Under the pieces are notes generated by a model. That model was not told the origin of the DNA. It saw only the letters and a list, made by a program, of their open reading frames with translations, and searched no databases. A DNA stretch of 64,000 nucleotides from assembly GCF_022842145.1 (NCBI RefSeq), contig NZ_JALHQD010000012.1, positions 1 through 64,000 of the forward strand, given 5' to 3'. Numbering within the stretch: position 1 is the stretch's first letter; every line of letters begins with the position of its first letter. The position numbers and the translations under genes are program-made. The DNA comes from Tabrizicola sp. (GTDB lineage: Bacteria > Pseudomonadota > Alphaproteobacteria > Rhodobacterales > Rhodobacteraceae). Below are positions 1 to 64,000 of the stretch, one piece after another.

Positions 1-653
1 GGGTCGCGGCCGTCCAGCGGACGCAGCGCGGGCTGCCAGTGGGGATTCGCCAGGAACCGGCAGTCGAAGATCATGTCCATCCCGCGCGGAGTGCCGCGCT
101 TGTAGCTGAAGGACTGGACCGAGACGGACAGCCGTCCCGTCGGCGTGATGTCGAAGATCGCCGCAAGTTCGGCCTTCAGGTCATGCTGCGTCAGTTCCGT
201 GGTGTCGATCAGATGGTCCGCGCGCACCCGGATCGGGGCCAGAAGGTCGATCTCGCGTTCGATGCCTTGTGCAGGCGTCTCGTTCGGGGCCAGCGGGTGC
301 CGGCGACGGGTCTCGGAATAGCGCTGGATCAGCACAGAGGGCGCGCAGTCCAGATAGAGCACCTCAAGTCGCACGCGGGGATCGCGGGTCAGGCTGTCGA
401 TCAACTCGATCAGGGCGGTGGCATTGAAGTCACGGTTCCGCACGTCAAGGCCCAGAACGATGGGGCGGCCCAGCGGAGCGCCTTCGATCAGCCGGGGGAC
501 CAGCGACAGGGGGATGTTGTCGATGCCCTCATAACCCAGATCCTCCAGCACACGGATCGCAGTCGTCCGCCCGGCGCCGGAAGGGCCAGTGACGAAGACA
601 AGGTGATGGTCCTGCGTGGGCTCAGGTGTCATTGGAAATCCAGGCGACGTCAT
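1..653 (-). CDS. rapZ: RNase adapter protein RapZ (C-terminus cut by window edge)
   Basis: Nucleotide-binding RapZ family protein; in enterobacteria it guides RNase E to the small RNA GlmZ, but its target in alphaproteobacteria is not established. The visible 217 residues carry a P-loop-like GPSGAGRT (Arg where Lys is usual), the family stretch [18 protein letters not shown] and a [10 protein letters not shown] block. The chosen ATG (653) overlaps the hprK stop by 4 bp (ATGA), suggesting translational coupling; an in-frame ATG at 632 is the alternative. Last gene of the chvI-chvG-hprK-rapZ run. The C-terminal domain lies outside the window. Confidence 0.93.
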
Positions 654-1072
654 GCCTGACGACCGTGGCGAAGATAAAGCATCAGGGCGTCGGGGAAATG
701 GTCATTCTGCGGTTGCAGCACAAGGGAGATCGGTCTTCCCAGAAACGTGACCGTCCGGAAGGGAGGCAGTCTCTCTCTTTCGGGGTGCCCAAGATCGATC
801 GCCAGCACCAGTTCCGCACTTTCGACAGCAGGGGCACGCAAAAGACCAAGGCCGCGCGATTCGACCAGGCCGCGCAGGTCCGGATTCGGACAGCTTGCCT
901 GCAGCGTATCGCCCGCGACCACGATGCGGGTCCGGTCATCCGACACCAGTGCGGCCCCCAGCACGATCAGCCGGATCGCCAGTGCCGACTTGCCCGCGCC
1001 CGAGGGTCCCAGGATCAAGAGGCCGCGACCCTCGGCCGCGACACAACTGGCGTGCAGGATTTCGCTGGTCAC
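650..1072 (-). CDS. hprK: HPr kinase/phosphorylase, short alphaproteobacterial form
   Basis: HPr kinase that phosphorylates the PTS carrier HPr on a serine and so tunes the nitrogen-type PTS. At 140 residues it is the short form that keeps only the C-terminal catalytic domain; the N-terminal domain of Firmicute HprK is absent. Walker A is GPSGAGKS at residues 22-29, SDD follows at about 44-46, and ESRGLG resembles the family signature. It overlaps chvG upstream and rapZ downstream by 4 bp each, so the genes are very likely translated as a coupled operon. The PTS proteins themselves are not in the window. Confidence 0.93.
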
Positions 1073-2763
1073 ACCGGCAGGCCGACCACAAACCGCGCGC
1101 CCAATGGCTCCGAGGTCGGGTCGGCGGCGGTCGGGCGGATGTTTTCGGCCCAGATCACCCCGCCGTGGGCCTCGACGATCTGCTTCGAGATCGCCAGCCC
1201 CAGGCCGGAATGCTTGCCGAACTCGGCCTGCGGGCGCTCGGAATAGAACCGCTTGAACACCTTGGTCAACGCCTGTTCCGGAATACCCGGGCCAGTGTCT
1301 TCCACCACGATCAGCACCCGGTTTTCCCGGCGACGCGCCCAGACGCGGACCGCATCGCCGTCTTCGCAGAAGGAAATCGCGTTGGTGACCAGATTGACGA
1401 AGACCTGCGCCAGCCGTGCTTCAAGCCCGTGGATCGCGATCGGGTCCGAAGGCAGGTCGATGATGAAATCGACGCCCTTCTCACCCGCTTGCTGCGACAG
1501 GTACTGGCAAAGGTTGGACAGGGTCTTGAGAAGGTTGAACTCTTCCTCCTCCTCCTTCACCAGCTCCGAATCCAGCCGCGAGGCGTTGGAGATGTCGCTG
1601 ACCAGCCGGTCCAGGCGGCGGACGTCGTGTTCGATGACGTCCAGGAGCTTTTCCCGCTGTTCTTCCTTCTTGACGAAGCGCAGCGATCCGACGGCCGACC
1701 GCAGCGATGCCAGCGGGTTCTTGATCTCGTGCGCCACGTCGGCGGCGAACTGTTCGTTGGCATCGATCCGGTCGTACAGGGCCGAGACCATTCCTCGCAT
1801 GGCGACGGACAGCCGACCGATTTCGTCCGGGCGGGCGGCAAGGTCGGGGATGCGGACCCGGCTGGGCGCCACCCGGCGCGAGTCGCGGTCTCGCCCCACT
1901 TCGGCGGCAGCAGCCAGGTCCGACAGGGGGTTCGAGATGGTCGAGGCCAGCATCAGGCTGAGGCTGATCGACAGGACCACGGCCAGAACGAACATTTGCA
2001 GGATCTGTTCCCGCTCATAGCGGACCAGCCGGTCGATCTCCTGACTGTTCGATGTGATCGCCACGACCCCCACCAGATCGCCGCCCACGATGATTGGGGT
2101 GGCAACGGTGAAATAGATGCTGCCTTCGCTGTTGCGGGTGACCCGGGTCACAACCTCACCGCCGCGCGCGCCTTCAAAGGCCGAGCGCGCGTTGTCGGCG
2201 GGGTCTATCGTTTCGGTCCAGTCGGCCTGACCCTGGCGGAACAGCACCGTGACAAGGTTCCACACGCCTTCCAGAAAGTCGGTCAGGATGGTCGGCTGGT
2301 CCGGGTTCGTGACCAGCGTGCCGGTCCCCTGCCCCACGCGTGAGGCCAGAAGCGACCCCGTGGGGTCGAAGACAAAAACCTCCAGCACCGGGTCCAGCTC
2401 GATATCCTGCAACGGCGTGCGGAAATCAAAGCCGGTGTTGCCCGACCGCAGATGCGCCTCATAGACCGCCGAGATCAGCTCTGCCTGCCGCACCATGCCC
2501 AGCTGGCGCTGCAACGCCAGGCTGTCGCGGAACGGGTTCATGAACAGAACGCCCACCGCCAGCAACACCAACGCCATCAGGTTGAAGACGATGATCTTCC
2601 GCGCCAGTGGCGAGCGGTTCAGCCCGACGATGCTGCGCCCGCCCCGGCCTTCCTTCAGCCGCTCGACGGTGGCATCGGGGGAAACCCAATCCTCGCCCAG
2701 AAGGACGTCGCCCGAGCGCTTCGGCCTCAGGTCGTCTTGTGAAATCCGGGGTGCCGAGGACAT
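1069..2763 (-). CDS. chvG: Sensor histidine kinase ChvG
   Basis: Membrane sensor kinase of the ChvG/ChvI (ExoS/ChvI) system, which in alphaproteobacteria responds to acid and envelope stress; in rhizobia the periplasmic ExoR inhibits it. The 564-residue protein has a first membrane helix at about 57-75, a periplasmic sensor domain to about 252, a second helix at 256-276, a HAMP linker, the phospho-acceptor His345 in ADVAHEIKNPL, and N, G1 and G2 boxes (NLVTNAI, VEDTGPGIP, SGLGLAI). It follows chvI by 12 bp and overlaps hprK. No exoR-like gene is visible here. Confidence 0.95.
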   Translation of the reverse strand: MSSAPRISQDDLRPKRSGDVLLGEDWVSPDATVERLKEGRGGRSIVGLNRSPLARKIIVFNLMALVLLAVGVLFMNPFRDSLALQRQLGMVRQAELISAVYEAHLRSGNTGFDFRTPLQDIELDPVLEVFVFDPTGSLLASRVGQGTGTLVTNPDQPTILTDFLEGVWNLVTVLFRQGQADWTETIDPADNARSAFEGARGGEVVTRVTRNSEGSIYFTVATPIIVGGDLVGVVAITSNSQEIDRLVRYEREQILQMFVLAVVLSISLSLMLASTISNPLSDLAAAAEVGRDRDSRRVAPSRVRIPDLAARPDEIGRLSVAMRGMVSALYDRIDANEQFAADVAHEIKNPLASLRSAVGSLRFVKKEEQREKLLDVIEHDVRRLDRLVSDISNASRLDSELVKEEEEEFNLLKTLSNLCQYLSQQAGEKGVDFIIDLPSDPIAIHGLEARLAQVFVNLVTNAISFCEDGDAVRVWARRRENRVLIVVEDTGPGIPEQALTKVFKRFYSERPQAEFGKHSGLGLAISKQIVEAHGGVIWAENIRPTAADPTSEPLGARFVVGLPV

Positions 2764-2775
2764 GACGTGCGGCTG

Positions 2776-3477
2776 TTATTCTTCGTTGTAGCGGTAGCCG
2801 ATGCCATACAGCGTCTCGATCGCCGAGAAGGTATCGTCGACCGAACGCATCTTCTTGCGCAGCCGCTTGATGTGGCTGTCGATGGTGCGGTCGTCGACAT
2901 AGACCTGATCGTCGTACGCCACGTCCATCAGCTGGTCGCGCGATTTCACGAAGCCGGGCCGCTGCGCCAACGCCTGCAAGAGCAGGAACTCGGTCACGGT
3001 CAGCGCGACCTCTTTGCCCTTCCACGTCACCGAATGCCGCAGCGGGTCCATGCGCAGAGCGCCCCGCTCCATCATCCGGGTTTCTTCGGTGGCCGCAGCC
3101 TCGCCGGTGTTGATCGCCTCCTGCCGGCGCAGAAGCGCACGGATGCGTTCGACCAGAAGGCGCTGGCTGAAGGGCTTCTTGACGTAGTCGTCCGCGCCCA
3201 TCCGAAGGCCCAGAACCTCGTCGATCTCGTCATCCTTCGAGGTCAGGAAGATCACCGGGATCGAGGTCTTCTGCCGCATGCGCTGCAACAGATCCATCCC
3301 GTCCATCCGGGGCATCTTGATATCAAGGACCGCCATGTCGGGCATCCGGCGGCTGAACGCCTCGAATGCGGACTGGCCGTCGTTGTACGTCTCGACCTCA
3401 AATCCTTCGGCCTCCAAGGTCATTGCGACCGAGGTCAGGATATTCCTGTCATCGTCGACAAGGGCGATGCGGGACAT
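2776..3477 (-). CDS. chvI: Response regulator ChvI (OmpR/PhoB family)
   Basis: DNA-binding response regulator partner of ChvG. The receiver domain (residues 1-120) has the acidic pocket DDD at 8-10, phospho-acceptor Asp52 in VLDIKMP and Lys in DYVKKPF; the C-terminal winged helix ends in [15 protein letters not shown] and YGIGYRY, as in OmpR-type regulators. 233 residues is the usual length. AGGGAGG sits 8 nt before the ATG. First gene of the minus-strand operon and divergent from pckA, an arrangement also seen in rhizobia, where ChvI influences central carbon metabolism. Confidence 0.96.
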
Positions 3478-3652
3478 CTGCGTGCCTCCCTAAACTGCTG
3501 CTGCCTTATTGTTTTATGTGCCATTTTCAGGGTTGCACCCGGATAATCAACAGAAAAGCGAATCACCCGTGAAACAATCGGGGACAGGGTGACAATTTAG
3601 CCCATCGCGACGACAATTCCTTGTCCATTCCGGCGCCCCTTTGCCGATGGTG

Positions 3653-3680
3653 GCGCTAACGGCCAGATGATTGCGCTAAC
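3653..3680. repeat. Direct repeat GCGCTAAC, 20-bp period
   Basis: Two identical 8-mers start at 3653 and 3673, about two helical turns apart, the usual geometry for a dimeric activator such as an OmpR-family regulator. They lie about 150-175 bp upstream of the pckA start and a similar distance from chvI. Autoregulatory binding by ChvI is an inference only. Confidence 0.5.
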
Positions 3681-3794
3681 TGTTTGAAATCGCTCTATTC
3701 TGGTGCAAAAATCCCATGCTATAGGCCTAGTATGACCTGCCCTTGGCGGGCTTGTCGCGGCATTCATTGGCCCGAATGCCGACCTACTGAACCG

Positions 3795-3810
3795 CCGCAC
3801 CGCGGTGCGG
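3795..3810. promoter_or_regulatory. 16-bp perfect palindrome in the pckA leader
   Basis: CCGCACCG is followed directly by its reverse complement CGGTGCGG, ending 17 bp before the pckA ATG and next to the GGGAG ribosome-binding site. It could be an operator or a leader hairpin; sequence alone does not decide. Confidence 0.5.
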
Positions 3811-3827
3811 CAACGGGAGCTTGCAGG

Positions 3828-5426
3828 ATGACCCAAGGACGCGTGAACCCCAATCAGACGCTGGAGACGCAAGGCATTACGGGTGTGGCGGTCGCCCACT
3901 ACAACTATGCCGAGCCCGCGCTGGTCGAGGCCGCGGTCCTGCGGGGCGAAGGTCGTCTGGGTCGGGGCGGGGCTTTCCTCTGCTCGACCGGGCAGTTCAC
4001 CGGGCGGTCGCCGAAGGACAAGTTCGTTGTCCGCACCGCCACCACCGAAGAAACGATCTGGTGGGACAACAACGCCGCCATGTCTCCCGAGGCCTACGCG
4101 CGCCTCAAGGCGGACATGCTGGCCCATGTCAAAGGCGGTGAGTTGTTCGTCCAGGACCTCTATGCCGGTGCCGACCCGATGCACCGGCTGGACGTCCGTG
4201 TGGTTACGGAACTTGCCTGGCACGGGCTTTTCATCCGCCATCTCCTTCGCCGCCCGGCGCGTGCGGACCTGGACGGCTTCACGCCGGAATGGACCATCAT
4301 CAACTGCCCGTCGTTCAAGGCCGACCCGGCCCGCCACGGCACCCGGACCGAAACAGCCATCGTGCTGAACTACGACGAAAAGACGGTGCTGATCGCCAAC
4401 ACCGCCTATGCCGGGGAAAACAAGAAGGCCGTCTTCACCGTGCTGAACTACCTTCTGCCCGCCAAGGGCGTGATGGCGATGCACTGTTCGGCCAACCACG
4501 CACTGGGCAACCCGGTCGACGCGGCCGTCTTCTTCGGCCTGTCCGGCACCGGCAAGACTACCCTTTCGGCCAGCCCCGACCGCACGCTGATCGGCGACGA
4601 TGAACACGGCTGGTCCGACCGTGGCATCTTCAACTTTGAGGGCGGCTGCTACGCCAAGACCATCGACCTCTCGCCCGAGGCCGAGCCCGAGATCTATGCC
4701 ACGACCCACCGCTTCGCGACCGTCGTGGAAAACATGGTCTTCGACCCCGAAACGCTGGAATTGGACTTTTCCGACCGTAGCCTCACCGAAAACACCCGTT
4801 GTGCCTATCCGTTGGAAGCCATTTCGAACGCCAGCGCCACCGGCTTGGGCGGTCACCCGCGCCACGTCGTCATGCTGACCTGCGACACGTTTGGCGTCCT
4901 GCCCCCCATCGCACGGCTCTCGCCAGCGCAGGCGATGTACCACTTCCTCTCCGGCTTCACCTCCAAGGCCGCCGGGACCGAACGTGGCATCACCGAGCCG
5001 CAGCCGACCTTCTCCACCTGCTTCGGCGCCCCGTTCATGCCACGTCGCCCCGAGGTTTACGGCAAGCTTCTGCAAGCCAAGATCGCCAAGCACGGCGCGT
5101 CCTGCTGGCTGGTCAACACCGGCTGGACCGGCGGGGCTTATGGCACCGGCAAGCGGATGCCGATCAAGGCCACCCGCGCGCTTCTCGCCGCCGCGCTGGA
5201 CGGCTCGCTGTCCGCCGCGGCTTTCCGCAAGGACCCGAATTTCGGCTTCGAGGTTCCGGTCTCGGTCGCGGGCGTCGACGCGGCCCTTCTGGACCCGCGG
5301 CGCACCTGGGCCGACCCAGCCGCCTATGACGCCCAGGCGGCAAAGCTCGTGGGCATGTTCCAGAAGAACTTTGCGCAGTACGTGCCCTTCATCGACGCCG
5401 ATGTGAAAGCCGCCGCCATCGGCTGA
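3828..5426 (+). CDS. pckA: Phosphoenolpyruvate carboxykinase (ATP)
   Basis: Converts oxaloacetate and ATP to phosphoenolpyruvate, CO2 and ADP, the entry step of gluconeogenesis; cytosolic. The P-loop [10 protein letters not shown] and the following GDDEHGW are the signatures of the ATP-dependent family, and TGRSPKDKF and CSANHALGN lie in the substrate region. I start at the ATG at 3828 because GGGAG lies 8 nt upstream and it gives 532 residues, the usual family length; the reading frame stays open upstream to 3684 but looks non-coding there. Gluconeogenesis fits the neighbouring acetyl-CoA assimilation gene mcd. Confidence 0.97.
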
Positions 5427-5480
5427 CCGGGAACAACCCCCAGCCCCGCCGGTTCTGGTCTTGAAGGACCCTTACCGGCG

Positions 5481-5978
5481 ATGCTTTCCTCGCAGACTGT
5501 GCCACAGACCCACCTGCCGCGCGCGCGCTTTCCGATGGCGGGCGCGCTTCTTCTGGGTGCGGGTCTCGGCGGCTTTGTCGACGGCATTGTCCTGCACCAG
5601 ATCCTGCAATGGCATCACATCGCCTCGTCGGCCGGAGTGCCGGTGGACACCGTCGCGGGGCTGGAACGGAATACGCTTCTCGACGGCCTGTTCCATGCCG
5701 CCACCTGGATCATGACCGTCGCGGGAATCGCGCTTCTGTTGCGCGGCGCGCAACGCAGGGCGCGGCTTTACGGCAGCAAGCTTGTCGGTGGCGCGCTGAT
5801 GGGGTTCGGCCTTTTCAACCTGATCGAAGGGCTGGTGAACCACCAGTTCCTTGGCCTGCACCACGTCAATGAAACCGTCCCGCCCGACCGATGGCTGGCT
5901 TGGGACCTTGGCTTCCTTGCGTCAGGAGTGCTGCTTCTCGCCCTTGGCTACGCGGTCAGCCGAAAAGCGCCTGCCTGA
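5481..5978 (+). CDS. DUF2243 family membrane protein
   Basis: A 165-residue integral membrane protein with about four helices. The segment GGFVDGIVLHQILQWHH and the later LVNHQFLGLHHV are histidine-rich motifs typical of DUF2243, a family of unknown function often found near cytochrome oxidase and copper genes. The histidines inside predicted membrane segments suggest metal or haem binding, which is inference. No strong ribosome-binding site precedes the ATG. Its 3' end overlaps the convergent sulfite-exporter-family gene by 23 bp. Confidence 0.8.
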   Translation: MLSSQTVPQTHLPRARFPMAGALLLGAGLGGFVDGIVLHQILQWHHIASSAGVPVDTVAGLERNTLLDGLFHAATWIMTVAGIALLLRGAQRRARLYGSKLVGGALMGFGLFNLIEGLVNHQFLGLHHVNETVPPDRWLAWDLGFLASGVLLLALGYAVSRKAPA

Positions 5979-6729
5979 CCATGTTCAGCCCGGTGACGAC
6001 CAGCAGCCCCTGCGTCCAGCGCCGAAAGCGTGCCTGATCCAGCCGGTCCTGCACGGCATAGCCAAGGTAAAGCCCCACCAGTGCCGGCACCGACAACGCA
6101 GTCGAAAAGCCCAGGCTTTGCGGATTGGCGATCCCGGTCCCGAGGTGCGAGGCCAACAGCGCGACCGCACCAATCAGGAAAACCACCCCCTGCGCCCGGA
6201 CCATCGTCATCTTGTCCGCCCCTGTCGACAAGAGCAGCACCAGCAAGGGCGGCCCCCAGATGCCGGACACCCCACCGTAAAGGCCTCCGATCACTCCCAA
6301 CCCCCACTCCGCCCGGTCGCGGTGGTGCAACTGGATCGCTAGATTCCGCCCCATCAGTTGCAGGGCGGCAAAAAGGCTGATCGGGATGCCCAGCATCAGA
6401 AGGTAGACCACCCGCGGGATCGCATCCGCAAAGGGGGCCGAGATCGCGATGCAGACCACGGTGGCCACCAGAAACCGCCGATAGGTCCGTGCCGTTTCGA
6501 CCGCCGGTCCGACGCCTTGCCGGAACGCCTGGCTCAGGTTCGTCACCAGCGTCGGCAGGATCAGACCTGCCAGAGCCATCTCCTGCGGCAGGAAGATCGC
6601 GAAGGCCGACACCAGGATCATTGGCATGGCAAAGCCCACTGCGCCCTTCACGAAGCCGGCAAACAGGGTCACCGCCAGCGCCACCGTAAAGGCCTGGCCC
6701 GACAGCCCGCCGGAAAGAAGATCGAACAT
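5956..6729 (-). CDS. TauE/SafE-family sulfite exporter-like permease
   Basis: A 257-residue membrane protein with about eight helices. The N-terminal repeat contains AGFVKGAVGFAMPMI and the C-terminal repeat GVIGGLYGGVSGIWGPPLL, the internal duplication typical of TauE/SafE (DUF81) transporters. Characterised relatives export sulfite or sulfoacetate or move other organic acids; the substrate here cannot be read from sequence. I use the ATG at 6729, preceded by AAAGGG. The gene is divergent from the secreted protein gene at 6797 and tail-overlaps the DUF2243 gene. Confidence 0.85.
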   Translation of the reverse strand: MFDLLSGGLSGQAFTVALAVTLFAGFVKGAVGFAMPMILVSAFAIFLPQEMALAGLILPTLVTNLSQAFRQGVGPAVETARTYRRFLVATVVCIAISAPFADAIPRVVYLLMLGIPISLFAALQLMGRNLAIQLHHRDRAEWGLGVIGGLYGGVSGIWGPPLLVLLLSTGADKMTMVRAQGVVFLIGAVALLASHLGTGIANPQSLGFSTALSVPALVGLYLGYAVQDRLDQARFRRWTQGLLVVTGLNMVRQALFG

Positions 6730-6796
6730 GACTTGCCCTTTCCCGCCCCTTGTGGCGCAGTCCTCCTGCGGGGGAAACCCCCCGCGGGAGACGCAC

Positions 6797-7315
6797 ATGC
6801 GACGGCTGGCACTGGCACTGCTTCTGGCTCTTGCGGCCCCCCTGGCTGCCCAACCCGCCGCACCGCAGGCGGGCCCAAATGTGGCTAGCCTCACGTTCGG
6901 CGTCTTCTGCGCCCTGCAGGCGATGGACCAGCGCCCCGCCCCCGGCACGCTTTCCGGCTGGATCCACGTCCCCGACACCGAAATCGACTTCCACTGGCCC
7001 GACCGCCAGATCGTCCCGGCGCAGATCGGCCTCGCGTTCGGAGTAAAGTCCCGGTTGCAACCCGGCCTCTTCCTCGACGGTGAAATGCGCGTCTACCGTC
7101 CCGGTTCCGCCACGCCCGAGGTCTGGACCTCCAGCTTCACCGACATCTCCGACCAGTTCGGCTTCTTCCGCTTCGACCGCGAGGATGAATTGATCCCCGG
7201 CATCTGGCGCTTCGAGGCCTGGGCCGGCGGGGAACAGCTTTACACCGTGACGTTCGAAGTGGTCCCGGCCCAGGCGCTGCCGCAGATTGCCCAAGCCTGC
7301 GGCGCAATCTCTTGA
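6797..7315 (+). CDS. Secreted DUF3859-like protein
   Basis: A 172-residue protein with a clear Sec signal peptide (MRRLALALLLALAAPLAAQ, cleavage near residue 19-20), so probably periplasmic. The mature part looks beta-rich (GWIHVPDTEIDF, VYRPGSATPEVWTSSF, GIWRFEAWAGGEQLY) and resembles DUF3859, of unknown function. GGGAG precedes the ATG. It sits between the divergent permease and mcd, with about 110 bp before mcd, so it may be transcribed separately. Family assignment is from memory of the fold pattern and moderately certain. Confidence 0.65.
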   Translation: MRRLALALLLALAAPLAAQPAAPQAGPNVASLTFGVFCALQAMDQRPAPGTLSGWIHVPDTEIDFHWPDRQIVPAQIGLAFGVKSRLQPGLFLDGEMRVYRPGSATPEVWTSSFTDISDQFGFFRFDREDELIPGIWRFEAWAGGEQLYTVTFEVVPAQALPQIAQACGAIS

Positions 7316-7365
7316 AAACGGCTGCGACATTTTCGGTCGCCCCAGCGTTCAGTGGCGAAATCTTG

Positions 7366-7400
7366 TTGCGCTGCCGTTGCGAAGGCGCTACCTCTTCGCA
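7366..7400. promoter_or_regulatory. Repeat elements in the mcd upstream region
   Basis: TTGCG occurs at 7366-7370 and 7377-7381 (11-bp period), and TGCGAAG (7378-7384) is mirrored by CTTCGCA (7394-7400) across 9 bp. The elements end 27 bp before the mcd start. They could be a regulator site or a leader hairpin; ethylmalonyl-CoA pathway genes are often under RamB/PccR-type control, but I cannot match a consensus here. Confidence 0.4.
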
Positions 7401-7427
7401 GGTGCAGAATCTCGCCGGAGCCGACCC

Positions 7428-9089
7428 ATGCCTGACGGACAAGTCATGACCCAGACCCCGATCCTCTCCGATCTTCAGGCGCTTACGAAGGCCGCCCTGC
7501 CCGAGGTCGAGGCGCTGTTCACCCAGGCGCGGGACGGTCTGAAGGCGCAGGTTTCCACCGGCGGCAAGGTGTCGAACCAGGCGCTGGAGGCGCAACAGTA
7601 TCAGGCGCACGCATTGGCCTGGCTCGCAACCTACGTGGAGGCACTGCGCCAGCTGGACGCCTGGGCGGGACGACTGGCGGATGCCAGCCAGTTCGGCCAG
7701 ATGGAAGCCTTGATCCTTCAGGCCGGCTTCGGCGAATACCTGACCCAGATCGCTGGCGGAATCCCGATGAGCCAGACTGAGTTCGCGCGCCTCTCCGACC
7801 TTGGCCTGACCTGGACCCCCGGCGCCCAGGCCGCAAAGCTGATGTCCCAAGGCAATACGCCCGAGGCACGCCACGCCCTTGTCGCGCTGATGCGGGACAA
7901 CCACGGGCGCGCGACCTTCGGGGCCACCGGCCTCGACGAAGAGCTGGAGATGATCCGCGACCAGTTCCGCCGCTATGCCGACGAAAAGGTCATCCCCCGC
8001 GCGCACGACTGGCACCTGAAGGACGAGCTGATCCCGATGGAGGTCATCACCGAACTCGCCGAGATGGGTGTCTTCGGTCTGACCATCCCGGAAGCCTATG
8101 GCGGCTTCGGCCTGTCCAAAGCCTCGATGGTCGTGGTGTCCGAAGAACTCAGCCGCGGCTATATCGGCGTCGGCTCGCTTGGCACCCGGACCGAAATCGC
8201 CGCCGAGCTGATCCTGTGCGGCGGAACGGAAGAGCAGAAGGCGAAGTGGCTGCCCGGCCTTGCCTCCGGGGAGATCCTGCCCACCGCTGTCTTCACCGAA
8301 CCCAACACCGGCTCGGACCTTGGCAGCTTGCGCACCAAGGCGAAGAAGGACGGTGACGACTGGGTCATCACCGGCAACAAGACCTGGATCACCCACGCCG
8401 CCCGCACCCACGTCATGACTGTCCTCGCCCGCAGCGTCGAAGGCACCACCGACTACCGCGGCCTGTCGCTGTTCCTTGCGGAAAAGACCCCCGGCACCGA
8501 CGAGACGCCCTTCGTGGACCCCGGCCTGTCGGGCGGCGAGATCGAGGTGCTCGGCTACCGCGGCATGAAGGAATATACCGTCAACTTCGACGACTTCCGC
8601 GTCGATGGGGCGAACCTGCTGGGCCAGGTCGAAGGCCAGGGCTTCAAGCAGCTGATGCAGACCTTCGAATCCGCCCGCATCCAGACCGGAGCCCGCGCCA
8701 TCGGCGTTGCGCAATCGGCGCTGGAAACGGGGATGCAATATGCCGAGGACCGCAAGCAGTTCGGCAAATCGCTGATTGAGTTCCCCCGCATTGAATCCAA
8801 GCTGGCGATGATGGCGGTGGAAGTCATGATCGCCCGCCAGCTGACCTACTTCTCCGCCTGGCAGAAGGACCATGACAAGCGCTGCGACGTCGAAGCCGGG
8901 ATGGCCAAGCTTCTTGGCGCCCGCGTCGCCTGGGCCAGTGCCGACAATGCGCTGCAGATCCACGGCGGCAACGGCTTCGCATTGGAATACCGGATCAGCC
9001 GCATCCTTTGCGATGCCCGCATCCTGAACATCTTCGAAGGCGCCGCCGAGATTCAGGCCCAGGTCATAGCGCGGCGCCTGCTGGAGTAA
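7428..9089 (+). CDS. mcd: (2S)-methylsuccinyl-CoA dehydrogenase
   Basis: FAD enzyme of the ethylmalonyl-CoA pathway, oxidising (2S)-methylsuccinyl-CoA to mesaconyl-CoA during growth on acetate or C1 compounds. An acyl-CoA dehydrogenase fold occupies the last 390 or so residues (AVFTEPNTGSDLGSLRTKA flavin loop, IHGGNGFALEYRISRI near the C-terminus), preceded by about 160 extra residues. That extension distinguishes Mcd from ordinary short-chain acyl-CoA dehydrogenases and is the main reason for this call. The ATG at 7428 has GGAG upstream; 7446 is an alternative (547 residues). The rest of the pathway is not in the window. Confidence 0.85.
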   Translation: MPDGQVMTQTPILSDLQALTKAALPEVEALFTQARDGLKAQVSTGGKVSNQALEAQQYQAHALAWLATYVEALRQLDAWAGRLADASQFGQMEALILQAGFGEYLTQIAGGIPMSQTEFARLSDLGLTWTPGAQAAKLMSQGNTPEARHALVALMRDNHGRATFGATGLDEELEMIRDQFRRYADEKVIPRAHDWHLKDELIPMEVITELAEMGVFGLTIPEAYGGFGLSKASMVVVSEELSRGYIGVGSLGTRTEIAAELILCGGTEEQKAKWLPGLASGEILPTAVFTEPNTGSDLGSLRTKAKKDGDDWVITGNKTWITHAARTHVMTVLARSVEGTTDYRGLSLFLAEKTPGTDETPFVDPGLSGGEIEVLGYRGMKEYTVNFDDFRVDGANLLGQVEGQGFKQLMQTFESARIQTGARAIGVAQSALETGMQYAEDRKQFGKSLIEFPRIESKLAMMAVEVMIARQLTYFSAWQKDHDKRCDVEAGMAKLLGARVAWASADNALQIHGGNGFALEYRISRILCDARILNIFEGAAEIQAQVIARRLLE

Positions 9090-9149
9090 GGGATTGAATT
9101 GCGGCCCGACCGGACCAATCTTGTAAGCAGGGTTAGGGGAGAGTCGGGC

Positions 9150-10160
9150 ATGGACTTGGTGCTATTGACCGGGGTCTCCGGTTTCATCGCGAAACATGTG
9201 GCCCTCAAGCTGCTGAACGCCGGGTATTCGGTGCGCGGAACCCTGCGCCGCATGGACCGGGCCGAGGAGGTCCGCGCCGCCCTTGCGCCCTATCTCACCG
9301 AACATGCCGGCGTCTTGACCTTCGTCCAGGCCGACCTCGAATCCGACGCCGGTTGGGCCGAGGCGATGGCTGGCGTCTCGGCGCTGGTACACACCGCCTC
9401 GCCCTTTCCCATCGCCCAGCCGAAGGACCCAGCCACGGTGATCCGCCCCGCCGTGGAAGGCACCGAGCGGGTCCTGAAGGCCGCCGCTTCCGCCGGCGTG
9501 ACACGGGTCATCCTGACCTCCTCCACCGTCGCGGTTCTGAACGAAGCAAAGCCCGACACGCTGCAGGACGAGGCTGACTGGTGCGACATCCATCTGCCCT
9601 CGACCACGCCATATGCCAAGTCGAAGACCCTGGCCGAGCGCACCGCCTGGGAGATCGCCAAGGCACGCGGTCTGAAGCTGACGACGATCAACCCCGGCCT
9701 GGTTCTGGGACCACCCCTGGACGAACACTACGGCTCGTCGCTTGGCCTCGTCGAGCGCTTCCTAAAGGGCAAGGACCCGATGCTCCCACCGATGGGAATC
9801 CCCGTCGTCGATGTCCGTGACGTGGCCGAGATGCACCTGCGCGCGCTCCAACGCCCCGAAACCGAGGGTCGCCGCTACCTGGCCTCCTCCGGTTCGATGG
9901 CCTTCGTGGACATGGGCCGGACCCTCAAGGCCGCCTACCCCACCCGCCGCATTCCAACGCGCGAGGCGCCAAAAGCCATCGTCCGGCTGCTGTCGGTCTT
10001 CGATGCCTCCATCAAGTCGATCCTGCCCAAGCTTGGCCACCTGGAACGCGTGTCCAATGCCCGTGCGGTCAAGGAAATGGGGATGGAGTTCATCGCGCCG
10101 AAAGCCGCGCTCCTCGCCTCGGCCGACTGGCTGGTCAAGCACGGCAGGATCTGGGCCTGA
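9150..10160 (+). CDS. NAD(P)-dependent extended SDR, dihydroflavonol-reductase-like
   Basis: A 336-residue extended short-chain dehydrogenase. The Rossmann motif TGVSGFIAKHVALKLL is at the extreme N-terminus, RGTLRR follows as in DFR-type NADPH enzymes, the catalytic pair is in PYAKSK, and INPGLVLGPPL is the substrate-side loop. Relatives are aldehyde or ketone reductases; the natural substrate is unknown. AGGGGAGAG lies before the ATG. It stands 60 bp after mcd and may be co-transcribed with it. A palindromic repeat follows its stop codon. Confidence 0.85.
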   Translation: MDLVLLTGVSGFIAKHVALKLLNAGYSVRGTLRRMDRAEEVRAALAPYLTEHAGVLTFVQADLESDAGWAEAMAGVSALVHTASPFPIAQPKDPATVIRPAVEGTERVLKAAASAGVTRVILTSSTVAVLNEAKPDTLQDEADWCDIHLPSTTPYAKSKTLAERTAWEIAKARGLKLTTINPGLVLGPPLDEHYGSSLGLVERFLKGKDPMLPPMGIPVVDVRDVAEMHLRALQRPETEGRRYLASSGSMAFVDMGRTLKAAYPTRRIPTREAPKAIVRLLSVFDASIKSILPKLGHLERVSNARAVKEMGMEFIAPKAALLASADWLVKHGRIWA

Positions 10161-10165
10161 CGACT

Positions 10166-10234
10166 GCTCCTCGTTCGCCTTCGGCTTCTCGTCGCAAGTG
10201 CCCAGCGACGAGTGGTCGAAGACCATCGAGGAGC
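10166..10234. repeat. Dispersed palindromic repeat, copy 1 (convergent junction)
   Basis: This 69-bp element starts 6 bp after the stop at 10160 and ends 5 bp before the stop of the convergent permease. The outer arms GCTCCTCG (10166-10173) and CGAGGAGC (10227-10234) and the inner arms CTCGTCGC (10188-10195) and GCGACGAG (10205-10212) are perfect nested inverted repeats; GTCGAAGAC lies at 10215-10223. The same blocks in the same order recur at 58118-58189. It probably acts as a bidirectional terminator or REP-like element. Confidence 0.7.
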
Positions 10235-10238
10235 GGTA

Positions 10239-11462
10239 TCAGGCAGCCACCCCGCCGCGCGACGGCCTTTGCACGCCCAGCCGGGGATGCATCCGCCCCG
10301 CCACCGCCCACGAGGCCAGCAACCCCACCCCAGCCATCACGAAGATCCCCGGCAAGGGAGCGACCCAGAGGACAAGCCAGGCTGCCCCCGGAGTCAGGAT
10401 CGACGAGACGTCACGGAAACTGGAATAGACCGCCGACATCTCGGTCCGCTCGCTGGGTTTCACCGACATCAGGAAGGGCAGACCCCCGACCACGTCCAGC
10501 ATGACCAGGAAAACCGAGCCCGCCATGCAGAGGGCCACCGTCGTCCAGGGCAGGAAGGCCAGAAGCCCCGCCGCCAGGAACAGCGCGCCGCAGATCCCGA
10601 ACGCGGCGCGGACCGACCGCCGCACCGACAGCCGCCGCGCCAGACGGTTCAGCGCCGGGGCCGCGAAAAGCAGCGCATTCGTGATCGACAGCACGATGCC
10701 ACCCACCTTGTCGCCCAAGCCCGCCTCGATGCAGAAGATCGGCAGGTAGACGACATAGACCCACCAGCCGCAGGACCGCATCACCGCGAACATCCAGCCC
10801 GCGATCAGCCGGGGCTGGCTGAAGAACCGGCCCAGATAGCCCAGCGGGTTCACCGCCGCCCGCTTGGCCCGGGTGATCTGCTTGCCATTCCCCAGCCGCA
10901 GAACCCAGAAGCAGACCAGAAGGATGAAGGCGAAGACGCCCGAGGCGATGAAAGGCAGCGCGTGCCACTGATGATACAGCCAGACCCCCGCCATCGGCCC
11001 GATAGCCCAGGGGGCAGCCGCATAGACCATCTGGGTCGACTGGCTGCGCCCCAGGTTCTCCCGGTCGACATAGTCCAGCACATAGGCGTTCAGGCAGACG
11101 AAGATCGTCACCGTCGCCATCGCATTGCAGATCAGCGCCATCGGCACCGACCAGACCGTCCCGATGGCGCCCAGCGTATTGCCGACGAGATACAGGCAGC
11201 CGCCCGCGGTATAGGTCCAGCGCCGTGGGATCAGCCGGGCGGCCCAGGGCACCATCAGCCCCCAGATCAGCGCGACGACGCCCGAGATGAAGAACACGAC
11301 CGAGGTTGCCTGCGCATCTTGCAGCGCGTCATAGACCACCAGCGGCATGGTCGAGATCAGCATCCCGCGGATCGACGCGTCCAGCCCCGACAGCAGTGCG
11401 AAATGCTCGATCCGGGGCGTCGGGCTGTGGCGCAGCGCCAGCGGAATGTAACGGTTGGCCAT
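10239..11462 (-). CDS. Major facilitator superfamily transporter
   Basis: A 407-residue, 12-helix MFS-type permease; the two six-helix halves are joined by a loop at about residues 200-215 (RLGNGKQITRAKRAAVN). SLC-type landmarks such as VDRENLGRSQSTQ and SERTEMSAVYSSFRDVSS resemble drug or metabolite exporters, but the substrate is unknown. I take the ATG at 11462; a GTG at 11501 would add 13 residues but has no ribosome-binding site. It is the last gene of the minus-strand housekeeping run, 92 bp after recO. Confidence 0.85.
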   Translation of the reverse strand: MANRYIPLALRHSPTPRIEHFALLSGLDASIRGMLISTMPLVVYDALQDAQATSVVFFISGVVALIWGLMVPWAARLIPRRWTYTAGGCLYLVGNTLGAIGTVWSVPMALICNAMATVTIFVCLNAYVLDYVDRENLGRSQSTQMVYAAAPWAIGPMAGVWLYHQWHALPFIASGVFAFILLVCFWVLRLGNGKQITRAKRAAVNPLGYLGRFFSQPRLIAGWMFAVMRSCGWWVYVVYLPIFCIEAGLGDKVGGIVLSITNALLFAAPALNRLARRLSVRRSVRAAFGICGALFLAAGLLAFLPWTTVALCMAGSVFLVMLDVVGGLPFLMSVKPSERTEMSAVYSSFRDVSSILTPGAAWLVLWVAPLPGIFVMAGVGLLASWAVAGRMHPRLGVQRPSRGGVAA

Positions 11463-11554
11463 GATCCGACTTGGACGGCCAGACCCGGTTCCGTCTGCCA
11501 CAAAGCCGACATCTGCGGTCGTTTCGGGCCAGCCGTGTCAGGGGCCAGTGCGGT

Positions 11555-12274
11555 TCAGGCCAGACGCGCCAGCAGGTCGACCAGCCGCGACCGTGCCTCG
11601 GGCAGGGGGCGGTCGTGCAGCACGGGACGCAACTCGCGGTCCAGGAAGTAGCCGGTCAACCGCAGCCCCGTCACCACCGCCTGCGGCGACAACGGCGCCT
11701 CACCCTCCAGCCCGTCGGGCAAGGGGAGCAGCCGGTCCGCCCATTCCCCCGCGCCCTTGGCTGTCACCGCCCGCCCGGTCTTCGGGCTGACGTAAGCCAG
11801 CCCGTCCGTCGCCCCGGTGACGGCGCAGGCGGAAAGGTCCAGGCCAAAGCCGATCTCCTCCAAGAGGCACAGCTCCCAGCGGACATAGGCCGCCGTCCAG
11901 CCCTCGCCCCCCAGAACATCCATCAGTGCCAGCGACTTCCGCCACAGGGCCGGATGGGACTCCCGTTCCGGCAGTGCCTCATGCAAAAGGGCACAGACCG
12001 CCAAAAGCCCCGCCAGCGCCAGCCGGTCCCCCAAGAGATGCGCGCGGGATTTCACCGGCTCGACCGTGAAACTGCCGATATGCTCGTCCAGCCGCGCCCG
12101 CCATTCCAGCTTGAGACCCGTCCCCGGCTGCAAACTGGCCGCCATCTTGCGCGAGGCACCACCGCGCACGACGCCCGAATGCCGACCATGCGCCGCCGTC
12201 ATCACCTCGATGATCGCCGAGGTCTCGCCATGCGGCCGCATGGACAGAAGAATGCCGTCGTCGCGCCAATCCAT
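11555..12274 (-). CDS. recO: DNA repair protein RecO
   Basis: Recombination mediator that helps RecR load RecA at single-stranded gaps (RecFOR pathway). The N-terminus [17 protein letters not shown] is the characteristic OB-fold start, followed by [10 protein letters not shown] and a helical C-terminal domain; 239 residues is typical. I start at the ATG at 12274 rather than the longer frame at 12310, because family members begin at MDWRD or MEWRD. The zinc-finger cysteines of some RecO proteins are absent. It lies in the era-DUF1491-recO order common in Rhodobacteraceae. Confidence 0.93.
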
Positions 12275-12343
12275 GCGTCGGACTATCCGCTGCGACGCCC
12301 GCCCCCGCAAGCCCGGTTGCCAGGCCCGCCTTTCTCCCGCGCC

Positions 12344-12679
12344 TCAGTCCGCCAACCCGTCTTCTTCCAGGAGGGTCCGGCCCTGCCGATCCTCCAGCTC
12401 GATCACCCACAGATCCGGATCGCGTGCTTTGGTGCGGGAGACCAAAGCGTCGACCTCCGCCTCCGGCCCCTCGGTCAGAAGGATCCAGGCTCGCGCCCCG
12501 GTCATCAGGTCCGACCGCCGCTCGTAAGCCCGCGCGGACCCGTCCAGCAGCGCCACCTTGACCACCACGGCGCCCGCCTCGCTGTCACCCTTGGCGGTCA
12601 CATAGGCCGGAATATCCGCCAGCCGCAGCCGCGTAAGGTAAGCCGAGACCCAGATGCCGCTCGCCAGCCGTGGGCTCAT
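12344..12679 (-). CDS. DUF1491 family protein
   Basis: A 111-residue soluble protein without signal peptide or membrane segment. The opening RLASGIWVSAYLTRLRLADIPAYV and the closing LEEDGLAD match DUF1491, a family of unknown function largely confined to alphaproteobacteria and usually found beside era and recO, as here. It lies 70 bp upstream of recO. Tandem palindromes separate it from era, so its expression relative to era may be modulated. No catalytic motif can be seen. Confidence 0.8.
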   Translation of the reverse strand: MSPRLASGIWVSAYLTRLRLADIPAYVTAKGDSEAGAVVVKVALLDGSARAYERRSDLMTGARAWILLTEGPEAEVDALVSRTKARDPDLWVIELEDRQGRTLLEEDGLAD

Positions 12680-12706
12680 CGCGCCACGCCCCGGCCGCGA
12701 CCCAGT

Positions 12707-12746
12707 TCCTTCGAAGGAGTTTGCAAAAGTCTTCGAAGACTTTTGC
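12707..12746. repeat. Tandem perfect palindromes between era and the DUF1491 gene
   Basis: A 12-bp palindrome (TCCTTCGAAGGA, 12707-12718) is followed after 4 bp by a 24-bp perfect palindrome (12723-12746; GCAAAAGTCTTC then its exact reverse complement). Both centre on TTCGAA. They lie in the 72-bp gap between two co-directional genes, 5 bp after the era stop. Together they look like a processing, attenuating or terminating structure and share style with 33657-33722. Confidence 0.75.
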
Positions 12747-12751
12747 CCCTC

Positions 12752-13663
12752 TCACGCATCGCCGTCTTTGAAGTCGAGGCCCATCTCGGAATAGCGCTCC
12801 GGTTCGTCCAGCCAGTTCGGCCGCACCTTCACCTGCAGGAAGAGGTGCACCGTGCGACCCAGGAACTCGCTGATGTCAGCCCGCGCTGCCTGGCCCACGC
12901 CCTTGATCGTCTCGCCCTTGTTGCCCAGCACGATCCCCTTGTGGCCGTCGCGGGCGACATAGACGATCTGGTCGATCCGCGTGGTCCCGTCGGGCTTGTC
13001 TTCCCACTTCTCGGTCTCGACGGTCAGCTGATACGGCAGCTCTTCATGCAGCCGCAGGGTCAGCTTCTCACGGGTCATCTCGGCCGCGATCATCCGCATC
13101 GGCAGATCGGCGATCTGGTCCTCGGGGTAGAACCAATGGCCTTCCGGCACTTCGGCCGCCAGCCACTCCCGCAGATCGGCGACGCCGTAACCCTTCTCGG
13201 CGCTGATCATGAAGGTTCTGGCAAAGGGAAAGGCCGCGTTGGCCTCCTCGGCCAGAGCCAGCAGCGTTTCCGCCTTCACCCGGTCCAGCTTGTTGATCGC
13301 CAGCGCGATGGGCTGGCCCTTCGGCATCTCGTCCTTCAGCCGTTCGATGATCGCCTTGGCGCCCTCGGTCAGCCCGCGCTGCGCTTCGATCAGAAGGACG
13401 ATGATATCCGCATCCGACGCCCCACCCCAGGCCGCCTTGACCATGCTGCGGTCCAGGCGCCGCCGGGGCCGGAAGATGCCGGGCGTATCGACGAACACGA
13501 TCTGACTTTGCCCCTCCATGCAGACGCCCCGGATCCGGGTCCGCGTCGTCTGCACTTTGTGCGTGACGATGGACACCTTCGCCCCCACCATCCGGTTCAG
13601 GAGGGTGGACTTGCCCGCATTGGGCTCTCCGATCAGGGCGACGAAGCCCGCGCGCGTGGTCAT
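12752..13663 (-). CDS. era: GTPase Era
   Basis: Essential GTPase that binds 16S rRNA and assists 30S ribosome maturation. G1 is GEPNAGKST (residues 12-20), G3 is DTPGI, G4 is NKLD, and the C-terminal KH RNA-binding domain includes GHKGIVLGNKGETIKGVG. At 303 residues it has the usual length. rnc starts about 900 bp upstream on the same strand, a conserved rnc-era order, though the two are separated here by about 210 bp containing a small plus-strand frame. Confidence 0.97.
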   Translation of the reverse strand: MTTRAGFVALIGEPNAGKSTLLNRMVGAKVSIVTHKVQTTRTRIRGVCMEGQSQIVFVDTPGIFRPRRRLDRSMVKAAWGGASDADIIVLLIEAQRGLTEGAKAIIERLKDEMPKGQPIALAINKLDRVKAETLLALAEEANAAFPFARTFMISAEKGYGVADLREWLAAEVPEGHWFYPEDQIADLPMRMIAAEMTREKLTLRLHEELPYQLTVETEKWEDKPDGTTRIDQIVYVARDGHKGIVLGNKGETIKGVGQAARADISEFLGRTVHLFLQVKVRPNWLDEPERYSEMGLDFKDGDA

Positions 13664-13723
13664 GTCGTTCAGCTATCCTTGATGTAAGCTTGCCCCATAC
13701 TGGAAAGCGGACGGAAATGCCAG

Positions 13724-13876
13724 TTGGCAAACCTTGATCTCGAAACCCCCGCGATCGACTGGCCCAATTTCTCCCGCGGCAAGTATGCCGGTCTGGAAGT
13801 CGCCGGGGTCCGCAAGAAGCTCTGGCGGTGCGAGGCGCGGCAGAAGGGGCTGATGCCGCCATCCCTGCCGGACTAG
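13724..13876 (+). CDS. Possible small protein or gene remnant, 50 residues
   Basis: A plus-strand frame between era and rnc translates to a plausible basic, tryptophan-bearing peptide ([20 protein letters not shown] in its middle). The only reasonable starts are TTG at 13724 or CTG at 13700, and neither has a good ribosome-binding site, so this may be a decayed or N-terminally truncated gene. Its TAG and the rnc stop share one CTAG. I do not recognise the family. The peptide looks protein-like and no era, rnc or other gene overlaps it apart from the CTAG, which argues against a mere shadow of a gene. Confidence 0.4.
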
Positions 13877-14562
13877 TCGCGGGTCGCCTCCACCCGGTCC
13901 AGCAGCAGTCGCGCCGCGGCCTGTTCCGCCACCCGTTTCGACCCTGCCGAAGCCTCGGCCGCCTGTCCGGTCGCCAATGTCACCCGCACCGTGAAGACCG
14001 GAGCATGGTCGGGGCCGCTGCGCCCGGCCTCCTCGTAGCTGGGCGGCACCATGCCACGGGCTTGCGCCCATTCCTGCAGACTGGTCTTGGCATCCCGCGC
14101 GTCGGGTTCCACCGCCGCGATCCGGCTGCCCCAAAGACGCAGCACCAGGGCCCGCGCCGCCTCAAAGCCCGCGTCCTGGTAGACCGCTGCGATCACCGCT
14201 TCCATCGCGTCGCCCAGCAAGGCCTCCTTGCGGCGGCCGCCGGTCAGCATCTCGGACCGCCCCAGCTTCAGCACGTCCCCCAACCCGACCTCGCGGGCCA
14301 CATCGGCGCAGGTTTCCTTGCGCACCAGCGCGTTGAAGCGCGGCGCAAGCTGTCCCTCCCGCGCATCGGTGTCGGCCGAAAGCAACGCCTCGGCCATCAC
14401 CAGCCCCAGCACCCGGTCGCCCAGAAACTCCAGCCGCTGGTTGTCGGGCCGCGTCGCGGTGCCGATCGAGGCATGCGTCACCGCCCGCACCAGAAGATCA
14501 GGCTTGCGGAACGCATGTCCCAGGCGGCCCTGAAAGGCCAGCAGGTCCGCCGCCAACCTCAC
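13873..14562 (-). CDS. rnc: Ribonuclease III
   Basis: Double-strand-specific endoribonuclease for rRNA processing and mRNA decay. The nuclease signature [18 protein letters not shown] lies at about residues 43-60, the second acidic site is in [13 protein letters not shown], and a double-stranded-RNA-binding domain forms the last 70 residues. 229 residues fits the family. It begins with GTG at 14562, ten bases after the lepB stop with GAGAG between, so it is probably co-translated with lepB. The TAG stop is shared in a CTAG with a small plus-strand frame. Confidence 0.95.
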
Positions 14563-14572
14563 GGGTTCGCTC

Positions 14573-15376
14573 TCACTCGATCGCCTTGAAGAAGCGGTCG
14601 GCCCGCCAGGTCCAGAAGAAGAACAGGCTCCGGCCCGCCGACGAGAACATGATCCGATCCGCCCGGCCGATCAGGAACTCGGCCGGCAGGAAACCGACGC
14701 CACCCAGGGCCTGCGGAAAGCGGCTGTCGGTGGAGTTGTCGCGGTTGTCGCCCATCACGAAGTAGTGGCCTTCGGGCACGGTGAAGACATCCGTGTCGTC
14801 GCCGGGACCCGAAGCATCGATGTTCAGGACGTTGTGCTGCCGGCCCTCGGGCAAGGTCTCGACGAAGCGGGACTTCGTGCAAAGCCCGCCGTCGCCCACC
14901 GCGCCGTTCTCGCAGCGCGGGCGATTGCGCATCGGGCCCTGCGCTTCCATCACTTCCTCGAACACGCCTGCCGCCTCTTGCGGAGCCGCCGCGCCGTTGA
15001 TGTACAGCACGCCACCTTGCATCTGCAGCTTGTCGCCCGGCAGCCCGATCAGCCGCTTGATGTAGTCCGCCCCCGCCGTCGGATGCCGGAACACCACGAC
15101 ATCACCGCGCGCCGGGTCCGCGCCCAGAACCCGGCCCGAGACCGGGCAAAGGCTGACCGTCGTGAACGGGATTTCGCAGGAATAGCGGGAATAGCCGTAG
15201 GCCATCTTGTTGACGAAGAGGAAGTCCCCGATCAGCAGGGTGTCCTTCATCGACTCGGACGGGATCCAGAACGGCTGGAACAGGATCGACCGGAACGCGA
15301 TTGCGATGACCAGGGCCCAGAAGACCGTCTTGATCGTCTCGACGATGCCGCCATCGCCCTTGTCGCTGCTTTCCAT
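14573..15376 (-). CDS. lepB: Signal peptidase I
   Basis: Inner-membrane serine protease that removes Sec and Tat signal peptides. One membrane helix at about residues 13-36 is followed by the catalytic serine (Ser42 in [10 protein letters not shown]) and the general base Lys107 in [23 protein letters not shown] is conserved box E. 267 residues is typical for alphaproteobacterial LepB. It lies 52 bp after acpS and 10 bp before rnc, in the standard acpS-lepB-rnc-era order. Confidence 0.96.
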
Positions 15377-15428
15377 GCCGTCCTGCCTCTTGCCGTTTTG
15401 CGCTACATGCGCGCGGGGTTCAGGGGAG

Positions 15429-15854
15429 TCAAGCTTGGCCCGGCGCCCCCGCGACCAGCGGACGGGCCTCGATCACCACGAATGCCTGCGCCCAGGGGTG
15501 GTCGTCGGTCAGCGTGACATGGATCACGGCCTCGTGGCCCGCGGGCGTCATCGCGCGCAGCCTTTCGGCGGCCCAGCCCGTGACATGCATCACCGGCTGG
15601 CCCGACCGCAGGTTCGTGACAGCCATGTCCTTCCAGCCGATCCCCATCCGCAATCCGGTGCCGAGCGCCTTCGAACACGCTTCCTTCGCGGCCCAACGCT
15701 TGGCGTAAGTCGCGGCGATGGCGCGGGGGCGGCTGTCGGCCTTCTTTTGCTCGATGTCGGTAAATACCCGCTGCTTGAAGCGCTCGCCATGTCGCGCCAG
15801 CGTCGCCTCCATCCGCTCGATGTTGCACAGATCGCTGCCGATACCCAGGATCAT
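15429..15854 (-). CDS. acpS: Holo-[acyl-carrier-protein] synthase
   Basis: Transfers 4'-phosphopantetheine from CoA to the serine of acyl carrier protein. The N-terminal [16 protein letters not shown] holds the metal-binding Asp8 and [14 protein letters not shown] carries the second acidic ligand and catalytic lysine, both diagnostic of the AcpS fold. 141 residues is normal. AGGGGAAGG precedes the ATG. It lies in the pdxJ-acpS-lepB run, a common proteobacterial arrangement. Confidence 0.96.
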
Positions 15855-15881
15855 CGCCTTCCCCTGACTTGCCCGCAGGGA

Positions 15882-16007
15882 TCAGCCTGCCTCGGCAAAC
15901 TCATGGCAGAGTTGCCCGGCCTCTTCCAGCGCCACCATCAGCTTCAGAAACCCGCAGGTCTGTGCCCCACCGGGTCCCCCGGCAAGACCGCGGACGCTTG
16001 GCGGGCC
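15882..16007 (-). other. Short open frame after pdxJ, possible remnant
   Basis: The 153-bp gap between pdxJ and acpS contains a frame continuing in phase directly after the pdxJ TAA. It ends in a helical-looking stretch (CGFLKLMVALEEAGQLCHEF) and stops at 15882. The only ATG leaves 18 residues. It may be a decayed small gene or a spurious frame; I do not recognise it. Confidence 0.25.
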
Positions 16008-16772
16008 TTACAGACCGCGTGCCAGGTCCATCCGCCGACGCATCTCCTCGATCGAGGCTTCCAGCCCGCGGAAGATCGCCTCGCCGACCAGGAAATGCCC
16101 GATGTTCAGCTCGGCCAGCTCCGGGATGGCGGCGATGGCTTCCACGTTGTCATAGGTCAGCCCGTGACCGGCATGGACCTCCAGCCCCAGGCTGGCGGCG
16201 AACTCGGCCCCGGCCTGCAGAGAGGCAAGCTCGCGGTCCGCAAGCGCCGCGTGGCCGTCCGCAAGAAGATCAGAGTACAGCCCGGTGTGCAGTTCAACCA
16301 CCGCCGCGCCGATCCGGGCACTGGCTTCGATCTGGCGGGGATCGTGGCTGATGAACATGCTGACGCGGCAGCCTGCCTCGCGCAGGGGAGTGATGTAGTC
16401 GGTCAGACGGTTCTGGTCCGAGGCCACGTCAAGCCCGCCCTCGGTCGTCCGCTCCTCGCGCTTTTCGGGGACCAGACAGATCGCATGCGGCTTGTGGCGC
16501 AGCGCAATCGCCTGCATCTCGGCCGTGGCGGCGCATTCAAAGTTCAGGGGCACCGTCAAGGCGGCCATCAGCGCCTCGATGTCGGCGTCGCGGATATGGC
16601 GGCGATCCTCGCGCAGGTGCGCGGTGATCCCGTCCGCCCCTGCGGTTTCCGCCAACAGCGCCGCGCGCAGCGGGTCGGGCCAGGCCGAACCGCGGGCATT
16701 CCGCACGGTCGCCACGTGGTCGATGTTCACCCCAAGCCGAAGCTTGCCAGTCTGGTGCAGTGCTTGGATCAT
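16008..16772 (-). CDS. pdxJ: Pyridoxine 5'-phosphate synthase
   Basis: Condenses 3-amino-1-hydroxyacetone 1-phosphate with deoxyxylulose 5-phosphate to pyridoxine 5'-phosphate (DXP-dependent vitamin B6 route). The start LRLGVNIDHVATVRNARG, the EDRRHI segment, the central NFECAAT and the AGHGLTYDNV loop are hallmark PdxJ motifs of a TIM barrel. 254 residues is typical. It sits between a DUF2062 gene and acpS on the same strand; pdxJ-acpS linkage is widely conserved. Confidence 0.96.
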   Translation of the reverse strand: MIQALHQTGKLRLGVNIDHVATVRNARGSAWPDPLRAALLAETAGADGITAHLREDRRHIRDADIEALMAALTVPLNFECAATAEMQAIALRHKPHAICLVPEKREERTTEGGLDVASDQNRLTDYITPLREAGCRVSMFISHDPRQIEASARIGAAVVELHTGLYSDLLADGHAALADRELASLQAGAEFAASLGLEVHAGHGLTYDNVEAIAAIPELAELNIGHFLVGEAIFRGLEASIEEMRRRMDLARGL

Positions 16773-16799
16773 TCCGGCCTTCCCGCGTTTTCCGACAGT

Positions 16800-17504
16800 C
16801 TAGGGCGTTCCCGGGCTGTCGTCATCGTCTTCGCTGCCTTTTTCGCTGCGACGCTTCAGCTTGGCCGCGGCCTCTGCAAGCTTGGCCCGCATCCTGCCAC
16901 GCCGCTCGGCCCGGTCCTGCGCCGTTGCCGCGCGGGCTTTCTGGTAGGCCTCGACCAGCGGAATCGTCACGTAATAGGCGATGGTCGACAGGATCAGCGC
17001 CGGTCCCAGCGCCCCGATCAGATACGGGATATAGATCTCGTTCCAGAACTGGATCAGCCCGTCCCACTGGGTCTTCTGCGGTCCGAACATCGCCAGGAAG
17101 TTGAACCACAGGTCGCGCCCCGCTTCACCAAAGGCGTGACCGATGTACTTGCCGTTCAGCGGCGCCTCGATCCCCATGATCCAGTGACCAAGGGTCATCG
17201 CCAGCACCGCGAAAAAGGGAGTCGTCACGGGATTGGTATTGAAGGTCCCCAGCAGCGCCGCCAGCACATTACCCCTCACAAGGCGTGCAGCCCCCCAGGC
17301 GGCAAGGAACTGCAGCCCGGGCAAAGGCAGAAAACCGATGAAGAACCCGGCGAATACCCCCCGCGCGACGCGGTGCGGCTGGTCCGGCAGGCGGCGCATC
17401 CGGTATACGACATAACGGGTCGCACGCTTGAAGCCCGAGCGCGGATAGACCTGCTCGCGCAACCATGCGCCCCACCCTAACTTATCCCTGCGCCTGAAAA
17501 CCAA
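16800..17504 (-). CDS. DUF2062 family membrane protein
   Basis: A 234-residue inner-membrane protein with about three helices (ARGVFAGFFIGFLPLPGLQF region, VLAALLGTFNTNPVTTPFF, and YLIGALGPALILSTIAYYV) and a basic, then acidic, cytoplasmic tail. The FIGFLPLPG and NTNPVTTPF motifs define DUF2062, whose role is unknown. I start at TTG 17504 because GAAGAGG lies just upstream and related proteins begin MVFRRRD; a GTG at 17528 would extend it by 8 residues. It sits 39 bp after the rsh stop and 27 bp before the pdxJ start. Confidence 0.83.
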   Translation of the reverse strand: MVFRRRDKLGWGAWLREQVYPRSGFKRATRYVVYRMRRLPDQPHRVARGVFAGFFIGFLPLPGLQFLAAWGAARLVRGNVLAALLGTFNTNPVTTPFFAVLAMTLGHWIMGIEAPLNGKYIGHAFGEAGRDLWFNFLAMFGPQKTQWDGLIQFWNEIYIPYLIGALGPALILSTIAYYVTIPLVEAYQKARAATAQDRAERRGRMRAKLAEAAAKLKRRSEKGSEDDDDSPGTP

Positions 17505-17543
17505 CGTCGCCTCTTCTCCGGGCCCCACCCCCGCTGTCCGACC

Positions 17544-19661
17544 TTATGGCCGGCGTGTCAAATCCCGATGACGCGATATCTGCGCCACATCCGTTTCAGC
17601 TTCCAGCGCCGTCATGACCATGTGCAGATGTTCGACATCGCGCAAGTCCACGTCAATGATAAGGCGATAGAAATCCGGCTTTCGGTCGGTGAACCGCAAG
17701 TCCGAGATGTTCGCTTTCTGCTCGCCTACCAGGGTGCAGATGCGGCCCAGAACGCCCGCATCATTCGAAATTGTGATGTCCAGGCTGACCGTGAACACCG
17801 GCGAGTGCCGTCCGGAGTGCCAGTGCAGGTCGACCCAGCGCGAGGTCTGATCCTCGAACTCTTCCAGCGCCGGGCAGTCGATCGCATGGACCACGACCCC
17901 CTGCCCGCGGTAGGTGATCCCCACGATCCGCTCGCCCGGAACCGGTTGGCAGCACCGCGCGCGGCGGAAGTCCTGGTCGGCCATCAGCCCCACTACCGGC
18001 CGCTTGCTGTCGACCTCTTCGGCCACCGCCTGCGCCAGCTCGGGATACAGAATCTCGACCACCCGCCGCGCCGGCAGTTCGGCGGACCCGAGCCGCGCCA
18101 GAAGGTCGTTTTCGTCCGACAACCCCAGCATCTTGGCCGCCGTCCGCAGCGCCTTGTCCGTGGCCTTCTTGCCGACGTGGTCAAAGGCCGCCCGCGCCAG
18201 TTCCTGCCCCAGCTTGACGAACCGCCCCCGGTCCTCCTCACGCAGGGACCGCCGGATCGCCGCCTTCGCGCGGCCCGTCGTCACGATGTCGATCCAGCTG
18301 GACTGCGGACGCTGCCCCTCGGCCGTGATGATCTCGATCGACTGGCCGTTCTTCAGCCGCGTCCACAGGGGCACCCGGATGCCGTCGATCTTGGCCGACA
18401 CGCAACTGTTCCCGATCCGCGTATGGATCGCATAGGCGAAGTCCAGCGGAGTCGCCCCGCGCGGCATCTGGATCACGTCGCCCTTGGGCGTGAAGCAGAA
18501 CACCTGGTCGGAATACATTTCCAGTTTGACGTGTTCCAGGAACTCGTCCGTGTCGCCTTCGTCCAGCCGTTCGGTCAGCGTCGCGATCCACTTGGCCGGA
18601 TCGACCGCAAAGGGGTTCTTCGCCCGCACGCCCTCACGGTAAGACCAATGCGCCGCAACCCCGGCCTCGGCCACCTCGTGCATCTCGCGCGTGCGGACCT
18701 GGATTTCCACCCGCTTGCCGTCGCGCCCCGAGACCGTAGTGTGGATCGACCGATACCCGTTGTTCTTCGGCTGGCTGATGTAATCCTTGAACCGGCCTGG
18801 CACCGCCCGCCAGCGTTGGTGGATCACCCCCAGGATGCGGTAGCAATCCGCGACCGACCCGGCAATCACCCGGAACCCGTAGATGTCGGACAACCGGCTG
18901 AACGCCAGGTCCTTTTCCTGCATCTTGCGCCAGATGCTGTAGGGCTTCTTTGCCCGACCAAAAACATCCGCGTCGATCTGCGCCTTTTCCAGCTCGTGCA
19001 GGATGTCCGCCGTGATCTTGTGGACCACATCGCCGGATTCCTTCTGCAGCGTCAAAAACCGCCGCAGGATCGAATTCCGCGCTTCGGGGTTCAAGACCTT
19101 GAAGGACAGGTCCTCCAGCTCCTCGCGCATCCACTGCATGCCCATCCGCCCGGCCAACGGAGCGAAGATCTCCATCGTCTCGCGCGCCTTCTGGGCCTGC
19201 TTTTCCGCAGTCATCGACTTGATCGTCCGCATGTTGTGCAGACGGTCGGCCAGCTTGACCAGGATCACCCGCAGGTCGCGGGACATCGCCATGAACAGCT
19301 TGCGGAAGTTCTCGGATTGCTGGCTTTCGGTATTCGACAGCTGCAGGTTCGTCAGCTTCGTCACGCCATCGACCAGCTCGGCCACTTCCTCGCCAAACAT
19401 CGCGGCCAGATCGGCATAGGTCGACCGGGTGTCCTCGATCGTGTCGTGCAGCAAGGCAGTGACGATCGTCGCGTCGTCCAGTTGCTGCTCGGTCAGGATT
19501 GCCGATACGGCGACGGGATGGGTGAAATAGGGCTCGCCGGACTTCCGCATCTGGCCGTCATGCATCTTGAACCCGTAGGCATAGGCCCGGCGGATCAGGT
19601 CGGCATTGCAGCGCGGATTGTAGTTGCGGACCAGGGCGATGAGGTCTTCGACGTCAATCAT
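17544..19661 (-). CDS. rsh: Bifunctional (p)ppGpp synthetase/hydrolase (RelA/SpoT homologue)
   Basis: Makes and degrades the stringent-response alarmones pppGpp and ppGpp. Domain order: HD hydrolase (YFTHPVAVSAIL near 45-56 and LLHDTIED near 71-78, metal residues intact), RelA/SpoT synthetase (RAKKPYSIWRKM and SDIYGFRVI), TGS (CFTPKGDVIQMPRGATPLDF), and a C-terminal ACT domain. About 705 residues, as expected for a long Rsh. Both halves look active. I use the ATG at 19661 (AGGGG upstream) rather than the adjacent GTG. It lies 28 bp downstream of rpoZ, the classical pairing. Confidence 0.95.
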   Translation of the reverse strand: MIDVEDLIALVRNYNPRCNADLIRRAYAYGFKMHDGQMRKSGEPYFTHPVAVSAILTEQQLDDATIVTALLHDTIEDTRSTYADLAAMFGEEVAELVDGVTKLTNLQLSNTESQQSENFRKLFMAMSRDLRVILVKLADRLHNMRTIKSMTAEKQAQKARETMEIFAPLAGRMGMQWMREELEDLSFKVLNPEARNSILRRFLTLQKESGDVVHKITADILHELEKAQIDADVFGRAKKPYSIWRKMQEKDLAFSRLSDIYGFRVIAGSVADCYRILGVIHQRWRAVPGRFKDYISQPKNNGYRSIHTTVSGRDGKRVEIQVRTREMHEVAEAGVAAHWSYREGVRAKNPFAVDPAKWIATLTERLDEGDTDEFLEHVKLEMYSDQVFCFTPKGDVIQMPRGATPLDFAYAIHTRIGNSCVSAKIDGIRVPLWTRLKNGQSIEIITAEGQRPQSSWIDIVTTGRAKAAIRRSLREEDRGRFVKLGQELARAAFDHVGKKATDKALRTAAKMLGLSDENDLLARLGSAELPARRVVEILYPELAQAVAEEVDSKRPVVGLMADQDFRRARCCQPVPGERIVGITYRGQGVVVHAIDCPALEEFEDQTSRWVDLHWHSGRHSPVFTVSLDITISNDAGVLGRICTLVGEQKANISDLRFTDRKPDFYRLIIDVDLRDVEHLHMVMTALEAETDVAQISRHRDLTRRP

Positions 19662-19689
19662 CACCGCCCCTTTGCGGGTCCTGTCCCCG

Positions 19690-20043
19690 TCAGAACTCGC
19701 CCTGGGCTTCCATCAAGGCGCGCAGGAGCTTTTCTTCCGACATGTCGTCGACCATCGGACGATCCATCTCGCCGCCCATCAGCAGCGCCATCTGGTCTTC
19801 CTCGGGCTCGTCGACCTCGATCTGGGTCTGATAGCTTTCGATCATCCGCTCGCGCAGGACTTCGGCCTGCTGAGCCTCGTCCGCGATCTCGCGCAGGGCG
19901 ACGACCGGGTTCTTGTCGTTGTCGCGGTCCACGGTGACGGGCGAGCCCGACTGGATCTCGCGTGCCCGGTGGGCAGCAAGCATCACCAGCTCGAACCGGT
20001 TCGGGACCTTGTCAACGCAATCTTCAACCGTCACGCGGGCCAT
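19690..20043 (-). CDS. rpoZ: RNA polymerase omega subunit
   Basis: Small RNA polymerase subunit that assists beta' folding and forms one ppGpp site. [20 protein letters not shown] and AAHRAREI are the conserved N-terminal core; the 117-residue protein has the acidic C-terminal tail common in alphaproteobacteria. GGAG lies before the ATG. It heads the rpoZ-rsh-DUF2062-pdxJ transcription unit, with a plausible sigma-70-type promoter about 40 bp upstream. Confidence 0.96.
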
Positions 20044-20083
20044 GGGGATACTCCAAATCGGAAGCTTCGCTGGAAGTGGCCTT

Positions 20084-20110
20084 ATTATGCCGGGTGGAAA
20101 GTCTTGACAA
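20084..20110 (-). promoter_or_regulatory. Candidate housekeeping promoter of rpoZ
   Basis: Read on the minus strand, TTGTCA is followed by 15-17 bp and CATAATAA, so either CATAAT or TAATAA could be the -10. It lies 41-67 bp upstream of the rpoZ ATG. The call rests on hexamer likeness and position only. Confidence 0.5.
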
Positions 20111-20128
20111 GCGGCAAATCGGGCAAAA

Positions 20129-20707
20129 TCAAAGTGGTTTGACAGCCGCGCGGTCCGCTTCCGGCAGGGCTGCAAGCATCTCGGCCACGCTTGCACCGGT
20201 GCGGGGATGCACCCAGTCCGGGGCGACAGCGGCCAGCGGGACAAGGACGAAGGCCCGGTCCTGCAGCCGCGGGTGCGGCAAGATCAGCTGGTCGGGCGTC
20301 GCCCGCACCTGGGCTTCGGCTGGCAGCAGGCGCCAGGAATCCTGGGTCGCGGGATCGGGCATCACCGAATCGCCCAGTGCAAGCAGATCCAGATCCAAAG
20401 TGCGCATTCCCCAACGTTTGTTGCGAACTCTGCCAAACTGGTTTTCGACAGCATGGAGGATCGCCAGAAGTGACGTTGCGTCACTCTCTTCATTTCCAGC
20501 TAAGACCGCCGCCGCATTCACATAATCCGGGCCGGACCCGGCCGGAAAGCAGGGCGTCGCGTAGAAGGGACTAACCGCCAGAACTGTAAGGCCTTCTTTT
20601 GCAATCGCTTGCAAAGCCTGTCGAAGCGTCTCCGCCGGTGACTCGCCCCCAAATGGCAAGTTTGCGCCGAGCGCAACCAAAACGGGTGCTCCTATCCTTT
20701 CGTACAT
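20129..20707 (-). CDS. folK: 2-amino-4-hydroxy-6-hydroxymethyldihydropteridine diphosphokinase
   Basis: HPPK, which pyrophosphorylates 6-hydroxymethyl-dihydropterin in folate synthesis. Landmarks are [18 protein letters not shown] at the N-terminus, [20 protein letters not shown] (the catalytic RWGPRxxDLDIL box) and [16 protein letters not shown] near the C-terminus. 192 residues, slightly longer than the enterobacterial enzyme. It is transcribed towards rpoZ with an 85-bp gap and divergently from the NYN-domain gene. Folate supply is relevant to the tetrahydrofolate-dependent demethylases further on. Confidence 0.95.
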
Positions 20708-20844
20708 GGGTTTTGTCCTTTAGTTCTCTTGTGTGCTGCGGGGTCCGGCTGCTAGTGATTTCCGGTTGGCTGCTGGATTTTCCTGAGTGGACGTCTTTTT
20801 GACTGGCTAGGTTTGTTCTGACAGCGACTTTGAGGGGACACAGA

Positions 20845-21420
20845 ATGTTTTACAAAGACGAACGGCTCGCGCTGTTCATCGATGGTTCTAACCTTTACGC
20901 CGCGGCCAAGGCACTGGGGTTCGACATCGACTACAAGCTCCTCCGGATGGAGTTCATGCGCCGGGGAAAGTTGCTACGGGCCTTCTACTACACCGCGCTT
21001 CTGGAAAACGATGACTATTCTCCGATCCGGCCGCTGGTGGATTGGCTGCATTACAACGGCTTCACGATGCGCACGAAGCCCGCGAAGGAATACACCGACA
21101 GCCAGGGACGGCGGAAGGTGAAGGGCAACATGGACATCGAACTTACCGTCGATGCGATGGAGCTTGCCGCGCGGGTCGACCATATCGTGCTGTTTTCCGG
21201 CGACGGGGACTTCCGCCCGCTGGTGGAAAGCCTGCAACGTCAGGGCGTCCGCGTCTCGGTCGTCTCGACCATCCGCAGCCAGCCGCCGATGATCGCCGAC
21301 GAACTGCGCCGCCAGGCCGACAACTTCATCGAGCTGGACGAACTGCGTGAAGTCATCGGCCGTCCGCCGCGTGAGCCGCGCCCCGCCACCGCCGAAGAGG
21401 TCGTGGTCGAGGCGAAGTGA
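20845..21420 (+). CDS. NYN-domain (LabA/DUF88-like) protein
   Basis: A 191-residue PIN-like protein with predicted RNase fold. Acidic positions in ALFIDGSNLY, MDIELTVDAMELA and VLFSGDGDFRPLVESL match the NYN metal site, so RNA cleavage is likely but untested in this subgroup. GAGGGGA precedes the ATG at 20845. The last 20 residues form a proline- and glutamate-rich tail. It is divergent from folK; the 137-bp intergenic space holds no clear motif beyond the ribosome-binding site. Confidence 0.88.
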   Translation: MFYKDERLALFIDGSNLYAAAKALGFDIDYKLLRMEFMRRGKLLRAFYYTALLENDDYSPIRPLVDWLHYNGFTMRTKPAKEYTDSQGRRKVKGNMDIELTVDAMELAARVDHIVLFSGDGDFRPLVESLQRQGVRVSVVSTIRSQPPMIADELRRQADNFIELDELREVIGRPPREPRPATAEEVVVEAK

Positions 21421-21460
21421 TCCCTGCAACAGTCGTGACCGGGACACGGGGGTTCCGGTC

Positions 21461-21898
21461 ATGATTGCCCTCGCAGGCCTGTTTCTCGCCGCCTTCCTTG
21501 CCGCGACGCCCGTTCCCTTCCAGTCCGAACTGGTCTTCCTGGGGATGCAGGCCGCCGGGTGGGAGACCTTTGCCCTTATCGTCGTCGCCTCCATCGGCAA
21601 CACGCTGGGGTCCTGCGTGACCTATGCGCTTGGCCGCTGGCTTTCCGAACAGCGCGACCACCGCTGGTTTCCTTTGAAACCCGTCCAGATGGCCCGCGCC
21701 GAGCGCTGGTGGGGCCGTTGGGGCCTCTGGTTGCTCCTTCTGTCCTGGGCGCCCTTCGGCGACATGATCGTGGCTCTCTCCGGTGTCCTGCGGGTGCGGT
21801 TTGCGGTGTTTCTAACGCTGGTGGCCCTCGCCAAGACCGGCCGCTACATCGTTCTGGGCTGGCTCGGCGCTGCGGCATTGGGGGCGGTCGCTGGTTAA
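21461..21898 (+). CDS. YqaA-family small membrane protein (DedA-related)
   Basis: A 145-residue integral membrane protein with four likely helices. FLAATPVPFQSELVFLGM, ASIGNTLGSCVTYALGRW and LLSWAPFGDMIVALSGVLR are the motifs that tie YqaA proteins to the DedA/SNARE-associated fold; relatives have roles in membrane homeostasis, with the substrate unclear. GGGGG lies 6 nt before the ATG. It follows the NYN gene by 40 bp and precedes ispH by 125 bp. Confidence 0.85.
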   Translation: MIALAGLFLAAFLAATPVPFQSELVFLGMQAAGWETFALIVVASIGNTLGSCVTYALGRWLSEQRDHRWFPLKPVQMARAERWWGRWGLWLLLLSWAPFGDMIVALSGVLRVRFAVFLTLVALAKTGRYIVLGWLGAAALGAVAG

Positions 21899-22023
21899 TG
21901 CCAGCCTAACGCCCGCAGCCAACCCGTTGGAATCTCTGGTCCCGCTACATGCGCCACGCGCGGGACTGGACGGACAACCCGCCAGCCCTTAAGTCTGTGC
22001 CAACCGCCCAGCCGGAGCCGCCG

Positions 22024-22980
22024 ATGCCCCCCGATCTGCCCCCGCTCACCCTTTACCTCGCCGCACCCCGCGGCTTCTGTGCCGGGGTGGACCGCGCGAT
22101 CAAGATCGTCGAGATGGCGATCCAGAAATGGGGCGCCCCCGTCTACGTCCGCCACGAGATCGTCCACAACAAGTTCGTCGTCGACGCCCTGAAGGCCCAG
22201 GGTGCCATCTTCGTCGAGGAACTGGACGACTGCCCCACCGACCGGCCCGTCGTCTTTTCCGCCCACGGTGTCCCCAAGGCTGTCCCCGCCGAAGCAAGCC
22301 GCCGCCAGATGATCGCCGTCGACGCCACCTGCCCCCTCGTCACCAAGGTCCACAACGAAGCCGCCCGCCACCACGAGGCCGGCACCCAGATGATCTACAT
22401 CGGCCACGACGGCCACCCCGAGACGGTCGGCACGATGGGCCAGCTTCCGGAAGGCGAGGTCCTCCTCGTCGAAACCGTCGCCGACGTCGCCACCCTGCAC
22501 GTCCGCGACCCGGCCAAGCTCGCCTTCATCACCCAGACCACTCTTTCGGTCGACGACACCGCCGAGATCGCCGCCGCCCTGAAGGCCCGCTTCCCCCTCA
22601 TCCACGCCCCGGCCCACGACGACATCTGCTACGCCACCACGAACCGTCAGGCCGCCGTGAAGGCCGTCGCCCCGAAGATCGACGCCCTCCTCGTGATCGG
22701 CGCCCCCAACTCCTCGAACTCCAAGCGTCTGGTCGAGGTCGGCTCCGCCGCCGGTTGCCCCTACTCCATGCTGATCCAGCGCGCGACCGACATCGACTGG
22801 CGCGCGCTCGCTACCGCCCGGGCCATCGGCCTGACCGCCGGGGCCAGCGCCCCCGAGGTTCTGGTCAACGAAGTCATCGACGCCTTCCGCGCCCGCTATC
22901 AGGTCACCGTGGACCTCGTCGAAACGGCCGTCGAGGACATCGAATTCAAGGTCCCCCGCATCCTTCGAGAGCCCGCCTGA
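22024..22980 (+). CDS. ispH: 4-hydroxy-3-methylbut-2-enyl diphosphate reductase
   Basis: Iron-sulfur enzyme for the last step of the MEP isoprenoid pathway, giving IPP and DMAPP. The three cluster cysteines are in [26 protein letters not shown] and [14 protein letters not shown]-like positions, with the conserved [14 protein letters not shown] segment. 318 residues from the ATG at 22024 (GGAG upstream) matches the family; the frame stays open to 21949 but that part is not conserved-looking. It abuts the next gene directly (TGAATG). Confidence 0.96.
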
Positions 22981-23442
22981 ATGCTGAAGCCCGTCGCCTT
23001 CCTGTTCGCCTTGTCCCTGCCCGTCCATGCGCAGGACGTGCTCGCCGAGTACCAGACCGACTCCGGCAGCCTTCCGCCGGAATACGCCTGGGACACGACC
23101 GTTTCGATCCTGACCGACGGGCATCTGACCCTGAAGCACTGCACGGGGTACGAAACCGAAGGCCCCTACTGCAAGACCCGCCGCGCCACGGTAGCCCAAG
23201 ACGCCTTGGCCGCGATCCGACAGGCGGCGACCGAAAGCGGTCTGGCCGAAAAACCCGCCCGCGAGGCCGAGGAGATCGTCGTCGGCGGTGGGCTGACGGG
23301 CGGCGCGGTCTACCTGGATGGCAAGAAGATCGACCTTCTGCCGCACCCTGCCACCGCTGATGTCGAACGGGTGGGCAAGGTCCTTGACGCGATTGCCGCA
23401 GCCATTCCGCCCCGCTTCGACCGCTTCATGGACCCGGACTGA
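22981..23442 (+). CDS. Secreted protein of unknown function
   Basis: A 153-residue protein starting immediately after the ispH stop, so probably translated by the same ribosomes. A short Sec signal (MLKPVAFLFALSLPVHAQ, cleavage near residue 18) suggests a periplasmic location. The mature part contains Cys residues in KHCTGYETEGPYCKTRR that could form a disulfide, and a beta-strand-like GGGLTGGAVYLDGKKID. I recognise no family. Its stop codon lies within one arm of an inverted repeat. Confidence 0.7.
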   Translation: MLKPVAFLFALSLPVHAQDVLAEYQTDSGSLPPEYAWDTTVSILTDGHLTLKHCTGYETEGPYCKTRRATVAQDALAAIRQAATESGLAEKPAREAEEIVVGGGLTGGAVYLDGKKIDLLPHPATADVERVGKVLDAIAAAIPPRFDRFMDPD

Positions 23443-23476
23443 TCTGGCCTTGTCGGCGCGGGCAGGCTAGATCAGT
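23438..23476. repeat. Inverted repeat spanning a stop codon and the next gene's leader
   Basis: ACTGATCT (23438-23445) pairs perfectly with AGATCAGT (23469-23476), and three flanking G/C pairs extend the stem. It includes the TGA of the upstream gene and ends 3 bp before the ATG of the DUF3429 gene, which has no Shine-Dalgarno sequence. It may couple or restrict translation of the downstream gene. Confidence 0.4.
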
Positions 23477-23479
23477 CGC

Positions 23480-23941
23480 ATGATTGATGACGCCCGCATC
23501 CCCCGCCCTGCGCTCCTTCTCGGCCTTGCCGGGCTGATCCCCTTTGTCTGGTCGGCCGCCACGCATCTTTCGCCCGGCCTCTCTGCCTGGGCCGGTCAGT
23601 TCATGCAGCCGATGTTCCTTGGCTCTTACGTCGGGCTGACCTACGGCACCGTCATCCTATCCTTCATGTCCGGCGTTCTGTGGGGTTTCGCCACCAAGAC
23701 CGAAGGCCGCGATGCCGCCCTCGCCTACACCCTGTCGGTCATCCCCGCGCTCTGGGTGTTCTTCATGGTCTCGGACGCTTCGGACACCTCGGCGATCTTC
23801 CTGGCCGCGGGCTTCGTCGGTCTCCTCCTCCTTGACGCGATGTTCCAGGCTTGGGGCCTTGCGCCACGCTGGTGGCTGCGGCTGCGGGTGATGCTGACCG
23901 TCGTCGTCCTTGGCTGCCTCGCCATCCCCTTGCAGGCCTGA
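23480..23941 (+). CDS. DUF3429 family membrane protein
   Basis: A 153-residue, four- to five-helix inner-membrane protein. [34 protein letters not shown] and [17 protein letters not shown] match DUF3429, of unknown function but widespread in proteobacteria. There is no ribosome-binding site; the start sits 3 bp beyond an inverted repeat. It lies 37 bp after the secreted protein gene and 4 bp before rnhA, so it is part of the ispH-rnhA run. Confidence 0.82.
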
Positions 23942-23945
23942 CCCC

Positions 23946-24404
23946 ATGCCCGAGCTTTATGCCTATACCGACGGCGCCTGTTCCGGAAACCCCGGTCCCG
24001 GCGGCTGGGGCGTGCTGATGGTCGCGCGCGAAAACGGCGTCGTCGTCAAGGAACGCACCCTGCAAGGCGGCGAGCAACTGACCACCAACAACCGGATGGA
24101 GCTTCTGGCCGCCATCTCGGCGCTGGAGGCGCTGACGCGCCCGACCGAACTGACCATCGTCACCGACAGCGCCTATGTGAAGAACGGGATCACCGACTGG
24201 ATCGCCGGGTGGAAGCGCAAGGGCTGGCGGACCGCCGGAGGCTCTCCGGTCAAGAACGTGGAGCTTTGGCAAAGGCTTGAAGCTGCCGCCGCCACGCATA
24301 GCGTGACCTGGCGCTGGATCAAGGGCCACGCCGGCCACGCCGAGAACGAACGCGCCGACGAGTTGGCCCGAGCGGGGATGGCCCCGTTCAAGGGCTCGGC
24401 ATGA
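23946..24404 (+). CDS. rnhA: Ribonuclease HI
   Basis: Degrades the RNA strand of RNA:DNA hybrids. The catalytic acidic residues sit in [16 protein letters not shown] (Asp9), [10 protein letters not shown] (Glu) and [11 protein letters not shown] (Asp), with the final His/Asp region in [19 protein letters not shown]. 152 residues is standard for type 1 RNase H with its basic protrusion. I start at the ATG at 23946, 4 bp after the previous stop. It overlaps the next gene by 4 bp. Confidence 0.96.
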
Positions 24405-25036
24405 CGTTGCTGGACGCGCTGGACTATGCCTCGGTGCTGGTCTTCGCGCTGACGGGGGCGCTGGCGGCCAGCCGGTCGCAACTGGATATTGTCGGCTTCA
24501 TCTTCATCGCCTGCCTGACCGCCGTCGGCGGTGGCACCCTGCGCGACGCCATCCTCAACCGCGAGGTCTTCTGGGTCGCCGATCCCCTCACGTTGGGTGT
24601 CGCCACACTGGCCGCCGTGCTGGTCTTCTTCACCGCCCACCTTCTTGAAAGCCGCTACCGCGCGCTTCTCTGGTTTGACGCCGCAGCCCTTGCCATCGCC
24701 GTCCCCGCCGGGGTCGCCGTGGCGCTGGCCGAGGCACAGGCGTGGCCGATCGTCCTGGTCATGGGGATGATCACCGGCTGTCTCGGCGGCCTCATGCGCG
24801 ACGTGGTCTGCAACGAAGTCCCGCTGGTCCTGAAACAGGGCGAGCTTTACGCCACCTGCGCCCTTGCAGGATCGCTGGGCGCGGTCCTGGCCCGGATTGC
24901 CGGACTTGGCGATGGCCTGTCGCTGCTGATCTGCGCGGCGCTGGTCTTCACGCTGCGGGCAGGAAGCATCGCGCTTGGCTGGCGTCTTCCGGTCTACCGT
25001 TCCCTGCCGCCCAGCCCGGGGGCCCCCAAACGCTAA
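24401..25036 (+). CDS. TRIC-type cation channel family protein
   Basis: A 211-residue protein with seven predicted helices in two triplets, the architecture of bacterial TRIC (UPF0126, YicG-like) channels. Each half carries the glycine-rich turn: [14 protein letters not shown] in the first and [18 protein letters not shown] in the second. Relatives are trimeric potassium-permeable channels; the role in bacteria is unresolved. The 4-bp ATGA overlap with rnhA implies translational coupling. Confidence 0.9.
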
Positions 25037-25049
25037 GGCTTGTCAGGTG

Positions 25050-25063
25050 AACGAACATTCGTT
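25050..25063. promoter_or_regulatory. Probable TetR-type operator
   Basis: AACGAA (25050-25055) and TTCGTT (25058-25063) form a perfect inverted repeat with a 2-bp centre, 12 bp upstream of the regulator's ATG. The sequence resembles the ACGAAC..TTCGT operators of many TetR proteins, and the position suits autorepression. Confidence 0.6.
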
Positions 25064-25075
25064 TACCGTTCCGAC

Positions 25076-25576
25076 ATGCCTCGTACCCGCGTTATTCCTG
25101 ACACCCACGTCTTTGCTGCGATCCAGCGTTTGCTGGACCGGGGTGGCGACAAGGCGGTGTCCTTCGGCAGCGTGTCGGCCACCACCGGTCTGGCTCCGCC
25201 GACTCTGGTGCAGCGTTACGGCAGCCGCGACGGCATGGTCCGCGCTGCGCGACTGGCCTTCTGGGACGAAGTGGAGCATCGGACCGCCCTGGCGATTGCG
25301 GGTACAGCCGACAAGGGGCCGCAGGGCCTGCTCAAGGCCATCGGGCCGGTGGATGCCGGGGCAGTCGCGGGTGACCTGCGCTTCCCTGATCTTGCCGCCC
25401 GCGCCACTGGCTGGCGCGCTGCGGTCGAAACGGCATTGGCCCACCGGTTGGGCAATACGCCCAAGTCCCGCGAAAGTGCCGCGCTTCTCTTCGCCGCATG
25501 GCAAGGTCAGGCCCTGTGGTCCGCTGCAGGTGAGCCCGCCTTCCGCCTGAAGGACGCGGTGAAGCGGCTTACTTAG
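25076..25576 (+). CDS. TetR-like transcriptional regulator
   Basis: A 166-residue protein whose first 60 residues look like a TetR helix-turn-helix (AIQRLLDRGGDKAVSFGSVSATTGLAPPTLVQRYGSRDGMV-type arrangement with an atypical APPTLVQRYGS recognition helix). The short C-terminal part, alanine-rich and helical, would bind a ligand. An operator-like palindrome lies 12 bp upstream, so autoregulation is likely. No ribosome-binding site is seen at the ATG; a TTG at 25040 would run through the palindrome and is less likely. Its 3' end overlaps the convergent gene by 8 bp. Confidence 0.75.
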   Translation: MPRTRVIPDTHVFAAIQRLLDRGGDKAVSFGSVSATTGLAPPTLVQRYGSRDGMVRAARLAFWDEVEHRTALAIAGTADKGPQGLLKAIGPVDAGAVAGDLRFPDLAARATGWRAAVETALAHRLGNTPKSRESAALLFAAWQGQALWSAAGEPAFRLKDAVKRLT

Positions 25577-25802
25577 CGTAGGTCTTCCAGGCCCAGATCA
25601 GGATCAGGGCGCCCAGAAACGCACCGACGAAGCCCGCGCCGATCCCGGTCAGCATCGTCAGCCCGCGCAGCACCAGACCGCCAATCAGCGCGCCCAGCAC
25701 GCCCAAGGCGATGGTGGACGGAGTGTCCAGATTCACCTTCAGCAGGCGCGAGGCCAGAAAGCCCACGGCAACCCCGACGACCAGAAGTGCGACAAGCGGC
25801 AT
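25569..25802 (-). CDS. GlsB/YeaQ/YmgE-family small membrane protein
   Basis: A 77-residue protein with three hydrophobic segments and the glycine-rich GVLGALIGGLVLRG and GAGFVGAFLGALILI motifs of the transglycosylase-associated (GlsB) family, linked in other bacteria to general stress. I start at ATG 25802, preceded by GGGAGG at ideal distance; a start five codons upstream is unsupported. It is convergent with the TetR-like gene and lies upstream of the fmt 3' end on the same strand. Confidence 0.85.
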   Translation of the reverse strand: MPLVALLVVGVAVGFLASRLLKVNLDTPSTIALGVLGALIGGLVLRGLTMLTGIGAGFVGAFLGALILIWAWKTYAK

Positions 25803-25855
25803 GGTGTCCCTCCCCATTCCAGTCTGCGGAATATGGGAACCCTTTGCCCCCTGCG

Positions 25856-26746
25856 CTATAGTGTCTCAGGCAAAATCAGACCGCGCAGGATCTCGGTCGC
25901 GGGCATCGGCCGCTTGCCTTCGCGCTGCGCTTCGGTGATCTCGACCGCGCCGTCACCGCAAGCCACGGTGAAGCCGTGCATCACCTGCCCCGGTGCGCCT
26001 TGACCCTCTGCCAGACGCGAGCGGAGCAGCTTCACCCGTTCGCCGTTGACCTGGGTCCAGGCCCCCGGAAACGGCGAGAGGCCCCGGATCAGCCGGTCCA
26101 CTTCGACCGCCGGGCGGGTCCAGTCCACCCGCGCCTCGGCCTTGTCGATCTTGGCGGCATAGGTCACGCCCTCGGTGGGTTGCGGGACAGCGGGCAGCGG
26201 CAGGCGCTGCAACGCCTCGATGATCAGCCGCGCCCCCAAGATGCAAAGGCGGTCATGCAAGTCCGCGGTCGTCTCTTCGGCCCCGATCGTCACCGTCTCG
26301 CGCAACAGGACCGGCCCGGTGTCCAGCCCCGCCTCCATCTGCATGATGCAGACCCCGGTTTCGTGGTCGCCGGCCATGATCGCCAGGTGAATGGGCGCCG
26401 CACCCCGCCAACGCGGCAGAAGCGAGGCGTGGATGTTCAGACAGCCCAGCCGCGGGGCATCCAGCACGGCTTGCGGCAGGATCAAACCGTAAGCGACCAC
26501 GACGGCCACGTCAGCCCCCAGTGCAGCAAACTCGGCCACCGCTTCGGCATTGCGCAAGGAAACCGGGTGCCGCACCGGCAGCCCCAAAGCCTCGGCCCGC
26601 GCCTGAACCGGGCTGGGCCGGTCCGCCTTGCCCCGCCCTGCCGGGCGCGGCGGCTGGCAGTAGACCGCCACGATCTCATGGTGCAGGTGCAGGGCGTCGA
26701 GGACGGGGACCGAGAACTCCGGTGTTCCCATGAAAACGATTTTCAT
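25856..26746 (-). CDS. fmt: Methionyl-tRNA formyltransferase
   Basis: Formylates initiator Met-tRNA using 10-formyl-tetrahydrofolate. [16 protein letters not shown] opens the Rossmann-like domain; the catalytic triad is Asn104 and His106 ([16 protein letters not shown]) with Asp142 ([10 protein letters not shown]). A C-terminal OB-fold tRNA-binding domain completes the 296 residues. Its ATG overlaps the stop of the deformylase-like gene by 4 bp, giving the def-def-fmt coupled order. Confidence 0.96.
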
Positions 26747-27249
26747 CTTTGACGCCCCAGCTTCTGAGCGCGGGCGATCAGCATCTTCCGCTTCAGGGGC
26801 GACAGGTGGTCAAAGTACATCCTGCCCGCAAGGTGGTCGATCTGGTGCTGCACCGACGTGGCCCACAGCCCGACGAAATCCCGCTCCTCGACCGCTCCCT
26901 CGGCATTGAGGAATCGCACGGTCACCGCCCGCGGCCGCTGAATGACCGCAGACACCCCCAGCAGGTTGGGTGAGGCTTCCTCATGTTCTCGAAGCTGGAC
27001 GCTGGCATGCAGCACCTCGGGGTTGGCCATCCGCACGGCCTGCCCCCGACTTTCAGAGCAATCCACGACCGCCAGGCGCAAGGCCACGCCGATCTGGACA
27101 GCCGCCAGACCGTAGCCCGGCATCGCGTCCATCGTGTCGATCATGTCGGACCATAGCGCGCGCACCTCATTGGTGATCGCAGCCACATCCGCCGCCGGCG
27201 TCCGCAACACTGCCGCAGGCCAAGGCAAGCAACGCCGGACTCTGGTCAC
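26743..27249 (-). CDS. Peptide-deformylase-like protein with degenerate active site
   Basis: A paralogue of peptide deformylase (168 residues) lacking key catalytic groups. Motif 1 is GYGLAAVQ (usual GxGLAAPQ), motif 2, normally EGCLS with the metal-binding Cys, reads EEASPN here, and motif 3, normally QHExDH, is QHQIDH with Gln136 in place of the catalytic Glu. It probably cannot deformylate and may be a regulator or decoy. It starts with GTG at 27249, overlapping the intact def stop by 4 bp, and overlaps fmt by 4 bp. The preserved frame and coupling argue against a pseudogene. Confidence 0.85.
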
Positions 27250-27758
27250 GCCCGCGCCCGTTCCCGCTTCAGCTTTTCCATCTTCCGCGTGATCATCTGG
27301 CGCTTCAGCGGTCCCAGGTAATCGATGAAAAGCTTGCCATCCAGATGGTCGATTTCGTGCTGCACGCAGGTCGCCCACAGACCCGCAAACTGCCGTTCCT
27401 GCGGCTGTCCATCCAGGCCCAGCCAGCGGACCTGCACCTCGGCCGGGCGCTTCACGTCGGCATACTGCTCGGGGATCGACAGGCAGCCTTCCTCGTAGAC
27501 CGACAGGTCCTCCGAGGACCACAGGATCTCGGGGTTGACCAGCGCGATCGGCTCCGGGTCGCCCTCCTTGATGCAATCCATCACGATGACCCGTTTCGTG
27601 ACCCCGATCTGCGGCGCGGCCAGCCCGATGCCGGGGGCATCGTACATCGTCTCCAGCATGTCGGCGGCCAGTTGCCGGACCTCTGGCGTGATTTCAGCCA
27701 CAGGGTCGCAGACCTTCTTGAGGCGCGGGTCAGGATGGATCAGGATAGGGCGGATCAT
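27246..27758 (-). CDS. def: Peptide deformylase
   Basis: Iron-type metalloenzyme removing the N-formyl group from nascent proteins. All three motifs are intact: GIGLAAPQ (residues 43-50), EGCLS (90-94, metal ligand Cys92) and QHEIDH (His134, Glu135, His138). 170 residues is typical. It is the first gene of the def / def-like / fmt unit, so formylation and deformylation are co-expressed. It is divergent from the PatB-type lyase gene across 166 bp. Confidence 0.97.
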   Translation of the reverse strand: MIRPILIHPDPRLKKVCDPVAEITPEVRQLAADMLETMYDAPGIGLAAPQIGVTKRVIVMDCIKEGDPEPIALVNPEILWSSEDLSVYEEGCLSIPEQYADVKRPAEVQVRWLGLDGQPQERQFAGLWATCVQHEIDHLDGKLFIDYLGPLKRQMITRKMEKLKRERARA

Positions 27759-27891
27759 GAAAGCGATCTACGAAAGCGGGCCCAAGATGGCAAGAGGAAC
27801 GCGGTTCAGGCCCCCGCAGAAACGCAGCGGGCGTTTTGTTCTGTATTTACCGTCCTTATTGGACGTTAGTTCCAAGATATTGGGTGAATTT

Positions 27892-27904
27892 GGGATGACA
27901 TCCC
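27892..27904. promoter_or_regulatory. 13-bp palindrome upstream of the aminotransferase gene
   Basis: GGGATG and CATCCC flank a single A, centred 27 bp before the ATG at 27925. A further CATCCC lies at the start of the gene. A dimeric repressor site is possible; no regulator gene is adjacent. Confidence 0.35.
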
Positions 27905-27924
27905 GTCGATGATGGAATAATCGG

Positions 27925-29127
27925 ATGAACATCCCAACCAACAGGCCGACAGACATGACCTTTGACACTCCCATCTCCCGCACCGGGTCCCATTGCGTCA
28001 AGTGGGACATGCTGGAACCGCTTTACGGCATGAAGCCCGACGAGGGCCTCGCCATGTGGGTCGCGGACATGGAGTTCAAGCCGCCGCAGGTGGTGCAGGA
28101 CGCGTTGCAGAAGATGCTAGACCACGGGGTCTACGGCTATTTCGGAGATGACCGGGCGTATCTGGACGCGATCCGCTGGTGGATGGCGACCCGCCACGGC
28201 TGGGAGGTTCAGGCAGACTGGATCTTCACCACCCACGGCCTGGTCAACGGCACGGCGCTCTGCATCCACAGCTACACCCAGCCCGGCGATGCGGTCATCC
28301 TGATGACCCCGGTCTACCACGCCTTCGCGCGCGTGATCAAAGCGGCGGGGCGCGACGTCATCGAATGTCCGTTGACCCTGCAGGACGGCCTGGCGCAGGT
28401 CGATACGGCGGCTTGGGAAAAGCATCTGACCGGCCGCGAGAAGATGCTGATCCTGTGTTCTCCGCACAACCCCGGCGGCCGGGTCTGGACGGTGGACGAG
28501 CTTCGCCAGATCGCCGATTTCTGCGTCAAGCACGACCTGATCCTGGTGTCGGACGAAATCCACCATGACCTCGTCTTCCCCGGCCAGAAGCACACCGTGA
28601 TGGCGCTTGCCGCCCCGCAGATCGCCGACCGGCTGGTGATGATGACCGCCACGACGAAGACCTTCAACATCGCCGGCGCGCATATCGGCAACGTCATCAT
28701 TGCCGACCCCGCTTTGCGCAAGGCCTTCGGGGGCACGATCAATTCGATGGGAATAGCGCCCAACTCCTTCGGGATGCACATGGCGACCGCCGCCTATTCG
28801 CCCGACGGTGCGGCCTGGGTCGATGCGCTGATGCGCTACCTGGACGGCAACCGGAAGCTTTTCGATGCGGGTATCGCGAAGATCCCCGGCCTGAAGTCCA
28901 CACCGCTGGAGGCCACCTACCTGGCCTGGGTCGACTTCTCCGGCACGGGCATGGCCCCGCAGGAGTTCATCGAACGGGTCGAGAAGCAGGCCAAGATCGC
29001 CACCAACCACGGATCAGCCTTCGGCACCGGGGGCGAGACGTTCCTGCGCTTCAACCTTGCCTGCCCGCGCGTTCAGGTGGTCGAGGCAGTCGCCCGGCTG
29101 GAAAGGGCCTTCGCCGACCTGCAATGA
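27925..29127 (+). CDS. PatB/MalY-type PLP-dependent aminotransferase or C-S lyase
   Basis: Fold-type I PLP enzyme of the MalY/PatB subgroup, whose members act as cystathionine beta-lyases or minor aminotransferases. The start (SHCVKWDM..GLAMWVADMEF), the SPHNPGGRVW turn, SDEIHHDLVFPG (Asp and Tyr-side contacts) and the PLP lysine in TATTKTFNIAG are all present. About 400 residues. An ATG ten codons later (27955) is an equally plausible start. It overlaps the L,D-transpeptidase gene by 4 bp. Confidence 0.9.
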   Translation: MNIPTNRPTDMTFDTPISRTGSHCVKWDMLEPLYGMKPDEGLAMWVADMEFKPPQVVQDALQKMLDHGVYGYFGDDRAYLDAIRWWMATRHGWEVQADWIFTTHGLVNGTALCIHSYTQPGDAVILMTPVYHAFARVIKAAGRDVIECPLTLQDGLAQVDTAAWEKHLTGREKMLILCSPHNPGGRVWTVDELRQIADFCVKHDLILVSDEIHHDLVFPGQKHTVMALAAPQIADRLVMMTATTKTFNIAGAHIGNVIIADPALRKAFGGTINSMGIAPNSFGMHMATAAYSPDGAAWVDALMRYLDGNRKLFDAGIAKIPGLKSTPLEATYLAWVDFSGTGMAPQEFIERVEKQAKIATNHGSAFGTGGETFLRFNLACPRVQVVEAVARLERAFADLQ

Positions 29128-29657
29128 TCCGGTTCCTTCGGCTCTTTCTGTATCTTTGCATCCTGGTTGGGCTGGGCTTCATCGCGGCGTCGCTTTACAG
29201 CCCGATGCGGCCGCTGCCGCCCCCGCCTCCACTGACCGGTCAGGTCGACCTTGTCGTGATCGAAAGGGCCGCCCGGCGGATGCAGCTGTTCCAGGATGGC
29301 GAACCCGTCCGCACCTATCAGATCGCTCTCGGCTTCACGCCCGAGGGCGACAAGACCCGACAGGGCGACGGCAAGACCCCCGAAGGCGAATTCACCATTG
29401 ACCGCCGAAACTCTGAAAGCGCCTTTCATCTTTCGGTGGGCCTGGATTATCCCAGGACCGAAGACATCCGCCAGGCGGCGGCAGGCGGCTATTCGCCCGG
29501 AGGAGACATCTTCATCCACGGCCAGCCGAATGCGCTTCCCGAAGGGCTGAAGATAGAGGGCGACTGGACTGCCGGCTGCATCGCCGTCACCAATGCCGAG
29601 ATGCGGGAAATCTGGGCCGTCACCCCGATCGGCACCAAGGTCGAGATCCAGCCCTAA
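29124..29657 (+). CDS. L,D-transpeptidase (YkuD domain) family protein
   Basis: A 177-residue envelope enzyme: an N-terminal membrane anchor (about residues 5-25), a proline-rich linker (PLPPPPPL) and a YkuD domain. The catalytic signature appears as IFIHGQPN followed by DWTAGCIAVTNAEM, with the nucleophile Cys in TAGCI. Such enzymes make 3-3 cross-links in peptidoglycan or attach lipoproteins. The ATGA overlap with the preceding lyase gene implies coupled translation, although their functions do not obviously connect. Confidence 0.92.
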   Translation: MIRFLRLFLYLCILVGLGFIAASLYSPMRPLPPPPPLTGQVDLVVIERAARRMQLFQDGEPVRTYQIALGFTPEGDKTRQGDGKTPEGEFTIDRRNSESAFHLSVGLDYPRTEDIRQAAAGGYSPGGDIFIHGQPNALPEGLKIEGDWTAGCIAVTNAEMREIWAVTPIGTKVEIQP

Positions 29658-29663
29658 GGCCTT

Positions 29664-30017
29664 TCAGGCTTTTGGCAGATACCCGACCGGCGCATTCTCG
29701 TCGCGCCAGAAGTCCAGCGGCGCCCGGTCCGACACCGCGGTTGCCCGCTTGAAGTCGCAGACCAGTTCACCATTCTCGATGCTGGAGGCCATGATCAGGC
29801 ACTGGAACACGTGGCGCGAGCCGTCATAGACATCGACCAACCCGCGCAGTTTTCCGGGCGAGAAATCGGCATCCAGCGCAAAGCCGTCGTGCCAGAAGCG
29901 CAGCACCGGAAAGACGGCATTGCCCACTTCGACTCGAAGCCGCGACTTGCGCTTCATTTCTTTCTTGCGAGCAGCTTCAAGCCCCTCGCGCACATATGGC
30001 GGCAGAAATTCAAGCAT
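29664..30017 (-). CDS. Conserved hypothetical protein, 117 residues
   Basis: A soluble small protein with a basic N-terminal region (ARKKEMKRKSRLRVEVG) and a predicted all-beta body (AVFPVLRFWHDGFALDAD, LRGLVDVYDGSRHVFQCLI, GELVCDFKRAT). The alternation loosely recalls a PilZ-type barrel but the PilZ RxxxR and DxSxxG motifs are not clearly present, so I do not assign it. GAGAGGTGAGG precedes the ATG at 30017. It is convergent with the L,D-transpeptidase gene, 6 bp apart. Confidence 0.65.
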   Translation of the reverse strand: MLEFLPPYVREGLEAARKKEMKRKSRLRVEVGNAVFPVLRFWHDGFALDADFSPGKLRGLVDVYDGSRHVFQCLIMASSIENGELVCDFKRATAVSDRAPLDFWRDENAPVGYLPKA

Positions 30018-30107
30018 GGCAGCCTCACCTCTCCCCGCTTCTAATTCTGAAGCGGGCGCGAACAAAATCAAGTTGGCACAAGGGTATTACCCCAATGTAA
30101 ATGCCGC

Positions 30108-30220
30108 ATGTCGGCAAAGACACAGGTTTGCACAACCTGAGGTTGCCCCGCCGAGGCGCGACCCATGCTGCGCAGCGAAAGCGCAGAAAGTTCCGCGGCC
30201 GCTTGCGAATCAGCGGGCCG
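30108..30220 (+). other. Structured leader before cobD
   Basis: The 221 bp between the divergent starts at 30017 and 30239 contains several potential stems on the plus strand: AGGTT/AACCT nested inside GGCAA/TTGCC, CTGCGC/GCGCAG at 30168-30186, and GCGGCC/GGGCCGC further on. It precedes a cobalamin gene, but I could not find the B12-box consensus, so I do not call a riboswitch. Confidence 0.3.
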
Positions 30221-30238
30221 CCGCCGATAGCCAGCGTC

Positions 30239-31138
30239 ATGATCCTGATTGCAGCCCTTCTCCTTGACGCGGCCTTCGGCGAGCCCCGCTGGCTATGGGA
30301 CCGCCTGCCACATCCGGCAGTCCTGATGGGTCGGCTGGTGGCCTGGTGCGATCAGCGTTTCAACCGCGATGGTGATCTGAAACTGAAGGGTACGCTGGTC
30401 GCCGCTGGCCTGCTGCTGACGGGCCTGATCCTGGGCTGGCTGATCCACCTCATCCCCGACCACGGCGCCATAGAGGTCCTCGCGGTCGCCATCCTCGTGG
30501 CGCAGAAGTCGCTGGTGGAACACGTCCGCGCCGTGGCCACCGCCCTGCGCCGCTCCATTCCCGAGGGCCGCAAAGCCGTCGCCATGATCGTCGGTCGTGA
30601 CACGGCCGAGATGACCGGGCCGGACATCAGCCGCGCGGCGATCGAAAGCGCGGCCGAGAACCTGTCTGACGGGGTTGTGGCACCGGTCTTCTGGTATCTG
30701 GTCCTGGGTGTGCCCGGCATCCTGGCCTACAAGCTGGTCAACACTGCCGACAGCATGATCGGCCACCTGACGCCCCGCTACAAAGACTTCGGCTGGGCTT
30801 CTGCGCGTCTGGATGACGTGCTGAACCTGATCCCCGCCCGCCTGACGGCGCTCTTCATCGCGCTGAGCCATGGGTGGGTCGATCCCGCGCCGATCCTGCG
30901 CGACGCGCCCAAGCACCGCAGCCCGAACGCAGGCTGGCCCGAAAGCGCGATGGCCCCAGTCCTGAACGTCGCCCTCTCCGGCCCCCGCAGCTACAACGGG
31001 CTTCGCAAGGACTATCCCTGGGTCTGGCCCGAGGGGCGTCGCGATCCGGGTCCCGATGACATCGATGCCGCTGCTGACGCGCTGTGGCGGGTCTGGGCGG
31101 TGCTCCTTGCGGTTGCCGTTCTGGCGGCGCTCACCTAA
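30239..31138 (+). CDS. cobD: Adenosylcobinamide-phosphate synthase
   Basis: Membrane enzyme (CobD, CbiB in other naming) attaching aminopropanol phosphate to adenosylcobyric acid in B12 synthesis. LLLDAAFGEPRWLWDRLPHP at the N-terminus, IVGRDTAEMTGPDISRAAIE, AENLSDGVVAPVFWY and NTADSMIGHLTPRYKDFGW are the family signatures. 299 residues from the ATG at 30239; the longer frame (30101) is not family-like. Two bases after its stop comes a 21-bp palindrome that carries the next gene's ribosome-binding site. B12 is needed by mutases of the ethylmalonyl-CoA route. Confidence 0.94.
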   Translation: MILIAALLLDAAFGEPRWLWDRLPHPAVLMGRLVAWCDQRFNRDGDLKLKGTLVAAGLLLTGLILGWLIHLIPDHGAIEVLAVAILVAQKSLVEHVRAVATALRRSIPEGRKAVAMIVGRDTAEMTGPDISRAAIESAAENLSDGVVAPVFWYLVLGVPGILAYKLVNTADSMIGHLTPRYKDFGWASARLDDVLNLIPARLTALFIALSHGWVDPAPILRDAPKHRSPNAGWPESAMAPVLNVALSGPRSYNGLRKDYPWVWPEGRRDPGPDDIDAAADALWRVWAVLLAVAVLAALT

Positions 31139-31139
31139 C

Positions 31140-31160
31140 TTCTCCGAAACTTTCGGAGAA
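31140..31160. promoter_or_regulatory. 21-bp palindrome enclosing a ribosome-binding site
   Basis: TTCTCCGAAA and its exact reverse complement TTTCGGAGAA flank a single C. The downstream arm contains GGAG, the only Shine-Dalgarno candidate for the ATG at 31164. As RNA, the stem would hide the site; a ribosome ending at the cobD stop (31138) would sit on its first bases. Confidence 0.6.
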
Positions 31161-31163
31161 TTC

Positions 31164-32321
31164 ATGCGCGCCGCCCTTTTTGCCTTGCTGATCGCCACAC
31201 CCGTCGCTGCGGCACCGTGCGGTGGCGACTTCGCCGGTTTTCTTCAGGCAATGGAAGCCGAGGCCGTCGCCTCCGGCGTTCCAGCCGACAAGGCTGCCGA
31301 GTTCTTCGCGAACGCTCGTCAGGACCCGAAGGTTCTGAAGGCCGACCGCAGCCAGGGCGTCTTCCGCAAGACCTTCCTCGACTTCTCGCAGTCGCTGATC
31401 TCGAAAGGTCGCCTGTCCACCGCCCGGGCAAAGTCCGAAAGCCTGGATGACATCTTCACCCGGGCCGAAACCGAATACGGCGTCTCGCGCGGGATCCTGC
31501 TGGCCTTCTGGGCCTTCGAGACCGACTTCGGCCAGGTGCAGGGCGATTTCAACACCCGCAACGCGCTGCTGACCCTCGCCCATGACTGCCGCCGGCCCGA
31601 GTTGTTCCAGCCTCAGGTCTTGGCGGCCGCTCAGCTTCATGCGCTGGATGAATTCGACCTCGACACCACCGGGGCTTGGGCGGGCGAGATCGGCATGGTC
31701 CAGATGCTGCCGAAGGACATCCTGGAACGCGGCGTGGACGGCGATGGCGACGGGCTGATCCTCTTGAAGACATCCGAAGCGGACGCCATCCTGTCGGGCG
31801 CGCGGATGCTGCAGCACCACAGCTGGCGGCCGGGTGAGCCCTGGCTGGCAGAAGTCACCCTGCCCCAGGATTTCGATTGGTCGTTGACCGGCCTTGATAC
31901 GGAAAAGCCAACCTCGGACTGGTCCGCTCTTGGGGTCACTCCGCGCAACGGCGCCCTGGCACATGGGCTTCCGGCCTCGATCCTGCTGCCACAGGGCCGC
32001 AACGGACCGGCCTTCCTGGCCTATCCGAACTTCCGCGTGCTCTTCGAATGGAACAAGAGCTTCATCTACGTCACCACCGCCGCCTATTTCGGCACGCGCA
32101 TCGAAGGGGCCGAGCCTTATGCGGCGGGCAACCCCGATCCGGCTCTCGCACCCGAAGAGATGACCGCCCTGCAGGAAAAGCTTGCCACGCTTGGCCATGA
32201 CGTCGGCAAGGTCGACGGCATCCTTGGCGCGGGCACCCGGACGGCGGTGCAGAAGGAACAGCTTCGCCTCGGCCTTCCCGCTGACGGCTGGCCCACGCGC
32301 GATCTGCTGGACGCGCTTTGA
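31164..32321 (+). CDS. Lytic murein transglycosylase, MltB type with C-terminal PG-binding domain
   Basis: Periplasmic enzyme cleaving the glycan strand with formation of anhydro-MurNAc. Signal peptide MRAALFALLIATPVAAA (about 17 residues); catalytic Glu in ILLAFWAFETDFG, followed by GEIGMVQMLPKDIL typical of MltB/SLT_2; the last 65 residues form a PG_binding_1 domain (VDGILGAGTRTAVQKEQ). 385 residues. Its start is 26 bp after cobD. The TGA overlaps the next ATG by one base (TGATG). Confidence 0.93.
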   Translation: MRAALFALLIATPVAAAPCGGDFAGFLQAMEAEAVASGVPADKAAEFFANARQDPKVLKADRSQGVFRKTFLDFSQSLISKGRLSTARAKSESLDDIFTRAETEYGVSRGILLAFWAFETDFGQVQGDFNTRNALLTLAHDCRRPELFQPQVLAAAQLHALDEFDLDTTGAWAGEIGMVQMLPKDILERGVDGDGDGLILLKTSEADAILSGARMLQHHSWRPGEPWLAEVTLPQDFDWSLTGLDTEKPTSDWSALGVTPRNGALAHGLPASILLPQGRNGPAFLAYPNFRVLFEWNKSFIYVTTAAYFGTRIEGAEPYAAGNPDPALAPEEMTALQEKLATLGHDVGKVDGILGAGTRTAVQKEQLRLGLPADGWPTRDLLDAL

Positions 32322-33259
32322 TGGCGAGCTGGGGCGTCGTCTCGACCGTGAAGGCGACAGAGGAGAAGGTGCTGGCCTTCGTGGCGCATCACCTGGCGCT
32401 GGGGGCCGATCAGGTCTGGCTCTACTTCGACGACCCCACCCAACCGATCCCTGCCCCGCTGGTAGACCACCCCCGAGTCAGCGTGACCCCTTGCGACGAG
32501 CCGCACTGGACCCGCGTCGGCAAGCCACGCCCGCCGCAACACCAGAACCGCCAGACCCACAACGCCCGTTACACCTACCGCGACAAGGTGACCTCGGACT
32601 GGATCGTCCACATCGACGTGGACGAGTTCATCCTGACCCCGCGGCCGGTGGCCACGATCCTGGATGAGACACCGGCCGAAACCATCGCCATGAAGCTTGA
32701 ACCCTTCGAGGCGATGCACGACCCCCTTCTGCCCGACGACATCTACACCGCGCGCGAATTCCGCGGGGCGCTTCGGCATGAACACTGGCCCCGCCGCCGG
32801 GCGGCGTTGGGACCTTACCGCAAGGTGATCCGCGACGGGATGCTGTCCCATACCGTCGGCAAGGTGATCTACCGCACCCGTGTTCCGGGCCTTTTGCCCC
32901 GCCTCCATGCTGTGATGGTGAACAAGGAGTTCGTGCAGACCCCCGACTGGCAGCCCGAAATGAAACTTCTGCACTTCCACGCCCAGGACCGCGCCGACTG
33001 GCTGGCGCGGCTAACGTTCCGCATGACCAAGGGCGCCTACCAGTTTCGCCCCGAATTGCAGGCCTTCCTGGCCGAATCCCCGCCCGAGGAAATCGACCGC
33101 TTCTACCGCCGCACCCAGGTCCTGCCCACCGATCTGCGGGACGAGCTGGCGGCTGTGGGGCGGGTTGTCCTTGCAGACCTCGGCCTGCGTCAGAAGGTCC
33201 AGGCCCTGCGCGACGGGCATCCGGGCGCGGGAGGGATGCAGGCGGGCCGCCCCACCTAG
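32321..33259 (+). CDS. Family 2-like glycosyltransferase
   Basis: A 312-residue soluble protein of the Glyco_tranf_2_4 type. The N-terminal WGVVSTVKATEEKVLAFVAHH and the DxD-like VHIDVDEFIL are consistent with a GT-A sugar transferase, and RTRVPGLLPRLHAVMV with its acceptor half. Such genes often act in surface polysaccharide synthesis in Rhodobacteraceae; the sugar is unknown. Translation appears coupled to the transglycosylase (TGATG). Its stop shares a CTAG with the convergent haemoglobin gene. Confidence 0.8.
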   Translation: MASWGVVSTVKATEEKVLAFVAHHLALGADQVWLYFDDPTQPIPAPLVDHPRVSVTPCDEPHWTRVGKPRPPQHQNRQTHNARYTYRDKVTSDWIVHIDVDEFILTPRPVATILDETPAETIAMKLEPFEAMHDPLLPDDIYTAREFRGALRHEHWPRRRAALGPYRKVIRDGMLSHTVGKVIYRTRVPGLLPRLHAVMVNKEFVQTPDWQPEMKLLHFHAQDRADWLARLTFRMTKGAYQFRPELQAFLAESPPEEIDRFYRRTQVLPTDLRDELAAVGRVVLADLGLRQKVQALRDGHPGAGGMQAGRPT

Positions 33260-33639
33260 GTCACGTTCACCAGCATCAGCGCAGCCCTGCGGAAGGTCGC
33301 CATGATCTCCCCCCGCTCCTTCTCTCCCACGGCAGTCTCGATCATCGCGCGGTCCATGACTGCCAGCCAATCCTCTGCGTCCTGGCGGCGGATCTCCACA
33401 TGCGCGTGGATCTCGCGCAGGTTCATATGGCCGTGCAGCTCGTGATAGTAGCGCCGCCCGCCGAAGAAGCCGCAGAGAAAGTTGAACTGCTCGGGCCGCA
33501 CATGGGACAGCCCGTGGCCCTTGAGATGCATCTCCATGATCGTGCGGCCCTGCGGCACGGTCTCGATCAGGTCGTAGAAGTGGTTCACCAACAGATGAAC
33601 CTGCTCTTCGCCCCCGATCCGGTCGATCATCGGCTCCAT
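33256..33639 (-). CDS. Group II truncated haemoglobin
   Basis: A 127-residue 2-on-2 globin. IGGEEQVHLLVNHFYDLIE, FLCGFFGGRRYYHELHGHMNLREIHAHVEI (with the proximal His in the IHAHVEI region) and DAEDWLAVMDRAM match trHbII; the usual GGP is GGR here. Functions proposed for the family include oxygen or NO handling. GAGAGGAGG precedes the ATG. It follows tdm on the same strand but the three-hairpin array lies between, so read-through may be limited. Confidence 0.88.
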   Translation of the reverse strand: MEPMIDRIGGEEQVHLLVNHFYDLIETVPQGRTIMEMHLKGHGLSHVRPEQFNFLCGFFGGRRYYHELHGHMNLREIHAHVEIRRQDAEDWLAVMDRAMIETAVGEKERGEIMATFRRAALMLVNVT

Positions 33640-33656
33640 CGCATCCTCCTCTCCCC

Positions 33657-33722
33657 GATTTCTTCAAAGAAATCGAACCGGAGCCTTTGAAGGCTCCGAA
33701 CCGGACTTTTCAAAAAGTCCGG
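33657..33722. repeat. Array of three tandem perfect palindromes
   Basis: Three consecutive inverted repeats: 33657-33674 (arms GATTTCTT), 33679-33698 (arms CGGAGCCTT) and 33701-33722 (arms CCGGACTTTT), each with a 2-bp centre of CA or TG and separated by 4 and 2 bp. The array fills most of the 87-bp gap between tdm and the haemoglobin gene. Compare 12707-12746. Confidence 0.8.
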
Positions 33723-33726
33723 ACCC

Positions 33727-36096
33727 TCAGCTCTGCGGCCGCGTCTTCTTCGGGTCGTAGTGCGAAAGACCCACGATCACCGCCGGCAGCCGTTTCTGCT
33801 GACCGTCCAGCTTGCCGATCTCCAGCGCCGTGCCAACCTCCGCGTGCGCCACGTCGACCCGCGCGAGCGCGATGTTCTTGCCCAGGATCGGTGAGCGGAC
33901 AGAGGAGGTCACCTCCCCCACCTGAGCCCGCCCGACGTGCAGGCAATCGCCGTGACCCACGTCCACGTTGCTGTCGATCTCCAGCCCCACGAACTTCCGT
34001 GACGGATGCTCTTTCCGCCGGATCAGTGCGTCGCGGCCCACGAAGTCGTCGGTCTTGGACTTCAGCGGCACGGTGAAGCCGATCCCGGCCTCGAAGGGGT
34101 CGGTCTGGTCGCTGAAATCGTAGCCCGCGAAGATCAGCCCCGCCTCGATCCGCACCATGTCCAGCGCGGCCAGGCCCATCGGCCGCAGCCCCAGATCCTC
34201 GCCATTGGCCCAGACCGCGTCATAGACCGCCGACCCGTCCTTCGGATGACAGAAGACCTCGAACCCCAGCTCACCGGTATACCCCGTCCGCGACACCACC
34301 ACCGGCGCCCCCGACGGCCCACCCAACCGGCCCACGGTGAAGCGGAACCAGCCCAGCTCCTCGATCGTCGGCTGGTGCGGCGCAGTCCAGATCATCCGCT
34401 TGATGATCTCGCGGCTGTTCGGCCCCTGGACCGCCAGATTGTGCAGCTGGTCGGTCGAGGACCGCACCATAGCTTTCAGCCCCAGCTTTTCCGCCTGCTC
34501 GCGGATCCAGACGCCACCATAGTCATCCCCGCCGATCCAGCGGAAGTTGTCGCGGCCCAGCCGGAAGGCGGTGCCGTCGTCGATCATCCCGCCGTGGTCG
34601 TAGCACATCGCGGAATAGACAACCTGGCCTTGGCTCAGCTTCTTCATGTCGCGGGTCAGCACCCAGTTCATCAGCGCCTCGGCATCCGGGCCGGTCACCT
34701 CGAACTTGCGCAAGGGCGACAGGTCCAGCACCACGGCTGCCTGACGGCAGGCCCAGTATTCCTCCAAGGCACCGTTCGACGAATAGGCCTGCGGCAGCCA
34801 GTAGCCTTTGTACTCCACCACGTTCCGGGTCTTCTGGCTGATCCGGTCGTGGAAGGCGGTTTCCTTGGTCATCTTCGGCTCCGAAGCGGGCGTGGGGCGA
34901 TAGGCGATGGAACGCGAGAAGGTCTCGGCCCCGGAATAGGTGCGAACGTGGATGTCCGACAGGTACCAGCCGTTCGCCGGAGAAGTGTCATCCGGGCAGG
35001 CCGAGTTCACGCAGACGATGTCGGTCAGCGCGCGGAACAGGACATAGTCACCGGGCCTCGACCACGGCTCGTCGCTGATCAGAACGCCATGGGCGTCGAT
35101 GTTGGTGTTGAAGAACAGGTTCACCGCCATCCAGCCGGGCCGAGGATCGATCCCATGCTTCGCCAGCGCGATGTTGAAGTTGTCCGAGCAGTTCACATGC
35201 CCCGGATAGCCGATGTCGTCATAGTATTTCGACGCGCAGGCCATCGCGAAAGCGTCGTGCCGACCTACCGTGTCCTGCACCACTTCGACCAGCGGCACCC
35301 AGTCCTGATCGTAGTACTTCGAATGCAGGCCGGGCATCGAATAGGCGTGACCCATCAACGTGCGGCTGGTGGTCACGTCCAGGGCGTGCTGGATGCCCTT
35401 GTCCAGCTTCCGCGCATCGAAGCACTGGAAGTCGGTGCATTGGCGTCCGTCGACGTCCAGGATCTGGATGTAATCCCCCGCCTTGACGAAATAGCTTTCG
35501 GCCGTCGCCGACTTGACCCGCAGGTCCAGGATCGGGTCGGCCAGCGGATCGGGCAGATCGTAGTTCCCGACCAGCCGCGGCGTGGCGCGCTGGACCTGCA
35601 GCGTCACCGGCGTCGCCGTATCCTGCGCCTCGGGCGCCATCGGCAGACCGGGGGCCGCCACCACCAGCCACCCTTCGTCCAGCGCCACCAGTTCGGCCCG
35701 CATCCCTGCCGGGGTATCAGCCCCAAAGAGCCGCACCGCCCCCGCGGTCGCCAAATCGATCTTCCGCGCCGCAAGCCCTTTGTGCAACCGGCGCAGGCTT
35801 TCATCGCCCCCCGCCAGCATGGCCTTCAGACCTTCGGCGGTTGAATTGGCCGCCTGCCCCAGGATCGCCGCGTCGATCCGCCCGTCCTTGGCAGCCGCCA
35901 CCAGCTCCACCGGCTGACCGCCCTCGTCATTCACCAGCGTCAGCCGATCGCCCACCATCAGTTGCAGCAGGACCGCACCGCCACCGGGGACCACATGCCT
36001 CTCCTGCCCGTGATGCCGCGAAAACCCCTGCGGAATCAGGATGCGAGAGGGTCGCGGTGGACCCGGAGGAACCGAAGGATAGATCGTGTCCAGCAT
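33727..36096 (-). CDS. tdm: Trimethylamine N-oxide demethylase (aldolase)
   Basis: Splits TMAO into dimethylamine and formaldehyde; the fused second domain can load the formaldehyde onto tetrahydrofolate. Residues 1-410 contain the DUF1989 catalytic domain and 420-789 a GcvT/aminomethyltransferase domain. Cys287, Cys303 and Cys367 are spaced 16 and 64 apart, as I remember for the zinc cysteines of Methylocella silvestris Tdm. I use the ATG at 36096 (GGGGA upstream); the frame extends 13 codons further. tmm and dmmDABC lie nearby on the same strand, which supports the call over an ordinary GcvT protein. Confidence 0.92.
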   Translation of the reverse strand: MLDTIYPSVPPGPPRPSRILIPQGFSRHHGQERHVVPGGGAVLLQLMVGDRLTLVNDEGGQPVELVAAAKDGRIDAAILGQAANSTAEGLKAMLAGGDESLRRLHKGLAARKIDLATAGAVRLFGADTPAGMRAELVALDEGWLVVAAPGLPMAPEAQDTATPVTLQVQRATPRLVGNYDLPDPLADPILDLRVKSATAESYFVKAGDYIQILDVDGRQCTDFQCFDARKLDKGIQHALDVTTSRTLMGHAYSMPGLHSKYYDQDWVPLVEVVQDTVGRHDAFAMACASKYYDDIGYPGHVNCSDNFNIALAKHGIDPRPGWMAVNLFFNTNIDAHGVLISDEPWSRPGDYVLFRALTDIVCVNSACPDDTSPANGWYLSDIHVRTYSGAETFSRSIAYRPTPASEPKMTKETAFHDRISQKTRNVVEYKGYWLPQAYSSNGALEEYWACRQAAVVLDLSPLRKFEVTGPDAEALMNWVLTRDMKKLSQGQVVYSAMCYDHGGMIDDGTAFRLGRDNFRWIGGDDYGGVWIREQAEKLGLKAMVRSSTDQLHNLAVQGPNSREIIKRMIWTAPHQPTIEELGWFRFTVGRLGGPSGAPVVVSRTGYTGELGFEVFCHPKDGSAVYDAVWANGEDLGLRPMGLAALDMVRIEAGLIFAGYDFSDQTDPFEAGIGFTVPLKSKTDDFVGRDALIRRKEHPSRKFVGLEIDSNVDVGHGDCLHVGRAQVGEVTSSVRSPILGKNIALARVDVAHAEVGTALEIGKLDGQQKRLPAVIVGLSHYDPKKTRPQS

Positions 36097-36223
36097 GGCA
36101 TTTCCCCGTAGCGATTCGGCCGTCAGACTCCGCACCAGTTTAATGAGGATAAAACTTGTTCATCCAGAAGAATAGCGGCAGGGTAAGGCTTGCACAAGCA
36201 CGGGGTAACGGGAAGGCGATAGA

Positions 36224-37084
36224 ATGCTGGCATTAAGCCTTGGTCTGGGCGCTGCGCTGATCTGGGCGGTCCACGATTTTCTGGCCCGCAAGCTTAGCCA
36301 GGGTGCAGCGCTGCTGCCAATGGTGGCTGTGGTCTTTGCAGCGGGCTGCGTCGTGCTGCTGCCACTCGCCATCTTCTTCGGGGACTGGGCCGCCATGACG
36401 TCCAAGGCCTGGGTAATCGCGGTCGTCTCGGGTGTGGCCTATGCCCTGGCAGGCGGCAGTCTCTACCGGGCCTTCAGCCTGGCGCCGGCCCGGCTGGTGG
36501 CGCCTGTGATCGGCGCTTACCCGATGCTTTCCCTGCTGATCGCTGTCGGTCAGGGCCGCCAGGTGCCAGCGGCGGATTGGCTTGCCGTTATCGCAATTGT
36601 CGTTGGCATCGGGATCGTCGCCCTTGCCGCGCGGTCCGACGCCCCCGAGGGCTATGCCGCCCCGCCCCGCGTAGCGATTGGCTGGGCGGCATTGGCCGCA
36701 GTCGGCTTTGCTGCGACCTTCGCCTTGGGACAAGCGGCAGCGCGGGAGGGCTCGGAGCTTCCGGTGATGCTGATCGGTCGGGTCGTGGCGCTGGCGGTGA
36801 TCCTGGGGCTGGCGCTCGGGCGCCGGACCCCGGTGCGGCCTCAGGCGGGACAAGGCTGGATCCTGGCCTTGATGGGCACATTCGATGCCGTGGCACTTGG
36901 TCTGGTGATAGCCGCCGGGGGCTTGCCGCAGGCGGAATACGCGTCCGTCGCATCCTCGCTTTTCGGAGTGCTGACCGTCCTTCTGGCCGCCTGGTTCCTG
37001 CGCGAGGCTGTGCGCCCGGTTCAGTGGCTGGGCATCGCCTGCGTCTTCGGGGGGATTGCCGTGCTGGGGATCATGGGGGCCTGA
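36224..37084 (+). CDS. EamA-type DMT superfamily transporter
   Basis: A 286-residue, ten-helix permease of the drug/metabolite transporter superfamily with two EamA halves (LGAALIWAVHDFLARKL and VGFAATFALGQAAAREG starting each repeat). It is divergent from tdm across 127 bp, inside the methylated-amine region, so export or import of an amine or C1 metabolite is possible, but nothing in the sequence fixes a substrate. No distinct ribosome-binding site is seen. It is convergent with the GlxA-type regulator. Confidence 0.85.
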   Translation: MLALSLGLGAALIWAVHDFLARKLSQGAALLPMVAVVFAAGCVVLLPLAIFFGDWAAMTSKAWVIAVVSGVAYALAGGSLYRAFSLAPARLVAPVIGAYPMLSLLIAVGQGRQVPAADWLAVIAIVVGIGIVALAARSDAPEGYAAPPRVAIGWAALAAVGFAATFALGQAAAREGSELPVMLIGRVVALAVILGLALGRRTPVRPQAGQGWILALMGTFDAVALGLVIAAGGLPQAEYASVASSLFGVLTVLLAAWFLREAVRPVQWLGIACVFGGIAVLGIMGA

Positions 37085-37123
37085 AAGCAGGGTGGGCTAT
37101 ACCGCCCACCCGACTCTTGCGTC

Positions 37124-38131
37124 CTATTCCGCGGCCTCGACCCGCAACGGCGCGCGGCGCATCGTCTGCGTCAACCGCCGCTCGTCCCGGGGACTGACCC
37201 CGAAGAACTCGGTGTAATGCCGGATCATCGGGCTGGATGTCATGTAGCCCACCGAAGCCGCAATCTCCCGCAGCGAATCGTTGGAGTAAAGCACCCGCTG
37301 CCGCGCCTTCATCAGCCTCAGATGGTGATAGTAGCGCAGCGGGCTCTGCCCGGTTTCGCGCTTGAAGGTGCGTTCGAAATGCCGCCCCGACAGACCCACC
37401 GCCGCAGCGACATCCGGGATCCGCAACGGATCCTCGACATGGGTCTCGAACAGCCGGATCGCCTCGCGGATGGCCGCGGGCAAGCTGTCCGTCGTGCCCC
37501 CCGACCGCGCAACCGGGACTTTCTGGCTGGCATCCGCGTCGCGGACGAAGGGGTGCTGGAACCAGCAGGCGACCTCGGTCATGCAGTCTCGACCGAGCCG
37601 CTCCTCGATCAGCCGCAGCATCAGGTCGAACACGGCACCTGCACCACTTGCGGTGATCCGGCGACCCTCGCGCAGGATGGTGACCTCCCGCGCTTCGATT
37701 CCCGGGAAGTCGGCCTTGAACGCGGCCTCATAGCACCAGTGGACCGAGCAGGGTTTCCCCTCCATCAGCCCCGCGCGCGCCAGCGGGAAGATCCCGCCCG
37801 AAAACGCCCCCAGCGTCACCCCGGTCCGGTCCAGCCAGCGGAGCTTCGCCGGGCTGCGGCGCGGATCGACATACTCGGCCGTCGGCGGCGAGATGAGGTA
37901 AAGGTGATCCACCCCCTCCAGATCCTGCAGCGTCACGTCCGGATCGAACCCGATCTCGGCACTGGACCGCACGGGGTTTGGTGCTTCGGCGACCAGTTTC
38001 CAGACAAACTCCTGCCGCCCGGTGATCTCGTTGGCCGCGCGCAAAGGCTCGATGGCCGAAGTCAGGCAGGCCATCGGAAAGCCGGGGAACATCAGGAACC
38101 CCAGCCGCAAAGGTCCGCCGCGGTCAGTCAT
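37124..38131 (-). CDS. GlxA-family AraC-type transcriptional regulator
   Basis: A 335-residue regulator: a DJ-1/PfpI-like ligand domain (residues 5-190) and two AraC helix-turn-helix motifs (IPDVAAAVGLSGRHFERTFKR and LREIAASVGYMTSSPMIRHY). The position of the usual nucleophile Cys reads GAFSGGIFPLA, so the N-domain is a sensor, not an enzyme. Relatives such as GbdR respond to glycine betaine and dimethylglycine, which suggests an amine or N-methyl ligand. The ATG at 38131 overlaps the dmmC stop by 8 bp, so the regulator is probably co-expressed with dmm. Confidence 0.88.
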   Translation of the reverse strand: MTDRGGPLRLGFLMFPGFPMACLTSAIEPLRAANEITGRQEFVWKLVAEAPNPVRSSAEIGFDPDVTLQDLEGVDHLYLISPPTAEYVDPRRSPAKLRWLDRTGVTLGAFSGGIFPLARAGLMEGKPCSVHWCYEAAFKADFPGIEAREVTILREGRRITASGAGAVFDLMLRLIEERLGRDCMTEVACWFQHPFVRDADASQKVPVARSGGTTDSLPAAIREAIRLFETHVEDPLRIPDVAAAVGLSGRHFERTFKRETGQSPLRYYHHLRLMKARQRVLYSNDSLREIAASVGYMTSSPMIRHYTEFFGVSPRDERRLTQTMRRAPLRVEAAE

Positions 38132-39194
38132 CGGGCCACCAGCCGGGCGAAGTCGGCGTGCCGTCGTCATGTTTCGCCAGCCACTCCACCATCGCCGGGC
38201 GGTTGCGGATGAAGCCCTTGTAGGTCGCCAACTCGTCCGGCAGGTCGCGCACCACCCGGTGCAGGCGGCGCGCCCATTTCGGGACGGTCACGATCTGGTC
38301 GAAGCTGCACAGGTAGCAGCGGATGTCGAAGGCGATCGCGTTGGACCGGGGCAGGCGGTACAGCGATTGCAGTTCCACCCGCAGGTGCTGCTTGGCCCCA
38401 AGATTCTCGGGCGTGATGCTGGCCTTCATCGGGCCCCACTTCGGGTAAGTCTCCGGCGCAGTGTCCAGCAAAGGGTTCACCGTCATCGTCCAGTTGAACC
38501 GCCGCACGGGCGAACCGTGCTGAAGCTTCAGCAGGAACTTCAGCGCCCGGTCGAAAACTCCCTTCTCATGCGCCAGCGGCACCGGGGCGTGCCATTCCAT
38601 GAAGTTCATGCCGACGTCAAAGTCCACCGACCAGTCGGCCTGACTGGTCGCGATGCCCGCATCCATCCAGAGCGTCCCTTCGCGGTCGTCCTGCAGCGTC
38701 CAGTCGCCTTGGGTCTGCCGCATGATGTACTCGAAGGGCGGATAGGGCAGCGTGGACTCGTCGAGGAACGTGAACGACTGTTCGATCCCCAGCGGCCGGT
38801 TCACCCAGTGCCAACGGTTGCCATCCTTGGTCAGCGAGAACCACTGCGGATAGTCCCGCGCCTTCGCCTCCATGATCAGTTCCAGCACGTCCCAGCCCGC
38901 CAGCGTCATGTGCGGCAACGACTGGCAGCGCAGCGGGTCCTCGGCCAGCACCTTTGCGCGGTCGATCATCTCGGCGACGTAGTGTTCGTCCACGTCGAAC
39001 ACATGCTCGAACACCGTCCCCGGACGGCCCGGCACATGCGGCTCCATGTTGACCGAGTACATGTAGTCGTCGCGGTCGAACGGGAACGGGAATCGGCGCG
39101 GATTGCTGTTGGTGTAGGTGAACGTCTCGCGGAACGTCTCGTCCCGGAAGAACCCACCGAAGTCATCGGGCGCGAACTTGAAATCGAGGCTCAT
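38124..39194 (-). CDS. dmmC: Dimethylamine monooxygenase subunit DmmC (DUF3445, haem-dependent N-demethylase)
   Basis: A 356-residue protein of the DUF3445 (haem-dependent oxidative N-demethylase) family, the oxygenase-type subunit of dimethylamine monooxygenase, which yields methylamine and formaldehyde. Family features include PFDRDDYMYSVNMEPHVP-like N-terminal text, NWTMTVNPLLDT and a C-terminal WARRLHRVVRDLPDELATYKG. It is the last of dmmD-A-B-C, 9 bp after dmmB. The haem ligand cannot be picked with confidence. Subunit lettering follows my memory of the Pseudomonas mendocina/Ruegeria nomenclature. Confidence 0.85.
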   Translation of the reverse strand: MSLDFKFAPDDFGGFFRDETFRETFTYTNSNPRRFPFPFDRDDYMYSVNMEPHVPGRPGTVFEHVFDVDEHYVAEMIDRAKVLAEDPLRCQSLPHMTLAGWDVLELIMEAKARDYPQWFSLTKDGNRWHWVNRPLGIEQSFTFLDESTLPYPPFEYIMRQTQGDWTLQDDREGTLWMDAGIATSQADWSVDFDVGMNFMEWHAPVPLAHEKGVFDRALKFLLKLQHGSPVRRFNWTMTVNPLLDTAPETYPKWGPMKASITPENLGAKQHLRVELQSLYRLPRSNAIAFDIRCYLCSFDQIVTVPKWARRLHRVVRDLPDELATYKGFIRNRPAMVEWLAKHDDGTPTSPGWWPDD

Positions 39195-39203
39195 CGTCGT
39201 CTC

Positions 39204-40166
39204 CTATCGGTCGATGACGAGGGTCTTGCCCTCGAAGCGGCTAACGCAAGGCATGATCTTCTGGTTCGAGGCATGCTCCTCGGGCGACAGCCAATGGTCG
39301 CGGTGCAGAATGGTGCCGTCGCATTTATGAACGGATGTTTCACACTGCCCGCAGGCCCCGCCACGGCACAGGTAAGGCGCGTCGACTCCGGCGGCTTCCA
39401 TCGCTTCCAGCAGGCTTTGCGTCGTGCCGACGGTGATCGTCTTGCCACTGGCGGCCAATTCCACCTGAAACGGCAGGCCGGTACCTGGCGCAAGGAATTC
39501 CTCATGGTGCAGCGCCTGCTTGGGCCAGCCCAAGGCCTCGGCCGTCGCCAGCACCCAGTTGATCATCCCCTTCGGCCCGCAGACGTAGAGGTGCGTCCCA
39601 ATCGGCTGATTTTCCAGGACCTTCTGCAGGTCGATCATCTGCTTCCGGTCGTCGAAGTAGCAATGCACCCGGTCCGGATGCGCCGCCGTCAGCCGGTCCA
39701 TATAGGCCCCCAGCGCCGGGGACCGTGCCGAATAATGCAGCTCGAACTTGCCGCCGAAATGCGTGATCTGGGCGATCTGCGCCAGGAACGGGGTGATCCC
39801 GATCCCGCCCGCGATCATCAGGTGTTTCCTCGCCCGGTTGTCCAAGGGGAACAGGTTGACCGGGTAGGAAAGCGTCATCTCCATCCCCGTCACCACATGC
39901 CGGTGCATGTAAAGCGAGCCGCCACGTCCCACATCATCCCGCCGGACACTGATCTCATAGGCCGAGCGATCCTCGGGGTCGGACATAAGTGAATAGGGAT
40001 TCAGCCTGCGGGTCCCGTGGTCATCCATCTCGACCACGGTATGCGCGCCGCCCGAAAACGCCGGCAACGCCGAGCCATCGCGGCTGACGAAGCGAAACCG
40101 CTTGATCAGTTCGTTGACGTCAACAACCTCGGCCACCCGGACCTGCAGTTTCGCACCCCCGCTCAT
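39204..40166 (-). CDS. dmmB: Dimethylamine monooxygenase reductase subunit DmmB
   Basis: A phthalate-dioxygenase-reductase-type electron donor of 320 residues. The flavin site is RRLNPYSLMS (about 53-62), the nucleotide site AGGGIGITPF (about 119-127) and YVCGPKG (194-200), and a C-terminal plant-type 2Fe-2S domain uses Cys267, Cys272, Cys275 and Cys307 (LCRGGACGQCETSV). It passes electrons from NAD(P)H to the haem subunit. The ATGA overlap with dmmA indicates a coupled complex. Confidence 0.9.
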   Translation of the reverse strand: MSGGAKLQVRVAEVVDVNELIKRFRFVSRDGSALPAFSGGAHTVVEMDDHGTRRLNPYSLMSDPEDRSAYEISVRRDDVGRGGSLYMHRHVVTGMEMTLSYPVNLFPLDNRARKHLMIAGGIGITPFLAQIAQITHFGGKFELHYSARSPALGAYMDRLTAAHPDRVHCYFDDRKQMIDLQKVLENQPIGTHLYVCGPKGMINWVLATAEALGWPKQALHHEEFLAPGTGLPFQVELAASGKTITVGTTQSLLEAMEAAGVDAPYLCRGGACGQCETSVHKCDGTILHRDHWLSPEEHASNQKIMPCVSRFEGKTLVIDR

Positions 40167-40789
40167 TTGAACCTCACCACGCTTTCCGGCACCAGGCCGG
40201 GGTCCTCGGCATCGATGTTCACGCCCTGGAAGGCGGCCATGCGCCGGGAGTAATGATCGCGGACGAAAAGGCTAAGCCCGCAATGGCTGCATCTGAACGG
40301 GTCGGTTGCCACGTTCTCGGTAATCCCCTTGCAGTGCACGCATTGCACCCGCCGCAGGGTCGAACCGCGCTGTTCCTTCTGGATCGAGGCGAAGGGGAAG
40401 CCGGTATTCATGATCTCGCGTTCCGCCTGACCGATCAGGCTTTCGCTGCCTGCCAGGTAGAACTGGGTTCCCATATGGGCGTCCAACAGCACCCGAACAA
40501 GTCTTGGCAGCAGCGCAGGAATGGTGGGGGCGCGGAAGAACTGCGCCGCACCCAATGCCTCCAGTTTCGCCGTCCCGTCGGTCCCGGTCGGGCCTGGGCA
40601 GTACATCACATGCGCGCCGGCCAGGATTTCCGAACGGTTGGTCGCCTTGGTCAGCATGTCATTCACGGCATCCGCGCCCGCATCATCGGCGACGATCACG
40701 TGCAGCTTTCCCGGACGCGGCTCCAGCGGCGCATAGACCGGGCGCGACTTGATCGAGGGGGCGTCAATGGGGGTCAGTTCAACTTTCAC
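40163..40789 (-). CDS. dmmA: Dimethylamine monooxygenase subunit DmmA
   Basis: A 208-residue small subunit. The N-terminal 130 residues resemble a flavodoxin-reductase-like nucleotide fold (KLHVIVADDAGADAVNDML, GTQFYLAGSESLIG), and the C-terminus has a zinc-ribbon with Cys150, Cys153, Cys167 and Cys170 (VQCVHCKG and FRCSHCG). I use GTG 40789 because AGGGA lies 9 nt upstream; a GTG ten codons earlier (40819) falls in a stable hairpin. It overlaps dmmB by 4 bp. The exact biochemical role is unclear even in characterised systems. Confidence 0.83.
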   Translation of the reverse strand: MKVELTPIDAPSIKSRPVYAPLEPRPGKLHVIVADDAGADAVNDMLTKATNRSEILAGAHVMYCPGPTGTDGTAKLEALGAAQFFRAPTIPALLPRLVRVLLDAHMGTQFYLAGSESLIGQAEREIMNTGFPFASIQKEQRGSTLRRVQCVHCKGITENVATDPFRCSHCGLSLFVRDHYSRRMAAFQGVNIDAEDPGLVPESVVRFK

Positions 40790-40810
40790 GGGGCATTTCC
40801 CTAAGTGAAA

Positions 40811-40834
40811 GGGGCCCACCCGAAGGCGGGCCCC
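40811..40834 (-). promoter_or_regulatory. UUCG-loop hairpin between dmmD and dmmA
   Basis: Read on the minus strand, GGGGCCCGCC, a TTCG tetraloop and GGTGGGCCCC form a 10-bp stem with one G-U pair, followed by TTTC rather than a long T-run. It lies 7 bp after the dmmD stop, ahead of dmmA. A weak terminator, attenuator or mRNA-stabilising stem fits better than a full stop, as the genes work together. Confidence 0.6.
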
Positions 40835-40840
40835 AAAAGA

Positions 40841-41977
40841 TCAGTCCTTCGCGGTACGGCGCTTCTTCTCCACGTCGTAGAAGGGCAGCGAATGGGTCAC
40901 GGCCTTGATCGGGCCATGCGTCCCGCAGCGCACTTCCACCTCGACGCCATCCACCGCGCAATCGACCGGCAGACGGGCAATCGCCACGACCCAGTCGTTC
41001 AACGGCGAGTACATCGGCTGCGTCACGACGCCGATCTTCTTGCCGTCCTTGAACACGGGCGCGTTGCCCGGGACGTTCTTGCCCTCAAGCTTCAGCCCAT
41101 AGATCTTGAAGCGTTCCTTGCCCTGCAGGCGATAGTGCTCCTCGGCGCCGCGGAAGCCGGTCTTGCCCTTGGTCACCGTCCAGTCGAGGCCCAGCTCCCA
41201 CAGCGTGTCGCCGGGGCCCTCGTTCTCGAACGGATACATTTCCGAGTTGTCGAAGGGGAAGAACAAGAGGTAGCTCTCGGCCCGCAGCATATCCAGCGTG
41301 GTAAAGCGGCAGGGAATGATCCCCATGCTGGCGCCTTCTTCCAGGATGCGGTCCCAGATTTCGCCCGCGTCCTGACCGCGACAGAAAATCTCGTACCCAC
41401 GCTCGCCGGTATAACCGGTGCGCGACAGCGTGATCGGCTTGCCAAACAGCATCGCCGGCATGTGGCCCATGTAGGCAAGCTGGCGGACGCCGGGGATGTG
41501 CTTCTCCAGATAGTCCACCGCCAGTGGACCCTGCAGCGACAGGTCGTGCAGGTTGTCGTCAAACCGGATCGAGACATCGCGGCCCGTCGCGGCCATCGTC
41601 AGCTGCTCATGGCCTTGACCGGACCCATGCACGACGGTGTAGGAGTTCGGTCCCATCCGGTAGATGATGCAGTCGTCAACGAACTTGCCCGCGTCGTTCA
41701 GCATGCAGCCGTAAACCGACTTGCCGGGCGCGATCTTGTCCGGATCGCGGGTCGTCGCCCGGTCGATCACATGCGACGCGGCGTGGCCGGTGATGTGAAC
41801 CTTCTTCAGGCCAGACACATCCATCAATCCGGCCTTGGTGCGGATCGCCATGTATTCGGCATCCGGGTCACCCTTGGAGTAGGACCAAGCGGTTCCCATC
41901 CCGCTCCAGTCTTCCAGATTTGAACCCAGGGCCCGATGCCGGTCCATCAGTGCCGAGAAACGCCAGGAATTCGTCAT
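40841..41977 (-). CDS. dmmD: GcvT-family tetrahydrofolate protein DmmD
   Basis: A 378-residue aminomethyltransferase-family protein, expected to accept the formaldehyde released by DmmABC onto tetrahydrofolate. It has the GcvT features DVSGLKKVHITG, LSLQGPLAVDYLE, SRTGYTGERGYEIFC and LDMLRAESYLLFF, but a shortened C-terminal domain relative to Tdm. It opens the dmmDABC unit and is separated from the APC permease gene by a strong terminator and about 100 bp that should hold the dmm promoter. A DMSP demethylase (DmdA) is another GcvT relative, but the dmmABC context favours DmmD. Confidence 0.85.
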   Translation of the reverse strand: MTNSWRFSALMDRHRALGSNLEDWSGMGTAWSYSKGDPDAEYMAIRTKAGLMDVSGLKKVHITGHAASHVIDRATTRDPDKIAPGKSVYGCMLNDAGKFVDDCIIYRMGPNSYTVVHGSGQGHEQLTMAATGRDVSIRFDDNLHDLSLQGPLAVDYLEKHIPGVRQLAYMGHMPAMLFGKPITLSRTGYTGERGYEIFCRGQDAGEIWDRILEEGASMGIIPCRFTTLDMLRAESYLLFFPFDNSEMYPFENEGPGDTLWELGLDWTVTKGKTGFRGAEEHYRLQGKERFKIYGLKLEGKNVPGNAPVFKDGKKIGVVTQPMYSPLNDWVVAIARLPVDCAVDGVEVEVRCGTHGPIKAVTHSLPFYDVEKKRRTAKD

Positions 41978-42083
41978 TTACACCCTCCCCTTTTGATTGG
42001 TGATTTTTCGACAGTCTCAGGCGATTCCCGCCAGAAAGCAATAATGAAGTGCAACATTCTTTCTTCTCAGAAAACATCCGCCC

Positions 42084-42112
42084 AAGAAAAAGGCCGTCCC
42101 GAAGGACGGCCT
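42084..42112 (-). terminator. Rho-independent terminator of the APC permease gene
   Basis: On the minus strand a 9-bp perfect stem (AGGCCGTCC / GGACGGCCT) with a TTCG loop is followed by TTTTCTT. It lies about 22 bp past the stop of the permease gene and insulates it from dmmDABC. Confidence 0.9.
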
Positions 42113-42133
42113 GATCCAAAGCGTTTTTTTCCG

Positions 42134-43897
42134 TCAGACAGGCAGCACGAAGAACCAGTTGGACCAAAGCACCACCACGGCCCCCAGCAGCAGGGCCAGA
42201 TAGGGCAGCATCCCCGCCTTCCGCTCGCCCAGGTCGCCGTAGGCCAGTCCCATGTCGTCGTAGGCTTCCTTCGGGAACTTCCCGCCGTCCTGGAAGTAGT
42301 GGCGATACCAGAACACCGGGAAGATGAAGGCCGCGAAGATCAGACCCGACCACAGCGCGTTCTCGTAGCCCCAGACCTTCGCGCCCGCACCCAGGAACAG
42401 GGCGTTGACGAAGGCCAGCAGCGTGTTCACCCCGATCAACCAGGTCGGAGCCTTCCACGGACGCTCCATATGGGCGCTGTCGATGCGGTGGATCCAGCCG
42501 GCGTTCAGGTTCAGGAAGTTGAACAGGATGTAGCCGACGTTCGAAATCGCGAGGACGTAGAAGTACCCCCCGATGTCCGAGGCCAGCGCCAGCAGGATCA
42601 CGTTGAAGCCAAAGTCCGTCCACATCGCGTTGCGCGGCGCGCCGTGGCTGTTCACCTCGCCCAGATACTTCGGCAGCCAGCCATCACGCGAGCCCTGGTA
42701 AAGTGTGCGCGACGACCCGGCCATGGCGGTCATGATCGCCAGGAACAGCGCCATGATCATCAGGATGACGAAGATCTGGGTGATCACCGGCCCGCCGCCG
42801 ATCATGTTGCCCAAGGCCTCGCCCACGCCAGTTCCGTCGACGATGCCGGAGGCCAGCATCCCCTCTTGCCCAAGCACGCCCTGGAACGAGAACGGAATCA
42901 GGAAGAAGAACACGATGCACAGAAGGCCCGAGTAGAAGATCGCCCGGAACGTATCGGTCTTCGGGTCCTTCAGTTCGCGGGTGTAGCAGACCGCAGTCTC
43001 GAACCCGTAGGTCGACCATGCGGCGATGTACATGCCGCCCAGGAACAGCGTCCAGCCGCCGATGTTCCACTCGCCATCCACCCCGGAATAGGCCGCCGTC
43101 GGCGGAACCAGGTTGGTGACGTTCATCCAGTTGATCGACCCGGTCAGGATCGGCACCAGACCGACCAGCAGCAACGGAACCAGCACGATGATCGCAAGAT
43201 ACTTCTGCGCGGACGCCGTCGATGCGATGCCGCGCTCCTGAATCATCAGGATGATCAGCATCAGGATCACGCCGATCACAAATGTCGAGTTGAAGTGGAG
43301 GTTACCCAGCCCCGGTATGGTGATCTGGAAAGCTTCCCAGACCCGGAAGGCCGGGGTCAGGGCCGTAACGCCATCCGTCGCCGCGACCGCCTTGATCGCA
43401 TCCTCGACCGCCACGCCCGCGTTGGCGGCCATATAGTCGATGACCGACTGCGTCTCGGCGGTGTAGCTGGCCAGATTCGCTGTCACCCAGTCGATTACCG
43501 GCTGGCTGTCGGCCAGGGGAATCGGGAACAGCGCGTTCAGGATATAGCCCGCCGCGATGGCACAGCCCAAGGACAGCACCGGCGACCAGGCGAACCAGTT
43601 GCACCAGACCGACAGGGGCGCGATCAGCTTGCCATAGCGCAGCCAGGCCGTCGCCCCGTAGACCGAGGTCCCGCCCGACTTGTTGCCGAACATCCCCGCC
43701 ATTTCGGCATAGGTGAAGCTTTGCAGGAACCCCATGACCATCGAGATCATCCAGACCGCGAAGGCCAGTTTCCCCGTCGTTCCTGCAATTCCGCCAATCG
43801 AAAACAGCACCAGTGGCGGCACACCGGCGGCGACCCAGAAGGCCCCCTTCCAGCTTAGCGCTCGGACCATTTGGCCCGATCCAGTTTCAGTCGTCAT
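42134..43897 (-). CDS. APC-superfamily amino acid/amine permease
   Basis: A 587-residue, 12- to 14-helix permease of the amino acid-polyamine-organocation superfamily (GGTSVYGATAW, AAWSTYGFETAVCYTRELKDP and MTAMAGSSRTLYQGSRDG are typical sites). An unusually long hydrophilic loop of about 70 residues lies between early helices (roughly 125-195). Its place between amt and dmmDABC suggests uptake of a methylated amine or an N-methyl amino acid; this is inference. It has its own terminator, so it is a separate unit. Confidence 0.85.
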   Translation of the reverse strand: MTTETGSGQMVRALSWKGAFWVAAGVPPLVLFSIGGIAGTTGKLAFAVWMISMVMGFLQSFTYAEMAGMFGNKSGGTSVYGATAWLRYGKLIAPLSVWCNWFAWSPVLSLGCAIAAGYILNALFPIPLADSQPVIDWVTANLASYTAETQSVIDYMAANAGVAVEDAIKAVAATDGVTALTPAFRVWEAFQITIPGLGNLHFNSTFVIGVILMLIILMIQERGIASTASAQKYLAIIVLVPLLLVGLVPILTGSINWMNVTNLVPPTAAYSGVDGEWNIGGWTLFLGGMYIAAWSTYGFETAVCYTRELKDPKTDTFRAIFYSGLLCIVFFFLIPFSFQGVLGQEGMLASGIVDGTGVGEALGNMIGGGPVITQIFVILMIMALFLAIMTAMAGSSRTLYQGSRDGWLPKYLGEVNSHGAPRNAMWTDFGFNVILLALASDIGGYFYVLAISNVGYILFNFLNLNAGWIHRIDSAHMERPWKAPTWLIGVNTLLAFVNALFLGAGAKVWGYENALWSGLIFAAFIFPVFWYRHYFQDGGKFPKEAYDDMGLAYGDLGERKAGMLPYLALLLGAVVVLWSNWFFVLPV

Positions 43898-44233
43898 TCC
43901 CTCACTCCTGTTGGATGGCCGATCCGATCCGGGCTTATTGACTGCCCTGCTTTTTTCGAATGACCAGATTGCTTTGCGGCATCGGATTTTGTGTTTTTCC
44001 GGTTCCCCAGCCTTTTCCCCGTCCGACGCATGTCAGGTGGCACTGCCAGCGGCCCGACGGCGCGAGAAAAGCACGGTCGCGGCCACAAGGCGAGGAAAAT
44101 TTTATTTGTGCGAATAAATGTTTCCCAAAGCTGTCACACGCAAAGCGTGTGCAAAAGGGATCGCGGACTCCGGCAGCGCCAGAGTCCGCTCACTTGACCC
44201 AAGTCAGGTCCCACTCGTCAAGCACGACCTGTG
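43898..44233. promoter_or_regulatory. Intergenic region: permease promoter side and Amt-unit terminator
   Basis: This 336-bp stretch has no gene I can support. It contains an imperfect inverted repeat at 44163-44189, a perfect hairpin CACACGC-AAA-GCGTGTG at 44135-44151, and an FNR-like half-symmetric TTGAC-CCAA-GTCAG at 44194-44207. The permease promoter should lie near 43900-44000 but no clear hexamers are visible. Confidence 0.45.
44153..44189 (-). terminator. Probable terminator of the amt unit
   Basis: On the minus strand GCGGACTCTGGC, a 3-nt loop and GCCGGAGTCCGC form a 12-bp stem with one mismatch, followed by GATCCCTTTT. It lies 45 bp past the stop of the small membrane protein gene downstream of amt. 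Confidence 0.6.
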
Positions 44234-44398
44234 TCAGCCAGCCTTCTTGTAGGCCGCCTTCTCATGGCGGGCCCCCGCGACCAAAGCTACGACACACAGT
44301 AGGATCGACAGGCCAAGCCAGATCGCCTCGGTCCCCTGTCCCGCGTAATAGGCGCCATCGACCGTGCTCCAGTCTGTAATGCTTGTTCCGATCAGCAT
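44234..44398 (-). CDS. Small membrane protein downstream of amt, 54 residues
   Basis: A short reading frame starting 13 bp after the amt stop, with GAGAGG as ribosome-binding site 10 nt before the ATG. The peptide has a short polar N-terminus, a single membrane helix (AIWLGLSILLCVVALVAG, about residues 25-42) and a basic tail (ARHEKAAYKKAG). The strong Shine-Dalgarno, tight spacing and shared terminator make it a real gene, probably an accessory or assembly partner of the Amt channel. I recognise no named family. Confidence 0.75.
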   Translation of the reverse strand: MLIGTSITDWSTVDGAYYAGQGTEAIWLGLSILLCVVALVAGARHEKAAYKKAG

Positions 44399-44411
44399 GT
44401 CCGTGGTCCTC

Positions 44412-45800
44412 TCATTCTGCAGGGGTTGCGGGCGGCGGGTTCGCGCCCAGGAATTCGGGATAGGCCTGAACCGGGACCTTGACCTTGTCGAGGCCCATGA
44501 TCTCGGCCGATTGCGGGACTCGCAGAAGCCCCAGCTTCTTCAGGGCCAGGGACACCAGATAGCCCGGAATGAAGCCAAGCGCCGCCATGACGAGGGCCCC
44601 GATGACCTGCCCGTACAGCGTGATCGTCGGCGCACCTTCAGCTGTCAGTGCGGGATAGCCGCTGGCAAAGATGCCCACAGCGACCACGCCCCACAGACCC
44701 ACCACGCCGTGCAGCGCCACCGCGCCCACCGCGTCGTCGATCTGCAGCTTTTCGACGTAACCCGCGACCAGCGGCATGATCACTCCGCCGATCATCGCGA
44801 TGACGAAGGCCATCGGCGGCCAGTACAGGTCCAGTCCCGCCGCGACCGAGATGATGCCACCCAGCGCGCCCGACATCATCCAGAATGGGTCATGCGTCAT
44901 CACCCAGGCCGCAATCGCACCCCCGGCAAAGCCCATCAGGATGTTGAAGGTCATGCCCGACAACGTGACCGGCGTGCCGTAGATCGAATGGAAGATACCG
45001 GACCCCCAGCTCCAAGGCTCGCCGGGGAAGATCACGCAACCCATCAGGAATCCCCAGAAGCCCGCGATGATCAGCATCAGCCCGACCAGCGCCATTGGCA
45101 TCGAATGTCCGGCGATGGCGTTGGCGCTTCCATCCGGATTGAACTTTCCGATCCGCGCGCCAAGGTTGATCAGCACGCCCAGCGTGAAGAAGCCCGCGAT
45201 GGCGTGCACGACGCCCGAAGCGCCAAAGTCATGGTAGCCAAGGGCCGTGACCAGCCAGCCATCCGCGTGCCAGCCCCAGGCCGCACCCAGGATCCAGACG
45301 AAGCTGCCCAACACGATGGCAAGGATGGTGAAGCCGACGATCTGGATCCGCTCGATCAGGCTGCCGGACATGATGCTGGCCGTGGTGGCCGCGAACATGG
45401 CGAAGGCCCCGAAGAACACGCCCGTCGCGCTGTCGGCCACGTTCGGTCCCATCACCGAACCGGCCGGATTGGCAGCCCCGATCGCATACTCCAGACCCGA
45501 GGTGCCAATCGGCCCCGGCGTCATGCTGAAGCCGGTGGGAAAGGCCCAGTAGATGAACCAGCCGGCATAGTAGAAGGTCGGGATGATGAAGGCGAAAGCC
45601 AGGATGTTCTTGATCCCCGAGGCCAGCGCATTCTTTGCGCGGCTTGCCCCCATCTCGTAGGACAGAAACCCCGCATGGATCAGCACCATCAGCGGGATGG
45701 TCAGCCAGTAGAAGGTTTCTGCCGTCGTCCGGTTCAACCCGGCCAGGCTGTCCTTCATGGCGGCAAGCTCCGCGGTCAAGGCCGCGATCTGTTCTTCCAT
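44412..45800 (-). CDS. amt: Ammonium transporter (Amt family)
   Basis: An 11-helix ammonium/methylammonium channel of 462 residues. The twin histidines of the pore are in GVVHAIAGF and VALHGVVGLWG, and the Asp before the first in ALGYHDFGASG. Instead of a signal peptide it has an N-terminal coiled-coil-like segment (residues 1-22). Its place between tmm and the amine genes suggests a role in moving ammonium or methylammonium released by amine breakdown. No glnK gene is adjacent, which is unusual for amtB; a small membrane gene follows instead. Confidence 0.92.
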   Translation of the reverse strand: MEEQIAALTAELAAMKDSLAGLNRTTAETFYWLTIPLMVLIHAGFLSYEMGASRAKNALASGIKNILAFAFIIPTFYYAGWFIYWAFPTGFSMTPGPIGTSGLEYAIGAANPAGSVMGPNVADSATGVFFGAFAMFAATTASIMSGSLIERIQIVGFTILAIVLGSFVWILGAAWGWHADGWLVTALGYHDFGASGVVHAIAGFFTLGVLINLGARIGKFNPDGSANAIAGHSMPMALVGLMLIIAGFWGFLMGCVIFPGEPWSWGSGIFHSIYGTPVTLSGMTFNILMGFAGGAIAAWVMTHDPFWMMSGALGGIISVAAGLDLYWPPMAFVIAMIGGVIMPLVAGYVEKLQIDDAVGAVALHGVVGLWGVVAVGIFASGYPALTAEGAPTITLYGQVIGALVMAALGFIPGYLVSLALKKLGLLRVPQSAEIMGLDKVKVPVQAYPEFLGANPPPATPAE

Positions 45801-45998
45801 GATCGTCTCCCCGTTTGTCGCTGCCGCTGTTGCATGCCGGGCAGCTGGTGGAGACAGTTAACCACACAGAGCGCACTCGCCCCTTCATCCCGGGCAACAA
45901 GGTTTCCTGGCTTTGACATCCGCCGCGCGAACTGCGCCCCGCCAAGGCAAGACACCGGGCGGTTGCCCGGAAAATCGGCAGAGATGAATCGGAACGAC

Positions 45999-46028
45999 AA
46001 AGGGCCCCGGACGATGCCGGGGCCCTTT
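45999..46028 (-). terminator. Strong terminator after tmm
   Basis: A 12-bp perfect stem (AAAGGGCCCCGG / CCGGGGCCCTTT) with a 6-nt loop, 19 bp past the tmm stop; on the minus strand the stem ends in TTT followed by GTCG. It separates tmm from amt. Confidence 0.85.
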
Positions 46029-46046
46029 CCTGTCGTGAAGCCTGCT

Positions 46047-47390
46047 TCAGTTGCGCAGGTAGCTTTCCATCGAATCTTCCAGCGCATCCTTCCACGGGGT
46101 GTGGTGAACCGGGGCCATCGTGCCGGTGATGACCGACTTGTAGGCGTTGTTGCGGAAGGCCATGATGTCCTTCTTCTTGTGTTCCTTCCACTCGAAGAAA
46201 GCCTCGCAGGCGCCGTCGACGTCGAAGGACGGATAGTCCGTCTCGGCGATCAGCTCCTTCACATAGTCGCCCTGATAGTGGATCGCGTCGTGGGCATCCT
46301 TGCCCTCGTCCTCATGGCGTACCCGGTCCTCGACGTCCTTCAGCAGGACAGCCTTGTCCGTCGGAATGGCAATCTTGCCCATGATCGCATCGCGCACCCA
46401 CCAGGCCTGCGCGTCGAACATGTTGAAGGTGAACCACTGGTCCTGCATGCCGACGTAGAACAACTTCGGATTATGCACCCATGCCACGCCCTTATACAGA
46501 TCCGCCGCGGCCAGCCGGTTCGCCGTCTTCAGCCGCAGATCGTCGGGCAGGAACGGGAAGTGGTGCTTGTAGCCCGTGCACAGGATGATCGCGTCGATCT
46601 TCTTCGAGGTCCCGTCCGCAAAGTAGGCCGTCGTCTCATCCACCCGCTCCAGCTTCGGGACTTCCTTCCAGTTGTCGGGCCAGTTGAACCCCATCGGAGC
46701 GTTCCGGTAAGCCACGGTGATCGACTTCGCGCCGTACTTCCAGCATTGCGACCCGATATCCTCGGCCGAGTAGGACGACCCCAGGATCAGCAGGTCCTTG
46801 CCCGAAAATTCACGCGCGTCGCGGAAGTCGTGGGCGTGCAGCACGCGACCGTTGAACTTGTCGAAGCCGGGATATTCCGGCACGTTCGGCACGCTGAAGT
46901 GACCGCTCGCGACGATCAGATTGTCGAAGTCCTCGGAGTACATCCGGTCGGCCTTCAGATCATGCACCGTGATGGTGAAGTTGCCCTTGTCCTCGTTGTA
47001 CTTGACCATCCGCACCGTGGTGCAGAAGCGGATCCAGTCGCGCACGCCCGCCTTCTTCACGCGGCCTTCGATATAGTCGAACAGCACTGCGCGCGGCGGG
47101 TAGCTGGCGATCTGCTTGCCGAAGTGTTCCTCGAAGGAATAGTCGGCGAACTCCAGCCCCTCTTTCGGGCCGTTCGACCAGAGGTAGCGGTACATGCTGC
47201 AATGCACCGGCTCGCCGTGCTCATCCAGGCCCGTGCGCCAGGTGTAATTCCACAAGCCGCCCCAGTTCGACTGCTTCTCGAAGCAGACGACCTCGGGGAT
47301 ATCCTCGCCCTTCGCCTTGGCCGACTGGAACGCGCGCAGTTGCGCAAGGCCGGACGGCCCCGCTCCGATGACGGCAACTCTCTTCTTCAT
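46047..47390 (-). CDS. tmm: Trimethylamine monooxygenase
   Basis: FAD- and NADPH-dependent monooxygenase that oxidises trimethylamine to its N-oxide (also other methylated amines and sulfides). FAD motif [10 protein letters not shown] (residues 7-16), NADPH-side [10 protein letters not shown] near residue 204, and the FMO fingerprint as [11 protein letters not shown]. At 447 residues and with WNYTWRTG and [13 protein letters not shown] text it matches bacterial Tmm rather than Baeyer-Villiger enzymes. It is a monocistronic unit with its own terminator and supplies the substrate for Tdm. Confidence 0.95.
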
Positions 47391-47504
47391 GGTAACCTCC
47401 GGATGGTGAGTCTTTTTTCACGCGTAGGGCGCGCTGGTTTTGCGTCAGCCTAGAGACAAAGTTGCGCCTGTGTCAAATCTTCTTCCTGCTGGTAAACATA
47501 ATGA

Positions 47505-47532
47505 ACCCCGGAACACATCAGTTTTCCGGGGT
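47505..47532 (-). terminator. Hairpin terminator of the universal stress protein gene
   Basis: ACCCCGGAA (47505-47513) and TTCCGGGGT (47524-47532) form a 9-bp perfect stem, about 40 bp past the stop of the stress protein gene and 115 bp before the tmm start. There is no long T-run, so efficiency is uncertain. Confidence 0.55.
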
Positions 47533-47572
47533 CCATCTGCAACCTCTGCATGAATTCTAAGCGCAAGCGCGG

Positions 47573-47986
47573 CTATCGGGCAATGGTCACCGTGCAATGC
47601 GCCTGACCCGCGACTTCCGCCGCGACCGAGCCCAGGACCAGACGCTTCACCCCGCGCTTGTCGCCGGTGCCCATCACGATGTGATCCGCGCCGATCTCTT
47701 CGCCATAGGCGATGATCGCCGGACCGGCGCTGCGGGAAACCACGGCCACGGTGTTCATGTCCGTCGCACCGGCGGCCTTCGCTTCGGCGGCGGCCTTCTG
47801 CAACACGCCCTCGGCCTCCTCATCGCTCCACTGGTTGATCAGCGGCCCGCGAGCACCGCCAAGCGCCAGGTTGATCGCGCAGATCGTCAGATGTGCGCCG
47901 GTCAGTCTGGCCAGTTCCGCAGCCTGGATCACTCCCAGATTGGCATGATCCGACCCATCGGTCGGACACAGGATCTTCTTCGTCAT
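47573..47986 (-). CDS. Universal stress protein family (UspA-like)
   Basis: A 137-residue single-domain Usp. KKILCPTDGSDHANLGVIQAA opens the fold, and the ATP-binding pattern appears as VMGTGDKRGVKRLVLGSVAAEV (the Gly-rich GxxGxxxxxxGS loop is close to consensus), so nucleotide binding is plausible. AAGGGTG precedes the ATG at 47986. Divergent from a cupin gene; a perfect FNR-type box lies 62-75 bp upstream of its start, pointing to low-oxygen control. Confidence 0.9.
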   Translation of the reverse strand: MTKKILCPTDGSDHANLGVIQAAELARLTGAHLTICAINLALGGARGPLINQWSDEEAEGVLQKAAAEAKAAGATDMNTVAVVSRSAGPAIIAYGEEIGADHIVMGTGDKRGVKRLVLGSVAAEVAGQAHCTVTIAR

Positions 47987-48047
47987 GGCTTCACCCTTGT
48001 CCCGGTTGACGTCGCACCCTGCAGACCACCAAATGCCCCTGTCCGCC

Positions 48048-48061
48048 TTGACCTGCGTCAA
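48048..48061. promoter_or_regulatory. Perfect FNR/FnrL-type box
   Basis: TTGAC-CTGC-GTCAA, a fully symmetric 5-4-5 site close to the TTGAY-N4-RTCAA consensus used by Rhodobacter FnrL. It lies between the divergent stress protein and cupin genes, so could serve either or both. Confidence 0.7.
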
Positions 48062-48098
48062 GAAAGTTCACCCACAGGTAAAATCGCCGGAGCGCGCC

Positions 48099-48461
48099 AT
48101 GCAGTCGATCGACCCAAAGGACCGCCGTATCGCCAATATCCACCAGGCCGCCTTTACGCCCTTCGTCTATCCGGACGGTGTGGCGCTGGGGGACGTGGTC
48201 CTGCAACTCGACGACAGCCAACCGCTCGGCGTGGGCTTCCACGTCTACCGGATGCCCCCCGGCATGACGACGCGCGGCCACCGCCACAACGGGCACGAGC
48301 AGTTCCTGATCCTGGAGGGCGAGCTGCACGAAAGCGACGGCACCATCCTGCGCGCCGGAGACATGGTGTTCTACCGCGACGGGACGGAACACAACTCCTA
48401 CAGCCCGAACGGCTGCCTGCTGGCCGTCCACATCGCGGGTGCCGAAACGCCGGTGGAGTAG
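48099..48461 (+). CDS. Cupin-domain protein
   Basis: A 120-residue single cupin. Motif 1 is GMTTRGHRHNGHEQFLILEGEL (metal ligands His, His, Glu) and motif 2 GDMVFYRDGTEHNSYSPNG (third His). Such small cupins are dioxygenases, isomerases or ligand sensors; none can be chosen here. GGAG lies before the ATG. Its start is 38 bp from an FNR-type box, so it may be oxygen-regulated together with the divergent stress protein. Confidence 0.85.
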   Translation: MQSIDPKDRRIANIHQAAFTPFVYPDGVALGDVVLQLDDSQPLGVGFHVYRMPPGMTTRGHRHNGHEQFLILEGELHESDGTILRAGDMVFYRDGTEHNSYSPNGCLLAVHIAGAETPVE

Positions 48462-48540
48462 GTCGGACACCACGCCCCGACACGGTGGCCTGCGGTCCGA
48501 AAGCTTGCTATCCCGTTCTCAGGTTTCACGGTGACACAGC

Positions 48541-50109
48541 GTGGCGTTCCTTCGCACCCTTCTTATCCTACTGGCCGGACTTGCCGCGGTTGTGGTGACA
48601 CTCGGGCTTTTACTGCCGCTGCCACCCCGACAGGGGATCGAAGTCACCGAAGCCTTCCCCGCCACGACCAACACCAAGATCGGCGCTGCCGTCCTCCGGG
48701 CGCAGGCGGCTCATCCGGGAAAAAGCGGTGTCATCCCTCTGGCGGGCGGGGGCGAGGCCTTTGCCGCAAGGATGCTGCTTGCGCGGACGGCCCAGCAGTC
48801 GCTCGACGTGCAGTCTTACATCTGGCAGGCCGACACGACCGGCTACCTCCTGCTGGAGGAATTGCGCGCCGCCGCCGCGCGTGGGGTCAGGGTTCGGCTT
48901 TTACTGGACGACAACGGGATTGCAGGGCTGGACGCCTCCCTGCGCGCGCTGGACGACCAGCCGAATTTCGAGGTGCGCCTGTTCAATCCTTTCACCCTGC
49001 GCCGCCCGAAACTTTTGTCCTACAGCTTCGATTTTGTCCGGCTGAACCGACGGATGCACAACAAGTCCTTCACGGCGGACGGCGCGGCAACCGTTGTCGG
49101 CGGACGGAACGTCGGCGACATCTATTTCGCCTTCGGACCGGACAAGCATTACATCGACACCGATGTGATGGCCCTTGGCCCGGCGGCAGCGGATGTCTCG
49201 ACTGCGTTCGATGCCTATTGGAACAGCGCCTCGGCCTATCCGGCAGATCTGATCCTCTCCCCGGCACCCGACGGCATGGCGCGTCTGACTTCCGCCGTAG
49301 CTGGGGTCAAGGCCGCCGATCTTGCTGCGCCTTATCTGGCAGCTATCGCCGAGTCCCCTTTGATCAGAACCCTTTTGCAAGGGCGGGATGCGATCGAATG
49401 GGCCCAGGTGACACTAGTAGTCGATCACCCCGGCAAGGGCCTTGGTCAGCCGGGTCCGGGTGGGCTGCTGATCCAGCGGCTGGCGGCAATTCTGGCGGAT
49501 GACGAAACCCGCCCCCGTGTTTCGGTCGATCTTGTCTCGGCCTATTTCGTGCCGGGGCCTGGAGGAACCGACCTCTTGACCGGTCTGGCGGCGCAAGGGG
49601 TTGCGGTCAGGGTGCTGACCAACGCGCTGGAAGCAACGGATGTCTTTGCCGTCCACGGCTCCTACGCCGAATATCGCCCCGCACTGCTGGCAGGCGGAGT
49701 TGCCTTGGGCGAACTCAGGGTTGACCCGCTGATCCCGCAACAGGACCAGACGCTGGCCAGCCTGCTTGCGGGCTCCGCCTCCTCGCTTCATTCCAAGGTC
49801 ATTGCAATCGATGGCAAACGGCTCTTTATCGGGTCCTTCAACTTCGACCCCCGCTCAGCGCGGCTGAACACCGAAATGGGCCTGCTCATTGAAAGCCCGA
49901 CCTTTGCGGCGGCGGTCACGAAGGCGGTGGATCAGGTCATGGGCCAGGACGCCTACGCGCTGCGTCTGTCCGCGGAGGGAAGCCTGGAATGGGCAGCGCG
50001 GGATCAAAACGGCGCGCAGGTGGTCCATGCGACCGAGCCCAACACCACGTGGTTCGACCGCCTCATGGTCCGTTTGATCGGTGTGTTGCCTCTGGATTGG
50101 ATGATGTGA
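48541..50109 (+). CDS. Phospholipase D family protein, cardiolipin-synthase-like
   Basis: A 522-residue membrane-anchored protein (helix at residues 5-26) with two HKD motifs: HNKSFTADGAATVVGGRN near residue 178 and HSKVIAIDGKRLFIGSFNFD near 420. The layout resembles YmdC/ClsC-type cardiolipin synthases, which join phosphatidylglycerol with a second phospholipid. It starts with GTG and has a weak ribosome-binding site. Its neighbours are unrelated to lipids; it separates tmm/cupin genes from gmaS and is convergent with gmaS. Confidence 0.85.
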   Translation: MAFLRTLLILLAGLAAVVVTLGLLLPLPPRQGIEVTEAFPATTNTKIGAAVLRAQAAHPGKSGVIPLAGGGEAFAARMLLARTAQQSLDVQSYIWQADTTGYLLLEELRAAAARGVRVRLLLDDNGIAGLDASLRALDDQPNFEVRLFNPFTLRRPKLLSYSFDFVRLNRRMHNKSFTADGAATVVGGRNVGDIYFAFGPDKHYIDTDVMALGPAAADVSTAFDAYWNSASAYPADLILSPAPDGMARLTSAVAGVKAADLAAPYLAAIAESPLIRTLLQGRDAIEWAQVTLVVDHPGKGLGQPGPGGLLIQRLAAILADDETRPRVSVDLVSAYFVPGPGGTDLLTGLAAQGVAVRVLTNALEATDVFAVHGSYAEYRPALLAGGVALGELRVDPLIPQQDQTLASLLAGSASSLHSKVIAIDGKRLFIGSFNFDPRSARLNTEMGLLIESPTFAAAVTKAVDQVMGQDAYALRLSAEGSLEWAARDQNGAQVVHATEPNTTWFDRLMVRLIGVLPLDWMM

Positions 50110-50192
50110 CCGCAAGGCCCTGATGCGCCTTCTGTAGGCGCGCACGGCGGCTTCGGGCCTGTAGCACCAGCGGATCAGCCACCTGCAACGAG

Positions 50193-50215
50193 AAAAACCC
50201 CGGATCGCTCCGGGG
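50193..50215 (-). terminator. Rho-independent terminator of the mgsABC-gmaS unit
   Basis: On the minus strand CCCCGGA, a 4-nt loop and TCCGGGG are followed by TTTTTCTC. It lies about 120 bp past the gmaS stop and also stops plus-strand read-through from the phospholipase gene less efficiently. Confidence 0.8.
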
Positions 50216-50333
50216 CCAGTTGGGGGTTCAGGTCAGGTAAGTCCACCCGCCGCAAGGTGTTAAGAAGTCGTGTACGCCCGCGAGCAAGTCGTTGATATCA
50301 TTGGCCACGCCGCGACCACCACCGTGGGCAGAC
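50216..50333. other. Untranslated tail of gmaS
   Basis: 118 bp between the gmaS stop and the terminator. I see no open frame with a ribosome-binding site and no strong inverted repeat; it is presumably 3' untranslated sequence. Confidence 0.4.
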
Positions 50334-51641
50334 TCAGATGTCCAGCGTGTTCTGCGTCTCCCAGGCCGAGAAGTGCGAACAGTAGTCGTTCCATTCCTTG
50401 TGCTTCAGCTTCAGGAAGGCGGTCGAGAACTCCTCGCCCATCATCGACTTCAGGGTCTTGTCGCGGTCATACTCCCGCAGCGCATCCAACAGGTTCAGCG
50501 GCAGCTTCGGCGCGTTCTTCACCGTGTGCCCCATCTGATACATGTCGATATCGTGCCGCTTGCCCGGATCAGCCTTGGTCCGCACCCCATCGATACCCGC
50601 CGCCAGGATGACAGCCTGCATCAGGTAAGGGTTCGCAGCCCCATCGGGCAGCCGCAGCTCGAACCGCCCCGGTCCCGGAACGCGGACCATGTGGGTCCGG
50701 TTGTTCCCGGTCCAGGTCACCGTGTTCGGCGCCCAGGTCGCGCCGGACGAGGTCCGCGGCGCATTGATCCGCTTGTAGCTGTTCACGGTCGGATTGCAGA
50801 TCGCCGCCAAGGCCGAGGCATGCTTCATGATCCCGCCCAGGAAGTTGCGGCCCTGCTCGGACAGCCCCAGTTCCTTCGACTTGTCGGCGAAGACGTTCGT
50901 CGACCCGTCCAGGCTCCAGACCGAGATGTGGGCGTGGCAACCAGATCCGGTCAGCCCCTTGAACGGCTTCGGCATGAAGGTGCAGCGCAGGCCGTGCTTT
51001 TCGGCGACGGACTTCATCATGAACTTGAAGAAACTGTGCTTGTCGGCGGTCTGCAGGACGTCGTCGTACTTCCAGTTCATCTCGAACTGCCCGGTCGCGT
51101 CCTCGTGGTCGTTCTGGTAGGCCTCCCAGCCCAGGTCCAGCATGTAGTCGCAGACCTCGGAAATGCAGTCATACTGGCGCATGACGGCCTGCTGGTCGTA
51201 GCAGGGCTTCTCGGCCGTATCGTAGGGGTCGGCGATCTTGTCGCCTTCCGGGGTCAGCAGAAAGAATTCGGGCTCGACCCCGGTTTTCACCCGCAGACCG
51301 TCCTTGGCTGCCTCGTCGATCAGGCGGCGCAGGACGTTTCGCGGGGCCTGCGCCAGCGGCTGTTCTTCCATGACGCAGTTCGAAGCGACCCAGGCAACCT
51401 CTTTCTTCCAGGGCAGCTGGATGGCGGCTTCCGGGTCGGGGACCGCCATCATGTCGGGGTGCGCAGGCGTCAGGTCAAGCCAAGTCGCGAAGCCGGCAAA
51501 GCCCGCCCCGTCCACCGCCATGTCGTTGATCGCCTGCGTCGGCACCAGTTTCGCACGCTGCCCACCGAAGAGATCGGTGTAGGAGACCATGAAATACTTG
51601 ACGCCCTTTTCCTTGGCCCACTTGGCAAGGTCCTTCGCCAT
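50334..51641 (-). CDS. gmaS: Gamma-glutamylmethylamide synthetase (glutamine synthetase type III-like)
   Basis: ATP-dependent ligase joining methylamine to glutamate, the first step of the indirect methylamine pathway. The glutamine synthetase core is present: GVEPEFFLL, GQFEMNW, GSGCHAHISVW and RFELRLPDGAANPYL. 435 residues from ATG 51641 (GGGAG upstream). By sequence alone it could be a GlnT-type glutamine synthetase; the adjacent mgsABC genes on the same strand make GmaS much more likely. Confidence 0.9.
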   Translation of the reverse strand: MAKDLAKWAKEKGVKYFMVSYTDLFGGQRAKLVPTQAINDMAVDGAGFAGFATWLDLTPAHPDMMAVPDPEAAIQLPWKKEVAWVASNCVMEEQPLAQAPRNVLRRLIDEAAKDGLRVKTGVEPEFFLLTPEGDKIADPYDTAEKPCYDQQAVMRQYDCISEVCDYMLDLGWEAYQNDHEDATGQFEMNWKYDDVLQTADKHSFFKFMMKSVAEKHGLRCTFMPKPFKGLTGSGCHAHISVWSLDGSTNVFADKSKELGLSEQGRNFLGGIMKHASALAAICNPTVNSYKRINAPRTSSGATWAPNTVTWTGNNRTHMVRVPGPGRFELRLPDGAANPYLMQAVILAAGIDGVRTKADPGKRHDIDMYQMGHTVKNAPKLPLNLLDALREYDRDKTLKSMMGEEFSTAFLKLKHKEWNDYCSHFSAWETQNTLDI

Positions 51642-51689
51642 CACTGTAACTCCCTGTCGTCTTTTTGGTTGTTGTAGGAAAGGGCGGCC

Positions 51690-53018
51690 TTAGAAGCCGC
51701 CGTTCCGCCCCGGTATCCAGTTGGTGCCCGCCAAGGGAACCCCGGCCATCGCTGCCGCTTCGATCGTCAGCGAGACAAGGTCCTCGGGCTCGAGGTTGTG
51801 CAGGTGGTTCTTGCCGCAGGCGCGCGCGATGGTCTGCGCTTCCAGCGTCATCACCTTGAGGTAGTTCTTCAGGCGACGCCCGCCCAGGACGGGATCGAAG
51901 CGCTTGAACAGCTCCGGGTCCTGAGTGGTGATCCCCGCGGGGTCCTTCCCCTCGTGCCAGTCGTCATATGCGTCGGCGGTGGTGCCGAGCTTCTGGTATT
52001 CCTCTTCCCAGACGGGATCGTTGTCGCCCAGCGCGATCAGCGCCGCCGTCCCGATGGCAACCGCATCCGCGCCCAGGGCCATCGCCTTGGCCACATCGGC
52101 GCCTGACCGGATGCCGCCCGAGACGATCAACTGCACCTTGCGGTGCATGCCAAGGTCCTGCAGCGCCTTCACGGCCTGCGGGATGCAGGCCAGGATCGGC
52201 ATGCCGACATGTTCGATGAACACGTCCTGCGTCGCTGCGGTGCCGCCCTGCATGCCGTCAAGAACGACCACATCCGCGCCCGCCTTCACAGCCAGAGCCG
52301 TGTCGTAGTATGGCCGCGCGCCGCCGATCTTGACGTAGATCGGCTTTTCCCAATCGGTGATCTCGCGTAGTTCCAGGATCTTGATTTCCAGATCATCCGG
52401 CCCGGTCCAATCCGGGTGACGGCAGGCCGACCGCTGGTCGATCCCCTTCGGCAGGTTCCGCATGTTGGCCACGCGGTCGCTGATCTTTTGTCCCAAAAGC
52501 ATCCCACCGCCACCCGGCTTCGCGCCCTGACCAACCACAACCTCGATCGCATCCGCCCGGCGCAGGTCGTCGGGGTTCATGCCATAGCGGCTAGGCAGGT
52601 ATTGATACACCAGCGTCTTGGAATGGCCGCGCTCTTCCTCGGTCATCCCGCCGTCGCCGGTGGTGGTCGAGGTGCCGGCTTCCGATGCGCCACGGCCAAG
52701 GGCCTCCTTGGCGGGACCGGACAGGGCACCGAAGCTCATCCCGGCGATGGTGATCGGGATGTCCAGGTGGATCGGCTTCTTGGCAAAGCGGGTGCCAAGC
52801 CAGACGTCGGTCGAGCATTTCTCGCGGTAACCTTCCAGCGGATAGCGGCTGATCGAGGCGCCAAGGAACAGAAGGTCATCGAAGTGCGGCAGGTGCCGCT
52901 TGGTACCGCCGCCGCGAATGTCATAGATGCCAGAGGCGGCAGCGCGGCGGATTTCTGCGTTTACCGCCGGGGTGAAGGTCGCCGAGTAACGGGGCGGGGT
53001 ACGGGGAAGATCGGTCAT
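51690..53018 (-). CDS. mgsC: N-methylglutamate synthase subunit C (FMN glutamate-synthase domain)
   Basis: A 442-residue FMN-dependent TIM-barrel protein homologous to the central domain of glutamate synthase. KPIHLDIPITIAGMSFGALS, STTTGDGGMTEEERG, VGQGAKPGGGGMLLG and SGGIRSGADVAKAMALGADA are the FMN and substrate segments. With MgsA and MgsB it converts gamma-glutamylmethylamide and 2-oxoglutarate to N-methylglutamate and glutamate. It follows mgsB by 9 bp and precedes gmaS by 48 bp. Confidence 0.9.
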   Translation of the reverse strand: MTDLPRTPPRYSATFTPAVNAEIRRAAASGIYDIRGGGTKRHLPHFDDLLFLGASISRYPLEGYREKCSTDVWLGTRFAKKPIHLDIPITIAGMSFGALSGPAKEALGRGASEAGTSTTTGDGGMTEEERGHSKTLVYQYLPSRYGMNPDDLRRADAIEVVVGQGAKPGGGGMLLGQKISDRVANMRNLPKGIDQRSACRHPDWTGPDDLEIKILELREITDWEKPIYVKIGGARPYYDTALAVKAGADVVVLDGMQGGTAATQDVFIEHVGMPILACIPQAVKALQDLGMHRKVQLIVSGGIRSGADVAKAMALGADAVAIGTAALIALGDNDPVWEEEYQKLGTTADAYDDWHEGKDPAGITTQDPELFKRFDPVLGGRRLKNYLKVMTLEAQTIARACGKNHLHNLEPEDLVSLTIEAAAMAGVPLAGTNWIPGRNGGF

Positions 53019-53027
53019 TCCATTGCC

Positions 53028-53717
53028 TCAATAGGCCGACGCATTGTCGATGTTGAAGTTGTACAGCTTCCGGGCGCTGCCATAACGCTTGAACTCTTCC
53101 GGCTTTGCCTTCCCGTCCGCCTCGCCGCGCTTCAGAAGATCGGTGAGCAAGGCAATGTGCTCCGGCCGCATCTCTTTTTCGATGCAGTCCGCACCCAGCG
53201 ACTTTACCGAACCGCGCACGAACAGCCGCGCCTCGTAAAGCGAGTCACCCAGCGCATCACCTGCGTCACCCAGGACCACCAGGTTGCCCGACTGCGCCAT
53301 GAAGGCCGACATGTGGCCGATGGAGCCGTGGACGACGATGTCGATCCCCTTCATCGACACGCCGCAGCGGCTGGAGGCATTGCCCTTGATGACCAACAGG
53401 CCACCCCGTCCCGTCGCGCCGGCATACTGGCTGGCGTTGCCGTCGATGATGACGGTGCCCGACATCATGTTCTCGGCCACGCCCGGCCCGGCGCTGCCCT
53501 TGATCCGGATCGTCGCCTGCTTGTTCATCCCGGCGCAGTAATATCCGGTCGACCCACGGACCGTGATGTCCACCGGCGCATCCACCCCGGCGGCAATCGC
53601 ATGCGCGCCTTTCGGGTTGATGACTTCCCAGGCCGTCATGTTGGTCTGGCCCTTCAGGGCGTGAAGCGAGGAATTGAGGGCGCGCAGCCCTTCCTGCCCC
53701 AGATCGAAACTCTGCAT
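53028..53717 (-). CDS. mgsB: N-methylglutamate synthase subunit B (GltB C-terminal GXGXG domain)
   Basis: A 229-residue right-handed beta-helix equivalent to the C-terminal structural domain of glutamate synthase (GltB GXGXG, also GlxC). The repeating glycine turns are visible in GSTGYYCAGMNKQATIRIKG, GTVIIDGNASQYAGATGRGG and HGSIGHMSAFMAQSGNLVVLGD. It holds the GATase and FMN subunits together in the complex. It lies 4 bp after mgsA and 9 bp before mgsC. Confidence 0.9.
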   Translation of the reverse strand: MQSFDLGQEGLRALNSSLHALKGQTNMTAWEVINPKGAHAIAAGVDAPVDITVRGSTGYYCAGMNKQATIRIKGSAGPGVAENMMSGTVIIDGNASQYAGATGRGGLLVIKGNASSRCGVSMKGIDIVVHGSIGHMSAFMAQSGNLVVLGDAGDALGDSLYEARLFVRGSVKSLGADCIEKEMRPEHIALLTDLLKRGEADGKAKPEEFKRYGSARKLYNFNIDNASAY

Positions 53718-53721
53718 TCTC

Positions 53722-54618
53722 TCAACGCTCCCAGAAGTAGACAGTGGCGGGTTCCGGTTCCCAGACGCGGGCGTCCTCGATGCCCGGCAGGTTCACCAGC
53801 GCCCGGTATTCCGATCCGAAGGCGACATACTGATCGGTTTCGGCCATGACGGCTGGCTTGCAGGCGATAGGGTCCCGCACGACGCCGAAACCGTTCTTGG
53901 TGCCGACGACGAACGTGAAGAACCCGTCCAGATCGGTCAAGGTGGCTTCCAGCGCATTGCCCAACGTCTCGCCGGTCTGCAGCTTGTGGCTGATGAAGGC
54001 CGCCCCGACTTCGGTGTCGTTCTCGGTCTCGAAGGTCATGCCCAGGCGCTTCAATTCGCGCCGGACGCCATTGTGGTTGGACAGCGAGCCGTTGTGGACA
54101 AGGCACTGGTCCGATCCGGTCGAGAACGGGTGCGCGCCCATCGTGGTCACGGCGGATTCGGTCGCCAAGCGGGTATGGCCGATGCCGTGGGTGCCCTTCA
54201 TCTTGGCGACGTCAAAGCGGGCGGCCACATCCTTGGGCAGACCGACTTCCTTGAAGATCTCGATGCTGTCGCCCGCGCTCATCACTTTGACGCCGGGACG
54301 CAAGTGCGACAGGGCCGAGCGGGCGGCCTCCATCTGGTCCATCGGCACTTCCAGGACGGCGTGGCTGGACTTGATCTTCATGGTGACAGGCTGGCCGATT
54401 GCGTGGTGCATGTCGCCGTCCAGGTCCTTGAAATCCTTTTCGGGGTGGGCCGACTGGACTGTCAGCTTGCCCAGACCATCCTTCGCCCCGCCGTAGATCG
54501 CGATCCCCGCGCTGTCCGGCCCGCGGTCCGTCATGGTGATCAGCATGTCCGTCAGCATGGCACCCAGCTGCGGTTCCAGCTTCGGGTCTTTTAGGAAAAG
54601 TCCAACGATACCACACAT
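53722..54618 (-). CDS. mgsA: N-methylglutamate synthase subunit A (class II glutamine amidotransferase domain)
   Basis: A 298-residue Ntn-hydrolase GATase II domain. It starts MCGIVGLF, so Cys2 is the nucleophile after methionine removal; I chose ATG 54618 for that reason and because GAGGGAG lies 8 nt upstream. RGPDSAGIAIYG, HNGSLSNHNGVRREL and NDTEVGAAFISH are the conserved glutamine-site segments. It hydrolyses gamma-glutamylmethylamide rather than glutamine. First gene of mgsABC-gmaS and divergent from the small-protein/permease operon. Confidence 0.9.
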   Translation of the reverse strand: MCGIVGLFLKDPKLEPQLGAMLTDMLITMTDRGPDSAGIAIYGGAKDGLGKLTVQSAHPEKDFKDLDGDMHHAIGQPVTMKIKSSHAVLEVPMDQMEAARSALSHLRPGVKVMSAGDSIEIFKEVGLPKDVAARFDVAKMKGTHGIGHTRLATESAVTTMGAHPFSTGSDQCLVHNGSLSNHNGVRRELKRLGMTFETENDTEVGAAFISHKLQTGETLGNALEATLTDLDGFFTFVVGTKNGFGVVRDPIACKPAVMAETDQYVAFGSEYRALVNLPGIEDARVWEPEPATVYFWER

Positions 54619-54853
54619 GGATTCGTCTCCCTCACGTTGTTGCGATGACGCTAGCACCGAGTTTTCGCCGTATCAACTGGTAAGAAACAATTTTCACCTG
54701 TCGGGAAAAACGCTGCTTAATCCGTAGGCACCTGCGGTTTTTCTTGACAGAATGTCGCAGGTGGCTTTCCCTGAGGAAAACAATTTTGCCGTGCAGGGAA
54801 AGACGTCGGGGCCGCGTCGCACGGATCTCAGGAAGCGCCCAAGGGAGGAAACT
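54619..54853. promoter_or_regulatory. Divergent control region, mgs operon / small-protein permease operon
   Basis: This 235-bp region carries a 27-bp imperfect direct repeat (54686-54712 and 54779-54805, 21 of 27 identical, both opening AACAATTTT and closing GGGAAA.ACG), a 9-bp perfect inverted repeat CTTTCCCTG / CAGGGAAAG at 54765-54773 and 54794-54802, and on the minus strand a candidate promoter TTGATA-N17-TAGCGT (54676-54648). One repeat copy lies near each gene, as expected for a shared activator. Confidence 0.65.
54648..54676 (-). promoter_or_regulatory. Candidate promoter of mgsABC-gmaS
   Basis: On the minus strand TTGATA and TAGCGT are 17 bp apart, 30 bp before the mgsA ATG. The -10 is weak, which would fit an activated promoter, with repeat copy 1 directly upstream of the -35. 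Confidence 0.45.
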
Positions 54854-55138
54854 GTGGGAGACCTTAATCAGCGGATTGAGGCGATGCACCGACGCGACGT
54901 GCTTGTGGCATGGGCGTTCGTCATCGGCCTTTGGTGCGCCGTTATCTTCGTTGCGCTTGCGACATGGGACCTGGCCCCGAACAGCACGGCGCGCACCCTG
55001 CTTCTGATCGGCGGTGCGATCATCCTGATCTTCAACACCGCCGCCATCCTGGCGATGCTGAAGCATTACCGCGAAGACCGCGACTTCATGTACGGCCTCG
55101 ACATCAAGTTCCTGGACGAAGCGAAGGGAAGACGCTGA
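54854..55138 (+). CDS. Small two-helix membrane protein, first gene of the permease operon
   Basis: A 94-residue protein starting at GTG 54854, chosen because AGGGAGG lies exactly 5 nt upstream; the frame is open further back but that part overlaps the regulatory repeats. Two membrane helices (about residues 14-36, WAFVIGLWCAVIFVALATW, and 47-68, LLLIGGAIILIFNTAAILAM), a charged N-terminus and a charged C-terminal tail (HYREDRDFMYGLDIKFLDE). Its stop overlaps the next ATG (TGATG). I recognise no family. Confidence 0.8.
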   Translation: MGDLNQRIEAMHRRDVLVAWAFVIGLWCAVIFVALATWDLAPNSTARTLLLIGGAIILIFNTAAILAMLKHYREDRDFMYGLDIKFLDEAKGRR

Positions 55139-55515
55139 TGGCACATTACCAACCTCCGAAGCAGGGCAAGGCCAGCCAGCTTTTCGACGTCGTGGTGCTG
55201 GTCGTCCTGACCGTCGGCGCGCTGTTCGTGCCGCTCTGGATGGGAATGGCCGGCGCGGCCAAATCCGTCGCCACCCCGGTCGCGAACCCGACATGGGAGG
55301 CTCTGGGCCAGAACGAGGCACAGTCCGCCAAATACGAGGCCCTCGGCTACACACCCGAGACCGCGCACGATCTGATCCTTGCGCGCTTCGACTACAGCTT
55401 CTCGGTCACCGCACTCCTGACGATGATCGCGGTCATCCTGCTGTACTACTTCCTGATCCTGCGGTTTTCCGAAGTGGAATACCGCGAGGTCATTTCAGAA
55501 AAATTCGGGGAGTAA
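55138..55515 (+). CDS. Small two-helix membrane protein with periplasmic loop
   Basis: A 125-residue protein: cytoplasmic N-terminus, helix at about 16-40 (DVVVLVVLTVGALFVPLWMG), an extramembrane segment of about 45 residues rich in Ala, Glu and Asn with NPTWEALGQNEAQSAKYEAL, a second helix at about 90-110 (LTMIAVILLYYFLILRF) and a short acidic tail. One-base overlap with the preceding stop. The loop, probably periplasmic, could be a substrate-capture or gating element. No family recognised. Confidence 0.8.
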   Translation: MAHYQPPKQGKASQLFDVVVLVVLTVGALFVPLWMGMAGAAKSVATPVANPTWEALGQNEAQSAKYEALGYTPETAHDLILARFDYSFSVTALLTMIAVILLYYFLILRFSEVEYREVISEKFGE

Positions 55516-55521
55516 GCCGAA

Positions 55522-55707
55522 ATGGACCTGTGGAACTGGATTGAATACGGCGCCTGGGGGCTTTCGGCGGCCTTTGGACTGCACATGGCAATCGACTGGC
55601 TGAAGACTGACAGCAGCTATTCCGAAGATGTCCTCACCTCATCCCGCGAAGGCGAGCTTGAGGCGATGGCCGAAGAGCACGCCGAAAAGCATGGGATGAA
55701 ATCATGA
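55522..55707 (+). CDS. Single-helix small protein with acidic tail
   Basis: A 61-residue protein with one membrane helix (IEYGAWGLSAAFGLHMAIDW, residues 7-26) and a hydrophilic, glutamate-rich C-terminus (SREGELEAMAEEHAEKHG). It starts 6 bp after the previous stop and overlaps the permease gene by 4 bp (ATGA), so it is translationally tied to the permease. The size and topology recall accessory subunits of some secondary transporters, but I recognise no family. Confidence 0.8.
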   Translation: MDLWNWIEYGAWGLSAAFGLHMAIDWLKTDSSYSEDVLTSSREGELEAMAEEHAEKHGMKS

Positions 55708-57140
55708 CCCAGGTCGACATCACCTCAACCACGATGGACGGCATGGGGCCGCATGGCACCAAGGTCGGCCTGCTGCGCGTCCTTGGGCCCGCTCACGTCT
55801 GGGCGCTTGGCGTCGGGATCGTTCTGGTCGGCGAATACATGGGCTGGAACTTCGCCGTCGGCAAAGGCGGCGCCTATGCCGCGCTGATTGCCTGCTGGTT
55901 TGCGGGGATCCTTTATTCCTGCGTCGCCATGATCGACTCGGAGGTCACCTCGACCGTCGCCTCGGCGGGTGGGCAGTACACCCAGGCCAAGCACATCATC
56001 GGACCCTTGATGGCGTTCAACGTCGGCCTCTACCTTGTCTTCGCCTACACGATGCTGGAAGCCGCCAACGCAATAACCGCCGGCTACCTCTTTTCCGTCG
56101 TCGCCTCGATGACGGGACACGCCGATGCCCTGGACCAGCGGCCTTTCATCATCCTCGTCATCATGTTCCTGGCCTGGCTGAACTACCGCGGCGTGTTGGC
56201 AACGCTGACCTTCAACCTGGTCATCACCGCCATAGCCTTCATCGCGATCATTGTCCTCTTCGTCTCGACCACCGGGCTTGTCGGCAGCGGGATCATGGAG
56301 CACGCGGCCCTTTTTGAAGGTCACGAACTTCCCTACGGCTGGATCGGCGTTCTCGCCGCCATGCACTTCGGCCTCTGGTACTACCTGGGGATCGAGGGCA
56401 CGACCCAGGCCGCCGAGGAAGTCCGCTCCCCCGCCCGCGCGCTCCCGTTTGGCACGCTGGCCGGGATCATGACTCTCCTCATCGCGGCAACCCTCACCTG
56501 GTACGTCTGCTCCGGCGTCCTGCCTTGGGAGTTCCTGGGCGACGGTGTGAACGGATCGGTGGCACCGCTCTTTGACACGGCACGCCTGTCAGGATCGATC
56601 GCGCTGGTCTGGCTTCTGGGCTTCGGCACCCTCTTCGCCACCCTCGCCTCGGCCAACGGCTGCATCAACGACGCCTCGCGGGCCTGGTTCGCCATGGGCC
56701 GCGACAAGTACCTGCCCGGCTGGTTCGGCGCGGTTCACCCGAAGTACCGCACCCCCTACCGGGCGATCGTCTTCCTTGTCCCCATCGCGCTGATCTTCGC
56801 CCTTGGCGCGCCGCTGGACCAGGTCATCACCTTCTCGATCCTCTCGGGCCTTCTCGGCTACACCTTCATGCCGCTGAACATCATCCTCTTCCGGCGCAAG
56901 TGGCCGTTGGAGACGATCAAGCGCGGTTATGAACACCCGTTCCACCCGATCCCGGCCCTGACGCTTCTGACCCTGTGCGCCGTGACCTTCTTCGCGGTGT
57001 TCCTGGGCTACGGCACCCAGCTTGTCGCGATGATCGGCTTCTACATCGTGGTGTCGCTGTGGTTCCACTTCTGGCGCTACCGCTTCGTGAACCGGGGGGC
57101 GCAGTTCACCATGCCCTGGCCGAAACCACGCGGCTACTAA
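55704..57140 (+). CDS. APC-superfamily permease of the four-gene operon
   Basis: A 478-residue, 12-helix amino acid/amine permease. ALGVGIVLVGEYMGWNFAVGKGG opens helix 1 with the unwound-glycine region, and AAMHFGLWYYLGIEGTTQAAEEVRSPARALP is the helix 6 substrate region, close to ethanolamine and amine permeases. A terminator follows directly. Divergence from mgsABC-gmaS suggests the substrate is methylamine, N-methylglutamate or a related compound. Three small membrane proteins encoded just upstream probably associate with it. Confidence 0.87.
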   Translation: MTQVDITSTTMDGMGPHGTKVGLLRVLGPAHVWALGVGIVLVGEYMGWNFAVGKGGAYAALIACWFAGILYSCVAMIDSEVTSTVASAGGQYTQAKHIIGPLMAFNVGLYLVFAYTMLEAANAITAGYLFSVVASMTGHADALDQRPFIILVIMFLAWLNYRGVLATLTFNLVITAIAFIAIIVLFVSTTGLVGSGIMEHAALFEGHELPYGWIGVLAAMHFGLWYYLGIEGTTQAAEEVRSPARALPFGTLAGIMTLLIAATLTWYVCSGVLPWEFLGDGVNGSVAPLFDTARLSGSIALVWLLGFGTLFATLASANGCINDASRAWFAMGRDKYLPGWFGAVHPKYRTPYRAIVFLVPIALIFALGAPLDQVITFSILSGLLGYTFMPLNIILFRRKWPLETIKRGYEHPFHPIPALTLLTLCAVTFFAVFLGYGTQLVAMIGFYIVVSLWFHFWRYRFVNRGAQFTMPWPKPRGY

Positions 57141-57148
57141 GGACCAGC

Positions 57149-57176
57149 GGCCCGTCCCGGAAGGGGCGGGCCTTTT
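57149..57176 (+). terminator. Rho-independent terminator of the permease operon
   Basis: GGCCCGTCCC, a GGAA loop and GGGGCGGGCC (one G-U pair) followed by TTTT. It begins 8 bp after the permease stop and ends 3 bp before the next start codon, so the downstream gene's only ribosome-binding site (AAGGGG) lies inside the stem. Confidence 0.85.
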
Positions 57177-57179
57177 CCC

Positions 57180-57857
57180 ATGTCCCCCCTCATTCCCCTT
57201 GGCCTCGCCCTCGCCGCCCTGGGCCTCTGGCTTGGCTTCCGCCTGATCCGCGAAGCCCGCGCCCGCACTGCCGCCCGGGCCGGCTATTTCGCCGCGGTGA
57301 AACGCCTCTTCGACGGCGGCGAGACGCGCGTGCAGCCGACCGGCTTTCCCCGCATGACCGGCCGTCGCAACGGCCTGTCCTTCGACCTTCAGGCCGTCCC
57401 CGACACGTTGACCTTCCGGAAGCTTCCCGCGTTGTGGGTGCTGGTGACCCTGCCCGAGCCGCTGCCGCTGAAGGCCACGCTGGACCTTCTGGCCCGTCCG
57501 TCCGGCAACGAGCCCTTCACGCGTTTTGCCGACCTCGCCCAGTCGCTGCCCACCCCGCCGGAGCTGCCGAAAGAGATTGCCATCCGCAGCGACGACGCCA
57601 CCCGCATTCCGCCACCCGACCTGCTGGCCAGTCATGCCGACCTGTTCGAAGACCCCCGCGTCAAGGAACTCGTCCTTTCCCCCAAGGGCCTGCGCATCGT
57701 GATCCTGGCCGAAGAGGCCGACCGTGGCCGCTTCCTCATCTTCCGCGAAGCCGAGATGGGCCGCCTGCCCCTTGATCCCGCAAGACTGGAGCCGCTGCTC
57801 GACAGGCTGGCGGCCTTGCGCGAAGATGTCCTGACCCTTGCCAAGGCCCCCGCATGA
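57180..57857 (+). CDS. Membrane-anchored protein of unknown function
   Basis: A 225-residue protein with an N-terminal membrane segment (LIPLGLALAALGLWLGFRLI, residues 4-23) and a soluble domain predicted to be mixed alpha/beta (LSFDLQAVPDTLTFRKLPALWV, KGLRIVILAEEADRGRFLIFR). No family recognised. Its start codon is 3 bp beyond a terminator T-run, so it is either leaderless from its own promoter or read by leakage through the terminator. It overlaps the next gene by 4 bp. Confidence 0.7.
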   Translation: MSPLIPLGLALAALGLWLGFRLIREARARTAARAGYFAAVKRLFDGGETRVQPTGFPRMTGRRNGLSFDLQAVPDTLTFRKLPALWVLVTLPEPLPLKATLDLLARPSGNEPFTRFADLAQSLPTPPELPKEIAIRSDDATRIPPPDLLASHADLFEDPRVKELVLSPKGLRIVILAEEADRGRFLIFREAEMGRLPLDPARLEPLLDRLAALREDVLTLAKAPA

Positions 57858-58129
57858 AACCGCCGCTGAACCCCTATCTCGTCCTTGCCGTCGCCGTGGT
57901 CCTGCCCGGCATGGGTCAGGTGCTGAACCGCCAGCCAGTGCGCGGGCTGATCTTCGTGTGCTTTGCTATCCTCTTGGGCGGTTTCACTCTAAAGACCGCG
58001 GCGCCCGACGTGTCCTTCGTGGGCAAAATGGCGGGCGGGCTGTTTGTCTGGGCGATGGCAGTGCTGGACGCCTACAAGACCGCGCGCATCCGCCACGCGG
58101 TGTGGAGCCACGCGAACGCTCCTCGGTGA
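57854..58129 (+). CDS. Small membrane protein, 91 residues
   Basis: Three likely helices (YLVLAVAVVLPGMGQVLNRQ, RGLIFVCFAILLGGFTL and MAGGLFVWAMAVLDAYKTA). The PGMGQVLNRQPVRGLI stretch resembles small TM2/DUF5683-like proteins that have PG.GQ.YNG.. motifs, but the match is loose. ATGA overlap with the upstream gene indicates co-translation. The last codons lie within copy 2 of the dispersed palindromic repeat. Confidence 0.7.
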   Translation: MKPPLNPYLVLAVAVVLPGMGQVLNRQPVRGLIFVCFAILLGGFTLKTAAPDVSFVGKMAGGLFVWAMAVLDAYKTARIRHAVWSHANAPR

Positions 58130-58189
58130 CTTCGTCTCTCGTCGCTGAATGGTGGCCCTGCGAGGAGAAGTCGAAGACGCACGACGAGC
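58118..58189. repeat. Dispersed palindromic repeat, copy 2 (convergent junction)
   Basis: This 72-bp element begins inside the last codons of the upstream gene and ends exactly at the stop of the convergent gene. Blocks in order: GCTCCTCG (58118), TCTCGTCGC (58137), GCGAGGAG (58160), GTCGAAGAC (58170), CGACGAGC (58182). The same order occurs at 10166-10234, but here the third and fifth blocks are exchanged, so the best pairings interleave instead of nest. Confidence 0.7.
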
Positions 58190-58540
58190 CTACGTCCAGA
58201 GATCCCCGAGCATTGCCTTCAGCGCCGCCAGCGCCTCGGGCCCGTCCTCGCAGCCCGGCCCGACCCGGACCGCAACCGTCGCCGCAAAGCCATATGCCCC
58301 GCGCTTGTCAGCCCGGATCGTCACCTCGAAGCCCTTCGGCCCCGCGACAACAATTTCGACGGCATCTTCGGCCCCGAATGTCTCGTCACTCGCCTCGAAC
58401 CAGATCGGTCCGCCGACGACGGGCTGGCGGAACAGGACATAGCCCTCGTCTTCGTGCTCGCCCTGGGCAAAGCCGATGAAAAGCTCGCCCTCGTCCTCGA
58501 CGACCGATCCGTAGGCCGCCTTCACCGTGATATCGGCCAT
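58190..58540 (-). CDS. Hypothetical acidic protein, 116 residues
   Basis: A soluble, strongly acidic protein of predicted beta-rich structure (AYGSVVEDEGELFIGFAQGE, EDAVEIVVAGPKGFEVTIR, GAYGFAATVAVRVG). No signal peptide or membrane segment and no recognised family. It lies 4 bp downstream of the hemF stop on the same strand, so it is probably the second gene of a hemF transcript. Repeat copy 2 lies at its 3' end. Confidence 0.65.
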   Translation of the reverse strand: MADITVKAAYGSVVEDEGELFIGFAQGEHEDEGYVLFRQPVVGGPIWFEASDETFGAEDAVEIVVAGPKGFEVTIRADKRGAYGFAATVAVRVGPGCEDGPEALAALKAMLGDLWT

Positions 58541-58544
58541 GCGC

Positions 58545-59405
58545 CTAGTACCACTTGGCGATGGGCGGCAGGCTCATCAGCACGGCGTTGGCATCGTGGC
58601 CCGTCTCCAGCCCGAATTTGGTGCCCCGGTCGTAGACCAGGTTGTATTCGGCATAAAGGCCGCGGTGCTGGAGTTGCACCTCGCGGTCGGCTTCGGTCCA
58701 GGGGGTCTGGACGCGGCGTTCCGTCACCGGAAGGAAAGCGGGCAGGAAAGCCTCGCCCACCGCGCGGGTAAAGGCGAAATCGCGGTGCCAGTCACCGGTG
58801 TTCAGGTCGTCGTAGAAGATCCCGCCGACGCCGCGCGCCCGACCGCGGTGCGGGATGAAGAAGTACTCGTCGGCCCAGGCTTTGAACTTTGCATAGTACT
58901 CCGGCGAGTGGGCATCGCAGGCGCCCTGCATCTCGGCATGGAAATGCGCGGTGTCCTCGGCATATTCGATGCAGGGATTCAGGTCCGACCCGCCGCCGAA
59001 CCACCAGGCGCCGGGGGTCCAGAACATCCGGGTGTTCATGTGGACGGCTGGCGCATGCGGGTTGACCATATGCGCCACCAGGCTGATGCCGCTGGCCCAG
59101 AACCGCGGGTCGCTGTCCATGCCCGGCACGCCGCGCGCAGCCATCGCCCGCTGGGCCTTTTCGCCCAGCACGCCATGCACCTCAGACCAGTTCACTCCGA
59201 CCTTCTCGAAGACCTCGCCGCCGCGCATCACGCTCATGATGCCGCCGCCGCCATCCGCACGGGAGGTGGGCGTCACCTCGAACCGGCCCGGAGTGCCCTT
59301 GGCATACTTGTCCTCAAGCCCCTCGAATGCCGCGACGATACGGTCGCGCAGCGTCCGGAACCAGGCGGCGGCGACGGCGTTGCGACTGTCGATGGGATCG
59401 GTCAT
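58545..59405 (-). CDS. hemF: Oxygen-dependent coproporphyrinogen III oxidase
   Basis: Decarboxylates two propionates of coproporphyrinogen III to protoporphyrinogen IX using oxygen. The family text is clear: GGGGIMSVMRGGEVFEKVGVN, HMNTRMFWTPGAWWFGGGSDLNPC, YFFIPHRGRARGVGG and YNLVYDRGTKFGLETG. 286 residues is typical. It feeds haem synthesis, needed by the haem subunit of the dimethylamine enzyme and by the globin. It is divergent from a lipoprotein gene; no FNR-type box is seen in the 75-bp gap. Confidence 0.96.
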   Translation of the reverse strand: MTDPIDSRNAVAAAWFRTLRDRIVAAFEGLEDKYAKGTPGRFEVTPTSRADGGGGIMSVMRGGEVFEKVGVNWSEVHGVLGEKAQRAMAARGVPGMDSDPRFWASGISLVAHMVNPHAPAVHMNTRMFWTPGAWWFGGGSDLNPCIEYAEDTAHFHAEMQGACDAHSPEYYAKFKAWADEYFFIPHRGRARGVGGIFYDDLNTGDWHRDFAFTRAVGEAFLPAFLPVTERRVQTPWTEADREVQLQHRGLYAEYNLVYDRGTKFGLETGHDANAVLMSLPPIAKWY

Positions 59406-59480
59406 GCTTGTGTCCTCGAATGTTGACGCCGCATGCCTAGCACCCCGGCGCGCCGCTTTCCACTGTTAGAGGAGAGAGCC

Positions 59481-59873
59481 ATGAAACGGCTGCTTTTACT
59501 GACAATTGCCACCCTGGCGGCCTGTGGCACCCCGCAAGAGCAGTGTATCAGCCGCAACACGCGCGACTTGCGCACCGTGGACCGACTGATCGCCGAATCC
59601 GAAGGAAACCTGGCCCGCGGCTATGCCTTCGAGACGGTAACGGTCTACGAAGATTACTGGGCCTATTGCCCCCAGCCAGCGCCAGCGGAAGGCGAGCCTG
59701 CACAACCGCCCAGGCTTTGCCTGGACGAGCGCGCGGTGTCCGAGAAACGGCCCAAGGCAATCGATCTGAACGAAGAGGCGCGGAAGCTGGACAGCCTGAA
59801 GGCGAAGCGGACGCAGCTTGTCCGTCAGGCCGAAGCGGTCACCGCACGGTGCAAGGCACAGTATCCGGAGTGA
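59481..59873 (+). CDS. Small lipoprotein of unknown function
   Basis: A 130-residue protein with a lipobox (LLTIATLAACG; lipidated Cys15), so probably anchored in the envelope. The mature part has four or five further cysteines (EQCISRN, YCPQP, LCLDER, RCKAQ) that may form disulfides, and a central helical region with ARKLDSLKAKRTQLVRQAE. GGAGAGAG precedes the ATG. It ends at the base before the convergent SDR stop. No family recognised. Confidence 0.75.
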   Translation: MKRLLLLTIATLAACGTPQEQCISRNTRDLRTVDRLIAESEGNLARGYAFETVTVYEDYWAYCPQPAPAEGEPAQPPRLCLDERAVSEKRPKAIDLNEEARKLDSLKAKRTQLVRQAEAVTARCKAQYPE

Positions 59874-60686
59874 TCAGTGGGCTGGCGCGCTGACCGCGTC
59901 CAGCAGCCCGCGCCCGCCGTCCACCGTCAGCACCTGTCCGGTGATGAAACCGGACGCGTCGGACGCCAGGAACTGCACCGCCTCGGCCAGTTCAGCGGGG
60001 GCGGCGATCCGTCCAAGCGGCGTGGAATCGGTAATTTCGTCGCGGAAAGCCGGGTTCTCCTTCAGCGCGGCCTGCAGGCTGGCGCTCATCACGCTGCCGA
60101 AGGCGACCGCATTGACCCGGATACCGCGCGGCGCCAAAGCCACCGCCATCGAGCGTGTCATCTGGTCCATCGCCGCCGACGCCATCGAATAGGCCAGCAG
60201 TTCCGGCCGCGTCGCCTGCGAGGCGATGGACGACAGGTTGATGATCGAGCCCAGCATCGTGCCCTCTTCGACCTCGGCCCGCTGCGCGTGCTGGATCATC
60301 CGCTTGGCCGTCATCTGAGAGATCCGCAGCGCGGAAAGCACGTTGTGCTTCCACAGCTCTTCAACCCCGTCAGCCTCGGGGTTCAGGATATCCGATACGG
60401 CCGTGCGGCGGTTGGCGTTGACGAGGATGTCCACCCGGTCGAACGCGTCGATGGTGGCTGACAGAAGATTGGCAATGGTCAGCTTCTCGGTCAGGTCGCC
60501 CGCAAACATGCGGATCAGTCCCTCGGCCCGGGCCTCTTCGCCGATCTCGGACTCAAGCCGGTCCTCGTCCACGTCGGCGAACATCACGTTGGCGCCCTTG
60601 TCCACCAGATGCCGGGCGATGGCCAGCCCGATGCCCGAGGCCGAGCCGGTGACGATGGCAGTCTTGCCGGAAACGGAAAAGGACAT
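59874..60686 (-). CDS. SDR-family protein lacking the catalytic lysine
   Basis: A 270-residue classical short-chain dehydrogenase fold. The cofactor motif TGSASGIG is at 13-20, Asp at 38 in FADVD suggests NAD preference, catalytic Asn115 and Ser152/153 are present and Tyr166 is in AYSMAS, but the YxxxK lysine position is Ser170, and the NNAG turn reads VNAN. Normal hydride-transfer chemistry is therefore doubtful. It follows the RsmC-like gene by 13 bp, so the two are probably co-transcribed. It may be an enzyme with altered mechanism or a non-catalytic binder. Confidence 0.82.
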   Translation of the reverse strand: MSFSVSGKTAIVTGSASGIGLAIARHLVDKGANVMFADVDEDRLESEIGEEARAEGLIRMFAGDLTEKLTIANLLSATIDAFDRVDILVNANRRTAVSDILNPEADGVEELWKHNVLSALRISQMTAKRMIQHAQRAEVEEGTMLGSIINLSSIASQATRPELLAYSMASAAMDQMTRSMAVALAPRGIRVNAVAFGSVMSASLQAALKENPAFRDEITDSTPLGRIAAPAELAEAVQFLASDASGFITGQVLTVDGGRGLLDAVSAPAH

Positions 60687-60699
60687 GGCTAGCCTCGTG

Positions 60700-61680
60700 T
60701 CACGGTTTGGCCCGCTTGGGCTTGATGGCTTGGATCACGCGGAAGCCGCCTTGGGTGACCACCTCGCGGACCTCCAGAAAGTTGTCCGACAGCACGGCAT
60801 CATAGGGCAGGTGGCGGTTCGCGACCAACCAGAGCTCTCCACTCGGGGCAAGCATCCGCCGGGCGGCCCGGATGAAGGCGGCGCCCAGCGCCGGGTCGGC
60901 TTCGCGGCCCTTGTGGAAGGGCGGGTTCATCACCACGACGTCCAGCAGCGTTTCAGGCCGCCACGTCGTCGCATCCGCCCAATGAAATCGGGCGCGGGGG
61001 TCGGTGATGTTGACCTTCGCGCAATCCAGCGCATCCGCCTCGGCCTCGACCAGATCCAGTTTCTTGACTCCGGGACGCTTCAGGACTTCCGCCGCGAGGA
61101 ACCCCCAACCGGCCCCCAGATCAGCGACCTTGCCCCCCAGCTTTACCGGAAGGGCCGAGGCGAGGAGCACCGATCCCGGATCCGGTCCATCGGCCGAAAA
61201 GATGCCGGGCAGCGTCTGGAAAACATCCACCTGATGTGACTTGGCCAGCCAGTCCGACAGGTCGGGCCCAGCCTGGAAGGACGCCAGCTTGCCATGCGCC
61301 TTCGACAGGCTTTCCGACAGATCGACCCGCGCCCGCAAGTCCTTCAGCGCCGTGTCGATCCCGTCGGTCTTCTGCCCGTCGACCGCGATCCAGCCACCCG
61401 GCGCGACCTCCGCCGCCGCCCGCGCGATCAGACCCCGCGCCGCCTCACGCGACCGGGGCAGGCACACGATCGCCGCCGCATACGGCGGCTCTTCCGTGAC
61501 CGAATACATGGAGCCTAAATGGTCGTGGTCCGGCTTGAACCCGGTCAGGACCGTCACCCGGTCGCGCGGCAGGTCGGACAAATCGTCGCCGATCCGCGGC
61601 CGATAGACCGCGATCCTGCCTTCGGACGGCAGGTCCAGTGCGCCGGTTTGCAGCGCCAGGGACAATCTTGCGGAACGCAT
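60700..61680 (-). CDS. RsmC-like class I methyltransferase
   Basis: A 326-residue protein with the two-domain layout of 16S rRNA guanine-N2 methyltransferases (RsmC/RlmG): a degenerate N-terminal methyltransferase-like domain and a C-terminal catalytic domain with VADLGAGWGFLA (SAM motif I), WADATTW and the catalytic VVMNPPFHKG (NPPF). That motif indicates methylation of an exocyclic amine on a base. The precise rRNA position cannot be assigned from sequence alone. It stands 13 bp before the SDR gene. Confidence 0.87.
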   Translation of the reverse strand: MRSARLSLALQTGALDLPSEGRIAVYRPRIGDDLSDLPRDRVTVLTGFKPDHDHLGSMYSVTEEPPYAAAIVCLPRSREAARGLIARAAAEVAPGGWIAVDGQKTDGIDTALKDLRARVDLSESLSKAHGKLASFQAGPDLSDWLAKSHQVDVFQTLPGIFSADGPDPGSVLLASALPVKLGGKVADLGAGWGFLAAEVLKRPGVKKLDLVEAEADALDCAKVNITDPRARFHWADATTWRPETLLDVVVMNPPFHKGREADPALGAAFIRAARRMLAPSGELWLVANRHLPYDAVLSDNFLEVREVVTQGGFRVIQAIKPKRAKP

Positions 61681-61725
61681 GGGCGGGGCCTCAGGCCCCT
61701 GGTCCCCTTATCACGGCACGACAGG

Positions 61726-62046
61726 TCATTCCTTTTCCATCGTGCATTGCAGCGGGTGCTGGTGGCGACGCGCAAAGTCCATCACCTGAGCCACCTTGGT
61801 CTCGGCCACCTCGAAGCTGAAGACGCCCACAACCGCGAGGCCCTTCTTGTGGACCGTCAGCATGATCTCGAACGCCTGGGCGTGGTTCAGCCCGAAGAAC
61901 CGCTCCAGCACGTGAACGACGAACTCCATGGGAGTGTAGTCGTCGTTCAGCAGCATCACCTTGTACATCGGCGGGCGCTGGGTTTTGGTCTTGGTTTTCG
62001 TCAGGATCGAGGTGTCGTTCCCCGGGCCATCCGTCTTGTCGGACAT
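61726..62046 (-). CDS. clpS: ATP-dependent Clp protease adaptor ClpS
   Basis: A 106-residue N-end-rule adaptor delivering substrates to ClpAP. After a flexible lysine/threonine-rich N-terminus come [20 protein letters not shown] (the NDDYTPM substrate pocket) and [22 protein letters not shown] 62046 gives the expected length; the longer frame is upstream non-coding sequence. clpA, often adjacent, is not in the window. It is divergent from a HAD hydrolase gene across 106 bp. Confidence 0.95.
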
Positions 62047-62152
62047 GGTCGTTGGGCGGACTGACACGGGATGCGGGCTCCGGGAGTGGGATTCGGGGTT
62101 GCAACTGACCTGCGAAATATAGCCTCTTTTGGCGCGGCGAAAAGGGGCGGAC

Positions 62153-62848
62153 ATGCTGACCACGATCGGCTTCGATGCAGACGACACACTTTGGCAGAAC
62201 GAAACCTTCTTTCGGCTGACCCAAGATCGCTTCCTGCAGGTCCTGCAGGACCATGCCGACCCGCAGAATTTGCGCGCGCGGCTGGAGGCGGCAGAGCGTC
62301 GGAACCTCGACTATTACGGCTTTGGCGTGAAGGGTTTCACTCTGTCGATGATCGAGACGGCTGTCGAGGTGACCGAGGGCCGCGTGCCTGCCAGCGTCAT
62401 CGGCGACCTCGTGGCGATGGGCCGCGATCTTCTGGAACACCCGATGGAGCTTCTTCCCCATGCCCGCGCCACCGTGACCGCGTTATCTGGGGAATTCCGC
62501 CTGGTCCTGATCACCAAGGGCGACCTTCTGCACCAGGAACGGAAGCTGGCCCAGTCCGGTCTGGGCGACCTCTTCGACGGCGTCGAGATCGTCTCGGACA
62601 AGACCGAGGCCACCTACCGCACGGTCTTTGCCCGCCACGGAACCGGGGCGGACCAGGCGCTGATGGTGGGCAACTCGCTGAAATCAGACGTCATCCCGGC
62701 CCTGCAGGCAGGGGCCTGGGGTGTCCACGTCCCGCATGAGCATGAATGGGCGTTCGAAGCCGCCGCTGCTCCCGTGGACCATCGCCGCTTCCACGTGCTT
62801 CCCCACCTGGGCGCACTGCCCGATCTTGTCCGCGGACTGCAAGGATAG
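62153..62848 (+). CDS. HAD-superfamily hydrolase (phosphatase-like)
   Basis: A 231-residue HAD protein with all four motifs: FDADDTLW (residues 7-14, nucleophile and acid Asp), LITKGD (motif II Thr), the lysine in VSDKTEATY, and [17 protein letters not shown] (motif IV). A helical C1 cap lies between residues 20 and 95. Substrate unknown; relatives dephosphorylate small phosphate esters. AAAGGGG precedes the ATG at 62153. Confidence 0.9.
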
Positions 62849-63052
62849 CCCCACAGCTAGGGCCACCGGCGCAGTATTGCCCAAGATGTGCTGTCGTCGG
62901 CAAAATTGTGCTGCATTCACGCAACTGCATGAACTAATGCTTGAAAGCCATTGGTATTTTTGGGTTTTAGGACGCTCACTCCTGTGCTAGCTTTCCAGCT
63001 GAGGCAGAATAGGCACCGGAAAATCCGGGCCAGCAGGCAAAGGGTGGGCGAC
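62849..63052. other. Intergenic leader of the carboxypeptidase gene
   Basis: 204 bp without a supportable gene. It contains an AT-rich patch around 62940-62970 with a TTGAAA that could be a -35 element, and AGGG 9 nt before the GTG at 63053. I see no strong inverted repeat. Confidence 0.4.
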
Positions 63053-64000
63053 GTGGCATCGCTTCTCGGGCGGATCTATCACGCTATTTTCTTGGCATTT
63101 GTCGTCAGCACGATCGTGGTGACGTCTCCATTGCAGGCCGCCCCCTTCGCGGCCATCGTCATGGACGGGCGAACCGGCGAGGTGCTGTATGAAAAGAACG
63201 CGGACACGCGGCTGCATCCTGCATCGCTGACGAAGATGATGACACTTTACATCACCTTCCAGGAGATCCAGGCCGGCCGTCTGACGCTGGACAGCAAGGT
63301 CACCGTCACGAAATATGCGGCCTCGCAGCCGCCGTCGCGGCTCGGGCTGAAGCCGGGCCAGAAGATCGCCGTCCGCTACCTGATCCGAGCGGCCGCGATC
63401 AAGTCGGCCAACGATGCGGCCTCGGCGCTTGGCGACCACATCGGCGGCGACGCGGCAGGCTTCGCCAAGCGAATGACCCGCACCGCGCGTCAGTTGGGGA
63501 TGCACAACACCACCTTCAAGAACGCCAACGGCCTGACCGCCGACGGCCACCTGTCGACCGCACGGGACATGAACGTCCTGGGTCGGCACCTGTTCTACGA
63601 CTTCCCCCAGTACTACCACATCTTCTCGCGCCGCACGGCCGACGCCGGGGTCGCGCAGGTGTCGAACACCAACACCCGCTTCCTGGACGCCTATGAAGGC
63701 GCGGACGGGATCAAGACCGGCTACACGGTCGCTGCGGGCTTCAACCTGACGGCCTCGGCGCATCGCGGCAAGAAGCACGTGATCGCGACGGTATTCGGCG
63801 GCACCTCGACCGCAAACCGCAATGCCAAGATGAAAGAGCTGATGGATATCGGCTTCGGCAAGGCTCCGAACAACGTAACCGAACAGCCTCCCGTCGCTGC
63901 TGCGGTCGAAGATGCACTGGTCGCCTCGTTGGAGACCGGCATCGACGAGATCGACGCCGAGGGCGGTGCAGGCAAGATCGTCCGCGTCTCGGGCGAGGTG
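63053..64000 (+). CDS. D-alanyl-D-alanine carboxypeptidase, S11 family (cut by window end)
   Basis: Periplasmic low-molecular-weight penicillin-binding protein trimming the terminal D-Ala of peptidoglycan stems. A signal peptide spans residues 1-29 (FLAFVVSTIVVTSPLQA); the three active-site motifs are SLTK in HPASLTKMM, SAN in IKSANDAASAL, and KTG in DGIKTGYTVAAG. The frame is open to the window edge after 316 residues, with a Pro/Val/Ala-rich linker beginning near residue 275 that often leads to a SPOR domain, not visible here. GTG 63053 is the chosen start; GTG 63044 is possible. Confidence 0.92.
   Translation, partial: MASLLGRIYHAIFLAFVVSTIVVTSPLQAAPFAAIVMDGRTGEVLYEKNADTRLHPASLTKMMTLYITFQEIQAGRLTLDSKVTVTKYAASQPPSRLGLKPGQKIAVRYLIRAAAIKSANDAASALGDHIGGDAAGFAKRMTRTARQLGMHNTTFKNANGLTADGHLSTARDMNVLGRHLFYDFPQYYHIFSRRTADAGVAQVSNTNTRFLDAYEGADGIKTGYTVAAGFNLTASAHRGKKHVIATVFGGTSTANRNAKMKELMDIGFGKAPNNVTEQPPVAAAVEDALVASLETGIDEIDAEGGAGKIVRVSGEV

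Follow-up and report, generated by a model that had tools for sequence, protein, structure and literature searches.

Within the window, by which we mean the whole 64,000-nucleotide stretch of Tabrizicola DNA analysed here, an APC permease is encoded in a compact unit of six genes, S1-S2-S3-APC-S4-S5, located beside the genes of the N-methylglutamate pathway. We consider it rather probable that this unit is an obligate, co-inherited six-gene importer of methylammonium for the GmaS-Mgs-Mgd pathway. The linkage and the order of the six genes, their linkage to mgs, the alternation of the unit with Amt homologues, the paired operator-like elements and, as a model, the fold of S4 are computed observations. 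The sequence-only reading of this region had proposed a multi-subunit transporter for methylamine or N-methylglutamate. A multi-component transporter linked to methylamine is well supported by the comparative evidence, because the parts co-occur, are present together with mgsC, are positioned by mgs and share operator-like elements with it, whereas N-methylglutamate appears to be the less likely substrate.

Organization and conservation of the gene unit

The features of the region are collected in Table 1. The divergent mgsABC-gmaS cluster was recognised correctly from the letters alone, gmaS scoring over the TIGR03105 cut-off and mgsABC being identified by domain and gene order. A trimethylamine monooxygenase gene (NF058570, over cut-off) is found further left in the window, which, with gmaS-mgsABC, the Amt gene and the TMAO permease, therefore holds a methylated-amine island. 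Uptake may be redundant, because an Amt gene and a TMAO permease are already present there.

Table 1. Positions of the six-gene unit and of the surrounding features in the window
Feature	Position	Strand	Basis and remarks
TMAO permease TmoP	42134-43897		NF053774, 820 bits (cut-off 690); about 11 kb from S1
Amt gene	44412-45800		PF00909; about 9 kb from S1
gmaS, gamma-glutamylmethylamide synthetase, type III glutamine synthetase	50334-51644	-	TIGR03105, 662.2 bits (cut-off 469.6)
mgsC, FMN glutamate-synthase-like subunit	51690-53018	-	PF01645; used as pathway marker
mgsB, GXGXG-domain subunit	53028-53717	-	PF01493
mgsA, N-methylglutamate synthase glutamine-amidotransferase-like subunit	53722-54657	-	PF13522; divergent from S1; same place in relatives
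Operator-like element 1, mgsA side	54685-54712	+	28-nt direct repeat; core CAATTTTnnCnnnnnGGGAAA at 54688-54708
Operator-like element 2, S1 side	54778-54805	+	28-nt direct repeat; core at 54781-54801
S1, 94 aa, two predicted TM helices, conserved C-terminal tail HY...D...YGLD	54854-55138	+	Alignment, hydropathy; 85/85 loci
S2, 125 aa, two TM helices and long loop, conserved PPxQ start and EYRxVIxExF end	55138-55515	+	Alignment, hydropathy; 85/85 loci
S3, 61 aa, one weak TM helix, acidic tail with LTSSREGE motif	55522-55707	+	Alignment, hydropathy; 85/85 loci
APC permease, 478 aa, ethanolamine-permease-like, E44 in TM1	55704-57140	+	PF13520, TIGR00908
Hairpin, G+C-rich, 10-bp stem followed by four T	57149-57172	+	Permease-S4 gap; RNA folding
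S4, 225 aa, N-terminal TM helix and soluble domain	57180-57857	+	83/85 loci; model pLDDT 93.9
S5, 91-aa membrane protein, start overlapping the S4 stop by 4 bp	57854-58129	+	83/85 loci

The window sequence bears out the four tightly packed frames first described, of 94 (GTG start at 54854), 125, 61 and 478 residues, together with their junctions, i.e. a 1-bp overlap (TGATG, 55136-55140), a 6-bp gap (55516-55521) and a 4-bp overlap (55704-55707), and the ribosome-binding site GGGAGGAAACT 5' of the GTG start of S1. This start was preferred over an in-frame ATG at 54752, which would extend S1 to 128 aa, because three annotated relatives of S1 have only 96-105 aa. The boundary placed at the permease did not hold. 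The unit consists of six genes, not four, and we rejected the four-gene boundary since S4 and S5 are found 3' of the permease in 83 of 85 loci, in an order kept in relatives. Nor does the single terminator proposed after the permease mark the end of the unit: S4 starts 39 bp 3' of the permease, and the hairpin between them, which has only four T, is absent from the list produced by the terminator scan. The hairpin is also present in the 26 Rhodobacteraceae relatives listed, and it may be an attenuator, a processing site or a weak terminator. Intergenic gaps are mostly short across the loci, and the 4-bp overlap of S4 and S5 is found in the window and in most of them.

An S2 scan of 84,980 species genomes yielded 112 relatives, of which 80 were retained; with the window's own locus as fetched (L001) and four plasmid loci (L082-L085) they make up a set of 85 loci that are not independent, 40 being titled Mesorhizobium, 76 distinct S2 segments occurring among the 85 and some genomes being present twice. 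In tblastn comparisons S1, S2, S3 and the permease were matched in all 85 loci (for S2 this count reflects the use of S2 or the permease to fetch the loci), whereas 83 have S4 and S5. The order S1-S2-S3-permease-S4-S5 is kept in the same 83; in the two exceptions, L001 and L046, the sequence ends before S4 and S5. It is also kept in loci L086-L109 wherever the stretch is long enough. The loci span the Rhodobacteraceae, several rhizobial groups, Methyloceanibacter, a Geminicoccaceae MAG and the betaproteobacterial Paraburkholderia (L085), and the conservation of gene order exceeds chance. At one locus (L040) a break divides the permease into two frames that overlap.

Co-occurrence of the six parts

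A collection of 72,556 plasmid records was searched with S1 (E<=0.01), with S2, S4 and S5 (E<=1e-3 each) and with the permease (E<=1e-40); every one of these queries finds 22 records, and the tallies by genus agree. The matches of S1, the permease, S4 and S5 are the identical 22 accessions, those of S2 agree among the 20 of 22 listed, and S3 (E<=0.1) matches 20 records, all within the 22. In 289 alphaproteobacterial genomes the S2 profile and the permease (E<=1e-40) match the same five. A permease widely conserved without the small genes had been named as the finding that would speak against the proposal; in this check, which was run in part, no relative at E<=1e-40 lacked S2 in either collection, all such matches being at least 64% identical, so that the test covers close relatives only, and within this range the proposal withstood it. 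A link of the unit to homogentisate degradation was set aside: these genes lie beside it on Aminobacter and Pseudohalocynthiibacter plasmids, and the genes annotated around it in Paracoccus aminophilus include none of this kind.

Association with the N-methylglutamate pathway

Of 26 genomes or records that carry the unit, 23 also have an mgsC relative (at least 71% identity), including all 15 of those that are at least 90% complete. The misses were G309 (79% complete), G071 (82% complete, where the best match is a 51% paralog) and the 62-kb record of the unit-bearing Pseudohalocynthiibacter plasmid, for which the search covered the plasmid only. In a sample of 218 Rhodobacteraceae genomes the unit is present in 8 and mgsC (at least 75% identity) in 63; seven genomes have both (Fisher p 8e-4, uncorrected for kinship). 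The unit is not needed for the pathway, because most mgs carriers lack it: 56 of the 63 mgsC genomes of this sample are without the unit, and among the plasmid records 242 contain an mgsC relative (E<=1e-150) vs 22 that contain the unit.

The unit lies directly 5' of mgsA in 81 of 85 loci holding both. This set differs from the previous one; it takes in the window and the loci as far as L109, with S2 and the permease as the basis of the count and duplicates included. The orientation of the unit is divergent in the Rhodobacteraceae, and in Mesorhizobium and others it lies upstream of mgsA in the same direction. It is found after gmaS in L100, L106 and L109, some 7 kb away in L096, and in Aminobacter some 17 kb from gmaS. 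With several orientations on record, the association of the unit with mgs has therefore been formed or kept through rearrangement.

Amt homologues in place of the unit

Members of the Amt family are known to carry methylammonium. We picked 20 mgs loci (L113-L132), by hand and hence non-randomly, from the 56 genomes of the family sample in which mgsC is present and the unit absent; L103, the incomplete locus of a carrier genome, was dropped. A full-length Amt homologue lies within 1.5 kb of mgsA in 10 of these 20 loci vs none of the 85 unit loci, divergent from mgsA in five (L113, L114, L127, L128 and L129) and upstream and co-directional in the other five (L116, L118, L120, L121 and L125). Three of the ten were checked; all are PF00909 members that score below the stricter TIGR00836 cut-off, and because of these scores the substrate of the Amt proteins themselves is not certain. 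The remaining 10 unit-less loci have no full-length Amt in this slot, and several of them have a helix-turn-helix cupin regulator next to mgsA. At L106 an Amt homologue is located 3' of the unit. The alternation of an Amt-family gene with the unit in the same slot is our best argument for methylammonium as the substrate.

Operator-like elements between mgsA and S1

In the Rhodobacteraceae, the unit and mgs share a putative operator. The two 28-nt repeats of the window lie 93 bp apart and are 79% identical. Their core was itself derived from the two repeats; across the 4.33-Mb genome it is matched exactly only twice, both times between mgsA and S1, and once more with a single mismatch. With at most two mismatches it occurs in 22 of 25 Rhodobacteraceae intergenic regions; L028 and L034 reach three mismatches and L030 has none. 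Where the unit is not beside mgs (L012 and L020, both outside the matrix set), an element precedes S1 whose score is reached by 0 of 200 shuffles, the shuffles being simple Markov samples here and below, and near-matches with 1, 2 and 1 mismatches stand before the distant mgsA of the L012, L020 and L011 genomes, respectively. Of 200 shuffles, 1, 1, 2, 0 and 12 score at least as high as the best site at the five Amt loci with divergent arrangement. For the five co-directional ones the numbers are 5, 1, 4, 10 and 7 of 200 before Amt, and 156, 68, 14, 97 and 1 of 200 between Amt and mgsA. No clear element was found before 13 more distant units, where between 4 and 60 of 200 shuffles match or exceed the best site.

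The permease

The permease belongs to the APC superfamily (PF13520, AA_permease_2, 114.5 bits vs a gathering cut-off of 27); at E<=1 only PF13520 and PF00324 are matched, with no PF00909 (Amt/Mep) domain. Its best NCBIfam match is the ethanolamine permease family TIGR00908 with 182.6 bits, about half of the cut-off of 381.75, and it is the top TIGR00908 match in its own genome, yet below that cut-off. The nearest solved relative by sequence is 5oqt/6f34 (E 3-4e-21), which we take to be GkApcT. In the alignment, TM1 of the unit permease reads VGEYMGWN where 5oqt/6f34 has the GTG motif. In APC carriers a GTG-type motif in TM1 binds the amino-acid carboxylate; an acid in its place therefore fits a small amine without a carboxylate, and the residue at the E44 position may bind this amine.

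E44 is present in all eight unit permeases compared. For comparison, 12 ethanolamine-type permeases were fetched by TIGR00908, ten over the cut-off and two below it. The corresponding residue is E or D in nine, H in two (the two below the cut-off) and S in one, so an acid is found in 9/12 of these sequences and in 9/10 of those over the cut-off; the acid TM1 motif as a mark of the ethanolamine permease type is our own criterion and not a curated rule. D78, E119, N318, N322 and D323, invariant in the unit permeases (24 rows in one alignment, 8 in another), are absent from the 12, and none of S1-S5 was found within about 1.5 kb of the latter. A weak S2 match (E 0.096) lies near a paralog, L111, outside these 12.

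The small proteins and the fold of S4

None of S1-S5 of the window matches a named family above cut-off in Pfam or NCBIfam, in agreement with the initial description of S1-S3 as unrecognised. By hydropathy, the two helices attributed to S1 recur in 83 of 85 relatives, the remaining two rows being incomplete, and those of S2 in all 85, with about 56 residues separating its two hydrophobic segments. For S3 the acidic tail stands, and the single helix is weak, one segment passing the threshold in 50 of 80 relatives and none in the window copy. S2 is a single copy in its own genome, and S3 can be aligned in L085 at 37%, though the plasmid search missed both Paraburkholderia plasmids. Weak Pfam matches were seen for S1 (Rv2743c, FA_desaturase), S2 (FixQ) and S5 (DUF6677 down to E 0.0011 and DUF5683 down to E 5.4e-5) and were not used; in the window copies they are below cut-off or absent. 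PDB sequence searches with S1 and S2 gave no useful match.

S4, which belongs to no Pfam or NCBIfam family in the window, was compared through its predicted structure. The model, an N-terminal TM helix followed by an alpha/beta domain, shares the TtfA/CCDC47-type fold, and structure comparison places it near TtfA and the translocon chains 7tm3_4, 9i78_4 and 6w6l_7, which we take to be CCDC47 of the eukaryotic PAT complex/multipass translocon. When 38 members of S4 were compared with Pfam (E<=10), only scattered weak matches appeared, each in at most three members, and the S4 profile found nothing below E 0.43 among PDB sequences. Judging from the modelled fold, S4 probably supports the assembly, stability or gating of the carrier.

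Proposed function and alternatives

In the mechanism that we infer, which extends to the substrate, the direction of transport, a physical complex and its topology as well as to what each small protein does, transport itself is likely to be carried out by the APC protein, as an amine permease akin to the ethanolamine permeases. With the GTG-type TM1 motif replaced by VGEYMGWN, the invariant acid E44 could meet a small cation, and methylammonium would bind near this residue and enter with a coupling ion. S1, S2 and S3 probably serve as carrier-bound subunits with a structural or coupling role, and their conserved tails would dock on the carrier. S4-S5, encoded last, behind the hairpin, are probably an accessory pair that may act in the assembly or stability of the carrier, or in its gating by the soluble domain of S4. 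A more specific version, which we regard as quite unlikely, would make S4-S5 a private bacterial counterpart of the PAT chaperone (CCDC47-Asterix) within a partner-dependent six-component methylammonium APC transporter, shielding the polar helices (D78, E119, N318, N322, D323) until S1-S3 cover them.

The same linkage to gmaS and mgs, and the membership of the permease in an amino-acid permease family, would also be expected if the unit moved an intermediate or product of the pathway, either by import or re-uptake of gamma-glutamylmethylamide or N-methylglutamate or by an overflow export of the glutamate type. We give this possibility some weight but hold it to be unlikely, as TM1 has an invariant acid instead of the GTG-type carboxylate motif, and Amt homologues alternate with the unit in the slot. 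The large soluble domain of S4, the strongly conserved tails of S1-S3 and the paired operator-like elements could alternatively be read as marks of a transceptor, in which the carrier and S4 sense methylamine and signal to a regulator, transport being secondary; this is improbable, given that Pfam and NCBIfam searches of the six window proteins revealed no signalling or DNA-binding domain above cut-off and that the best fold matches of S4 are transport or membrane-insertion factors. Least probable of all, in our estimation, is that the small proteins are operon passengers and the permease works alone. The TMAO permease (NF053774), an APC carrier of the same island, is indeed encoded without such neighbours, as are the 12 ethanolamine-type permeases, but in the plasmid and alphaproteobacterial collections the parts were not found apart at the thresholds used, and across the loci the order of the unit stays constant while the neighbouring genes change.

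In the passages of PMC8292978 and PMC5023235 that touch on the subject, methylamine entry into cells using the N-methylglutamate pathway is little described, and the unit provides a defined six-gene candidate for it, open to deletion and expression. The text returned by a full-text literature search nowhere names the six-gene set as a transporter. According to the relevant part of PMC5023235, methylamine induces homologues of ammonium transporters and amino-acid permeases and, in Methyloversatilis, 'co-clustered conserved proteins'. The unit is located on a plasmid in Aminobacter niigataensis MD1, and the paper on this strain lists RNA-seq, proteomics and transposon tables among its contents (PMC9699525). 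If our reading of the unit as a methylammonium importer is true, it would rank as a secondary carrier of uncommon complexity within the APC family, and a common context would be gained for the five unnamed families of small proteins.

Comparison with known systems

The Amt/Mep proteins (PF00909) resemble the unit in that their homologues occupy the same place beside mgsA, but they form a family unrelated to the unit permease and take one gene only. In the section of PMC8292978 on Pseudomonas sp. C5pp a gmaS-mgsABC-amt operon is described, and its amt is called a methylamine transporter. The ethanolamine permease family (TIGR00908, Eat) shares with the unit permease the TM1 motif [SV]G-acid-[YF]-x-GW-[NS] and the TM6 region E-x-x-x-x-AAEE, at 26.7-29.3% local identity for the 12 sequences compared. 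TmoP (NF053774) is, like the unit permease, an APC carrier in a methylated-amine island, at about 19% identity (in an alignment that includes misframed rows) and with no S1-S5-like genes noted nearby.

Among the fold relatives of S4, CCDC47 has 9-11% identity to it, with no sequence relation found in the Pfam search of S4 members, and unlike S4 it is a eukaryotic, general membrane-protein chaperone. We know of no S5-like partner of TtfA. The latter (PDB 6t84; PMC6593404) is 8% identical to S4 over the aligned residues and, in the part of that paper dealing with its function, is an accessory factor of the MmpL3 transporter, a carrier other than the one proposed for S4. The modelled S4 fold would tie a bacterial transporter unit to TtfA and to a eukaryotic membrane-protein insertion factor, and carrier-specific assembly factors therefore become a directly testable idea.

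The premise that APC permeases normally act without dedicated small subunits needs some qualification, since GkApcT with bound MgtS and the SLC3A2-SLC7 heteromers are APC carriers with an extra membrane partner. The kind is therefore already known. These systems have one partner, with no known kinship to S1-S5, and no six-gene unit; what is new here is the proposed obligate six-gene version with five unnamed families.

Gene Neighbourhoods of mgsA and of the Permease Unit

At mgs loci without the six-gene unit, mgsA is often adjoined by a gene for a helix-turn-helix cupin regulator. The domains of this protein were matched in Pfam and, as PuuR-like, in NCBIfam for locus L113, and were judged by eye in L115, L117, L119, L122–L124, L126 and L132, where the gene lies 5' of mgsA. 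The regulator is a candidate to bind the operator-like element, the 28-nt repeat found twice between mgsA and S1.

The Amt gene occupying the slot beside mgsA in L113 is followed by one for a predicted membrane protein that matched nothing in Pfam, a further carrier/small-protein pair adjoining mgs. In L146 and L147, where the unit has relocated and no longer adjoins mgs, the divergent neighbour of mgsA is a TMAO-permease-like gene, 79% identical to the window TMAO permease.

In Methyloceanibacter marginalis the unit's permease gene is split between two frames that overlap, reflecting either decay or an assembly error. In L083, L084 and L145 (Aminobacter and Pseudohalocynthiibacter plasmids), the unit has hmgA and other homogentisate degradation genes at a distance of a few kb. 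The window gene between tmm and gmaS presumably resembles phospholipase D/cardiolipin synthase-type proteins.

Positions of the genes discussed
Gene	Position	Remark
Helix-turn-helix cupin regulator	L113:14145-14864	
Predicted membrane protein	L113:13818-14036	72 aa
TMAO-permease-like	L146:4332-6092	adjoins mgsA
TMAO-permease-like	L147:5320-7080	adjoins mgsA
Split permease	L040:4147-5696	
Gene between tmm and gmaS	window 48541-50109	opposite strand
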